Part shown: in pieces, positions 1-64,000 of the stretch
How positions within the stretch are numbered: the first letter of the stretch is position 1
Layout of the letters: every line of letters begins with the position of its first letter
Assembly (NCBI RefSeq): GCF_035083965.1
Contig: NC_089724.1
Span: forward strand, 6,922,501 to 6,986,500
Length of the DNA: 64,000 nt
DNA from: Branchiostoma lanceolatum
Lineage: Eukaryota; Chordata; Leptocardii; Amphioxiformes; Branchiostomatidae
Direction of reading: 5' to 3'
Made by a program: the position numbers and the translations under genes
The notes under the pieces: generated by a model
Databases searched by the model: none
What the model was told of the DNA's origin: nothing
The model's input: the letters and a program-made list of their open reading frames with translations, nothing else

Positions 1-102
1 AAGTTTTCTCAAAGCAATCTATGACTACACTTGGTAGTAAAGTTGACCTTTCTAGAATGACATTCAATCTCATAGTATGGACTATCAGTTTTGTTTCTTT
101 AC

Positions 103-1238
103 CGTAGTTGCGGATTGAGTTGTCAGTAGAGTTGTCGATATGGTAGTGGGCTGTGTGGTCAGTAGTGTAGATCTGTCAGTTGTCTTGAAAGTTGGTAGAA
201 TCGTTTTAGACATCGTTGTTCTATGACTTGAACTTAATGTAGTTTGTCTCTGTATGAATCAAAGAAAAAAAACGATGGTTGTGTTTTTTGCGTTATGATG
301 ATTGTAAGCATAAGATGTATTAGGAAGTCACGTTTGAACAATTTAGAAGATTTATGAAAAATGTAGCTGGAACCTGGAAAAATGTTTGATAAAGTTGATA
401 CGTTCAAATAATACTTTTGTTAAGTCTGCTTTGTTTCTTTACCGTAGTTTCGGATTGAGTTGTCTGCAGAGTTGAGTGTACTGTAGCTGGTTTTGTGGTC
501 ATTATTGTGGATTTTTCAGTTGTCCTTTCCGTACTCAGAAAAGTTGTGGGCATTGTTGTTCTTTGACTTGTACTGGAGGTAGTTTGAATCTGCATTTAAA
601 TAAAGACCAAGAATATGGTTTGGTTTCATTGCGTCGTAATAATCGTCAACGTTATCTTCGAAAGCAATTTTAGAAAATTCCAAGGGATTAGCAAAATAAT
701 CCGTCGAAGAAAAGTATATGAATGCTTAACGGTAGTGGAACTTTTTAGAATGACATTTTATGTCAATTGTGTTGCTTTACCGTAGTAGTGGGTTGACTTG
801 TCCGTAGCGTTGTCGATACTGTAGTTGGCTGTGTGGTCGGTAGTGTTGATCTGTCAGTTGTCTTGTAAGTTGGTAGAATTGTTTTAGACATCGTTGTTTT
901 GTGACTTGTACTTAAGGTGGATTTTCTCTGCGTGAATTAAAAAAAAAACGATGGTTGTGTTTCTTGTGTTGTAATGATTGTAAGCATAAGCTGTATTCGA
1001 ATTCAATGTTTCTCTAGAACCAAGTAAAAGGGCTTAACTAAAGTTGACCGGTTAAAAAGTACCTTTGTTCAAGTTTGTTTTGTTTCCTTACCGTAGTTCC
1101 GGATGGAGTTGTCCGTAGCGTTGTCGATACTGTAGTTGGCTTTGTGGTCAGTAGTGTAGATTGGTCAGTTGTCTTGTGAGTTGGTAAAATTGTCTTGGAC
1201 TCTGTTGATCTATGACTTGTTTTTAAGGTAGGTTGTCT
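103..1238 (-). CDS. Four duplicated 49-codon Thr-rich exons
   Basis: Four exons of identical length, 147 nt each, lie at 1238-1092, 927-781, 589-443 and 249-103. Each has an AG acceptor before a conserved opening (AGACAAACTACATTAAGTTC or close), reads through about 49 Thr/Ser-rich codons (for example LLTTQPTTISTTLLTTQSAT in the last), and ends at ACTACG/GTAA. Start and end are both phase 0, so any number can be spliced in without a frameshift. Intron pieces between them are also similar (ATGGTTGTGTTTTTTGCGTT-like stretches), so exon and intron were copied together. They extend the mucin stalk of the lectin gene. The array continues to the window edge. Confidence 0.6.
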
Positions 1239-4200
1239 CTACATGAATTAAAGAAAAACAATGGTTATGTTTTTGCATTGTAATGAGTGTTATTTGTAAC
1301 CATAACCCGTATTAGAAAGTCATGTTAGAATAATTCAAAAGTTTCTTAAAAATATCTACCCCAAACCCGGAAAAGAGTTAAATGAAGTTGTTCGGTTTGA
1401 TAGTTATTTTGTTTAAGCCTGGTTTGTTTCTGTACCGTAGTTGTGAATGGACTTGTCTGTAGTGCTGAGAATACTGTAGTTGGTATTGTGGTCAGTAGTG
1501 TGGATTTTTCACCTGTCCTCTGCGTACTGAGATGAGCTGAGGGCATTGTTGTTCTATAACTTATCAAATTTGTGCTGCAAATGTGTGGGCCCTACTTTTC
1601 TATTAGTGCTTTTAAAAAATCGATCATTTCTGACCCCTTTAAAAACTTCATCAACCACCATGATATTTTTTTGGTGTAATTATATTATGGTTACGATGTG
1701 AAAGGTAAAATGACAGCTTGCATATAAAAACAATAAGATCTGCACACCGGTATATTTACGCTAGTACAACCTCTCCTTTTCTTCCGCGCTACGAATAAGT
1801 GTAAGAACCCTCCTTACTGTTGTTCGGTCGGTCGTCGAATGTGTAGAAGGGTTCGGTGTTGTCTTCTGTGTTGTTGTTAAATCCGTGGTAAATGTCGTCG
1901 GACTGTTCGTTGTCAAAAGAGTGGTAGGATTCTTTGTGGTTGGGATTGTCGTAACGAGTGTGGAATCGTCAGTCGTCCGCTCTGTTGTGACAAGAGGTGT
2001 CGGTAATGTTGTTCTGTCACTTGTGCTCACTGTTGTTTGTCTCTGCAATTAGATAAAGAAGAAAAGTGATATTTCTGTTTTGCTCTGGAATGATATTGCA
2101 ATGAGCATTGCCAATACTGTACTTTGCTGTGTGGTTACAAGCGTAGTCTGACCAGTTGTGGCCATATTGCTGCTCCAAAAGAGGTATCTAATGCAGTTCG
2201 TCTATGCTTTACACAGTCTCACTACACTGTACAACTGGACTGAACAGTTGCGTATAAAAGTACAAAGTACTAAAGTAATAAACCAACTGCCACACAACAT
2301 AACCCTTAATCTCCCAGGCTTTTTAGCCAAGTAAGAATAAAAAATGTTTGACCCCTGACCTCACTCACAAAACCCGAGAAACAGCCGGCGGCCCTAACTC
2401 CCCTAACTTCCGGACTTTCCGCGCTACATGCACGCAAAGCTGTTTTCTTCTGGGGAATACTCTATCCCGGTTATAACCGGGTGCAGCACACAGGGCATGT
2501 TTCTGTATCCCTGTTTAAACCGGGAATGGCAGCTTAAGGGTTTATAAGACAGCTTCAAAACAGCTACGTGAAACTGATCTCTTACATTCAGCGATATCTG
2601 CCCTATGAGCTGTACTGGACTTGATTTTGGATAACGACTCTGATTTGATGATTTGGTTTTGTAAAATTCTTCCGTCCGGTTATTCATATTTCCTTTCTAT
2701 CGTTTCCTATCGTTTTTTCAATTTCTGTTCTATGATAAACGTACCATTTTCCCCATGTTCCATTTAACCTTGACGTTCTTGGAAAACAATTAATTGTTGT
2801 ATGTAGGGGCTGTTCAGGTGTTTTGAACGGTAAATAAACAAATAGATAGATAGATAAAGAAGGAGGACTATCTATATACATGTATATGCACATGTACCAA
2901 AAGTCATGTTTGGAAGATTTGGGAGACTTGTAAAAGAACGTATGTCCAGAAAAGCTTACGACTGTCTTTCACGAAAGGTCGAATCTCTAGATCTTTCGGT
3001 CCTGAACCCTATTGAAGCGTTAAGGCGTACGTTGTGTGGTCGATACTTAAGTTGGCTGTGTGAATGTGTCTTGTTTTTGTGTGTATTTAGATTATAACAA
3101 ATTTGTGTTGGCCTTTGTTATTTAACGACACTGTGCTTAAAGCAGTTTCTACTTTTGAAAATTTACAAACGACCATTAGATTTTCTTTCGGAAGAGTGTT
3201 ATTGTTGTTATAGTTTGCTTTGCCGTATCCAATTACATCTCGCATATAGATGTTCTGTGATAACTGTCGTAGGATTGTTCTTTGTTTGAGGCGTGCTGGG
3301 GCTGTTCGTAGTTACAACAGTAATTGGCTTCTTTGTGGTCGGACTTATCGTAAAATGTGTCGTTAAGGCTGTTGTTTTGGGAACTGTGGTAGGGTTTGGG
3401 GTGGTCGACTGGGTTGTTGTTAAGTCCCTGGTAACTGTCGTGGGGCTGTTCATTGTTTGAAGTGTGTTGGTATCGTCTGTAGGTATAATAGTGGGTGAAT
3501 TCTTTGTGGTCGGGATTGTCGTAACGTCAGTTTTCCGCTGTGTTGTGACAACAGTTGTTACCATTGTTGTTCTGTAACGTGTACTTAATGTTGTTTGTCT
3601 CTACATTAGATAAGGATGAAAAGCGATATTCCTTTTTTTGCGTTGTAATGATCGCAGATATTAGCTACAATCGAGCCACGTGAGTTAGATAATAACAGAT
3701 ATAATAAAATGCCATCGTTAAGAAGCAGCCCGGAAAAGACTATAGAACATTTTTTTAAATCAAATTCTGTTCATTGCTTTACCGTAGTGGTGGTTTGAGT
3801 TGTCCATTGCGTTGTCTATGCTGTAGTTGATTGTGTGGTTAGTAGTGTGTATTTGTCAGTTTTCCTGTGTATTTTGGGCATTGCTTTTTCTAAGAATACC
3901 TAATAGTTTGGGCATTGCTATTCTAAAAGTATCTAATACTGTTCGTCTCTCCATTGGAGATGGTCTAACTTACTATACTACTACAGTTGGACACTGAACA
4001 TTTGAATTTACAGGTACAAACTACTTCAACTAACTGCCAGACATTTTTCACTAAGCATGTTTCCCGAGCCCCGTTGAAACAAAATTGTTGTAGAAACTAC
4101 ACAGATGTTTTGAATGTTACCGTTGAAAAAAAAAATGTAGGAGCTACACAGATGTTTTGAATGTTAAGAAAATAGATAGTTGATTAGATAAAGAACAAAA

Positions 4201-7200
4201 ACGATTTTTGTGTATTTTGCATTATTGCAATGATCTTAGACTTAAGCTATAGTCAAAAGTCATGTTAGACATCTCCATACTTAGCCCGGGTTACACATTG
4301 CCGAAAATGGCTATGACCAGTTTTTAGGCCACGCATATTTGGCGCCAAACATGCGCCTAACATGTCCCAACCATCTCCTAACTAGTAAATGACCTACTCC
4401 CGACTGAGCCCCGAATGCTTTCTAACCTACTCCCAACCATCCCAACCTCTAGCAGCAGACCGTCGAATCTCTCTTGACTAATCCTCGACCGATTGCTAAC
4501 CCTCTAACTCATTCAAATGGACATATTCAGCGACTTTCAAAATAGGGGCCTTTTTCGTTTTTAATCAAATTAATCCATGCTTCTAGTTAATATGTTGTAT
4601 ACATCACCGAGAGATCAAATTCGGATCACGGTAAGCTTCATGATTCAATACGGCTTTTCTTTGTTTTTGGTCGTGTGAAGCTTAAGGTCGGGGGTGATAT
4701 ACCAGCGGACGAATCCGAATACCAGCCGACCGAGCCAAACACCAGCCGACCACAGCCGATCTAGCTCCCGAATCACTCCTAACCTTGGTCGGGAGGAGGT
4801 CGGGAGGCCATGTTAAGTGTACATGGAATGAGTACAAAAATTCTCCTTACCGTCGGTCTTTCGGTCGTCACATATGTTGTCGGGTTAGGAGCCGTCTGGA
4901 CTGTTGTTATATCCGTCGTAACTGTTGTTGTTTTCTGAGCTGTTGTAGGGTTAGGAGTCGTCTGGGCTGTTGTTATATCCGTTGTAACTGTTGTTGTTTT
5001 ATGAGCTGTTGTAGGGTTAGGAGTCGTCTGGGCTGTTGTTATATCCGTGGTAATTGTTGTAGGGCGGTTCGTAGGGTTCTGTGTAGTCGAGATTGTTGTT
5101 TTACCTGAAGTAGGGTTCGGAGTTGTCGGGAGCGTAGTATGATATACTGTTGTCGGGACTGTCGTGAAATGTGTAGTAGGATGCTTTGTTGTCGGGATTG
5201 TCGTTATACCTGTAGTAGGGTTCTTTGTTGTCGGGACTGTCGTTTCAAGTGTTGACGGAAGTGTTGTTTTATGTGTAGTAGGGTTCGGTGTTGTCGAGAT
5301 TGCTGTTTTATGTGTAGTAGGGTTCGTTGTAGTCGAGATTGTTGTTTTATGTGTAGTAGGGTTCGGTGTAGTCGAGATTGTTGTTTTATGTGTAGTAGGG
5401 TTCTGTGTAGTCGAGATTGTTGTTTTATGTGTAGTAGGGTTCGGTGTTGTCGAGATTGTTGTTTTATGTGTAGTAGGGTTCGGTGTTGTCGAGATTATTG
5501 TTTTATGTGTAGTAGGGTTCTGTGTAGTCGATATTGTTGTTTTATATGTAGTAGGGTTCTGTGTAGTCGAGATTGTTGTTTTATGTGTAGTAGGGTTCTG
5601 TGTAGTCGAGATTGTTGTTTTACCTGCAGTAGGGTTCGGAGTTGTCGACAGTGTAGTACGATATACTGTTGTCGGGACTGTCGTGAAATGTGTAGTAGGA
5701 TGCTTTGTTGTCGGGATTGTCGTTATACCTGTAGTAGGGTTCTTTGTTGTCGGGACTGTCGTTTCAAGTGTTGACGGGAGTGTTGTTTTATGTGTAGTAG
5801 GGTTCTGTGTAGTCGAGATTGTTGTTTTATGTGAAGTAGGGTTCGGTGTTGTCGGGACTGTCGTGAAATGTGTAGTAGGATGCTTTGTTGTCGGGATTGT
5901 CGTTATACCTGTAGTAGGGTTCTTTGTTGTCGGGACTGTCGTTTCAAGTGTTGACGGGAGTGTTGTTTTATGTGTAGTAGGGTTCGGTGTAGTCGAGATT
6001 GTCGTTATACCTGTAGTAGGGTTCTTTGTTGTCGGGATTGTCGTTATACCTGTAGTAGGGTTCTTTGTTGTCGGGACTGTCGTTTCAAGTGTTGACGGGA
6101 GTGTTGTTTTATGTGTAGTAGGGTTCGGTGTAGTCGAGATTGTCGTTATACCTGTAGTAGGGTTCTTTGTTGTCGGGATTGTCGTTATACCTGTAGTAGG
6201 GTTCTTTGTTGTCGGGATTGTCGTTATACTTGTAGTAGGGTTCTTTGTTGTCGGGACTGTCGTTTCAAGTGTTGACGGGAGTGTTGTTTTATGTGTAGTA
6301 GGGTTCGGTGTTGTCGAGATTGTCGTTATACCTGTAGTAGGGTTCGGAGTTGTCGGGATTGTCGTTATACCTGTAGTAGGGTTCTTTGTTGTCGGGACTG
6401 TCGTTTCAAGTGTTGACGGGAGTGTTGTTTTATGTGTAGTAGGGTTCGGTGTAGTCGAGATTGTCGTTATACCTGTAGTAGGGTTCTTTGTTGTCGGGAT
6501 TGTCGTTATACCTGTAGTAGGGTTCTTTGTTGTCGGGATTGTCGTTATACTTGTAGTAGGGTTCTTTGTTGTCGGGACTGTCGTTTCAAGTGTTGACGGG
6601 AGTGTTGTTTTATGTGTAGTAGGGTTCGGTGTAGTCGAGATTGTCGTTATACCTGTAGTAGGGTTCTTTGTTGTCGGGATTGTCGTTATACCTGTAGTAG
6701 GGTTCTTTGTTGTCGGGACTGTCGTTTCAAGTGTTGACGGGAGTGTTGTTTTATGTGTAGTAGGGTTCGGTGTTGTCGAGATTGTCGTTATACCTGTAGT
6801 AGGGTTCGGAGTTGTCGGGAGCGTAGTATGATATACTGTTGTCGGGACTGTCGTGAAATGTGTAGTAGGATGCTTTGTTGTCGGGATTGTCGTTATACCT
6901 GTAGTAGGGTTCTTTGTTGTCGGGACTGTCGTTTCAAGTGTTGACGGGAGTGTTGTTTTATGTGTAGAAGCGTTCGGTGTTGTCAGGAGTGTCGTAAAAT
7001 GGGTAGTAGGATGATTAGTTGTCGGGATTGTCGTCTTATGTGTAGTAGGGATCGGTGTTGTCGAGAGTGTAGCGTAGTATTCTGTTGTCGGGACTGTCGT
7101 GACATGTGTAGTAGGGTGATTTGTTGTTGGGATTGTCGTTACATGTGTAGTAATGTCCTTCGTTGTTGGGATTGTCGTTACATGTGTAGTAATGTCCTTC

Positions 7201-10200
7201 GTTGTTGGAACTGTCGTGAAACTTGTAGTAGGGTGATGCGTTGTTGGGATTGTCGTTACATGTGTGGCAGAAATATTCTTTGTACTGTTTGTCTGAATGT
7301 AACTGGCGCGCGTGCTGTGATTATTAGGGACATCTCGCGGAAGTCGTTTCAAAACTTCAAGATTCTTTTGAAAGATTTCTTCAGTTTTAAGCCTTTTCAA
7401 TTCATCATCATTAAATGAATGTGCTGACATGGTTATGTGACCACCGTACTTTTTTGCTGACACCCGAGTTCTAGATTTTTCAGTTGTATGACTTTCTTCG
7501 TCTGCCATAAGTCTTGATGAATAAGGATGTGTAGTTTCCGATGTAACAGGTCCACGCTGTTTTTGTTCTGGAATCGTTGTCCTTCCGAAGTCTTCTGCAG
7601 GTCGAAAGCAGTGTTTGACATTTACAGGGAAGTATGGAACATTTTCTTGCGACTTATCCATGAAATCAGTCATGGTGCTAATCGTACAAAAGCGTAACTA
7701 TTGCAATTGAGTTAGCATTCAAAAAGGCATACAGCAGGCGTTATAATAGTGCAGTAAAGATGTTAACAATTAATCCAGGTAACGCGTTGGGCCCTTTGTT
7801 TTTGCAACCCACTCACACAATCAAAATGACTCTCGTCTCACAAATACATGAATATGACAATGATAGATAAGGCACCATTCTAGAAAATAATAAACATGGA
7901 TATTAAAGATATGTAAATCAACGGAATCGATAGAATATCGATAGAAATGTGATCGAACAGTATCAAGCTTTTATATTCTTAGGTTTTTATTTTACATAAG
8001 TTTATATCAACATTATATGTAATCACAGTTTCTAAAGCATAACGCTACTCACCTATTTGGCATACGAAGGACGGAAGTTGCGCTTTTCCCTCGGCGGCTG
8101 GGTTACAGTGATGTGGAGTCCACCTAAAGTCTAAGTCCATCCTCATGGACACGCAGTCTTTTGAGTCCGTATTCGGAACTGGCGACCACCTGCTGAAATT
8201 CCCCACCATCGTACCGTCCATGTACACCCACGTTCCCTCTGCGTCCAGGTCGTTTATTCCGATCATTGCCGAGTCCGACAACAGCGAGGCGATGACGTCA
8301 TGCTCGTACAGGCTTCCGGGGTTCGCAAGAGTGCCGCCATCTCGAACACAAGCCGCCTGTGCCTCGAAGAAGTCTACAGATGTCTTTATTACCCTGTAGC
8401 AATTGGGGCTGTGAAAGACGTATCCCCCCGGGCATGCTGTTGTAACAAATAAAAAAAAAAGAATAAATAAATGGCTCCGTCCCAGAGGTGTCGCCAAAAA
8501 AACTTGAACAAGACAGGTCAATTTTGTAATTGTGGAGACACAAGTGATATAACCTACATGCATGATACAAATCAAAGGTGATAGCTGACTATTTGATACA
8601 TAATGTGCAACAGGGAAGGCGTCAATCGGGCACTCGGAGGCATGAGTCATGAGAAAGCAAGCGTAGGGCTAGAGCTCAGTACAGGCAATATTTCGGCCGC
8701 CATGAAGACTCTTTATTATGAATTAATGAAGACCTTTATTGTATAGAAATACCCCCTGGGTTGAATACAGGTCACAACAAAATAAAAATATACAAATACA
8801 TCTATGCATTGTCAAACAAGAGTTCCAGGAACTCAAACCTTCGTCAAGGCTGGTTTGTTTTGTTGGCACCTATCCAAGGGTATATCTGGAAAACAGCCGT
8901 ATGGAATTTGTCAGGAATAAATCTGATGACAGTTGACATAACTGGTTTGTATTTGCAGGTAAGTTTTCGTAGTCAGTTGTTTTGATTCTTGAAATAATGA
9001 CACTTTCTTTTACTCCACTTCCCCATATGGCTACATGCATTAATAGCATTTATTGTAACACTTTAGTCTCCCCTATTGTTAGACTCTCAGATTTCGAGTT
9101 CCCACGGCCGGTAAACCCCACAATATTGAAAGAAATCGACTGTAACAGTAGCTCAACGTCACAGACCGCACATACTAGGAAGTTATCCATTACGTGTTGA
9201 CACTAGAAACCCGCGATTAACCGCTAAAATGTGAACATCTTACTATTATGTAAAAAAAATAAACCCTCTGAAAATAAATATGGCCTTCCGTGTCCATCGT
9301 TGCCCCAAAATATAATATTTCCATGCATGTACGGCATCCTTTAAAAGATCGGTATCCGCGCTACGCAATACGCTGCTAGTTTTACTGTCGCCATGCCTGA
9401 TAATGGCGGAGAGTGGCGGCCATGTTTCACGATCTCGCGCTGTTGTTCACTGAATCATATCGGACATATTTCTGCCGTTTTAGCGGTGTTGTAGCCTCAA
9501 AACACATATCACAAGGGAAGTAAAGTTATGATTGTTGTTTTAACGTGTTACATGTCTTCTACGACAAATAATTCTTCCGCCGCGCTGCCGATACTACGGA
9601 TACTAGTAGTGCTTAGGAAATTATTATTATTATTCCCCGTGCACACGCTCGTACCCAGCGCCGTGAAGACTGAGCCATAGGTTTAAATCGTGGGCTTAGA
9701 ATTATGTCACATCAACTGTCAATCAAGCTCAACAAAATAAACTTCTCTAATTCACAGCTGTCATTTTTGTTCCGTACTTTTCTTGTTCCTCCGCTCGTAG
9801 TTGTGTACACAAGTACGTAAAGGGCGACCTTCTACACAGTGTTACATAACCGTTATTTCTTCTAACTGACACATTGGAAACAAGACGACAGTTCACTATC
9901 TTGGGAGGTAAAATGTTGCTCAAGTGTGTTATGTTATAACAAACATATTTACAAAGTACCTCATCTTTGGCGCTGTTAGGGTGTTAAGATTACCTCTCTA
10001 CATTGCGCTCGGAGGGGAGTTATGTCACGAACCCTACTTTGCCACAGAAGGGAGTTAGGCTACGATGTAAACAGAGACTGTCAACGTTATTCTTATTTAT
10101 ATAAAAGTTTTATTTTCAAATGTCAGTGTAGCGTCTTTTTTTCCCGTTTACTTTGTAAAGTCATAGCGATATTCATCGATTTGTTACCAGTGACGCCAGG

Positions 10201-13200
10201 ATAATTTTCACAAGGCCGTTAAAGCCTTTAGGGCATGCCCCAGCGCAACCTTGGTCTTCCTGTCATCCTGGCTTTGTTTCCAATTATCGGCAGTCCCAGG
10301 AGCGCTTCCCCAGCGCGAGTCGGGGCAGCGACCCTAAAGCCGCGCCTTTCTTGTCAGTAGAATTTAGTACTGAATTTATTTCCCAATATTCAACACAAAC
10401 TTATTCTCACACAACTCAGTGTCAACAATACTGTTAGGCCATCGTCTGTTTTTAGACAGAGCGACCTTCTTTACAACGTCAATAATAGGCCACTCATCGG
10501 AGTCTTCCTGGGGTGTTATCCTCCTTACCAGTGTCCGTACTCTGAGACGTCATTGTTCCTCGTACAGCGCTTTGTACACGAAGATTTGGGTCTTGTTGAC
10601 ATGGCAGAGTAAGAAAAGGAAATAGCGACCGGGAAACACGCTCTAAGGATTGGGGTGTCAGCCTTTGACCTATGCCTTTCACCCCAGTAGACTGTAACTT
10701 TTACACAACACAGTATTTTGAACTTCACTGTTTGATAATAGTGTCTTTAATCAACATTTCCTTTTAAAGACAAACCGTTGAAAATATTCTTCAAAGATGG
10801 AAAAATGCAAGGGACACTATGCGTTTCTTCATGACCTCAAATGCTGCTCGAGCAGTCGAACCGCGGCCACTCAAGACGTGAACCATGTGTGCCGTCAATC
10901 AACGTCTCCTTATCCTGCCTCTGAGGGCAGGCTTCCCGCCTCCGCTCCCCTAGTGGGACTGGCTGCCCGGTATAGCAAGCTTGCACGGGAAAATCAACGT
11001 CGGTAGGCCGAAAAAATAGCGAATTAAAAGCAAACATACCAGGGAAATATGGGCACATCAACCTTAACTTAAGCCTTCATAGAGATTCCTGGTTAGTAAA
11101 GCCTCAATTTAAAAAAAAAAAAACGACCTAGGCACCCCAACCACTTATCCATGACCCCTCGAAACAACACTGCCAACACATCCCAGTCAGAACACAAACT
11201 CACGCATATATAACACATTTCTACACTTCCCTCGTTAATTATGCAAAGTACTTCGCCCAACATCTAATCATCTTCAGATTTCCCACTTACACACCAACAC
11301 ACCAAATACGACAACAATCCATCCAGGCGTTCTGAACTTATCGTGTTCACTAACAGACACACAGACAAGCATCCCCATACAGTATGACGTATACTACTAA
11401 ATCACCTCTTCCTTCTTAGATATAACATGGTTAACTCACCTACCCTGAACAACGTCCTTTTCCCATACTGTGACACACGAGTACTGCTGCTTCTCCCCGA
11501 GGTAAGGCAGTGTATATCCAATTTTGGTCTGCTTCCACCCAATTCCACACCACTTTCTCCTACTACCTTTTCCATACCACTTCCGACATCTGACTTTTGC
11601 CTCGTCCACCACATTCCACACCAATGAATACAGCTGGCTGACAGCCAATTTGTCCCAATAACTGACGTCTCCTGCCTGCCCCATGACCCCTCATGACCAA
11701 CTTAGCACCCCTCTACCCGTATCAATATCCCTTAAAACAACACAGCCCACACGTCACAACCAGAACATACAGTATGAGCATACAATTTAACACATTTTTA
11801 CACTTTTCTCGTTAATTATGCAAAACACTTCGCCCAAAATCTAATCATCTTGAGATTTCCCACATACACACCGACACACCAACTACGACAACAAACCATC
11901 CAGGCGTTCTCGACTTATTCTGTTCACTAACAGACACACAAACAAGCACCATCGAATAACCTTCTCGACGAAACCATTCGTCGACGAAGGTAATTAATAC
12001 AGGTATTGTAAACTACATGGATTCGACTTCTTCTCGCTTCTTTGGAATCGGTAAAAATGTATGAGCAGATATGTTTCATAATCAACGGTTTGTCTGTCTG
12101 TATTGCCTAGGTGTATGGGGTACATGTAGGAAACATAGCTACCTTTTTTTTGCTAGTACGGTATTTGGGTTTTCGTGCTTCTCTGTTTTCTTTAATAAGT
12201 GTGATCAGGTCATAAGCCATAAGTATTATAAATATTTAGCATACTGGGGAAACCACACGCTGGGTTGGAATATAGGCACAGAGACCCGAGTGTCAAAAAG
12301 TCAGAAAACATAATAGTCCCCCTTAGGGTACTAGGCTTTTGCTTTCCTTTGCAGACTCAGCGGCAATGCCCCGCGGTCAAGTAGACACCCAGTTTTGATT
12401 GGCGTTATCAATTCAATCATTTTACATTTGGTTATGACATTTAAAGCCCCGAATACCAGTCTCCTTTATTCGAAAGTTGCAGTTTGATTATCATTTGCAG
12501 TTTAATGTAGTCTGATACATGCAAAGTGTTTGAATTAGGCCCCACATGCACATGTCCTGTATATGTAATATGTAGAGAGAGAGATTATACACAAACATGG
12601 CTACATTGACTGCGAGAAACAAGTCATATGATATCTCGTCTCACCAAACATAACAAGCCACAGTCAACATTTTCTAGTCCCACTGAGAACCTCACTGAGA
12701 AACAGATAATTATTCCAGATTAAGTTAGTCTAAACATCATTAACGTACTACGGGTAGACTAACTACAACAAACATGTTTCTGAAAATGTTCGATGGGTGC
12801 TACAAACAGTGACTTATGTTGCATACGCGGGAATCATCTAGGATTGAAATTCTGGGTGTGGTTAAAATAGGGCTCGGAAACATTGAGGTTGATCCATTAC
12901 TTACCTTTACTTGCTTGTATGATCCGTAGAAATATGACTAAAACAACGACGAAAGGCATGGTAAACATCATATGTCTTCAAAACCGGCGACAAAAAAAAA
13001 TCACGAAATGTTCGCACCGTGATTTCACTTTTTCCAGATGTTTAATGGTTGACTCAACTGACAGTGACTTTTTCTGACCTTTAAGTTCAAACAACAAGTT
13101 GATCTCGCGAGAAGTGGCGATAGTAGACACAAGACATGGCGACTAATAAGGCGTGGCTTTAACCCGGTTGTTTGTTTGTTTTGTTTGTATGTATTGCATA

Positions 13201-16200
13201 CCTGGTAAACTGCTTCATGGCGTAGCACATTAGGTTTGCACTAAAGAGTACAGGATACATATCCGGACAGATTTATTTGATCCACTCACACTGGGAAGGA
13301 CCCCTACTCTTTTCGATAAGTGTGGTTGGTTGTTTTACGTGCTCGAAGTTTGGTTCTCCTCCAACACGTGACCTCCAGTTAACAGTCTATCCAGTGGACG
13401 TCCCTATCCGAAACTAAGCACTCATTTTCACATTCTACTTAGCACACCACCAAAGGGGCATGTCAGGGGATTCGAATCGAACCTAGGACCGCATGGGTTC
13501 TGGGCCAAACACACTGCCATTACGCCACCGCGATAGTTCAAACATGTTGTAAATCAGGTCTGTCCAGCGGACGTCCCTAACCGAAGCTAAGTACTCATTT
13601 TCACCTTTTAGCACACCACCGAAGGGGCGTGTCAGGGGATTTAAATCGAATCTAGGACCCCTGGGTTCTGGGCCAAACACACTGCCATTACGCCACCGCG
13701 ACGGTTTCAAACTGTTGTAAGTCATACTAAAACATCCTAGGGCGTGAATGATAGCATTTCAGCAGATGAGATGAAAAAAATAAATAAAGAGAGAGTCAAT
13801 CACCGCGAGACGTACGCACATAAGGGTTAGCTGGTTATACCAGAAATTTCTTTCGATCCGGAAAACTCAAATGTCTACATGCTGTTAGTAGATCTAGCAG
13901 AAATATGAGGGCTAAACAAACGAACGTTCGTTATCTTCTTATTTCATACAATCTGCGTGTCAGCTTGAATTAGATTAATTTTTACACTTCGTCCAATATT
14001 TCACTTGGATAGAATTATGTTATTGTATTACTTTGAATTAGATTTAGACTAAGAACATAAAAAATCCAACAATTGTTACACTGTAGTAACTACGTGAAAC
14101 ATAATCCTAAGACTACTTTGAGAGTAATTGTACGTCCCACATTTTGTACATGTACTTTGTCTTGCACAGAATAGACCCATATATGGACGATCGTGCCGCC
14201 CTGCCTGGTTGGCTCTACACAACAAGGTGATCAAAACTAGAATCACCCTTAATCGCAGAAGATACTATAGCTTTACCCTGGCCTTGTGAATGTAAACCGT
14301 AGGCAATTTCACTGGAATATTACAGCACAAACATCAATAACTACCAATCTGCAGTTGTCCCGGGATCTCCTTAATTATATGTTATGCCGTTCCACGGGCA
14401 ATTGCCCTCAGGCTAAGGATGGTCTTAATGGATCTGACCCAGCTACGCCCTTTGGTTTTCCAGTCTTCTACCGCGTAGCGAATACATGTGCGGTTCTTTA
14501 ATAACACACTTTATATGTTTGTTGACATCATTAATTGCTGATTTTGTGACTTCACCAAAGTATCTAATTTGTTGTTTCGGGGATGACATGTTTTATCGCC
14601 TCCAGAAAAAAAAAATCACACCTTATTCATGTTCCTTGGAAAAGATGGGGGTGGGGAGGGGGGCGTTGATCTGTATTTTGACCTTTTCATGTCATTTCAA
14701 TCATTCATGTTTTTTTCCCGTCCACAGATCAACTGTACATGTGTTCACATCCCATGATATTACCCTGTAAAGAAGGGTCACATGTCAACCCTTAGGCACA
14801 TTTCATCGTGCAAGTGTATTTATAGATTAGTCACAAACTACGTGCAATCTAGCTCATAATTTCCTGCAGCCATGCATATTTTACGATCAATTATACTTTA
14901 AATGATACTGTAAACGTCCTTCCTAAATGTAAAAAACACGGACTATCTGACTTAACAATTCTTTATTCTTTATTTTCTCTTATTCTTTACACAATATTCC
15001 AGTACAACGGCAAAATCTAGGCAGACTCATAATCGTATAGTGGTCGATTGGGTACTAATGAATATTGTGAGTGTTCATATTTAGTCTAATTGTCCGTGTT
15101 ACAACTGTGCAATTTGTATAGTTTGTAGAATTGGTCGAGGTATACGAATTATGTAATTTCCGCAATGTTGATTTAATAAATAAATGTTAAAATTAAGAAG
15201 ATCAAAGTCATAGCATGGGCACATATAGTTCGTCGTGTAACTTTCTGATGGTAATACCTTTTTAATTGTTACAATCTTGCTTACATGGAAACATCTCATT
15301 TCTAATTTTGGTTGAAAGATTTTGAGATAATTTATTAAAGTGACGTAGGTAGAACCATCGCTACCCGGAAACGGCTTCGTGAAACTCTTTACCTGGCACG
15401 AGAGGGGGAGGGGAGCGGTGTTCTGAGTCATGCTTTATTCACGGATGCCTGAACGAATAGATAGGCCTGCCCGCCTTAGCCCTGTGTAGAGTCAAATCCC
15501 TGAGCTGCCAAATACATGAGATATTAGAGGTGCAGTAGATGGCCTCTCACGTGCTAAGCAAGCTCAGAACTTTGGCTTGACACCGGGACCTCATATGTCA
15601 TATACATTTATCGTGAGATACGATAAATGTAATTGTACACAAATAGTTTGTTTAGCTTTTAGCGTCACTTAATCAAATTTTGGGCTCTCAGTATGAATTC
15701 AAAATATCAAGGTACAATGCTTTCTTACAACTCTAAGGTATACATGTAGACGGAACAAATTTTCAACAACCACTGTAGCCGTATTCAGAATAAATAATGA
15801 CCAAAACCACTTCCAAAAGTAAACTGGCGAGAGTTACAGACACGTGACCTTATTGACACGTGACTTTACGGATACGTGGCGTCAGCAATCGGCCATTTGA
15901 TCTGTGCATACCTTAGTGTTAGAAGAAATTTTAGCGTTGTACTATGATCACTACCAACACACTCAGATAGGTTCCATGATTAAATCTCAAGGTTATTTCT
16001 TTACCGAAAATCTACGTATATGCCTAATGTACTATGCAGATAAACGGAATGCATGTATAAATCTCGTTGCCTGAGTACCAGCTTCCGTAGTGACCGCTGG
16101 CTCAAAAAAATTCGCTTGCTAAGGGAATTTTTTTGAGCCAGCGGTCACTACGGAGGCTGGTACTCAGGCTATAAATCTCGTATAAAGCACACAGATTCAC

Positions 16201-17313
16201 TTGATCTCTCTGTAGAAAGGACCGCTGTTCCTTATATCCATGCTACAAGTAGCAAACTGTTAACATGTTCACCATTCTATAGAGCCCACTCCATAATTAA
16301 ATGACAAGAAATTAAGTGCTGAAAAATCACTTGTGTATTATCTTGAGATCCGTGGGTAACTTATGACAGCTTAAATCATTTCCCTTCCGGACGGAAGCAC
16401 GCAGTAGGACATGTTGCATGTTGCTAATACATTATTAATGCCCACGGAGCCACAAGTGACGTCACAGGTCTGTCTGCTGGCCTGCTAGGGTCAAATCCAC
16501 AGGTCAAATCTGTATTTAGACCTGGAGCTGGGCTTGAAATTGTGCAAATTATTATCGGATTGTTGAAAATCAATCAATCACATAAAGTGAACATGATTTG
16601 GGTTGAAATATCCCAAAACTCCGAATTGTTTTACTTTTCCTTTTAAGAATATTCCATGGTTGGAGGTCGCGTTTTTAGGCCACCTGTCTTGCAAACACTG
16701 CTTGATTATAAAGAGTATTCCGAGTGGACGCGGCAGGCTTCCTTGCTATTGTGGATGGAACATGCAGCTATTGATGGAAACATTTTGTCACTATAAAAGG
16801 CATCTAGTTGTGATGATTGGAACACAGGTTTTGGCAAGTATCAAGGAGGTTTATGGCTTTCCAGGTATGTACAGTGAGTTGAAGAAACCTGCTCTAGCCT
16901 GAACATATTGACATGTCGCTGAGTACCCTTGGTCCTAAATGTAACTTCTTTTAATTTGCACCCACAGCCACTTGGCCATTTCAAGAAAATTTCTGCCTGT
17001 GTGTGTGTATGTCTACAAGAGCACGTACACCCATAATCAAAGTTAACTGTGAAGCCCCTATCACATAGACTTGAGCGTATTTTCCGCTGATTACACCATC
17101 AAATTTGACGGGGGCCTACGAACATCGGCCGATCTTTAAAATTGCGCAATGATCGAGCGAACGAACACAGAGCAAATCACTGCCGAAAATGTCGCAGTGC
17201 GTGTGTGATAGGGCATAAGGCCATGTAAACATTGCCGTATTTGACTCACCTGTGCTCGTACAGATGCAGAACGCCGTCGGAATAATCAAAAGGGTTCTCC
17301 AAAACGACATCAT
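103..17313 (-). CDS. Secreted C-type lectin / Thr-rich mucin-like protein (partial, 3' end outside window)
   Basis: Gene model on the minus strand, entering from 17313 and leaving the window at its left edge. Exon 1 (17313-17250) encodes Met-Met-Ser-Phe-Trp and a short hydrophobic signal peptide, ending at a CACAG/GTGAGT donor in phase 1. Exon 2 (8436-8053) begins with the two matching bases and encodes one C-type lectin domain (about residues 23-149). It ends in phase 1, compatible with a CTGCAG/AA acceptor opening the large Thr-rich exon (7594-4851). Further Thr-rich exons follow at 2042-1818, 1238-1092, 927-781, 589-443 and 249-103, all phase 0. The product would be a secreted or surface lectin on a heavily O-glycosylated mucin stalk; no membrane anchor is visible inside the window. 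The phase agreement across exons is seen; the link of exon 1 (8.8 kb intron) and of the large exon is inferred, and transcript data could split it into two genes. Confidence 0.55.
1436..1562 (-). pseudogene. Degenerate copy of the 49-codon mucin exon
   Basis: Homologous to the neighbouring 147-nt exons over its 3' part and ends at ACTACG/GTACAG, but the normal opening (acceptor plus AGACAAACT) is missing and no AG in the right phase is found. Probably skipped. Confidence 0.45.
1818..2042 (-). CDS. Thr-rich mucin exon (75 codons, phase 0-0)
   Basis: Acceptor TTGCAG at 2043-2044 and donor ACA/GTAAGG after 1818 delimit 225 nt, exactly 75 codons. The exon opens with AGACAAACAACAGTGAGCAC, shared with its neighbours, and encodes Thr-rich repeats such as SPTTFTTDLTTTQKTTPNP. 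Longer than the 49-codon copies, apparently by internal repeat expansion. Confidence 0.6.
3224..3600 (-). CDS. Thr-rich mucin exon, possibly decaying
   Basis: Starts with the shared acceptor and AGACAAACAACATTAAGTAC opening of the mucin exon family (TAG acceptor after 3600) and stays Thr/Pro-rich for about 110 codons. The position homologous to the other donors has GC instead of GT (ACG/GCAAAG near 3224) and the frame is off by one there, so the exon may be skipped, use another donor, or be a pseudo-exon. Confidence 0.4.
3783..3955 (-). pseudogene. Degenerate mucin exon copy
   Basis: Keeps the ACG/GTAAAG-type donor end at 3783 and an AGACGAACAGTATTAG opening near 3955, but the Thr-rich frame is broken and a short internal segment (GGGCATTGC..TCTAA) is duplicated. 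Read as a decayed member of the exon array. Confidence 0.35.
3961..4850. other. Intron of the mucin gene, no exon seen
   Basis: No Thr-rich exon or good splice-bounded frame is visible. The stretch holds two copies of a short AGATGTTTTGAATGTTA direct repeat near 4105 and 4155, and C-rich sequence (ACCAGCCGACC repeats near 4700-4760). Confidence 0.4.
4851..7594 (-). CDS. Large Thr/Pro-rich mucin repeat exon
   Basis: Open for 914 codons on the minus strand (an in-frame ATG lies slightly upstream at 7673, but a CTGCAG/AA acceptor at 7594 fits the phase of the lectin exon better). The first ~110 residues are non-repetitive and charged; the rest is Thr-Pro repeat built on a 13-residue (39 bp) unit such as ITTIPTTKNPTTG, alternating with HKTTISTTPNPTT and the longer HKTTLPSTLETTVPTTKNP block. 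Thr exceeds a third of residues and there are almost no cysteines or aromatics, as expected for a mucin-type O-glycosylation stalk. The exon ends at ACG/GTAAGG (4851), the same donor context as the smaller downstream exons. Higher-order repeats suggest recent unequal exchange, so copy number is likely polymorphic and assembly-sensitive. The alternative is a separate gene starting at 7673 without a signal peptide. Confidence 0.75.
8053..8436 (-). CDS. C-type lectin domain exon
   Basis: Single exon of 384 nt with acceptor ACAACAG and donor G/GTGAGT. It encodes a complete C-type lectin-like domain: the opening CPGGYVFHSPNCYRV, a Cys in FEAQAACVRDGGTLA, the core IGINDLDAEGTWVYMDG, and the closing Cys pairs in KDCVSM, HHCNP and FVCQIG. 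The long-form N-terminal disulfide is present (Cys-Pro start plus NCYRV). Neither of the usual sugar-specificity motifs (EPN or QPD) is seen; the equivalent place reads WSPVPNTDSKDC, and the WND motif before the last cysteines is replaced by RWTPHHCNP. Calcium-dependent sugar binding is therefore doubtful and the domain may bind protein or another ligand. Family assignment is secure from the cysteine and GIND/EGTW pattern. Confidence 0.88.
11140..11950. repeat. Direct duplication, two ~240-bp copies 540 bp apart
   Basis: The block at about 11140-11373 recurs at 11679-11950 with scattered differences: shared landmarks include CTCGTTAATTATGCAAA, ACTTCGCCCAA, ATCTAATCATCTT and CCATCCAGGCGTTCT followed by CACTAACAGACACACA. 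No coding frame is shared. Could be LTR-like flanks of a small element or a tandem unit. Confidence 0.65.
13385..13731 (-). repeat. Two tandem tRNA-derived SINE copies
   Basis: Read on the minus strand each copy has a tRNA-like head: GGTGGCGTAATGGCAGTGTG resembles an A box and GGTCCTAGGTTCGATTCG a B box, followed by a shared tail containing GGTTAGGGACGTCCGCTGGA-type sequence. The two units (about 13556-13722 and 13390-13540) lie head to tail with the same spacing. Confidence 0.65.
16056..16181. mobile_element. Foldback (hairpin) MITE with 12-bp flanking duplication
   Basis: The element 16068-16169 is almost entirely inverted repeat: GCCTGAGTACCAGCTTCCGT and onward pairs over about 45 bp with the right arm ending GGCTGGTACTCAGGC, one mismatch, loop about 10 nt. 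TATAAATCTCGT flanks it on both sides (16056-16067 and 16170-16181), as expected of a target-site duplication. Confidence 0.75.
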
Positions 17314-17445
17314 ACCGGTTAACCGTTGCAACGGGTTGTATTTTCCTCCATTCGGAATGGCTTGTTGACTGCTAGTACTCCACAGGCCATGACTGTTTGC
17401 CCTATTCCATTATTACCACGCCTTTTTGAGACGGTCGTTTCCTTG

Positions 17446-17453
17446 TGACGTCA
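17446..17453. promoter_or_regulatory. CRE palindrome upstream of the lectin gene
   Basis: TGACGTCA, the full cAMP-response-element palindrome (CREB/ATF site), lies about 130 bp upstream of the proposed minus-strand start codon at 17313. A plausible promoter element; no TATA box was identified. Confidence 0.35.
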
Positions 17454-20400
17454 CCACAGACCGTCGACGAGCAAGTTTTGTGTGCCCTTGGGCGCGGATC
17501 GTGGTTTTAGATGTGTCTGATTACGTGGACTTAATCCTGCGATGTATGATGATGCACACATTTTGTTTTAAGGGCTTCTTTCTTCTTCGCTATTCACGTA
17601 AACTCTGGTGGTTGATTAGTGCAATTGCTATCTACGTCTACATGGAACGTTACATAGACTAGAAACATCGGTTGTTTTCAAATTATATATCAGATAGTCA
17701 GAGTGCCCCAAGGGCGGTGCGACCTTGTAGCCAGAACTGGGTGACCCCACTTATCTTGTGTAGCTGTTACTTTACAAACTAGACGCAATACGTCTAAGGT
17801 TCGTTCTCAATGAAGTATTGCAACATGGCGACCTTAGGTTCAAAAATAGATCAGCTCATTTTTTTCAGGAACAACTACTTCTTTTCTTTTACGCCTTGCT
17901 ATGCGCATCATGGGCTGGCGTAAGATCTGTTACCGAAATACTAATACCGTGGTGAATTGTTCGTAGCACATAATAAATGTTGTAGAAAGTAGACATACAT
18001 CATGCAAATAATGGCCCCATATATAGTTTATGAGAAAATACTACAATAACCTTCTTTGCTTAATAGATAAGACTTTAATACTTTGAACAACTTGTGTTAT
18101 TTGGGTGGAGAACAGGATCAACTGACATGAGGTCGAAGAACTATAGTTTTCCCATTAATTAACCACTACAGAATAAACTATGATATCAAATTAGTGATGC
18201 AATATGAAATTTTCCGGGACGGTATTCACGGCAGCCAGGGTGCTCTCCAAGCAGAGGTTGGTGGGGAAGATTGTGACCTTTTTATCATATACCCCGTTTT
18301 ACGGTCCACTCTGCCCATCAGAGCGGACACAACACGGGGCATATGATAAATAGATCACAATCTTCCCCACCAAACACTGATTGGAGAGTAAGCCAGGGAA
18401 GCTGTTTCCAGTTGAAAGTTCAAAGTTCGGTGTTTGTTGACATGATTTCAATCCCGGCTCTATAAAACACGGGGGTAAAAAGCCGGCATTTCTTCACAGA
18501 CGGCGGTATCTTCAAATGTGTGGCTATGAATATTCAGTGGATAGGAACTGTGGGAGGTAGAAATATTGGTTAGTGTATTTTAAAGCCTTGAATGTTTTTG
18601 TCTGTTTTTGCACAGGAATGCATAGCAGCCCGATTAGCCGGTCCCTCCCCATCTCCGACTTCGATCATGACAATCTACCTACTTCTTCTAGTTATGCTGG
18701 CCATGATATGTGGAAACGCAAGCAGATAAACAATCGGACACACTTAAAACACTTATATCTCATTGACAAATCAAGACATTCACACACGCACAGAGGCTAC
18801 CATGATGATAGCCATGTTTCCAGGTGCACTGATCTACTAATGTATCATATCAGAACAATGTCTTAGCAGGTTGACAGATACAGTATCCACCACATGCAAT
18901 TTCACCGCAATCTACATATAACGGAAAGCTATTTACTGATACATGTCTGAAGACAAACGTCTGATTCTCAATGGACGCCCTGTATGTAAATTATCTTTTT
19001 TTTCTTTTCCCTACTGGTAAACACTCTCAGATGTTCACTACAAGAAGTATGGACGTGGAGCCTTGCTCGTACTATTTGGATACTTTAATTTGCTCTGATG
19101 TTCCGACACATCCGTGTGTACAGTTCCTTTTTGCAAAATATTAGCATACGGACAGGATCGAAGTATCGTTGTGGGCACGGCTATGTTACATGCAGGATTT
19201 CGTGAAATAATGTTCACATTTCTATTTTTCTCCTCGTTATTTGTGGAAAATCAGTGTAGATGTTGAATTTGGCCTCTCTCTCGGACCTCCTGATGTCTTG
19301 GAGAATAAATACACAATGTCATGTGTCACTTTTTAATACGGTATACAGAAGCAGTGTGGATAATAGACCAGTTTGACGATCCCTCGTTTTATGATCAGTA
19401 TCTTCATCTACAATTTGACCACTTCTAAGTGACACATGCGTATCTGCCACCCCAAAAATCCGTGACTATCGCACGACAAAATATACAAAAACAGGAAGTG
19501 CCGCTGCAATAAGAAAACAAGCCACCACAGGGCCCATAATCGACCTTGATTTCCCAAGACCTATATAGCTACCCACCGACATGATATCAAAGCAATTCGT
19601 ACATAGCTGAAGTTGTCGCTGACCACAATACGGGGAAACACACACAGACAGACAGACAGACAGACACACCGAATACCTTCGCATCTCTATTCAATTAAAG
19701 ATACATCACATCCAACATACGGGTTGCATCATCCAGTTAGCTATGCACGGTTCGCACTTGTTGTGGAGATTTTATCTAAAATGAGTAATAATCTTTCTTT
19801 TCAAGCCCATTCGCTTAGTCTAGGATAATTTCCATGGTTACATATCAACATCTAAGTGTTAACACATCTCGCGGATGGATACGGGTGATTTCAGTGGTCG
19901 ATGTAATCTGCACTTCGGTGATGTCATCACTTTCTGTGTAATCCTACCAAGTATTAATCTGGGATGGGTCGTCATGACTGCAAAACAACCAAATGATAAA
20001 CACACAGCATAATGTCTACATCGCCGCAGGGATGAAGACCTGGTTTTTAATAGGGCACCACATAGCCTCTCACCGGGCTCCACAGACCGCTAGGTAGAAT
20101 AGAGCTTGGCCATAGACATGCCAGGGTGCTATTTCCACTCTTTCCAGTGACCTGTGGAGCCTGGTAGAGACTAGGCCCTATGTGATGCAGACAATTTTAC
20201 ATCCAAAGAAACAACAGTGCGAAAGGATGCTGAGAAAACGTGACTGCATTCCGTGGTCATACATTACATTTCTTATTTTCAGCAACATGCCCCCTAGTTC
20301 TGTTTTGAAAATGGGGGCAATAACGAAGCTGACAATACAATAGAAGAAGGAGTTAGAATCCCAATATTCTACAACTTTTTTTACATATTCCAATACGCAG

Positions 20401-20701
20401 ATTTGTATCCCAGGGAAGAGTTACATGTACTATCATAATTCCCCCAGGAAACATAATTCCGCCACCCTGAAAAGAAACATCCAAAAAGATCTCCAACCCA
20501 ACGTCCCTCAGTGTAATGCAGTCCTGTACTTAAAAAAAAAAAATGCACATAGTGGTGCTGCACTAGAAATCTCTCAAACCCGCTGTTTTTCAAAGTGGCG
20601 GATGTATGTAACCCGGCGGATTAATGTTAATGGAAGTTACATGTAGAACATGTTAACTGTTCCTTCCTATATCTAAACTAGCCGTTAGACCTGTCGGTGT
20701 T
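17454..20701. other. Intergenic stretch between the lectin and patatin genes
   Basis: Holds one hAT-like MITE (18241-18390) and a short CAGA microsatellite (about 19640-19669). A minus-strand 38-codon tail ending in a hydrophobic segment (near 19466-19597) and other short frames are not supported as genes. A partial copy of the CCTCTACCAGGCTC element lies near 20085-20175. Confidence 0.4.
18233..18398. mobile_element. hAT-like MITE, copy 1 (8-bp TSD)
   Basis: A 150-bp element (18241-18390) with terminal TGCTCTCCAA / TTGGAGAGTA, an internal hairpin (GGTGGGGAAGATTGTGA pairing with TCACAATCTTCCCCACC), and exact 8-bp direct repeats AGCCAGGG on both sides. The 8-bp duplication is typical of hAT transposons. 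Shares CTCTCCAAGCAGAG with the copy at 39318. Confidence 0.8.
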
Positions 20702-23700
20702 CTACACCACTGTCGTGTCCAGAGTCACAAACCACTTCCCAGTGAGATCACGTTTGGCTACGTTGAAGGTCAACGGACTTCCCGAAACCTCAACACTTTC
20801 ATCCAGGATGCAGAGGTGGACAGAGATGGCAAACGGTCTCCTCGGACAGTGGAAGGCCACGATGAAGTCCCCCTTGCGGCCGGGGTCGCACTGCACTTCA
20901 CATGGCATCTCGTGTTGGCCCAGTGTCGCCACTGCTCGGAGGTCACCGGCCTGAATGCTGTACCGCGCCTGCGCAACAATATTGTGAAATTGCATGTTAA
21001 AAATTGTAAGGGGGCATGCGGGATCAGGAGATTTTTGGAGGAAAGCATGCCCTTCAACGGTAGTAAATTCGTTATTATGCTTAAATGTCCCGATTGGAAG
21101 AAGGTGCCCCGACGGGATTTGTTTCCTTCACTTTCGTACGTGGCCCCTTGGGACACCCTGCGGCTACCGGGCTATTTTAGGGCCCGGTCGGGACCTCGAA
21201 TCGTTTTAGCTCGGACTTAAAATCAACCCAAGACCCGGTAACAAATAGACGCCTTGAGGTAACCGTGCGAACACTCGGAGTTACACACACCCCCCTCCCC
21301 TACCCGCTAGTCTACCGGGACAAATGTGTGTCTTCGGGGCCCGGTCGGGACTACACTCCCTACGGGCACCGGCGCAATTGGAACCTATTAAGTAAGCTTT
21401 ACTAAGACATTTTCATAATCCACCTACATGAACGGTTTCAAGCTAACGGGATGGACATATCGGAGAAAATCGGACTGAAAGGCGGTTGACCAACCTTTCG
21501 TTGGCATACTGATATGCGGCACTCTTGTCCAGACTGCCATGTCCGGACTTCTCCATCCGGGCACTGAAGGTAGAAGAACTTCGCCGACAGCATACAGGCG
21601 GTGTAGTTGATCTGATATAGTAATTCATTGATAAATTCATAACAAGATACTATCGAGTAGCCTCTACCAGGCCCCGTCCTATCGCTGGGAAAATCGTAGA
21701 AATCGGCCGAGGTAGTCTGCTATACAGGGTAGTCTGCTATACAGTGAAGCTCCATTATCGATGGTGGAGCTTCACAGTATAGTGGACTACCCTGTATAGC
21801 AGACTACCTCGGCCGATTTCTACTATTTTCCCAGCGATAGGACTGGGCCTGGTAGAGGATAACTATCGAGAACGATGACGTATTGGTCACACAATTATCC
21901 CCCATTGTAAGATCGATGACACTGTCACGTCAACAATAGAAAACATGCCTGGTGGTTTAACCTTCTCCCCGCTGCCTGACTTGTATTGACTTGTTTGCCA
22001 AATGGCTACTTCGCTGTGCTAAAGGTTAAACATACATGTATTACGAAAACAAAACTTGCCCAATCGCTTGGCCGCAATTTTGCCCAACTGTATGATCTCG
22101 CGATATTTCGCGTGAACGAGATTAGAATAAGTTTAATGGCCATCGGGTATTCACGATTTTCTAAAGCACGCTCTAATGCGTTCTACTCACAAGCATATCG
22201 ATCTAGAATTAAACGGTACAATCTTGTGTAGATGGCAGTTAGAGTCCTAGCTAGCATCCCACCTTCCCGCCTAGAATCAATCAACATACGACGAACAGGA
22301 AACCATACGAGCGTACAATGAAAAACGTACAACTAAAAGTCACCGCAGGCCCTACAAACAGTGCACATTGTTATGTGCGTAATGTGAAAAAAACACACCT
22401 GCTGTTGTGTTTCCAGTTCATCTAGCCACGAGGCTGCGAGCCTGGTAGAGGAAAAAAAAGAAGACTTATGAATATGCAGTTCGTAATATGTTAGTGACTA
22501 GTACCCGGTTACTTTCTCTATTTCCTGACCTCAGTTACGCATAATTCGTAACGCCTATTTAGGCCTACATTACCTTGGACGGCAAAATCATAACTCAAGC
22601 CGCATATTTATACAAACATGATGCACCTCATGTGAATTATGACACCAGTATCAACAATTTCTCGCCTGTCGTTACGTATGATGAACAATATGAAATACAA
22701 TACAACGTCAACTATTAGTAATAACTGTATGTATATATTTACGTATTTGGAATTATGAATACTTAAATTTTTCTGAAAAGACAATCAAACGTAGAGAAAG
22801 ACCTTGAAGCCACTGGAAGCTCCTGGTAGAGGGCAAAGAGCACAACACCGCGACAGGTGGAAAAAGACGGCCCGATGTGCGTCAATGGCACGGGAGGAAC
22901 TAAGATGCTAGGGTTAAGTCTTTCTCTGGACATACCTTTTGATCTTGTCAGTATCTTTGTAATCGAGCGGCAGTTCGGCGATGCCAACCCTTGCTGGAGC
23001 GTCCAGACGAACGAAACAGTCGTTGTCCTTCTCCAGCTCAACCCAGTGCTGCCTAGTTCTGACGACGAAGCCCAGCACCGCGGCCCCGATTTTGGCGATG
23101 CCGCCTGGCTTGCCGCCGTCACTGCTTGCCTTGTCGGGGTCACCGCCGCATCCCACCGAGAGCATCGTGTCGATCCGCCGGTCAGGCCAAACTTCTTTCG
23201 CCAGCTTCTTGGCCTCCCCGGCAGGGCAATTTGCGCCAATTCCTCCGTCACAGAAGTTCCTCTGCTCTCCTTTGTAGATGAGCTGAACCGGCGGAAAGTA
23301 TGTCGGCGCCGCTGTACTTGCCAATACCGCCTCGCGAGCCTTCAGAGAACAGTCGTGGCCAGAAATGGTGACGGTTTTCACCCTGTCTATATCGCAAGCA
23401 CAGCAAGCTACCACTGGCAGCACCAGCTTTGTTGGAGGGGTAAACTCAGTTTCCTCCTCTTCCATGACCATCAACTGTCGCCGCCCCATATGTTGAAACA
23501 TTTTACTTCCGTTGTCCATGACTACCGAAGACCGTCGCCGGCCCGCCGTTTGGAACAGTTTTTGGCCGCTTTCCATAACTACCGACGACCGTCGCTTCAT
23601 AGGTTCGAACTGTGTATGTCCATTTTCTTCTTTCAGCTCATGCAGCATGTCCACGCTCATTGATAGCCGTCTGGTCCCGGGGCGAAGGCCTCTTGGACGA

Positions 23701-25976
23701 AGTGTTTCAGATGGCTGCGATTGGGAAAGAGAGAATGGCGACGACGGGCTTACCCGTGAGTCGATCTTCAACGGTACACCACTCAGACGAGTCTCTCCAT
23801 AAATATCTGCTAGAACCTTCTGAAGGTTCTTGTTGGAATAAACGTTTCCACTCAGGACCGCAAGCGTCGTACCCGAAAACCTCCTCCAGCCAGATTTTTG
23901 GAAGACCGTCGATAGCAAATTCTCGAGCATATTGCGAGCATTTCTCGGGCTGTAGTTCATCCTGCCGATGGCCATGCCTACTGCAGAACCGATACTTGTA
24001 CCGATGATGAGGTCGAACAGCTCCCGAAACGGGATACCAGGAGCAAAGGGGGTAATCCTTTTGTGAACAGCGTCTAGGACCGTAGCTTGGAAAATGCCCT
24101 TCGCTCCGCCACCGTCTAAAGCGAGGACCCGAACTCCGATCGAGTTCGACTCCGGGATGGAAACGGGGTCTTCCTGAGTTTTAGAGGATGTTGATTGCGC
24201 GAGAGACGTTCTGCTGTCTTCGAGATTCTCTTGACAGCCGAAGGGACAGCTGACATTTCCCTCGACGGTCAAGAGCTTTAGGTCTGCGGCACACATGCGG
24301 TGACCACACGGTAGGGGAGGCTCTGCTTGTCCCGAGAAGCAGATTGTACAGACATCTGTGGATTTATTGAGATCAGACTCCTCGAAACGTTGGAGCACCT
24401 CTACCTGAGCCTTGGCGATCTCTCTGATGTTTTTCAACGCCATCTCCTCTTGTATCTGCTTGATGCACTCGTCACTTGTTGGGCTTGTCGCCCGCCCTTC
24501 AAATTCGCCCTCCCATTTGCTGCAGTCTTCCTCTTTCGTCCAGAAGCAGGAGCTAGTTTTGATTGCCCTTGCATCGAGATTTTCGTGGAAGTTTCCGTGT
24601 TCTCCGGCTGTCAGAGTGCACCGGAACATCTCGCCGTCTTCAAGGGGAGGGGATTCTGCACGGCATGGGCAATAGCTCTCAACCGTCTCTCTCGAGTTTT
24701 CCAGTATGTTCTGTATCTCTGGCTCCATTGCTTCGATGAAGTCGTCGTCTTCGCCGTACATTGACGCGTTTGCGGCCAAGGTATACGCTATGGAACCCGT
24801 GAGACTCCCGATGGCGGTTTCCACAAGTTTGTCGTAGAAGTCGCGGTACTTTGTGATCCCACCTTCTTGATCGGGGTTCGATCCCAAAATGCTTTCACTG
24901 ACCTGTGTAAAAAATCGATCGAAAAATATCGGTTTCTTGTCGATACGGCCTAGCCGTTCGGTCACCAATCCTGGAAGATTTTGGGAAAATTCTCCACGCG
25001 AAGAATCATTGTCTTTGAGTTTGGCGTTGACGCATTGAATCATGTCTTCGCATAGGGTCCAGAACAGCTTTTCCGACAAGAGGCAGGAAATGCCAACTGA
25101 TAGAATTTTAGTTGCCTGTCGTGTGTGGCTTACATCTCGACATAATTCTCCGATCTTGGACTTGAGAACATTCACAGACTGCTTGAAGGTTTCTTCGTTG
25201 GTGTTCTGTGGTAACGACATTACTTTAACAGACTGGTACAGTTTCTGTAGCTCTTTGGACATGTGGATGTTGTCTAGGAAAGAATCGGTGGTGTCGATGC
25301 CGTCGATGTTGGAGTTGATTGCTGCGTTCTTGTTTTGTAGAATGACAAGGCTTGGTTTCCATTCATGCTCAACGCCTTCGGATGCATCCCGAGCAATAGC
25401 AGCTATCGTTTCAAGCATACTGAAGTCACACACAGGACTCTGGTGCACGTAGACTACTACGTCGCTTAGGAGAAAGGCTAGTGATGGGAGGGTTTTCATA
25501 GTCAGCTGTTTCCGCTTCTCAAGGTGTCTGCCAACGATTCTATGCAGCCAATGCACTATCGGCACTTCCTCTAGGAGGTGCTGGTTGACCGTTCGGGGTA
25601 TCTGTCCGCCAGCGCCCTCAAAATCTGCAAGTATGACCCGTTGATAGTCCATGGACCCTCCAGGTGAAGGTAGAGTCGTGCATGGGTAAACATAAACGCC
25701 CGCTGTTTCCGTCAACATCTGGTGCGGTGCCGCGATGATCGGGAGACAGGCTGCGTCTACGCTATCCTCTAGAAGACTACATACCAAGCTGCTTTTCCCA
25801 ACTCCGGCGCCGCCAATGAAGGAGATGACGGGAACATGATCCTTATTGTTCGCGCCGGACGACAACTCCCTCAACAAGGCTTCGTTCAGCGCTAAAGAAT
25901 CCCCTGTGTCTGTGTCGGGATCGAGTTGGAGAAGCTGGTACCGCTGGAATGCTGTTGGTTGTCTCTTCTCGTTCAT
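20702..25976 (-). CDS. GTPase-RING-patatin-filamin multidomain protein (1116 aa)
   Basis: Three coding exons: 25976-22936, 22441-22399 (43 nt) and 20968-20702, joined in phases 2 and 0 with good GT-AG sites; total 1116 codons plus TAG. Domains in order: P-loop GTPase-like (GGAGVGKSS, Lys61; DFEG 118-121; QNKN 214-217), a long helical linker, RING finger (Cys543, Cys546, Cys557, His559, Cys562, Cys577, Cys581), then a patatin phospholipase (oxyanion loop DGGGAKG 621-627, nucleophile GTSIG with Ser661, catalytic dyad DGG with Asp910). The last 88 residues look like a filamin-type Ig repeat (ending VEVSGSPLTFNV). The enzyme should hydrolyse phospholipid acyl chains; RING implies ubiquitin ligation, and the GTPase self-assembly or regulation. 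No signal peptide or membrane span, so cytosolic. The start has good context (ACAAAATGA) after a TTCCAG acceptor at 25996, so a noncoding first exon exists upstream. Individual domains are clear; combined function is inference. An immune effector role is attractive but untested. Confidence 0.85.
21105..21390. repeat. GC-rich dispersed repeat, copy 1
   Basis: GC-rich block (GGGCCCGGTCGGGAC, CTACGGGCACCGGCGCAATT) in an intron, matching in the opposite orientation the block at 51375-51625. No coding frame retained. Confidence 0.55.
21661..21858. mobile_element. Long foldback element in the second patatin-gene intron
   Basis: About 95-bp arms: CCTCTACCAGGCCCCGTCCT and onward pairs with the right end GGGCCTGGTAGAGG, through GGTAGTCTGCTATACAGGGT. 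CTATCGAG occurs just outside each end (about 21650 and 21862), an 8-bp target duplication suggesting a hAT-type MITE. Confidence 0.7.
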
Positions 25977-26623
25977 TTTGTCCTTGTGAGATTAACTGGA
26001 AGAATTAAAGCGCTGCTGTCATTTCACTCGATCAAAATGGCACATGATGAAATGAGTCACTGAAATTTACACTCGTACTATGTACGCTACATGTGTTCTG
26101 CCACGTGCCGGAAAACATCACTGACCCACTTTAGACTCATACATAGACTTCATTACACCAACCACACCTTTGTTTAAGCCTTACGTATTTAAATTCCAGT
26201 GTATTCACAACAAAGGCACGAACGATCCTTTAAGTCTGTTAGGTACTTCATCTAAAATCTCCGTGGATACATTTTGTATCGACGCCCACTTTTGTTGTTT
26301 TGTTCATCTACATGTGGTATTAATAATAGTAACCGTAGCTATGGAAAATATAAAACCAAATACTTTGTTTGCGAACTTCCTTTGACTCTAAGCTCAACTT
26401 TTTACGTCAAAAATCCCGAGCCCATTCAATGTATAAATAGACGCGTATGCGTGCTAAGCGTGCCCGAATCCCTTCTCTTCTTTCTTAGACAATATAGATT
26501 CGGATCAAATATTCTAGTTATATTTTGAGGCTTTATCACTCCGGTGTATTATCCTACTATTATACAAACGACCTTCTCTTACAGGGTGGTATTGTGCACC
26601 AGAGGCTATATGTTTGATGTAAG

Positions 26624-27212
26624 ACCCCCGTTCCACTATGCGCTCTCGCTGCGACCAAGATTGGATTTGTGTTACCCTTGATTTCATAATTGGAATATCA
26701 TGCAAAACATAAAAGTGTGACTGAAACAGACAACAACAAAAACAGAGCGTAAAAGTTATTCGATTTTATCTATGAAATTCGTTGTTCGATCTGTGAAATG
26801 AAACGCAGGCAATATTAGGGCACGAAGATCGTATTTTGAAAGTCAATTTATTTAGTCATTTCTATAGATTATTAGTTCAAACAAGACTATGTATAGTGAC
26901 ATCCATGATGCAAAAATATGACGTCGGTGTGATGTGAGAACTCACTGAAAATCGTCGCCGCGGGGTTTTTTTGTAGGCTCGATAAACTAAGGGGATCATT
27001 GTATATACCTCTCGTTTTTGCGCGGTTTTAAAATGCTCTAAGTGTGAAGTTATTACGCATTGCTAAACAGTGTTAGTAAATGTCACTACCATAAAGATTT
27101 AAGCGTTTTTTCTATTTTCTTTTTTTTGCCCTAATATTGCTTTGGTTGCCTTTAAATGTTAGGCCACAGAGAGCGCGCAGCTAAAGCACCGTCCCAGTGG
27201 AATGGGGGGGGG
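26624..27212. mobile_element. Nested MITEs: inner element inserted in outer
   Basis: The outer element has ends ACCCCCGTTCCAC and CCAGTGGAATGGGGG and shares its body (CCCTTGATTTCATAATTGGA, CATGCAAAACATAAAAGT) with the uninterrupted copy at 40983-41212. It is split by an inner element (about 26795-27160) whose right end TTGGTTGCCTTTAAA and body match the separate copy at 39773-40146. Confidence 0.65.
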
Positions 27213-30200
27213 AGTATAAGCTAGCGTAAAATATACAACCTGTTGTTGAACATGCACTGATCTCATCCTTGACTGCAGGCGGCAGTTTACGTCTGTTTAT
27301 CTGTTGCTTACACTCCGTGATGTGTGACTTATACAAAGCAGGGGAAGGGTCCTTGAAACTGCGGTCTGTTTTTGTTGGTATTTTCGGGTACGGTGTACAT
27401 GCTGAGGTAATACTTAAAACGAAGTCAATGCGCATGAGTTCAACCTTCCCTTCCTGTGCATTTTCTCACAAGGCCACAGCAAGTAAATGTTATAAGCTCA
27501 TTGATTTTCACCTGATTTTGAAAAAAAAAGAAATATTTTCCCAGCTTACTTGGCTGTAAACATGTGGGATACCAAGTAACATAGATATTCTCCGTACAAT
27601 ATGTAGGTCAAAGTTAAAAGACTGCAACACACTGGATGTTTTGATATTTTGTTAATTGTACATGCAAGACTAGATAAACAGTATCTATGAATACATGAGA
27701 TTTTTGTTGCTAATTGTATAAGCGAAATTAGATAAACAGTATTTATGAAGGATTTGTTTCTATGCTTACATTGTTTTGCAGTTATGCATTAATTGTTTTA
27801 TTGTTTTCCCCTGTTAAACACGGGGATAAAAATCATCCACAAAACGAGTATATCTGGCTCCTCACGAAAACTTCTTATAAAAAATAGCAATCAATTGAAA
27901 GCTACGTAACACTGTCGATCAATTCAAACACTGGAGAAAATGTTCGACTCTCGACAACCTTTGACACGTTATGCCTCCAATCTGTCAATAGTTGACAAAG
28001 GGCAAACCCCAGACTGAGGTGAATATGGGGTCAAGTAGGACTTATCACCGCGATGGGCGCAACTTTCGGCGGCGTCTGAAGCACGGCGGAAGGTGGGGTG
28101 GGCTATTCTGCGGACAAGGATGACCAGTCGTTGTCATACGATGCCAGGTAACAAGTGATTATGTACTGTACGTGCGTAGCTATCAATTGTCTCCAAACTG
28201 CAGCATTGGAACGCCAGGTGTCGCTTTTAGATGTGGTTATAAAGTTGTTTGACCTGGAAAATGATTGACGTGACAACTTAACTTCCGGTGACCGTGCGGT
28301 GTGACCTCCGAGCGACCTGAAATTGGTGCTCAGTGAGCCATCAAGGACGGCAAGGTCGTTCCGTAATCTCTCAGGGATCGCTATCCACTCAGCGATTGAT
28401 TTGAACAGGTTTAAAACAGTCGTTGCGTGGTTGCCGGGAATGGCGATCCATCGATGATCACTCCGCAAGAGCTAATAAGCAAGAGCGCTAAGGGGTCGCA
28501 GCGAGCGCTCGACGAGCCCTCAATGCTCTCAACGGTAGTTCGACCAAATTGTATACACCTTCTTCACTAGAACTGTTACAGCTTTTTCGGGAGTTTCGGC
28601 GCTCTCTGGGTGCTCTGGCCAATTTGCGATGGCTCAGCGACCACCGTCTGGTTGAAAGGGGGGCTCACTTGCAGCGGAAAAGACAATATGAGAAATCTTT
28701 ATTGACACAACAAAAGTACAGCGACTTTCGTAAGGTCTTCTACAACTAGACATGCAAACAACAACCAATGGTATACAAAATGATTAACCTACGTACAAGT
28801 ATATAAATACTTCAACATGTCGAGTTTAACCTATCACTTAAGCTTACACTACTAGTTCTAAGATCTAAACATTCTTTGATATATTTACCTATTTGTACAC
28901 AGTAAGGGTTGTCTCCTTCTAGCATGAATTTGTATTCATCTATAGAATGGAATGTATAAAATTCTGTTGAGCAAGCAGAAAGAAGGTTGATGTCCTTGGT
29001 TGAACAGCTTTGAGCGTTTACTATGATATCGTGGACAATCTAGGATAAAGTGTTGTTCATCTTCAATTTACATAACTTATATAGGACATGTATTCTAAAA
29101 TGCCTTCCTTTCAACGATGTAGTGGTTACCTCGTTATTTTACACAGTGGTAATTTTGGCTGGCAAACATCTAATGTAGGCACTCAAGTTGTGTCTGGGAA
29201 TTTACACGTTATGCAAACATACAGACTGGAGACAAAAGAATGGCACCCGCGTACGTTAACGTTACATAGTGAAGTCGGCTAAACGTCAGGTACTGACTTC
29301 GTATGAGATCACTCTGTAAGTTATTATTTGCAATCTGACTCAGTGGACGGGCAAAGGAACCCCCTAATGCCGAAAATGTGCATTTCAGACAATTTTACAT
29401 CAGAATGGACCACCCAGAAACATGTCATGTCACTTTACATGAATAGAACGCCAGGAAATAACACACTAGGGCACTTTGCAACTGGCCTATAAACGTAATA
29501 ACACATTTCAGTTGTGCTTATTCGAGCCCTAACCATTGAGACAGCCACAAACAAGGCGGAAATAGTCTGTGTGTGGGCTTGAATAAAGTTCTAAACAGGA
29601 ACTATGCGGCTACAGCGTCTTTTCTGAAGATGTGGCATGAGTGTGTACGGTTGATTTGAGGTTGTCCACAACTACTTGCCAACACACACACATACAGTAA
29701 TGTACAAGCCTTGTTGTGTTTTCACTCATACTTTTGCCTTTTGCATGATATTCCAAGTATGAAGTCAAAGATTAGACAAACCCGATTTAGGTCGCAGCAA
29801 GAGCGCGCGATCGCTGTCCAGTTGAATGGGGGCCTTACATGCAAATAGACTGATTCCATATAGCCTCCGTTGCAGGCCTCCCGCACGGCGATTTTTCAAC
29901 TTATCGGGGCCAGGTTCTTTGGCTGGGGCACCGTATCTGCTTGGGGGACTGTAACCGTCGTACAAATATTTGACGGGCATACAACCACTCTCTTATTGGT
30001 CTAACAGTTAATTGCCATGCTATCATTGGTTGAACTGCTAATTGTGATGGACAGTCAGTATAGGTCTTTTGCTAAATATAACGTGTCCCAATGACTGTCC
30101 AACATCCAATGTGCGGCAATGTGCGCCGTTCTCGAGGCTTGCTATCAAACTGTCAACAAAAACGGGAAAATCAATTCAATCATCGTACATTAGGCCCCGC

Positions 30201-32297
30201 TGTCCTAATCGTGCCAAGGCCAATATGTGTACGTGGAAGTCATTATTGAAATCACCTAAGTATGCACATACCCTCCAACTCATTAGGTAATGGAATTGGT
30301 GGAGCCTGCAGTAAACCGTTCTGTCAGATCCAATGAGAGTGGTTTTAGTCGAATGAAAGGTACGGCTGGCATATCACAGTTGATTGCCTGTTTTGTATGC
30401 AGTCGTTGGAAGTGTGTTTGCGCAGAAAAGTGCTGTTGGGTCCGGTAGTTAGTAGAGGAATATGCCGCATTTGTACACTTTCAAATCAATTCCCTGGGTA
30501 TAAGACAGGTGGTTTACCTTATATTCAATACAAACAAACATACAGACAAACAAGCAAACAAACTACGCCAACAACAACAGAAAGTACGCCGCACAAAAAA
30601 AACCCACAAGCTTCATTATGGGACACCTTTAAGGGCACGGTTGTACGTTGATCCTGTAGGTATGTTGTGTCTGACCTGGCAGGGTCACATTTCCAAGCCA
30701 GGGCCCAAAAAAATAAGAAATGAATATCAAGAATATACCTCATTTTTTGTAAGTTTTGCGTGTTTTGTTGTCTTTCATATCGTATTTTTCGTTCCCCCAA
30801 GCTACCCGACCGGGCCCCGCTTTGAAAATGTGCTCAAGTGAACCAACTGATGATACAAAAATAATAATTATAATGATAATGATAACAAGTTTAGAGCAAA
30901 TTCATGCTCTTAGGCTAATTGCAAGTTGACAACAATTAATGACGATGAACAAACACGAAGTGAAATATTAGGCATAGATTAAACTACGTTGCTGGTCTGC
31001 AATTCATTTTTAAATTGATATCTACCATACTAATACAGTTTTGACTCCTTCTTTAATTTAAAAGCAGTAGGAAATAAAAGTCCCACGTTTTCGATGCTGA
31101 GTGGGTTGGATGATTCAAAAGGAAAATGAGTCTTTCTTGATTTCTTAATCTTAATTTGGATTTCGGATACTTTCTTGAATAATATGTTTCTTTCGGCTTC
31201 GAATTTGAGATATCAAAGTTCACAACCCGTGCCATCCACCTACGGGTCACGTACTTCAAACCTCAGGTTTTACAGTACTTCAAACATTGCGTGGGGAGCC
31301 GCAATTAACTAATGGAAACAGGCCGCATCGATTCCTCAATTAGCTTCGATGGACCCATGCAGAAGGATTTTCCCATATATTGAACACTTGGCTGAGTTAC
31401 GAACTTTAATGCAGACCCGCACAAATTACACATAAGAGGTTGAATTCAATCAAGCATGCATAGCACGCGTGTACCGTTGCACAAAGTGGTGTAGTCTTTG
31501 CGTACGCCATACTAATATTTGGAAGCAGTGTGGGGGCGGCCGTGGCGACTGTTTGAAGCTAGTTCATGTTAGAGCATCCTTGCAGTCCCGGCAACAACAG
31601 AACGTACAAGGGACTTGCCCGGCCTCTGGCGAGGTGATACCGGCAATGCTACTGTGTACGTATGGCGCCGCGACTGCATGCAAGATGTATGGTAAGCATA
31701 CGTATTCTAGTAGAGTAATTTGAGCAGTGAAGGGTGCAGTCTGCTATTATATTTCAGAGGCTGCAACCGCTGAGCGACCGCCGAACGATCAAACGTTTCA
31801 TAGGTGACGTGGCTCAACGATTTTCATAGATAAAAAAGATAATCTTTTAACCTATCGTATGACTGATTTGTTGTCTTTTATATCATACTTTTACATTGTG
31901 CACCATTTTCCAAAATGTTCATTGATAAAATCAAGGGTTACACAAATCCAATTTTGGTCGCTGAAAGGACATACAGCGATCGCCGTCTAGTGGACATGGG
32001 ATCTGGACATCAACGCTTGAAACGGGCGCTTTGGCCCAATGGTGAGAATGTTGGAGTATGTTCTGTTCCAGATATCATATCCAGTATGCAAGATGTATGA
32101 AGATTTTTCAAATGCATCGGCGAAAAACAACATTTACCCATAAGGCTGGTACTAATAACGCTTCATTGCAAAAGGATGATATATGTGCCGGCATGTGCCA
32201 TCCATCGTTGATCATGGCGTTGTTTTTCACCCTGTAGCACATAGGGCAGCAAGTCTCCTTGTTGGTTCTGTAGCAGGGTATATTTTACAGGCAAGGG

Positions 32298-32480
32298 TTG
32301 CCACCCCTTCCCCTTAACTTGCTCGAGAAACCTCGAACACGGGACCCCATTTTACGTCCCTTCCGAAAGACGGTTGCATCCCCAACCGAGATACCTTTCC
32401 CAAGATTTGAACCGTGGTCTTCCAATTACCAACTATGTGGAACCAGGAGCTCAACTGCGAGGCTGCTACCAGTTGAGCTT
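32298..32480 (-). repeat. tRNA-derived SINE-like fragment
   Basis: On the minus strand GAGCTCAACTGGTAGCAGCC and CACGGTTCAAATCTTGGG resemble tRNA A and B boxes at roughly the right spacing. Related to the other SINEs in the window by layout rather than by close sequence. Confidence 0.45.
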
Positions 32481-32536
32481 GAGGTACATCCCTATGGCGT
32501 GACCAGCGAAAATTAACCGCCCTTCTCTTTGTAGTT

Positions 32537-32567
32537 ACCTTCGCCAAGAAGGTTATGCAGAGGGTAG

Positions 32568-32611
<44 letters not shown>

Positions 32612-33687
32612 TGTAGTGGACCAGGATAACTCAAGAATGCCTGGATGGATTGTTTTAGTATTTGGTATGTCGGTAGGTTTTGATGAGACCTAAAAACGAT
32701 TAGATTTTGGGCACGCTAGCGGCTTCTTACGGTACTGCAGCGAAACTTCCTGTTTTGATATCTCGTGTTCTGGACATGCTATGGAGCTGATTTTTGAGTG
32801 GTAGATAGATCTTTGGACGGAGAGTAAGTGGTATGGGTTTGGGCCCCCTAGTGGCTTTTTTGGAACTGCAGGAGGAGGTTTTGCATCTGACTTTGAAAGG
32901 GAATAACTCAAGAAGGGCTTGATGGATGGTAATGATTTTTGGTAAGTAGATAGCTTGAGTGATGATGTACATGATTAGATACTTCTTATGCAAATCAGTG
33001 TCTAATTTGCATAATTAATGAGGAAAGTTTATAAATCCGCCATATTTCATTATAGGACTCTGAAACATGTGACATATGTAACTTAGGAAGAGAGAATATT
33101 AATTGATATGAACTATGCAAATGAAGACCTCATTTGCATAATTAATGAGGAAATACTATAACAAGATGGCCTTTGTGGATGGTCATGATTTTGGTATGTA
33201 GATAGCTTGCGTGATGCTTAGTATGATTGGACGATAATTATGCAAATCAGATCCTAATTTGCAAAATTAATGAGGCAACTTTAAAAATCCGCTTTGTTCC
33301 ATGATATGACTATTCAAATTGTAACTGAGGAAGAGAGGAATTTTGATAGATAGAAATATGCAAATTTGGGCCTAATTTGCATACTTAATGAGTAACTTCT
33401 ATAATTCTACACTGGCAAATGATGACAATTTCATACATTTAGTACTTTTTTTGTGGCATCGGGAAGTTATGTGAATGTGAACATCGTTGAATCAAATTCT
33501 GCTGATAAGGGCCTCATTTGCATAATTGATTATAAATATTAGGATAACCTTCTTAGTAGAGCTCATCATTTGTTAGGCTCATACTTTGGACATGTTATAT
33601 TTTAAGACAATCAACTGGTATGATTTATAATTGATGAGAAACACTCCTAATACACAGTCATAAAGGTTAAAATCATTTGGCGAAGGT
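32537..33687. mobile_element. Composite repeat with 11-bp inverted ends and octamer-motif array
   Basis: Bounded by ACCTTCGCCAA (32537-32547) and TTGGCGAAGGT (33677-33687), exact inverted repeats. Inside are a (GT)n run, a duplicated GGATGGATnGTnnTnATTTTTGGTA-like block, and four units each carrying ATGCAAAT and, 17 bp on, ATTTGCAT or a one-base variant. Probably a non-autonomous DNA transposon with internal tandem repeats; no coding capacity. Confidence 0.5.
32572..32610. repeat. (GT)n microsatellite
   Basis: About 19 GT units in uninterrupted run. Confidence 0.95.
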
Positions 33688-34534
33688 ATGAGGTCGTGGA
33701 ACTCTAGTTGGAAATGCAATGGATATGCACACGTACAAGAGAAAACGCTGCATGAGTCAGCAAAGACTTTTAGTAAGAAAAAAGGCCTTGTAGACATATA
33801 GAATTTTATTCAGTCAAGTCCGATATATGTTGATTTTTGTAACGTCTTCTGTGATGCTTACTAAGCTTGTTTTTACACATCGCGTCTATAAAAGAACAAT
33901 TGCAATATCAATAATTCACGCGTTATGCGTTTAACAATCTAAATAACCTTCATAAATATGATATTACTTATTGGGCGTTGACCTCGGTCTATAAATCCAT
34001 CAACAATCAATGGAGATTTATTCCGTCTCAGGACCTCAATAAAACCCACCTGACTGAACTTAGCCTCATGCACAAATGGACAGCTAAAAGCGCAACAAAC
34101 GAAAAAAGGCTTTTTGTTTGGAAAGAATCAAACGGTTTGCGCAACGTCGTCTTATTTCTAAGGCCTTAAATATGCTCCCATACTTTTACAATTACAAAAA
34201 AAAAAACGAAGAAAAAGAGAATCCATATAGTTTACCATTTGTATAGTAATTTGACAATGTATATATGAATCTGTATACTACCCGTGGCAAAGCTGCTCTA
34301 TACTATTGACAAAAGGAAAAAGTGTGACTTGTTTCACCTCAATAGAAGAATGACTGGTGCATTCTTTCTTTACAAAAGATTTTCAAATGGATATGGGACG
34401 TCAGCTTCTAAACTAAATGTACATTGTTACGTCTTCGCACAGTTAAAATGGCATCCTGAAGGTCCAAGTAGGAACGACGACAAAAGGATCATGGCAATAG
34501 AGACCTGCTGTACCTACAAGTAACACGCCGCGAC

Positions 34535-35904
34535 ATGGCGCTCAAAACAGGTAGGTACCGGGACAAGTGTAAGGCATCTAGATCTGATAAGGGTTTCGAA
34601 GGTACAACCCCACAGTTCTAGTAAAGGAGAGATAATTGGGCACAGTACACGACAAAAGCACTGTATAGGGGGAGGGGGGTACGATAACTTGAGCCGTCCA
34701 GTAGCCATGTGTAGGGTAGTGCCGTTGGTTTTTTTCTAGCTTTGAATTCATCATCTTTAGATGCGTTACTCTATGGTTTTTACAAGCAAGGTTAAGAACC
34801 AAATTCTAAAAGTAGCAGATATACACGGTATTCTGCTGTGTCGATCAGGTTTATGTAAGGCGTTTTTATTTCTGTCAACTCTATATCATCACTGTCGAAC
34901 ACATCTGTGCATTGTCTATCTACAGGACATTGGCTGCCGCACTCTACGTTACGTAGGGTGACGCTCCTAGTGATCGTCCTGGCAACCGTCATTATTCTCC
35001 TGACGAATATCGGCCTCGACTATGTCCGCCATGTTTTCCCACAATCCGTCACCAGCTTCAGCGCGTCATGTCAGGCGGAAGTCACTGCCCCACCCATCGT
35101 TCTCGTCGACGCCGTCTTTCCGGTAAAGATCCAAGTTCTCCGTGGTAACATCAAATACATCCCCCGGTCTAACGCGACAGTCCGTTTCAGCCCTGGCAAC
35201 ACCGCCCATGTCCAAACAGTGACGTTGTATTACGGCGTCGGGACAACAAATCTGACCATTTCCAAAGCCGGAGTCTTGCAGCTATCCGTTACCGTGGAGA
35301 CGACAGGTGACCACGCCCCTACCGAGACATGCCAAGCCAGTGTCAGAATCAAAGCCGCTCACTTATCCGACCGTGAGGTGGGGTACAAACTGATCCGCAA
35401 GGGAACACTGGAAGGCGATGCACTCGAGTGGAGCGCAGGGTTTGTTGTGGTAGAGGGTCCTGTGACTGTGCCAAAGTCAGCTACACTAGTGGTGGACCCA
35501 GGAGTGTTTACCTTGCTGCATTCAGGAGCGAGTATAAACGTTCTAGGGAAGGCAGCGATCGGAGCTCCAGCCGGCCAACCCGTCGTCTTCACCGTCCATC
35601 CGAACGAAAGTGGCGAACGGAGTCCGTGGGGTGGTTTGCAGTTTGGTCGAAACTCGCTAGGGGCACTGCACAACACTTGGCTTACGCAAGGAGGCGCATC
35701 TGCAGATCAACACTCCAGGTCAGTCAGTAAACACGACTTATAACTTTTCTCCAAGCCCAGACAGGCGCTCGCACACTCGCGCACACGCACAGACACGTTC
35801 ATACATACACAAATAGACAAACGCACACACACGCTCACAAACACATGCACACACACGCACACATACACACACACACACACGCGCGCACACGCACACACAC
35901 ACAC

Positions 35905-35981
<77 letters not shown>

Positions 35982-38900
35982 TATGTTTATGTATATCAAA
36001 CAACCTACTAAAACAAATTACTCCTTGATGCTTGTAATTTCTCTTGCGTTATTTGTTATCGTCAAGGTCATATTATCCTTCTCACAGATTTGCTACCAGT
36101 AACGCTGGCGTGGTATTAAGCGTTGAGGAGGGAGCGGAGGTCGATTTTTCTGGCGGAGGTGTTGTCGATAATGCCGGTCCGGGAGTAAGAGGCACGCGTT
36201 GCACCATCAAGGTAAAGCGGCTTGGACAATTTTCACTGGTATAGGTGATATCTTGTGCCAATAAATAAATCTGATACTGTCTGCAAAAGGGACTTGAAGG
36301 CTTTAGATATTGATACGGAGCACAGGGAGGACCTTGCAAGTGACCGTTCCAAGTGGAGATGCACACTGTCCAGACAGCTCAAATCAGGAGAAGCCAGACT
36401 GATGCGCAACGCAGAAGAAAGGCGGAACCGCAGAAAAGAGCTTTGCAACAGAACTGAGTCAGCTTACAGATGTGATTTTTGTGGCAGAGACTGCCATTCT
36501 CGTATAGGGCTGTTTAGCCATAGTCGATGCTGTAGGGCTGTCGTGAATTAGGATTTTACCATGGTCAATACTGACCGACGGAGGCCATATACATACTGTA
36601 AATGCAGAACTGTTTGCGAGGATTTAATTTCGCGGTAGGGAGAAAATGGAGTGTTCGCGGTGGTTTTGAATTTGCGTTTGAAACCATAGTAGCGCTACAG
36701 TCACACAATTGAACGGTTTTTCGCGGTGGTCTTAAGTTCGCGGGAAAGAGTTCAGCACTAAAACCGCGAACGTGAAACCGCCGCGAACATTTCTGCATTT
36801 ACAGAAGTTATGCTTCTGTACAGTTTATCTGTAGTATTAACCTTCAATTCTTTTTGCCCTAGCTGAAAAATATGACCATCTCACGGTGCAGAAATGGCGG
36901 CTACGTTCAGCAGACAACGGTTACCATGGAGAACGTTTACGTCATCGAAATCAGTCGTAACCACGTGGCATCATCTCAGCCAATCGGAGACGGCTTTGCG
37001 TTCAACCAACCTCAACTGTCATCTGCCGATAAAGCCTTATCACGGATATCTAACAGGTAGCTTATTGCTTTACAAAATAAGAATTCATGCGATGTACGAG
37101 GCTCTGGATTGTTTCGTGATTAATCCTCTGAAACAAATATTTAACATATGTTATACAAGCGACCTATAATCTAACCACCTAGAGGCAGGAATCTCCTTAT
37201 AGCGTAGTTAGTCTCTGGTAGAGACTAAGTCTGAAGTATGATTGCGTTGATGGTGCGAATTACAGTAAGTGGAGAAGGATTTGTTACAGATTCTGATCTG
37301 ATCTTTCTTTCTTTCTTGCCTTTAATGCCCACGGTCTTAATGACGACCATTCTGGCATGTTGGGAAAGTAATGTTAAGTGCCTTTCCCAAGGGCACAAGA
37401 TCGGTGACACAGCAGGATTCGAACCCGGGACCACTTGGTTCTGAGACGAACACACTGTCGTTGCGCCACACGACACCACGATCTAGTCCCATACTCATGC
37501 CTGAGGGTCGATCGGTTACAGATTAATGACTACAATTTAAGAAAAATGTTCCATATTTGTGTCAAAGGCAGTTTGACACAGCACCCTCTTATTACTCGAT
37601 TATTGTTTTTCTCTCGTCTATCCATTCTCAGTGTTTTTACTGGTGGAGGCGGAGTAGGAATAGCAATTTCCGGGACCAGTCTAAACCTTGAGTCCACCAT
37701 CGTGGAGGATTTTTCCAAGGCATGCGTGTCAACATCTGGCAAGGTGAATACCGTCACCATACATAACTCGATCATGCGCAGTTGCTCCGTTGGTCTTCGC
37801 GCAAAGGATGACGGTAAGCAAAACGTCCACGTGACCAACAGCGTCATGGTTCAGAACGAGGTCGGAGTGCTGTATGGGGAGAGGGACGCAACAACGTCTG
37901 AGAGTGGGACGTTCATCTTAAGGAATTCCGTGTCGATGGAAAACAGCGAAAAGAACTTGAGAGTTTTCAGTGGAGGGCTAGAGCAGCCTGACACGGACAT
38001 AGGGGCACGAAACGTGAAACTAACGTGTTTCTTTGTAAGCAGAGGCTCCGCTGTTGAAACAAGCCGTACAACGTTTAGTATCAAACCCTTTGCATCTTGT
38101 CAACAGCCTAAAATACACCTTGCCCATTCAGGTTGTGACTTCGCTATGGATCTGTTGCCGTCAAAGTGTTTGCTGTCAGACTACACACCTCAGGGAAAAC
38201 GAACTCACATCCAGCTGCAGAGACTAGATCTGTGTAGAGACTGCTGTAAGAACGCATCTTCTCTGGAGTTCGAAGATAACTATGGCCACTGGAGCATGAG
38301 AAACATACGGGACATGAAACGCGCCACTATTTACACAGGAAAACCCAACGAAGGTTGTGGAGTGACGTTTTCTACGGACCTGTACCAACATATAGACAGC
38401 GACTGTATCGTCCAGAAAGTTCACGTCAAGTCGGCCTACAGTGATGTTACTCACTATCAGGTGAATAATTGATAGTAGTTGTTCCTTTGTAAAGAACTTT
38501 TGATAGTAGTATTAGAATAAGTAGGTGAAACGGGAGCTCCTAGTAATTATATATCATTGTGTGTGACGTAAGTTTTAATGATTATTAAAGATAAAGGTCT
38601 TTTAAGACCACGAGGTCGTAGGGGCAGTGGGTTGTTATCCACGGTGTCTAGGGCATTATATTAGAAGGCGAAGCCCAACCCTCTCTTTCCACCGCCTTTT
38701 ACTTCCCAACTGAGGTCGGTACCCACCTTCTTGTGACGTGAGAAAAGTCGTGTGCTTTTCCTAAGGACACAACGTCTAGCCAGAAATGCCAGGCATCGAA
38801 CCGGTGACCTCTAGATAGTCCTCGAACATAGCCCCTCGGCCATTGGTCCTTATTATTATATCTGTCATCATTTAACTACGGCCTTTGTACAAAAGGTGTC

Positions 38901-41900
38901 CTCTGATGAGTAATGGAATTGATGAATCATGAAATAAAACTTTTATTTTCAAATGTTCATTTCATAACATCTTCTCGAGAAAGCTCGAGAGCATTTTTTT
39001 GGTGATTTCATGTAGTCGTTCTTTGTAGTTGTTAGAAAATTTGACTGTATTCTAATGTGAGATATATTTGACACAGGGTGAAAGCCACTTGCGAGAGCTT
39101 AAGGTGCACTACTTGGATCGGGTGATGCACACCAACCTGACAGCGAAGTCCTTCGGCGTTATCGTGGACTTTTCACACATCCCGGACAGAAGTTCATCCG
39201 CACTGATCAAGTCGTCCATGTCGTGTCCCTACAGTCAACGTAACACTCCGCTTTCAGCCTTCGTCACGGAATTTCTTCCCAACATTGGTAAGTATTTTGT
39301 ATCAATATGATAATTTTTACTCTCCAAGCAGAGCATGGGTTTCGGCTGGTTTTTGACGTGTTTTTAGGCGTTATTGTCGGGCCTTCTATTTTGTCATTTT
39401 TTTGTATAGCCAACCAAGCCAATTGGGTTGGCTATACAGAAAAAAAGATGACAAAATAGGAGAGTAATAATTTTGCCATTTGCCTAGTTTTGAGAAAATG
39501 TTTTAATTCGTTGTACCATTGCTAATAGTCTCATAGACTGCTTTAATCAATATCTAAAAAAATAATGAGACTTATTATTAGCTCCACTTTATTGTAACAC
39601 TATATATCAAAGACTTATGCTGGCCCTTATTGTTTTAGTAATTATGATGTTAAGTTTTACTGTATACCTCTATTTATATTATGTTGCCATACATTGATGA
39701 TTGTACCGTGTACGATTGCCGTACAATAAAGTTCGTCTTCTGTATTAAAATTCAAAGTAAAGGTGTACTTTTAAAGGCAACCAAAACAATTCTAGGGCCC
39801 AAAAAATGGAAATAAAAATATGCTGAAATCTTTCTGGTAGTGACATTGTTTAGCACATTTGCGTAATAACTTAACACTTTGAGCATTTCAAAACCGCGCA
39901 AAAACGAGCCGAACAATGATCCCCTTATTGAGCCGAACAATGATCCCCTTATTTTCGCGAGCCTACAAAAACTCCGGAACGATGTACAGTGAGTTATCTT
40001 ATCACACTGACGTCATATTTTGCATCATGGATGTCGCTATACATCGTGATAGTGTTGTTTGAACTAATCATGTAAAGAAATGACAAAATAAATTGACTTT
40101 CAAAATCCAATTTTCGGGCCTTAATATTGCTTGGGTTTCCTTTAAAACGTATGTTTTCCCGACACTTTCCCAGGCATCTACACCCGTATGACCGTCAAAC
40201 TAGCTGAGCTTGCCCATCCCAACAACTTCCACAAGTACGTGGCTTTCCTGTACATCGGGAACTGTATGAAATCAAAACACTCCGATTTCGTGAACATGGA
40301 CACAAACAACTACGTGCTGATCGACAACGACCGCTGCCTGGTACCTGATAGGGTCGGGGACGGCGACATCCCAGCAGGTTACAGGTGAACTACCATCTGC
40401 AGTTTCATTCAACCTCGCATTGAGCGCTTTTAGCTAACATTTGTGCTGGGGGTCAGTTAAAAGCCTCTACCACTACCAGGCTCTAAAAGTGGCTGGAAAG
40501 AGTCGAGATTGGCCTAAGATGGCAAACTGCACTCATCGGCCGGCATAAAGCCTCTAGCATTTTTGTCTATTTGGCCACTCTCTACTCTTTCCAGCCACCG
40601 CAGGAGCCTGGTAGAGGCTAAGTGATCTATTCTGAGGCTGTGGAAGTTTTTAGGAAGGTCATTTAAACCAAGGACAGCTGTGTCATCTCTTTTACATCAG
40701 TGCATGCAGTAGTATTGTTTAATTCGTACACCAATCTGAAATCTCTAGAAACATCATTCTTTGATTAAAAGGGACGGGTGGTTTGTTGCCTTAAAGTGTT
40801 TTTTTTTCGACGTTGGCTTCAAATGATCTTAGTACAAACTAATCGTAATCGTAAGCCAGTTAGAGTGTACACAATCTGTATGTAGCTATAATGAGCATTT
40901 AAAAGGTTAAATTCAGTTTACAAAATGGGGAAGTAGAATTTACATCTAGTAGGGATTGAAGTGTCGACAACTCTTGCTAAGGCCCCCATTCCACACACAA
41001 GGCTGCGCTCTCACTGCGATATAAATGGGATTCATGAAACCCTTGACTTAATAACTGGAATGTCATGCAAAATATAAAAGTATGGTTGAATAGACAAGGA
41101 AAACAAAGCGGAAAAATATCATTTTATTTATCTATGAAATTCGGCGAGCGCTCTGTTACATGTTAGATCGCAGAGAGCGCGCGGCGAGTGTGCCGTCTAT
41201 GTGGAATGGGGGTATTACCTACAGACACGGCAGTCGACGATTCCGTTCTAATATTTGACTGTCTTATGTCCTTTTTATTGTTCCTAGATACCGACTTACT
41301 CGCCTATATGAGATTCTGTTCACCAACCAACATGTGTGTCAGGTACCTGACGACATGGTCAAAATGTTAAAGGAGATGAACGCAGTATCATCGCAGGTAT
41401 TTGACCCTAACAGACTTATCGTTGGTAAATGCAGAAATATTTGCGGGGATTTAATTTCGCGGTAGGGAGGAAATGGAGCGTTCTCGGTGGTTTGAGTTCG
41501 CATTTGAAGCAATGATGGCGCTAAATTCACACAATGGAAATATTTCTGTGGTGATTTGGCGGTAAAGAGTTCACCGCGAAAACCGCGAACATAAAACCAT
41601 CGCAAACATTCCTGCATTTAGAGTACATCCTAAAGACGAAGAATATCTTTGCTTTTATTCTATCCAAATCTGTCCCGGCTCGTTTATTTATCAGCCATGA
41701 AAAATCATGTTGTTCATATCCTGTTGGTATATACGGTCTTCTTACTAGGTTCAAGGAATAAGCTCAAAGCTGAGAGAATGAAATCGAGATCCTACTTTCA
41801 TGCTTTCACACTTTTAACCTCGCCATGGCGGTTATACTGTACGGCTATTACGGTCACTAACGGTTACGGTGCCTTTTTTGTGTGTGGATGCGTTTGTGGT

Positions 41901-43463
41901 GGGTGTACATCCCTTTAATTGCGAACTGCGTAAATCGAGAAGTCAAAATGGTTTGTATGATATATAGTACATGGTTTGTCGGAAAACGTTCGATTATGGA
42001 CCTTCCAGCGACTTTACAACGTAGTGCAGCGGAACATCCGGTTTTCATATTTTTTACTCTTAAAATGTGATGGAGATGGTATGTTTAAGTCGCGTGGGTT
42101 CTTTTGATAGTAGATATAAAATTAATATTGTAGAATAAATTTAATCGGATGAAAACAATGCACAGGCAATGATCAAAGGTTTAATTTCTTCAGCAACTTT
42201 ACTTCTTATCTCGTTCCTTTACAGGCTCCTAGCCTCGGGACGCAGTTTCGGAAGGAAGTTGAATCGCACCCTGCCATGGCACCGCTCGTGTTGAAAGAAG
42301 ACCCTGAGATTTATGAAGAACTGGACGGGCGCGTGTCCATCCTCGTCTCGGAATACAACGCTATTTGCGAGGGTGCTAACACCGACAGGTTCGACAGTTC
42401 TCTGAGAAAGGTGTACAAGACATCGCCTATCACCGAATCGTACTTAGTGGACGGTAGAGACTACATTCTTGCAAAGTTCGTGGACGGTACAGTAGCGTAC
42501 TTGAAAGTTGTCGGCGGTGAGATGCGAGAGGACGTGGATGGGTATGTGGTTAATGGAGGCCTAGCCGAGCTGGTAGCGTATCATCTAGACCGTTTGCTCG
42601 GGATGGGTCGAGTGGCTGTCGCCGCAGCACGACGGTTGCGACTGGACGAAACTGTCCCGATAAACGGCGTCATTAACGAGAAATGGGAGGTTTTGGAAGA
42701 CTTCGATGGTAAAAAAGATACGCTGGGGCGGTACCTTACAGATGCTGAAGCAAAGACGACATCTAGAAGCATACAGTGGATAGCGCGCCATCTTCAGAAG
42801 AGTCAACATGAAGTTTATCTTTCTCTTGATGTTGTAGTTGTGGGGAAAGTGAAGTCCCCAAAAGAAAATGTAGAGTTACATCCACAAGTCCGAGAATTCT
42901 TCAAGCATAGTGCAGACTTTGTTAATCTCGAAAACGTTGGAGTGACAAGACAGATGTTACGGGATTTGGCTAATATTTTTGTGTTTGATTTCTTAATTCA
43001 TAATCCTACAAGAAAAAATCTGGCTATCTCGGAGTTACGTTTTGTGACTGACGGTAACGATAAAGCATTTTGGCCGGACGTTTCAATCAAAGCATGCGAC
43101 GCCATTTTGAGATGCCCTGCATTGCTTCAACCCGAAGGTACCCGAGCATCGACGGAGAAACACGACGCATGCCCGAAGATCTGTCCGAATACTGACGTGA
43201 TTCCTTCGGACCAATTCGTGAACTGTCGTTTTACAGTGCAAACTTTTTCCACACTTAAACGCTTTAACGTAGGCAAGGGATATGACCGACTTCTCTCGTC
43301 TAAACTACGACAATCTCTTATGAATGAGACGATTGATATCGATTCGTTCAAATCTTACTTTGGGAAAGCTAACTTATATGAAGGGTTGGGCGCTAGGTTT
43401 TTTCGGTTAACACAACATATGAAGAAATGCATGGTCAGATTTGGTAATGGAATCTTCATATGA
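34535..43463 (+). CDS. Type II membrane protein: beta-helix ectodomain plus Fam20-like kinase domain (1241 aa)
   Basis: Nine exons, all phases consistent: 34535-34550, 34926-35718, 36088-36211, 36863-37056, 37632-38460, 39077-39287, 40174-40384, 41288-41396, 42225-43463 (TGA). The ATG has good context (GACATGG). Residues 17-36 are one hydrophobic segment (VTLLVIVLATVIILLTNIG) after a short basic tail, giving a Golgi/secretory type II protein. Residues about 60-160 are Ig-like beta sequence; about 190-480 form a right-handed beta-helix (WGGLQFGRNS, TVTIHNSIMRSCSVG, NVHVTNSVMVQNEVG). A Cys-rich middle follows. From about residue 830 a Fam20/four-jointed/GASK-like kinase fold is suggested by AYLKVVGG (Lys923), GGLAELVAYHLDRLLGMGRV (Glu944), FDFLIHNPTRKN and DGNDKAF. 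The place of the catalytic Asp in N-x-D-R is Thr, so it may be a pseudokinase. Likely modifies or scaffolds secreted proteins; substrate unknown. Exon chain is strong, kinase-family call is moderate. Confidence 0.82.
35763..35977. repeat. (CA)n microsatellite in kinase-gene intron 2
   Basis: Interrupted CA-rich tract, pure from about 35909 to 35977. Lies 45 nt after the exon donor at 35718. Confidence 0.95.
36258..36551 (+). pseudogene. C-terminal fragment of a non-LTR retrotransposon ORF
   Basis: About 98 codons in an intron of the kinase gene with the typical tail of LINE endonuclease/reverse-transcriptase proteins: CKRDLKALDIDTEHREDLAS, a KWRCTLSRQLKSGE segment, then a CCHH-like knuckle YRCDFCGRDCHSRIGLFSHS and stop. 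The fragment is 5'-truncated, lacks the RT domain, but has no internal stop, so insertion is probably recent. Same strand as the host gene; no splice signals join it. Confidence 0.7.
36594..36804. mobile_element. MITE of the CTGTAAATGCAGAA family, copy 1
   Basis: Ends TACTGTAAATGCAGAA and TTTCTGCATTTACAG are inverted repeats; the body holds repeated CGCGGTGGTTTTnAnTTnGC and ACCGCGAAC pairs. Copies at 41425-41621 and 49691-50006. Confidence 0.7.
37370..37482 (-). repeat. tRNA-derived SINE
   Basis: Minus strand shows GGTGTCGTGTGGCGCAACGA (A-box-like) and GGTCCCGGGTTCGAATCCTG (canonical B box), then GGGAAAGGCACTTAACATTA tail. In an intron of the kinase gene. Not a functional tRNA: no acceptor stem was found. 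Confidence 0.65.
38615..38850 (-). repeat. tRNA-derived SINE copy in kinase-gene intron
   Basis: On the minus strand AATGGCCGAGGGGCTA resembles an A box and GTCACCGGTTCGATGCCTGG a B box; the tail TGTGTCCTTAGGAAAAGCAC matches the SINE tail type elsewhere in the window. Confidence 0.5.
39310..39474. mobile_element. hAT-like MITE, copy 2 (8-bp TSD)
   Basis: A 149-bp element (39318-39466), ends TACTCTCC / GGAGAGTA, hairpin core (TTGTATAGCCAACC pairing with GGTTGGCTATAC), flanked by exact 8-bp repeats ATAATTTT. Same subterminal CTCTCCAAGCAGAG as the 18241 copy although interiors differ. Confidence 0.8.
39773..40146. mobile_element. MITE with TTTAAAGGCAACC ends
   Basis: Left end TTTTAAAGGCAACCAAAACA and right end TTGGGTTTCCTTTAAAA are inverted repeats. 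The body contains a tandem GAGCCGAACAATGATCCCCTTATT duplication (shown here as two adjacent ~22-bp copies near 39908 and 39931). Inverted relative to the inner element at 26795-27160. Confidence 0.65.
40462..40622. mobile_element. Foldback MITE with CCTCTACC ends
   Basis: AAGCCTCTACCACTACCAGG at the left pairs with GAGCCTGGTAGAGGCT at the right; inner arms GTGGCTGGAAAGAGT and CTCTTTCCAGCCAC pair as well. Related to 21661-21858. Confidence 0.6.
40983..41212. mobile_element. MITE with CCCCCATTCCAC ends (uninterrupted copy)
   Basis: Ends CCCCCATTCCAC and GTGGAATGGGGG are perfect inverted repeats, 230 bp apart. The body matches the split element at 26624-27212. Confidence 0.7.
41425..41621. mobile_element. 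MITE of the CTGTAAATGCAGAA family, copy 2
   Basis: Starts GTAAATGCAGAAAT, ends CCTGCATTTAG, with ACCGCGAAAACCGCGAAC inside. About 30 bp after the donor of the 41288-41396 exon. Confidence 0.65.
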
Positions 43464-44352
43464 TATCAAGCGAAACTTGAAGATAAACACTTTCGGGCGT
43501 TGCCTCTATATATCGATGACTGATTGATTGATTGGTATCATGTTGCTGCTACTGGTAAATATTGTTGTGACGACACAATGTACATTTGACTTTGTCTCCA
43601 TATCTGTTTTAACAGACCTTACTGCAAAACTCCATTAGATGTACAGTGTACATGTCTTCCGATCTGTAGGTAAATTAGGACGCCATGTTCTTGTTCCTCT
43701 TCATGACATCATTGGAGCACAATGTGTTGACCCAAATGCTACTTGCCCCCCTCCCCCTCACCTTTTGATGGTTTGCATTTGCGCTATCAACTGTTGTAAA
43801 AGAGTATGAAAAGACCATCACTTTTCACCAATGACTGTTTCAATGTGTAAATGTAATAGATACATACATCTATAAACGCCATGCAGCGTTTGAATCATCT
43901 TTCAGAGAGATTGTCTGTCATTTTGGCTACAAAACATGAATGATGACATATTTGGTGAAGAAGGCTAGCTCTGTTCTTTGTTTATCAAGCTTGAACTTGC
44001 TAGGTGCTGCAGTACAGTGTTTTTATTTCAAATGTCACGTCAATTTAGAACAAGACTTTTAGACCGTCCCATGATAAGCCACTCCAGAGAGTGATGCATT
44101 TTCGATGAAACTAACCGTTGAGGCCCTGTCCATTCCTTATCCATATGCTCGGGGCGTTAAACTTTGACATTTACCCGCAATGCATCACGCTGCACATTCG
44201 CACCTCGAAGTGTGAACTAGCTTATGATCGATAGAGTCATAGCCCTCCTTAACCAAATTTACAAAATTAAGTTATAAAGGCAGGTAATTAAAAGATGAAA
44301 CACACTTTGAAGGCAGAAAAAAGGACCATCAGTTTGCAAGTTTGATATCTAC

Positions 44353-44396
44353 TTTATTCATCCATCAAACTTCTTTCTGTGACTTTGAACAATAAA
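44353..44396. terminator. Possible opposed poly(A) signals of convergent genes
   Basis: AATAAA on the plus strand at 44391-44396 (kinase gene, ~930 nt after its stop) and AATAAA on the minus strand at 44353-44358 (peptide gene, ~740 nt after its stop). If both are used the two 3' UTRs overlap. Motif-only evidence. Confidence 0.3.
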
Positions 44397-45091
44397 AAGG
44401 ACCCGATGATTTTGACACGTGACGTATGTGCTCATGTTAACATCGTATCGTATGTCACGTGTCCTTGATCGTCATTGGCATGCAAGTAAACGACCCGTCC
44501 GTGAACTCTGACCCGGTTGGTCAAACTGTCGTCCATCGGATGTCCTCAGGTTGGGTCCTCGTTTGCTTCAGGTAAAGGCAAGTGGCCTGGGCAAGAAAGG
44601 AGAAGAGAAGCGGTAAGCATCATGGCTATTGAGATATTGCGCTGTCAGTGGTAACTTTAGCCTGGTTCATGCACTAAACGTTTAGCATCGAATGAATATT
44701 AGTACTTCATACCTACCGGTACCTTTTCCCCATTCCACGACCAGATAAGGTCGAGGGACTAGGCAGGTAGGTTGTTTTAGAAATGTTTGTTGTTTCAGAT
44801 CTCTATTTCATATTGCCGTTCACATGAAGCATGTCTGCCCAACAAGTCCAATGCCCCCCCCCCCTCTTCACAGCCATCAAAAATCACAGACTATTCTATC
44901 AATGTTTACAACGACGGATAACTTCGAATATCTAAAATTTCCCCCAAAGCACAAAGGAAACACCATGAAATTGCAAAAGCAAAAGTTTACAAATGACGGT
45001 ACGCGGTGAGACAAAAGAAACTATCTGATACGTCTTGGTCCCTGCTACACTAGAGAGCGCCCCTACCTTACAAAGTGTGTCCGTATCTACG

Positions 45092-48000
45092 TCAGAAGTC
45101 CTCCTGTTCGTACAGCCGATCCAGAAACTCAGCGACAGGGTCGCGCCTCCACTTCTGCTGGGACTGGCTGTACATATCGCCTTCCGTCATCGCCCTGTTG
45201 GGAACGGAAAACGATTATAACGTACACTATGCAGCAGCGCCGCCTTGCTGTTTTGTTTACACTGCAATGGATGTTCGAAACCGTTTGAAAATGGCATCTA
45301 TAGTGCAGGGGGTGAGAGTGAAGATTGGTATTATCCCTAGTAGTGCCACTCTGGGCTAAGAGCTTCACAATTACTTCAATTTGCACAGCGCAAGTTTTTT
45401 TGGTTAAAAACCGTGATCATGAAGTGGTCACGATTTCTTTTAAGCCGTCAAAGAGTGCACCTTTGAGATATGAAGATAAAAGCGTGGGGGAGTATTGTAC
45501 CTTTTATATGACAGAGGATACAAAGGTTAGAGTAATTGAAGGACTAGTAAAGAGAGATCTAAGAGCTTTAATCCACACAGGACACACATAGGAGATAATA
45601 AGTTCCAGTCCACGGGCAGTAGCCTTATACATTAGATGCAGTGCTAGTGAGACAATTGTGGTGATGTCTTAACGCGCTGCCACATTCGCCGTGGCGCAAA
45701 GTGCAAAACGATCATTGTGACATCAGGCGTGACTTGGTGCATCTTGTGCAGTCAATGCTAGAATTTGTGTTTTACTAGTGTGGGTATTTTGATTTGATTC
45801 GATTTGATCCCTTTGGTGCATGATGATTGACGTGAGTTTGTGAACGGTGCTCCACTCAGTGCAGGCCGGACTCCGGCTACCTGGTCGTCAGGATGGCCAT
45901 CAAAAGCTTACGGGCCTCGGACTCCTCACGCCCGATGGGCGGCTGGTCCACCAGCCCCTGGTCTGTCAAAGCCCGTCGCTTTCTGCTAGCCACGCCCTCT
46001 GCTGCGGAGCGCTTGGCCACTCCGCCCGATCGCTTCCCGACAGCCTGTTCCAGGAGGTCCTTGATGTACTGGCGGGCCTCGGCCTGTTCAAGCCGGGAGG
46101 CCAGCGCGCTAGTGACCCCCTGGTCCCCAAGCTGGCGCTTGGAGGCTTGCAGTTCCTCCTGCGCAGCTGGACTGAACCTTTTCCCGATGGCCTGAGCCAT
46201 CAGGTTCTGGATCATCCTCCTGGCCTCGGCTTCGCTCAGCTTGCTCGCGAGGTCACTGGTGAACCCTTGGTCACCCAGAGCCCTGCGGTCCCTGCGAGAA
46301 CAGTGGAACATTCTTGTCATGCATCTTTTTTCCAAGACGTTTGAGGATCATCCATGACTACTGACAGTTTGCTCAAGCAAGAACGGTTCAGTGAGGGAGA
46401 AGATTCAGAGATCTTGTCTTTTGTATCAGGATTGAAATGACTATCCATATTTCACTGCAGCATTTTCGTTACCAGAATGCAGTATGTGGTACCTGCACAG
46501 ACGGCTTTTTTTTCTAAATCTTGAGAGTGGTTTAAATGAAACCAAATGCAATTTCTTTCTTGAGCACTTGCACTGTCTTTGTCAGGATGATCCCCAGAAG
46601 CTGCACACCACCCTCACCTTTTACCCTGTTTAGCCATGAGGCTTTGGAGCAGCCGGCGGGCCTCGGCCTCCCTTAGTCTGACGGACATCTCGCTGGTGAT
46701 CGACTGGTCTCCAAGCTGCCGTTTCTCTCTCATTCTACAGTAGAAATAAGCAACATTCACGTGGTCCTACGAAACATTCACGTGATCCTTAGAAACATTC
46801 CCGTGGTCTTCAGAAACCTTCATGTGGACCTAAGAAATATTCACGTGGTTCCAAAAAACATTCACGTGGGCCTAAGAAACACTCACGTGGTCACAAGAAA
46901 CATTCACGTTATCCTACGAGACATTCTCGTGCTCCTAAGAAACATTCACGTGCTCCTAAGAAACATTCACGTGATTCTAAGAAATATTCACGTGATCATT
47001 AGAAGCATTCACGTGGTCCTAAGAAACATTCACGTGATTCTAAGAAACATTCACGTGATTCTAAGAAACATTCACGTGACCATTAGAAACATTCACGTGG
47101 TCCTGAGAAGAATTCACGTGGTCCTAAGAAACATTCACGTGGTCCTAAGAAACATTCACGTGATCCTATGTAGTCATCATCACCCATCAGCAAAGGTCAC
47201 CACCTGTACCCTTCTACAGGCCTTGGAAACGGACACGACATTACATTGAGCACTAATGCCAACACGACATACAAACATGGAGAAAATAGAGGATATTCAA
47301 CACTAACTAACGTATACTTCTGATCATGATAACATCGTCTTTATAGCATTGGAAATAGCAATTTTCAATCTATGTTTCTGATATTAACCTCTAATCAACT
47401 GGTCAATATAGGATTTATCTCAAGCCTAAAGTACAATAATGTATCAACGAGGTTGGTTTTGTACTAAGAAACATCGTTTGATATGATTTAAATGGCATTA
47501 CTATCTAAATATTAGTTCTTTTTCCCTCGTAAAAAGCCATCTTCCACGTAAATTCTATAAATACGTACTGTGCGTCAACAACGTTAATGTCCGTGCATTT
47601 GCAAAACAAACATGCTTGCGTTCTGTAAAACCATTTGATGTCTGTCACGGTGTTAGGTATTTGATGTCTGACATGTAACGCTTGAGAATATAATGTTAAT
47701 AGCCGTGCTTATGCAAACCTCTCATGTTATATGGCACATCAGTGGATTGTTTGAGCTAATGTTTGGAAACCGCGGTCACCCGACAGCTTTAAAGGACCAG
47801 GGCGCGTTTGATCACAACCATTGATGTACCCCGGCTGTTGAGCATTGTCGTCTGCGTTGTTAATAGCAGAGTGACACAAAAGGGCGTGTCGAACGTACAG
47901 CAGATGTTCTTTGTCAGCCAATCAGCACATCAGAACAAAATCCAGTTACGACCAAAGCAACTGAAAATGCGGTAATGTCATATAGTCTCAATGGCCATGA

Positions 48001-51000
48001 GAACCATTACCAGATAAAGATTCTCTTTGATAAGGAGTTAACCCCGTAATCCTTCTTTCTATTTTTTTCCGATTCATCTTCGATATAACATTATTTGCAA
48101 AGTCTTGCTTCTGTCATGAAGGTGTAATATTTTGACATTGATAGTCATTTTGCAGGAACATACATAGATGTAATATTTTCATCAAAATCTTCAATGAGTC
48201 CGCGGCAGCTCTCAGACTTGCCGTATTTTTCCTTCGATTTTCGTGAACACCTGGTCAATTTTCTTTCTTTGATGCACAATTTCCATGAGCTCAATTCGAT
48301 CTTTAAAAAAAAGTCTGTTGCTCGTATAGATAATGCATACATCCGTACAAAGCAAGTCCATGCCGACTTAACCTCAAATAAGCGGCCCATTTATCATCAG
48401 TTTAAAGCTTCTGTAAATGTTCACTAGATCAATGCACAACCATTACATGGCTTCAGTCGGTTCCATCCGCCAGATTACCATTTTATAAACCCAAGAGTCA
48501 TGTCAGTCCAGCGGCATAGCTGAAAAAAAGTGTGCGAATCTTAAAGCACCGAATTTGGCACATATGACTTCTAAAAAAAGGGAAAAGGGGGAATCTCAAT
48601 TTCCCCCCAATATCAATTTACATGGCATGTTTGCTCCAGACAGCCTTTTGTGCCCTGGTATCGAAATTAAACGAACGGAAATTTGGAAAGAGTACGCACA
48701 TGAATCGATATAGTACATGCCTCGGGACTCACATTTTTGTCATACACTGCTTGAAATGTATTCTTTTGGGTGGGATTTTTTGCTATTCCCTGACCAAACG
48801 TATATTGTTGGCTCATGTGCCCTGGTATTGAAACCAAATGACAGGAAGTTTGGATAGAGCTTTATATGCATATGCCAAATGCCCATGGGACGTCATTCAC
48901 ATTTTTGGCATACACTGCTCAAATTTGTGGGATTTTTCAATTTTTTGACCAAAGATGTAAATTTTTGGCTCTTGCGCCCTGGTATTAAAACCGAATGAAC
49001 TGACATCTGGTATGGGAATACATATACCATATGCACACAGTACTTCATTCAAATGTTGGTGCTGTTATATTGTACTCGGTATAATCTTTCCAGGAGTCAA
49101 GAACCTCAGCCTTGCTGCCGTCACTACAGTGAAACCTCTCACATGATGCCATCCGAGGATAAAAGTGGATCAAACGGAGTCCAGAAAGCTTCACTTTACG
49201 TCCTCGAGGATGTCAGTCTTTCTTATCCCTGTCAATCCACACACCACGGATCACCCCAATGGGTTTCGTTAACGCAAATGTAACTCTGCGAATGATGCTA
49301 AGACATCAGTTACTAGTATTTAAGGCTATTGCCCTCATCAGCTACTCTACAAGGCCTGTATACGCGACAAGATTCTTTCAGCAAACAGGAAACGAACAAA
49401 AAAAGAGTGGCGTACAAAATAGCCTCTGACTTTTCCACTGGTTTGAAATGGCGATTGGTCATGGTTAAGAAATTCACACAAAGTCAAACATGTTGAAAAA
49501 CATAAATATCTTATTCACTAAAAAATGAGTGAACGCTAACGCAGAATATTAATTTTGTGTATACCATATGCATCTTTACAGATTTTTCTGGTCTGGTCTG
49601 ATCACAACATATAAGCAAACAGCATTTTTTTCATACTCTGCCAAAAAAGCCAAACTATCTTCCTGCTTACTGTAGTCTTGGGAAATGGAATACTGTAAAT
49701 GGATTTAAACTCGCGGAGATTTGATTTCGAGGCAGGGAGAAAATGGCGTGTTCGCGGTGGTTTTAAGTTCGCATTTGAAACAACAGTAGCGTTACAGTCA
49801 CATAATGGGAACACTGGTGGCTTTACAGACAACCAGTCAAAAAACTGATAACTGCGAATTTACCATAACGGGTACCTCATAATACTGTACAATTTACATT
49901 TCGTAGTGTTTAACAAAGAGAGTAGGTTGGCAAAAATTTTCGCGGTGGTTTTAAGTTCACGCTTACGAGTTCACCGCGGAAAACCGCGAACATTTATGCA
50001 TTTACAATATATTCATGCGGCTCGGGGCAGGGAAATGGCGTATCGTTTGACACGTGCTTCCAGATAAAACGTCAACGGGGCTCAGAGCACTTCATTCCGT
50101 GATATCTCCGGGGCTCTTACCACCCGAGCGTTCATTGAGTGAGATTCTTGTCCAACGGATATAGAAAGGCTTATCGGTCTAATGGTATGAAGTCGTCACG
50201 ACCGACGCGGCTTGCGCTTTGTCGGCAGATTCAATCTGCAAGGCTGTCATTAGTTTTTGAATCAGTGCCAGAAACGGTTCCATGACTCTCTCTTTAACAC
50301 GGTGGTCTGTTGCTAGAGTTTTTCCCGTTTCTAGGCGCGTTCGGCAAAGTATTGGGTTACACCAGGCAACATTTCGACACAACATTTTGGCTAACGGTAA
50401 AACCATGAAGATAAACAAAATATTGGGGATGGGAAAATCTTTTCAAAATAAAGCGAAATTAGCGAGTTTACACACTTTGAATGATATTGTTTTGCACTGA
50501 ATGTCTAATTTTTTTGCCTGATTTTGAGCTCCTGAGCCTGGATTTGACCACTGTATATTGATTTATCGATTCAACTTTGTTAGAATAGAAATGTTCCAGA
50601 AGTTTATAGCTGTTTACATGACAATGCAGTAGTGGCGCTGAGTGTGGCTAAGGGATGCAGATCACTGATTCTGCTAAACTCAGCATTACAACATTCGAAT
50701 ATATAGTCGTTTTAAAAATCTTTAGTGAGTTATATTTGCAAGTTCTTGCCCAAGGGCTAATTGCAACGTGAAACAATGTGCAGAAAACACAGACAGTGCA
50801 AGTTAACAATTAATGGTGACAAGTGCTGACTGTTCTAAGAACTGCTACGGAATACAATCTAAGCATTTTGGGTTTGACTTTTTTTGCATGCAGTATTTAG
50901 TAACGCCGTTTGGCTGTAGCTGTAGTGCCCCAAAAATCCATCCTTATTCCTTTTTCAAAATTGCAGCAACATGCTATGAATCAGGACGACCATTCTGGAT

Positions 51001-53540
51001 GGCACAAAAACATCCGGCAAGGCGACGTTACGCCCGTGTCATCAAACCTTTTAGACGTCTTCTTCACAGCCCACAAGAGCTTACCGTAATCCATGGATCA
51101 ACGCCCCCTATCGGAAGTCATTGATAATAATAATAAATCTGCTCCCTGAATTCCAGAATTCAACACAAGCCTTCACGATTCACGGAGAAGCCAATAGACA
51201 CATTAGATTTGTTTCATCGTTAACTTGATAAAGTGAAATGAAGTGATAATCCGGACCAGATTCTGCGAGGGTACTGCTGAGAGGCGGACAATTGATTATG
51301 CCCACTTAGGGGAAATTTGTCTTCTTGAAGGGAACGTTAACGCTAATCAAACATCATCTCAATAATGCTTTGGTTCCAATTGCGCCGGTGCCCGTCGGGG
51401 ATGTAGTACCGTCCGGGCCCCGAAGCCACAAATTTGTGCCGGGTACCTCCCGGTGCTCGCACGATTAGCTCACGGCGTCTGTTTGTTACCGGGTGCCGCG
51501 AATTGATTCGGGGTCCCGGCCGGGCCCCAAAATAGCCCGGCAGCCGCAGGGTCTCTCACGGGGCCACGCAGGGGTCACGGCCGAAAGTGCCAAAAAACAG
51601 TCCGTGAACTACCCGGCGGGGCCCCTTTTTCCAATTAGGACCGTAGCATAAGAAGGGTAGTGGCACACATGGAAAGAAATGTATCTGATTTCTTCCAAAC
51701 GTCACATTTTTAGAAAAATAGCGGAAGATAAACCAAGCCATCACAGTACCGGAAAAGTGGGGCAAGATTTCTGAGAAGAGAATAGAAAAAAAATCATTCT
51801 GGTTTTGATTATCTTTCTCAGGTAATATCTCCAAATCGCGTTACAAAGACGTCCTCGGGCGCCTCCGCTATAAGAAGGCAGAGGCTTTTGTTGGAAAGAT
51901 AAGTGATCAATAGTCAAGCTGATCCGAATGACGACTCTATCCCCTCCTTACTTCAAATGCAAGGATTACAAAAAAATACACACATTCCTTTTACCAATTT
52001 GTTTCAAAAACTTAGGTCGAGAGTCGCTCTACCTGCTTCGCTAAGATCACAAACGACAAGGGAATTAATTTGACCAGGACGACCTAAATCTTTACGGTTT
52101 AGATGCTTACTAAGCCTTACGAGAGCTGGGATGAAACCAATGATTATGACATGTTGCAAGTCTGTCGGCAGACTTGCCTTAGAAATAAAACATCAAATTC
52201 CCTGTGACCAGCCTTGACCATATCAAATAAAACTAGAATAAGTTGTATTTCAAATCGCACAGTCTTGTCGAAACGTAAAGACAGTGGTGTCATTTTTGGA
52301 ATGATGAAGATGGCGTTTAATTCAACGTCTGAAGTACACGAGGCTGCACCGCTTTAATCGAAGACGTGAAAGTGCGCAAAACGTGCTTTCACCATGTATT
52401 CTCAACCTGACTTTGCAATAACACTAACATCAGCACCAAGGTTAGAAGCGACTTGTTCTTGAAAAAAACCCGGATACATTTCCTCCCTGTCTCTCAATTT
52501 CAATCACATGTGAAATCTCTTCATCCCCGGAACCGGGCGTCGCAATTCATATGTTCGCTATCTCATTTCTAGAGAGGTCTGGAATTCGTCACGGCGGATT
52601 CAGTCTGAATGGAAATATGGATAATGCAACAGGTGCTAGGGACACAAATTGTTGTAGAGCATAGGAGGGATCATTTGTGAATTATCAGAGCGAGTTGTTC
52701 TATCAGTGCACACGAAAGCCCGTCCTTTCCATGATTGAAACAAAACAGACGAGAACATGTAACTAGAAGCTGAAAAGCCAGCCGTGTCCACCAACAAATT
52801 AGCAGACCAAAACCTTCATCAACTCCAGTCCACAGTAGGAAGTCAAACAGCATGACCATTAGTTGTTACAATACGTTATGTATAAACGTATGGTTGAGAA
52901 TACGTAACGTGTGGTTAGTCGGTGCTTTCTAGGTAGGCAGCATGTTTCCATTATCATTCACTTCGAATGAAAGTGACAAAAGTAATTTGAAAAAAAAAAC
53001 ACATAAAACCGTCAACCAATCTGTAACAATGTTTGTAAAGAAAAGAAACAAATGCAAACCCTTTCAGAATTAATTTGCTCTTTTTGTCGTCTTTTACTGT
53101 ACATCTGCTGCCGCGAAGCTCTCAAAAACAACAAATGTTGTGGCAGGCATACTATTTGAATCTGTCTTATCAATCGCAATACTATTACTCTCCGTGTTTT
53201 GCGGAGAGACGTTATGAAATAAAATCATGATTCTGTGTAAAAAAAAAGTATGGTAGAGATAACGTTAAGTTCAAAGCATGATCAAAAAGATGAATAACAC
53301 AGACACAGTACTGTCTGAATTGTTTCTTCTCTCTTCAGGGTTCACAAAGACCCATTGTTGTTCTCAATAGTTAACATACACTAAAACTTTTTGCTAAAAA
53401 TGTAAAAAAGAAAATGAAAAGTACTGTCTGGGTGTGTCTTACCGTGCCAGTGTTGAGTCGCCCGTCGGTAAGGCCGTCACGGCCAGCAGGACTAACGTGT
53501 ACGTCAGAAGGAGAAGCAGCCAGCTCAGTCCGCAGCGCAT
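45092..53540 (-). CDS. Multi-copy amidated peptide-hormone precursor, glucagon/secretin-like (242 aa)
   Basis: Four exons, phases 2/2/2 all agreeing: 53540-53443, 46734-46618, 46291-45881, 45194-45092 (TGA). Exon 1 encodes a classical signal peptide (MRCGLSWLLLLLTYTLVLLA, cleavage near residue 23). Three paralogous 31-32-residue peptides follow, each released by dibasic sites and ending Gly-Lys-Arg for C-terminal amidation: residues 39-69 (starting QLGDQSITSEMS), 76-107 (ALGDQGFTSDLASKL) and 125-156 (QLGDQGVTSALAS). Peptides 1 and 3 start with Gln and could become pyroglutamate. A fourth related segment (179-209, ALTDQGLVDQPPIG) has no amidation signal and continues across the last splice into a C-terminal piece ending FLDRLYEQEDF. 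The QGFTSDxxxxLxxxxAxxxxxQxLM pattern aligns with glucagon (TSD, L, A, Q, LM), so a class B1 GPCR ligand is likely; PTH- or CRF-type ligands are alternatives. Secreted, neuroendocrine. The exon chain is strong; family naming is moderate. Confidence 0.82.
46753..47170. repeat. 21-bp minisatellite, 20 units, each built on a CACGTG E-box
   Basis: Consensus ACATTCACGTGGTCCTAAGA plus A, 20 head-to-tail units; 16 keep a perfect CACGTG palindrome (canonical E-box for USF/MYC/CLOCK-type bHLH factors). It sits in intron 1 of the peptide gene and ends 19 bp from the exon 2 acceptor. The open frame across it on the plus strand is a by-product of the unit length being a multiple of three. Confidence 0.95.
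48625..49045. repeat. Tandem repeat, about 2.5 units of ~180 bp
   Basis: Recurring landmarks: TTGTGCCCTGGTATCGAAAT / ATGTGCCCTGGTATTGAAAC / TTGCGCCCTGGTATTAAAAC, followed by CACATTTTTGnCATACACTGCT and a GGATTTTTnnnTTnnnTGACCAAA block. Diverged. Confidence 0.7.
49691..50006. mobile_element. MITE of the CTGTAAATGCAGAA family, copy 3 (longer)
   Basis: Starts TACTGTAAATGGATTT, ends TTTATGCATTTACA; contains GTTCGCGGTGGTTTTAAGTT and ACCGCGGAAAACCGCGAAC as the other copies do, plus ~100 bp extra. Confidence 0.6.
51375..51625. repeat. GC-rich dispersed repeat, copy 2
   Basis: AATTGCGCCGGTGCCCGTCG, GTCCGGGCCCCGAAGCCACA and CCGGGCCCCAAAATAGCCCG match, in reverse orientation, the block at 21105-21390. 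Confidence 0.6.
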
Positions 53541-55127
53541 GGTCGTAGTCTTCACCTGTTGTCTCACCTGGCGTCGGTACGTATGAGAGCACGGAACGGA
53601 GAGAGAGAGTGTGTTAACGTGCGCTGTCCGCCACCCGTTCTCTTCTCAACTACTTTCTAGTGTTGATTCACAGGTACTTATGCCCTGCCAACGGTCAGAA
53701 CCAGTGATTTATAGAGGGACACAAGGAGCCCGGGTCACGTGGCAGGGTGATGACGACAGTCCCTGGAGATGGACTCCCCCATTAATTTCGGAGGGGGCGA
53801 TAATTCGGCTAATTTGTTTTTTCTTTATTGGACTCCCATGCGATTCTGGCGTCGTTAATGGACCGCAATAAAGAGGAAACAAATTAACTACTACCGTAAC
53901 TACTGCATGATGTGTAATTTTAACACACAGATTAGGTTTTAAAAACTAAGTTTTAGATGCACTTTATGTAATAAGGGGTCAGCCCCAGTGATGAAGATGT
54001 TTCTTAATGCTTCTGCTTTCTGGGAACTGCTTCCTGTGGCGTAAAGAAAGTGTGGATTAGCGTCAAATAAATCTAATCATTTCTGCTTTGTAGGTCATGC
54101 TATTTCTCAAATTGCGTAGTTTCAGATATTAGCGGTACCTAAATGCAATTATTTCTATTCTAAAGGTCATACGATATATGAAACTGCATATTTCCAAATA
54201 TCAAAAGCTACTACGGATTTAAAGCGTATCTTTAAGACGAAAACAGCCGATCTAAGATTACTCAAGCTTTCTTTTTTTCAGACTTGTAAAATTGAAAGCA
54301 ACGATTGAAATGAAATATCAAAGAGAAACACCGTAGTTCAATTCTACGTATAAACTAGTTCCACGTCAAGTGATTCCTCACAACAACAAAATTACGCTGA
54401 CGTTGACAAATATTTCGGAAGATTCGCCAGTAAAACATCAGTTCTATAGAATGAAACGTCTGATGACGTAGACGTCACTACGTGGGTGAAACCAGGACAT
54501 TACATGTACATATATCTAATATGACGCAGAAATGACTCTTTTTGACGTTATTTAGGAAATATAGGACTCTACCCACTTATACTTAAGCTTCATTGAAGGA
54601 CCTAGTGGCGCGAGTACTTCGATGAAGGAGTTCTGAGTGGGCGTTAACTGGCAGACGAAAATCTCACAAAATGGATGTCTATTATGATTTTCAAAAACGT
54701 AATCTTGGGCACAAATTTTCCTTACCTGTTTCGCAATATGTACAATGACATTGATTAAAATGGATAGTAAAAAACAATGTTATTTCAAGGAGTTTAAAAA
54801 CAACGTTAAACCTCATCGGTTATTTTAATAGTGTCAACTTTTTCAAAAGTTGGAATGAATAAAAAACCCACTGATTGATGTGAAAATTCCCATGATACCT
54901 TTCCATCACTATCTTGCTAATTAAAACTTCATGGGTCAATCTGCACAACTTTTTAGAAAAGTCATTTACTTGATCGTGTACATACGCACTCCGTCTCCTT
55001 TTGGCACTCAAATGATGAGTTAACAAAACGTTTTTAGAAGCTGTGTGTTGTAATTTGGGCCACGTTTTCCCCAACATATTGCAGGGTGCGTTTATGAAGG
55101 TTAGACATCCAGATCAACAATATGTAG

Positions 55128-55306
55128 AGACAATTTAAACTCTACAACTGATTGAAATTTGAAAATTTACTTCCGGGCATTTCGAGTGACATTCATCTAT
55201 TTTCTTTAGCGTCACTAGTGTATTTCTACTAGGAAAGTGATGGCTGTCACTCGAAATGTCTGGAAGTAAATCTTCGAATTTCATCCAGTTGTAGAGTTTG
55301 AATTGT

Positions 55307-55360
<54 letters not shown>
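55128..55360. mobile_element. Foldback element followed by (AT)25
   Basis: AGACAATTTAAACTCTACAA at 55128 pairs with the right end TTGTAGAGTTTGAATTGTCT (to 55309); inner arms TTACTTCCGGGCATTTCGAG and CTCGAAATGTCTGGAAGTAA also pair. An uninterrupted 50-bp AT run (55311-55360) abuts the right end. Confidence 0.75.
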
Positions 55361-55362
<2 letters not shown>

Positions 55363-58300
55363 CAAAGTTATACTATTTCATTTCTTGTTCCATGAAAACA
55401 CTAAAGCTACCATGATAGTACTAGTATAATACATTGTGTTGTAAAAGTTCAATGACGGACAAGTATCAGAAAACGTGAAAGAAAAAAAGAAGAATCTATA
55501 TTTCGGTAGTATGTATAGCCATTGTAAACCTTCCTGACCACTTTTTTTTTCATTTGCAGGCTCGCATTAGTACTAGTATGGGGTTGCCAGAGGATGTCAT
55601 CCATTAATCAAATCAACATGGCCTTAGTAGCTCACAAGAGTTCCGACTTCTCTTCCCCTATTCACTTCATTGATTCCATACAGCCACAATGTTTTGATGA
55701 CAAAAGAATCATTCGTCACATGCGTTACAGAATCCATCGACCTTGCATCAGTAACAGAGATCTTTGTCATATGTCAACATAGCAATTCCCTGACTGTCTA
55801 CCAATGACGTCACACATTGATATTTATACTAGCCCCGTCCAATGAACCATTTGAGCTTCTCATGAATTAACCAACTTTACGGTTCAAACAGGTAAACCCT
55901 AGTAACCTTTCAATACTCCATGGCCATTGATGTACAGAAAACTCGTTTTCTACTATCTCGAACTTGTTCAAAGCTAAATCTATATTGAGATCTAGGCTGT
56001 TTGGATTTTTGTAATTCAAATTCAAACATGTCAGACGTGTCCTTGTATTAAACCCTTTCTAAAGTCTTAAGGTATATGAACTTAAGGATCAGATTTTCGT
56101 GGAGAGGACATACGAGGTCATCAGCAGAATTGTCAGATAAGCCCTTAAGTTTGTGTTTCGAGGCGACTGTGACAGGCTGTGGCGTCAGTCAGAAACGCTT
56201 CGTAGTGAAGGGTTCAGTTTTTTTAAAGGTTTCCAGCAAATAAAACGGCGTTGCGTCGAAAAGCAACAAAATACATGGAGGGTACGTACGTACAATGGAA
56301 ATGATCTGAGAATGAAGAAAAAATTCCATTTGGCTGAGAAGATGCAAAAAACATTTCATATCAATCTTGTGCGTGTTGTATACATGTAACGGAGAAGGCC
56401 CCAAATTCGCCACTTTTTTTTCTAAATCATATTGTATAAAGTAAAATATGCATATTAAAGATTGACATTGCTTGGAAGAATAGTAAAAGTAACCATAACA
56501 TTGTAGCTTAACATATCAGAAATCAAGAAATCTATATGGCGAATCTAGGCTACAGTGGCGAATTTGAGCCCCCTGGCCTTCGTTACAACATTTCGTCTCA
56601 CCCACATACAGGCGCTTGAAAGAAGATGTTGTTGAGCCAAAGCCTACAGCGACCCAACGTTTTAACCGGTTCTGATTGGAGCCTGTATAGTAACACTGTG
56701 CTTTTCTATTGGATTAAAAGAGTTTTAACTTTATTTCGCTGGAGATAATTGCATTTTCGGCACATCTAGGACCTTTTGATTAATGTCTTTAACTTTTCAA
56801 AGTAAAGCAAAACGTATATTTTCACTGCCATGGGATAAGAATAAGATATTCACCCACGCAAAAGGTCTCGGTTCGGAGTTTTTTTTTACGATTCGGGGCT
56901 GATCGAAAAATTGTGAGGATACGTTTTCCGCAATCCCCGATGACCAAACGACCGAAACTGCGCAACCGTAAAACGTTACGACGATCGGGCTTTTCAGAAA
57001 ATATAAAAGATTACACATTGCTATTGCGATAACCGAAAAATGTGGAGCCAAAACTATCGAGGAAAATCTATGATTTGCGTCTTATTTTCCCGGACTACTT
57101 TACGATCCGGTCACTTTAAATTCCGAACCGGAATCAAAAGAGTGATTTTTTGAGGAGAATAGAAACAAAATGCTCATACAGTGAATATCAATTTTGAAAC
57201 AAACTTTCAATGTTCCAAAATGTTTCTTGCTTCCGACAGAAACAAATTACCGAATATAATGTAAGTGTAGGGGATGCTACTGTGCAATATATAGTAAAGG
57301 GAGGCTGCAATGTTATTCCCCATATGAGCGATGTGTTTTCAGCTTTATATTCGTCAATGATCACTGATAGAACGGTTTTAACCACTTACATTTCCCTTCA
57401 TAAACCATTCTATAAGATTAATTACCGAGAAATGTCCGTTAATGACGCAATTGAACGTTAATAACGTATGGGTGCATGTTGTTACCGCTCAATTTCGGCG
57501 GGGTTAATACAACTAATTAGATTTTCGAGATGTACTCTTAATTGAAATTTCCATTGCAACAAATCCATCACTGGTCGGTAGTAATAACGTCATGATGGAA
57601 GGACGCCACATTAACAGATTCAGTAGGGAATACAAACTGTACAGATATGCCGTACTATATTAGGGAATTCATGACATCGTCCTCGAAACTGCTTCATCAC
57701 AATTCTTCCACGCTGAAAACTACACTTCTCCTAAAGTCACAGAACCTACACATTACCGGAAAAAGTATGTGTGTGTTGGGGGGGGGGGGAGGTGATCTTC
57801 CATTGCTTTTATTCTATACTTCTACTTTGTGTTATGTTTACGAATTCTTGCCATACTTTGTACCATGTACAATTGTCGTGAAATAAAGTTCTTCTTAAAA
57901 CAATTGTCCCGCATTATCATTGTATTACATTTATTTTCTTCATCCTGTTCCTGGCACTTGAACTCCGGCCAAGAATTTTCAATAAATTTACAATTTGTAC
58001 GATGAGAATTCCTGTATTTGGTTAATGTATAATACTAGTTGTTTTGATTTAGATTTTGTATAGTATTAGTTGTGTAAATTTGAGTTAGATTTTGTTAAAT
58101 GTAACACGTGTTTGCCTAAAGTACACAATTCATCGTCCTCTGCTGCGCTGAGGACGCTGCCATGTATTTTATAGATGAAGGAATGTACGAATCAATAAAC
58201 GGACTATAGATAAACTTGCTTAAAATGGCTCCCTCTGAAGAACATGTTATGAAATGCATACTCAGTCTGGGAAAAGCGAGGAAACGGATTCTGTCCGTAT

Positions 58301-58559
58301 ACATCCTGGAAATATCGAAATGCTTTCTCCATGTTCTCCATGTGTGCTGAAAGTTTACGGCAAGGTACCACAGCTTCAGTTGAGAGCAAAAGATTTGTGC
58401 CCGATGAAATGCATTGAAGTTGTCTTGCCACAACATACCATATTTTTTATGTGTATCCATTTTGTATTCGAGCATAAAATGATCCTGACAATCTTTACGC
58501 AACAAAATAGTCGCAAAGTCATGATAGCAAGTGTGATATTTTACACGTACTGGTCTTAT

Positions 58560-59520
58560 CTAACACTGCACGAAATGGCCACGTATCCTGACGGATCCGA
58601 CGTATCCGGAATCGGGCCTCATGGCGTTTCCGAGCGAATCCGGAAAAATCCCAGTTCACTGTTCGGATACTGAAGTGCCCGCAGATCCGACCAATTCCGA
58701 CGCCGTATTCTTCTGGATCCGTGATGCGCCTCGGATACCCGAAGATATTTGCGCGGATCCCTCTTTTTTTTGATATTTGGAATGTTCGGATTGTTTGTAT
58801 GTCGGTAGTTGCTTCGGATCCTGACGAATAAATACACACGGCACGGCATGATCTCATTTCCTGACGAATCCAGCAGATCCGGAATTGCGCATCACAGCAG
58901 ATACGGAACGTTTCCGATTGGATCCGATGCACCTCAGATCAGACAATTCCGGCGCCGTATACGTCTGGATCCTTCATACGTTTCGGGTACAGATACGGAA
59001 CGTTTCCGAGCAAATTCAGACAATTACCAGGTACACCTCAGATCCGGCAATTCCGACGCCGTATACGTCTGGATCCGTGATGCGCGTCGGATACCTGAGG
59101 ATATTTGCGCGGATCCTTCGTTTCTAGATATTTGTCAATATGGCAGAGATGTTCGGATTGTTTGTCGGTAGTTGCTTCGGATCCTGACCAACAAATACAC
59201 ACTGCACGGCACGCGGCATAATCTCATTTCCTGACGGCAGATCCGGAATTGCGCATCATAGCAGATACGGAACGTTTCCGATTGGATCCGGTGCACCTCA
59301 GATCAGACAATTCCGGCGCCGTATACGTTCTGGATCCTTCATATGTTTCGAGTACAGATACGGAACGTTTCCGAGCAAATTCGGACAAATACCAGGAACA
59401 CCTCAGATCCAGCAATTCTGATGCCGTATACGACTGGATACGTTTCGGGTACAGATACAATATCTACTCGGATCTTTCATTTTTTTATGTATTTGCCAAT
59501 ATGTTAGAAGTTCAGATTTG
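58560..59520. repeat. GGATCCG-rich duplicated repeat block
   Basis: A unit of about 360 bp recurs: GATTGGATCCGATGCACCTC at 58916 and GATTGGATCCGGTGCACCTC at 59278, each followed by AGATCAGACAATTCCGGCGC. Within units GCCGTATACGTCTGGATCC recurs. Dense in TCCGGA/GGATCC palindromes; no gene. Confidence 0.7.
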
Positions 59521-60403
59521 CCATGTTAGAAGTCATGAGCTGTCTCGGATCCTGACGTGTACGGAACACGGATTCGTGTCGGATATCCAAATTACCCACA
59601 ATACACTTCTGGGCGCGACAAACGTTAACGGTTTTCTTTCGGTTAACAGCACAGACAAGAACGGCGTTTCATCACCTTCTGTGCTTAACATGGCATCGCC
59701 AGAGTCTACCATGGTCGACCAGTGATTTTTGAGTGGCTTGAGAGTCGAAGGGAATTCGGTGTAAACTCAAACGCACGAAATTGCGACGTTGTCTTCTTCG
59801 TGCATGCAATATTCGTCGCCCCCCTCCCCCTTGTAAACGCTGGTAGGGAGTTGATTCATCATTTTGAGGGACTGCCCTTTGGTAAGTACAAATTGAAAAA
59901 TTCCCGTTTCTAACTAGTTTTGACGTCAGTTATCCTCCTATTGTGGCTTGACATATCATCGCATTCGCATGACCATAAGAATTCTCCAGCCGACCTGCCC
60001 TTTTACGGCGTTAGGATCTAGGAAATTTAAAATTTCAATTTGTTCATTCTTGCCAATGGTCAGCAGGCATGTGTGTCTGGTTAACGTTTCAGATACAAAA
60101 TAGCAAGCAGTGGAGGGAAAGATAATTAAAGATATGGAAGGGAAGAAAATGTCATAAGTATTTGTCCCACAAAGATCCCACAGTTTGTGGATAGTGAACT
60201 AGAACTTATAAGGAGGCAGTAGTGTGCCTCAGTGATTATTTCATTCAGTTATAGCTGTGCATGTTTGATCAATATCATATTCAAGTTATAGATGTAAGTT
60301 TTACGTAGTCAATTCAACGATGCCCAGATTCATTTTTTTACACATGCGAGTATGTGATATGTTTAATATTTGTCATTGTTTCCATTTATATATATATATC
60401 CAG

Positions 60404-60812
60404 TACAGCATCGGCAGATACTTCCTTCACAAATGCAGCACATATTGTGAGGACCTTGGCTGGGAACAAAGCAATCAATTGTCAGATGCTCAGCTGCTGA
60501 GTACCTCAGGCTCCTTTGGTAAGTCCATCATCGGTACACTTCAATGTTAGCTGAGAGAGGCATGATGGATATCCATTGTCCCGTGTTTTTTGTAGCTGCT
60601 GTGATGAAACGAAGCCCATGTCAAAATCATGTGACATGTTCCTTAAATACGTGAATTGATATTTATTCATCATTTGGTTTTATCATATAGGAACTGGTTC
60701 ATCACAAGATGGACTCCAAGCTGAGTCCAACATGCAGATACAGAAGAAATCAGCCTTGCCTGTCCCTTACCAAGAGTGCATGGAAGAAGTGAACTCAGAT
60801 GTAGTCAGATAA
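60404..60812 (+). CDS. 3' end of an unrecognised gene (two exons)
   Basis: Exon 60404-60518 (acceptor ATATCCAG, donor CCTTTG/GTAAGT) reads YSIGRYFLHKCSTYCEDLGW and on, ending phase 1; exon 60691-60812 (acceptor CATATAG) continues in phase with TGSSQDGLQAESNMQIQKKS and ends VNSDVVR-TAA. Together 78 codons with no stop. No domain is recognised. An upstream exon is required; one candidate ending near 59881 has phase 1, not the phase 0 needed. Could also be a noncoding transcript. Flanked by satellite-like arrays on both sides. Confidence 0.35.
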
Positions 60813-61468
60813 TGGGGAGAGGACGATTATACACATGCAGCTCCACGGCATATACTACTTACGTTTAAAATGTGGCGTGTCATCATGGGAGTTCTTCAGA
60901 CAGTATAATGTTACTTTCTATTTTCAACCTCTGTATTTGAAATAATTGTATCTGATGGCTTTTAGACGAAGAGCTGGCCACAAATAGGGCTTTTAATACT
61001 TTAGTGGAATATTTAGAACATGTAGATAATTTTGGTCCAAGGGCACTATACAGTAGTAAATATTACCACAATGTTGTGATGGTGTTAATTGTAATACATT
61101 TCATAATTTTTCAGAACATTGTGCTTGCACAACCCCAATTTACCGACATTAACCTGCATGTGCAGTGGTGCTTTGAGTATGTGGATGTCCCTCAGCCTGT
61201 CTCAAATGAAATGGATCATTTAGCCACATAGTACTTCCGTATTGTATTGTATTTGATAGTTTTTGAACTTAGAAATACATTATGTTGAGATATGAAATGA
61301 TACATATGTTACATACAGGCTTTCCCAAACTTCCTGTCATTCAAAATGATGTTTTGGGTATAGTTAAATCAGGAATGCAAGCACTTAGTCGGATCCGTTA
61401 CGGATTCGTTGTTGGGTCCACCTGTATCCGTCAGTATTCACCATTTTCTTCAAAATACAGAAAAATCC

Positions 61469-62035
61469 CTGTACGCATCCGTCAGGATCGGTGGCATTTC
61501 CGTACAGTGTACGGCTCCGTATTCGTCGAAAATCCCTTACTTTCGGATTCTTCAGGAAATATTCCATAAACCGGTGCGGAAATAGTCGGATACGTTACAC
61601 GAATCCGCATGTATCCGTCAGTATCCGCCAAAAATACAGAAAAATTCCTGTTCGTATCCGTCAGGATCGGTGGCATTTCCGTACAGTGTACGGCTCCGTA
61701 TTCGTCGAAAATCCCTTACTTTCGGATTCTTCAGGAAATATTCCATATACCGGTGCGGAAATAGTCGGATACGTTACACGAATCCGCATGTATCCGTCAG
61801 TATCCGACAAAAATACAGAAAAATTCCTGTTCGTATCCGTCAGGATCGGTGGCATTTCCGTACAGTGTACGGCTCCGTATTCGTCGCAAATCCCTTACTT
61901 TCGGATTCTTCAGGAAATATTCCATATACCGGTGCGGAAATTGTCGGATATCTTACACGAATCCGCATGTATCCGTCATTATCCGTCAGTATCCGACAAA
62001 AATACAGAAAAATCCCGGTACGTATACGCCGGGAA
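61469..62035. repeat. 179-bp tandem repeat, about three units
   Basis: GTGGCATTTCCGTACAGTGT occurs at 61491, 61670 and 61849, exactly 179 bp apart, with very few differences between units. Rich in CGGAT/ATCCG words, like the 58560-59520 block. Confidence 0.92.
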
Positions 62036-62269
62036 ACGAGGCCATTTCGTGCAGTGTAACATAGAAAATCGCCAGCGCTCACGAAGCGCTTAGGTGCAAG
62101 TATTCTGGCTCTACGTTTCTGACGTGGTCCCGGCAAGGGGATGTACATGTGGACATTGTCAACCTCAGGCAGTAGTGACAGAGGTTAGACACAAACAGGA
62201 TAGCTAAAACCAACATGTCACAGTGGCGTTCTTGATTACATTAAAGTATGACACCTTCCAGAGACTCTT

Positions 62270-62362
62270 TAAGTCAAGTCAAGTCAAGTCAAGTTAAGTT
62301 AAGTTAAGTTAAGTTAAGTTCAGTTAAGCTGAGTTGAGTTACGTTAAGTTAAGTTAAGTTAA
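62270..62362. repeat. (AAGTT)n / (AAGTC)n pentamer microsatellite
   Basis: Runs of AAGTC then AAGTT, with a few substituted units in the middle. Confidence 0.9.
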
Positions 62363-63080
62363 AGCCATATAAAATGAAGAGACATATTCAACAAAGTGTA
62401 ATATCATTGAAATCCTGTTCGCTTTATTAGGTGAACAAATTGTGCCCAATCTTCTATTGTCGTTTTTTCTTTAATATATCATTTTCCTTTCCTGTAAATC
62501 TGATTCGAGTAGGAGAAAATCACATTGTAAAACGTAAAGACAAGTTTTCCTGAGCAAAGTAGCTTTCCTTATAATTCCCTATTTTCTAAGAAGTTGTCCT
62601 TAATTCCAAACTGAAACTGGTAACTTAAAGGTGATTTCTTTTCTTGCCGAAACACTGACTAGTATGTGGCAAACATGTTCTTTCGGTGTTTGAATCCAAC
62701 ACTATATATACTCTATTGTTTGCATTTGAATCATCAACCAACACCAGAACGCTTGGACAATATATAACATACAGAAAACCTTCTCCTTAAGCAAATCAAC
62801 TGGCAGACTGGTGGGCAACATTTGAAATTCCAGATCTTGTGCTTAGCTTATGAGATCTGTACGTACGGAGTCGAGCTAGTACTTCCATTAACTCTTTGTG
62901 AGCCTGCCTTAAGCTACGATACAGCGATAGGGGCAAGGCAATTACAGTTCTAGCTCGATGACCTATGGCCTAAAGTAAGATCTGTTCTGGGCTACTTGTA
63001 GCCAGACTGTCGGGGATTCAAGGGTTCAAAACAGGAAGTCTTGCCATAAAAGTAGATACAATTTTTTTCACTAAACCCCT

Positions 63081-63297
63081 ATCTCACTGGACCCGCGGCT
63101 GTTTCCTGAATTGGATTTGGGGTACCCTTGACTTTATAATGAAAATATCATACAAAACGTACAGGTATTTACTAAACAGACAACAAAACACACAAAGCGT
63201 AAAAATATTAATTTTTTTTACGATAAAATTCATTGAGCGCGCTGTCAAATCGCTCGGTCGCAGCGAGGTCACCAACGTGTCGCGGGTCCAGTGAGAT
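63081..63297. mobile_element. MITE with 17-bp perfect inverted ends
   Basis: ATCTCACTGGACCCGCG at 63081-63097 is the exact reverse complement of 63281-63297. The body (CCCTTGACTTTATAATGAAA, ATCATACAAAACGTACAG) matches the core of the elements at 26624 and 40983, whose ends are different. Confidence 0.75.
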
Positions 63298-64000
63298 TCG
63301 GACTTGAGTTCGGTCCAAAGTTCCGAAATCAACTTTCTCGCGAAATCACCGAAAGAAATATTAGACCAATTGACATTATATATGAGATTGCTTAATTAGC
63401 CCCTAGTCATTTGCCCTTTGTATGACACAAGAGTACAAAATTGCTAGATTGTCTCTAAACGAAGTAAAAGCAATCTTCATCAAATTTTGTCCCAGACAAG
63501 GCTGTATGAACAGGAAGTCTTGCCACAAAAGTAGATACACTTCTGGACTTAGTTTGTTTGTCGAAAGTTCTAAAATTAAATTCCTCGTGAAACCACCGAA
63601 AAAATATTAGACCCTTATGAGATTGCTTAATTAGTCCCTAGTCATTTGCCCGTGTATGACACAAGAGTACAAAATTGCTTGATTGTCCCTAAACGAAGCA
63701 AAACCAATCTTCATCAAATTTTGTTCCGCTAGGATGATTGATCGCATCTTCAGTGTTAAACAGTAGCGGGTCGTTTGAACCAGATGGTATCACCATCAAA
63801 TCGTGCTTAATCTAATCCACCATCACATCGATCAATCGTCTGCGCAATACTTTAGGAAATAATTGAAGTGTTCACGGGTTACCAGCTAGAGAACTTCCTT
63901 GGCAAAAGGTTTTGTTTACTCAAGTTAGGAACAGTGCTGTACAAATGATTTGATAAGTAGTGAGAGTTTACGACATTGGCCAGGCCATGTGTCACCAGGT

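Follow-up and report, generated by a model that had tools for sequence, protein, structure and literature searches.

The fusion of a P-loop (GTPase-like) domain, a RING, a patatin-like phospholipase domain and a filamin-like end in one lancelet gene looks real from sequence comparison. These four parts, which the initial annotation had placed in a single gene, were all present in the apparent ortholog P0003, and the fusion of the RING, patatin and filamin-like parts was further backed by the paralog P0006. The sequence analysed was a 64,000-nt window of Branchiostoma lanceolatum (GCF_035083965.1, NC_089724.1, 6,922,501-6,986,500), and positions below are those of the window. The gene and all its features were on the minus strand, extending from the ATG at 25976 to the end of the stop at 20702. 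It comprised four exons and three GT-AG introns, with 3468 bp of coding sequence and 1155 residues. Exon 1 (22936..25976, ATG at 25974-25976) was an open frame of 1013 codons plus two bases, which covered the P-loop domain through most of the patatin domain. Its donor site had AAAAG at the exon end and gtatgt at the intron start, and its translation was 100% identical to the NCBI protein P0002 of B. lanceolatum. Exon 2 (22399..22441, ..R LAASWLDELETQQQ) contained the end of the patatin domain; it was present in the annotated P0002, and its residues had homologous counterparts in P0003 and P0006. Exon 3 (21495..21611, INYTACMLSAKFFYLQ..QRK) spanned 39 codons, kept the reading frame on either side and formed the start of the filamin-like domain; its residues were conserved in P0003 and P0006 in the alignment. 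The body of this domain was encoded by exon 4 (20702..20968, ARYSIQAGDL..TTVV, stop at 20702-20704).

Joining 25976-22936, 22441-22399 and 20968-20702 in frame gave exactly the 1116-residue model proposed earlier. In that model, the ATG, motifs, stop, frame and in-frame joining to the filamin-like end were correct, but two introns were given instead of three and exon 3 was missed. A second gene copy was not detected within the 64-kb window (tblastn, up to E 0.01). A split gene or a chance joining of exons was also considered and is unlikely given P0003 and P0006.

P0003 (LOC144868313, Branchiostoma floridae x B. japonicum), which NCBI labels an uncharacterized protein, shared the whole architecture and the active-site residues and was 76% identical to the exon 1 product over 99%. 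It differed in an insert that was 19 residues shorter, in CDGA for CDGG and in KNKS for QNKN. P0006 (B. lanceolatum, 549 aa), named calcium-independent phospholipase A2-gamma-like by NCBI, carried the RING, patatin domain and filamin-like end, arranged as in the window protein, and its identity to P0003 was 39% over 603 columns. As annotated, P0006 had neither the P-loop nor the Cys/His-rich part, and its insert had no RRxS site. Because P0006 is annotated without a P-loop domain, the remaining domains may work without it. Among the open-licence PMC titles and abstract openings listed, those for amphioxus or Branchiostoma patatin included, none concerned this protein; in the available part of PMC2575513, the terms lipase, GTPase, RING, ubiquitin and filamin did not occur.

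The P-loop domain occupied residues about 45-290 (25107..25844). The Walker A motif GGAGVGKSS (25788..25814, residues 55-63, with Lys61) and the Walker B/switch II-type motif DFEG (25614..25625, residues 118-121, invariant in P0003) were both read as the initial annotation had them. Walker A followed by hhhDxxG at 40-80 residues, a pattern composed after the sequence was seen, occurred in 0 of 20000 sequences when residues 1-290 were shuffled and in 1 of 20000 when the whole protein was; the corresponding counts for Walker A alone were 305 and 1638 of 20000. The Walker A and DxxG pair of TRAFAC/dynamin-type GTPases was found at plausible spacing by this post hoc pattern. The (N/T)KxD motif of these GTPases was not, and G4 was non-canonical. 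A reading of QNKN as a guanine-specificity motif was not supported, with KNKS in P0003 and the Asp of NKxD in neither protein. GBP and VLIG also deviate from the (N/T)KxD motif.

In Pfam, no GTPase family profile, GBP and dynamin included, matched the P-loop domain above the cut-off; the best were RsgA at 0.038, NACHT at 0.13, MMR_HSR1 at 0.14 and AAA_22 at 0.16. The PDB sequence search returned no match assigning the domain to a GTPase family. Two structure predictions, resting on two distinct sequences, were low over this part (pLDDT blocks of 22-48 across most of residues 41-260) and gave no usable model, and the fold search, whose matches included no GTPase chains, was uninformative here because this part of the query model was unusable. 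A protein search with residues 1-530, which detects only relatives with exact words in common, yielded two proteins up to E 10, both from amphioxus, among 8000 candidates scored. Membership of the GBP/VLIG type, considered for the P-loop, DFEG, VHQSP and CPC..H..H..C, was not confirmed by the Pfam, PDB sequence or protein searches. The P-loop core (residues 45-215) was 86% identical to P0003 and among the most conserved parts, which suggests that the domain is functional.

Residues about 286-435 (24672..25121) formed a predicted helical region, with helices predicted in P0003 at block pLDDT 36-68. The Cys/His-rich stretch that followed (24465..24671, residues 436-504) was a candidate zinc site; its six Cys and two His were all retained in P0003, and the stretch had no Pfam match. 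A putative RING with a RING-type ligand pattern lay at residues 543-581 (24234..24350, C543-C581, CPFGC at the end), where the initial annotation also had a RING. Its zf-C3HC4 score was 25.6 bits against a cut-off of 21 for the piece scanned alone, but fell just under the cut-off (20.7) in the full protein and was 15.2 in P0003. The sixth ligand was Asp in all three sequences, and the last ligand was Cys, Cys and His. The RING part of P0003 (residues 538-609) was predicted at pLDDT <50.

The protein belongs to the patatin family, with a predicted patatin fold at residues 613 to about 1022 (22936..24140, ending in exon 2). The PF01734 match scored 80 bits against a cut-off of 27.7, and the profile was also above the cut-off in P0003, P0002 and P0006. 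The complete active site noted initially was recovered: the oxyanion-hole glycine motif DGGGAKG (24096..24116, residues 621-627), the nucleophile elbow GTSIG (23988..24002, residues 659-663, with Ser661) and the catalytic Asp motif CDGG (23241..23252, residues 909-912, with Asp910; CDGG in P0006). The oxyanion, GxSxG and DG[GA] motifs were kept in P0003 and P0006. A low-complexity insert (23427..23771, residues 736-850) separated the Ser and Asp halves, unlike in iPLA2-beta (6aun) and patatin-17. It contained the sites RRLS, KRRSS and RRRSS, the last two within repeats of about 19 residues, and the matching part of P0003 (742-832) had pLDDT <50.

At the C-terminal end, residues 1016-1155 were 83% identical to P0003. 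No Pfam filamin profile was above the cut-off in the window protein or P0003, and a PDB profile matched TRIM45 filamin at E 0.049. P0003 and P0006 run through to the same filamin-like end, and its putative filamin-like fold is moderately supported.

Patatin lipases, among them the CapV/CapE phospholipases, also act in bacterial CBASS, to which the initial annotation had linked this protein. A direct descendant of CapV, gained by horizontal transfer and switched on by a cyclic nucleotide that a cGAS-like enzyme makes, would accord with several matches. The best PDB sequence matches were 9wn0, 9wn1 and 9kh6 (Patatin), 9kh7 (CBASS cGAMP-activated phospholipase) and 8zr9 (CapV), which outranked patatin-17 and iPLA2-beta; the predicted patatin part also matched CapV in the fold search, and CBASS phospholipase models matched the amphioxus proteins at 1e-31 to 1e-35. 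However, patatin-17 and iPLA2-beta were about equally good fold matches, and the same models scored better in all six non-amphioxus relatives scanned (8e-38 to 1.8e-78), including a plant protein and an iPLA2-like protein (1.9e-49). P0003 reached 89.6 bits with the NCBIfam CBASS_lipase equivalog, far below the cut-off of 200. In the tree, which was unrooted with long branches and in which 1 of 10 rows grouped with amphioxus carries an organism name, the amphioxus patatin fell together with the iPLA2-like protein and one from a liverwort, and was split from the sole CBASS-named row (Legionella) with SH-aLRT 95. After the control scan and the tree, CBASS-specific descent was unsupported and is very improbable; the four-part fusion of the earlier interpretation stood, whereas its CBASS link was generic. 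Eukaryotic iPLA2 and plant patatins, in turn, have other partner domains.

A TRIM-like E3 scaffold (RING and filamin) that gained an iPLA2-type lipase, with the P-loop as a later regulatory addition and no immune effector role, is possible but doubtful. The lipase would then serve lipid remodelling or lipid-mediator release. The overall TRIM layout has a RING with a filamin-type domain toward the C side, and TRIM45, TRIM3 and TRIM71/Lin41 resemble the window protein in this arrangement. Its RING and filamin parts matched TRIM32, TRIM45, TRIM3 and Lin41 among others, P0006 has these parts and the patatin domain without the P-loop, the patatin grouped in the tree with a plant protein and an iPLA2-like protein, and the NCBI name of P0006 is of the iPLA2 type. 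In contrast to filamin-bearing TRIMs, no B-box was detected after the RING (Pfam, up to E 1 and 5), and the patatin domain lies between RING and filamin. Moreover, RNF141 was the best RING match, with CBL and TRAF6 scoring like TRIMs; the conservation of the P-loop core argues for function; and the gene model of P0006 may be truncated. It is also conceivable, though distinctly unlikely, that the domains are real but the full-length form makes up only a small share of the products, with most transcripts ending in intron 2 or skipping exon 3 and so leaving the filamin-like part missing or incomplete. P0002, the sole annotated B. lanceolatum model found, has no filamin-like end and runs past exon 2 into intron 2, stopping after VCFFHITHITMCTVCRACGDF, and loss of exon 3 from a transcript would keep the reading frame. 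Against this, P0003 and P0006 were colinear through the filamin-like end, exon 3 included, and residues 1016-1155 were highly conserved, as given above.

The best joint explanation, held tentatively and at somewhat less than even confidence, is one probably intracellular protein from the four-exon gene with the following mechanism and setting. Its order of parts is a P-loop domain of GTPase-like type, then a helical and a Cys/His-rich region, a RING, a patatin domain split by a disordered phospho-type insert and a filamin-like end; every activity, the coupling between them and the setting are inferred. The N-terminal nucleotide switch would govern assembly, which would gather patatin domains onto a membrane where Ser661/Asp910 would hydrolyse phospholipid. 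Kinases that target the RRxS insert may adjust how readily the active site is reached, the RING may ubiquitinate the complex or its neighbours, leading to signalling or shut-off, and the filamin-like domain may bind a partner. By analogy with fungal NLR patatin effectors, the likeliest setting would be cell-autonomous defence or regulated membrane damage; an immune role is a guess. It is rather unlikely that the protein is an immune executioner specific to its animal lineage, a counterpart of fungal patatin NLRs and CBASS lipases with another switch. In that case a GTPase-type switch, in place of NB-ARC, NACHT or a cyclic nucleotide, would assemble the patatin and unleash it on intracellular membranes, and the E3 and a kinase-controlled loop would serve as built-in brakes.

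Patatin lipases have roles in fungal and plant cell death and defence, and fungal patatin NLRs such as PLP-1 follow a similar logic, pairing a nucleotide switch with a patatin effector within a single protein (PMC4986451, PMC10197012). In these fungal proteins the patatin domain nearly always comes with NB-ARC (PMC4986451), whereas the window protein has a GTPase-like P-loop; RING and filamin parts went unmentioned for them in the passages available (PMC4986451, PMC10197012). The rate at which lancelets acquire new domain pairs is estimated at more than 10 per million years (PMC4284660), which makes a domain fusion by itself less surprising. With an apparent ortholog, a paralog and mapped Ser661, Asp910, Lys61 and RRxS sites, the protein is directly testable. 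An animal protein in which a patatin is tied to both a nucleotide switch and an E3 domain would offer a test of whether animals share this executioner logic.

The region 25976-20702 on the minus strand of the window is a single gene. Exon 1 (25976-22936, minus strand) comprised 1013 codons, and its product was a 100% match to P0002, an uncharacterized B. lanceolatum protein at NCBI. Exon 2 (22441-22399), the in-frame, 39-codon exon 3 (21611-21495) and exon 4 (20968-20702), all on the minus strand, were placed with P0003 (LOC144868313, B. floridae x B. japonicum), the apparent ortholog, as a guide. The four-exon model encoded a protein of 1155 residues, and its introns were GT-AG with consistent phases. 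The initial annotation had proposed 1116 residues, exactly the product of exons 1, 2 and 4; hence, it had the phases correct and lacked only exon 3. Its catalytic numbering (Ser661 and Asp910) was correct.

The exon 1 product was 76% identical to P0003, in which the full domain series was present through the last exon. P0006, a second B. lanceolatum protein of 549 aa named calcium-independent phospholipase A2-gamma-like, aligned with P0003 at 39% identity over 603 columns, from just upstream of the RING to the filamin-like end. Therefore, the RING, patatin and filamin parts were a unit common to two genes; the P-loop part was absent from P0006 as annotated. Counter to the full model, however, P0002 ended within intron 2 without the filamin end. 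Its reading from exon 2 into intron 2 (22333-22441, minus strand) was either a mis-annotation or an intron-retention isoform lacking that end.

The distance from Walker A to the DFEG motif resembled that of GTPases. When residues 1-290 were shuffled 20000 times, no shuffle matched this spacing pattern, which was written after the sequence had been seen. The P-loop core (45-215) was 86% identical to P0003. The N-terminal part was called a P-loop, GTPase-like domain because its family profile search gave nothing above the cut-off, the top PDB profile match (Rab31, E 0.021) covered the P-loop region only, two structure predictions, each drawing on just two distinct sequences across this part, yielded no usable fold there, and QNKN was replaced by KNKS in P0003. 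Between this domain and the RING, a stretch at residues 436-504 (24465-24671, minus strand) contained six Cys and two His, all kept in P0003. A Pfam search of this stretch gave no match; it may bind zinc and is a candidate new zinc module.

A low-complexity insert (residues 736-850) separated the Ser half of the patatin domain from the Asp half. Across the whole protein, the [RK]RxS pattern occurred six times; two pairs overlapped, giving four separate places, and five of the matches, at three places, lay in the insert. The number expected in this protein was 0.59, and six were reached in 1/5000 shuffles for this pattern, which was chosen after the sequence had been seen. P0003 had four matches, three inside the insert (13/5000 shuffles), and the paralog P0006 had one, outside its insert (1237/5000 shuffles), so the sites were not general to the family. 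The corresponding part of the P0003 model had pLDDT < 50.

The amphioxus proteins matched CBASS phospholipase models at 1e-31 to 1e-35. As a control, six of the 35 non-amphioxus relatives, including the liverwort protein P0005 and P0007, were run on the same models, and all six outscored the amphioxus proteins (8e-38 to 1.8e-78). We take P0007 to be an iPLA2-like protein, and its top PDB match was iPLA2-beta. A tree was built from 38 rows, of which three were amphioxus proteins. These three formed one clade (support 99), and a split with support 95 placed them with ten other rows, including P0005 and P0007, opposite the side holding a Legionella CBASS lipase. The nearest of these ten, P0029, had a very long branch. 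Eukaryotic kinship of the amphioxus patatin domain is likely rather than shown, because the tree was quick, unrooted and built without most animal patatins.

Elsewhere in the window, a mucin-like ORF (4779-7697, minus strand; 972 residues, Thr/Pro/Asn-rich), built from 39-bp and longer repeat units, adjoined a C-type lectin exon (8045-8668, minus strand; Pfam 2.3e-11). On the plus strand, ORFs at 34859-35743 and 37408-38472 gave weak profile matches, Ig-like at E 0.12 and beta-helix at E 0.001 (below its cut-off), and may belong as exons to a single gene for a secreted or membrane protein. An open frame of 436 residues (42153-43463, plus strand), whose sole match was a weak one to FAM198 (E 0.1), possibly encodes a Golgi kinase-like protein. 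Tandem arrays occupied 46747-47168 (21-bp unit, 20 copies) and 61452-61985 (179-bp unit, three copies, 97% match).

P0002 and P0003, the long relatives, are already uncharacterized NCBI entries, and literature searches, including ones on amphioxus/Branchiostoma patatin proteins, showed no paper about either among the titles listed. The individual parts are of known kinds, and novel domain pairs are frequent in lancelets (PMC4284660; PMC2575513). The domain combination and the phospho-type insert within the lipase were new as far as searched. The main rival reading was a TRIM-like enzyme for lipid remodelling. The likeliest working model would be a phospholipase gated by nucleotide and carrying E3 and docking modules, by analogy with fungal NLRs that couple patatin domains to nucleotide switches (PMC4986451; PMC10197012). 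For one of these, the NLR PLP-1, cell death is reported to require the patatin domain (PMC10197012). For the amphioxus protein, we infer that the setting may be immune.
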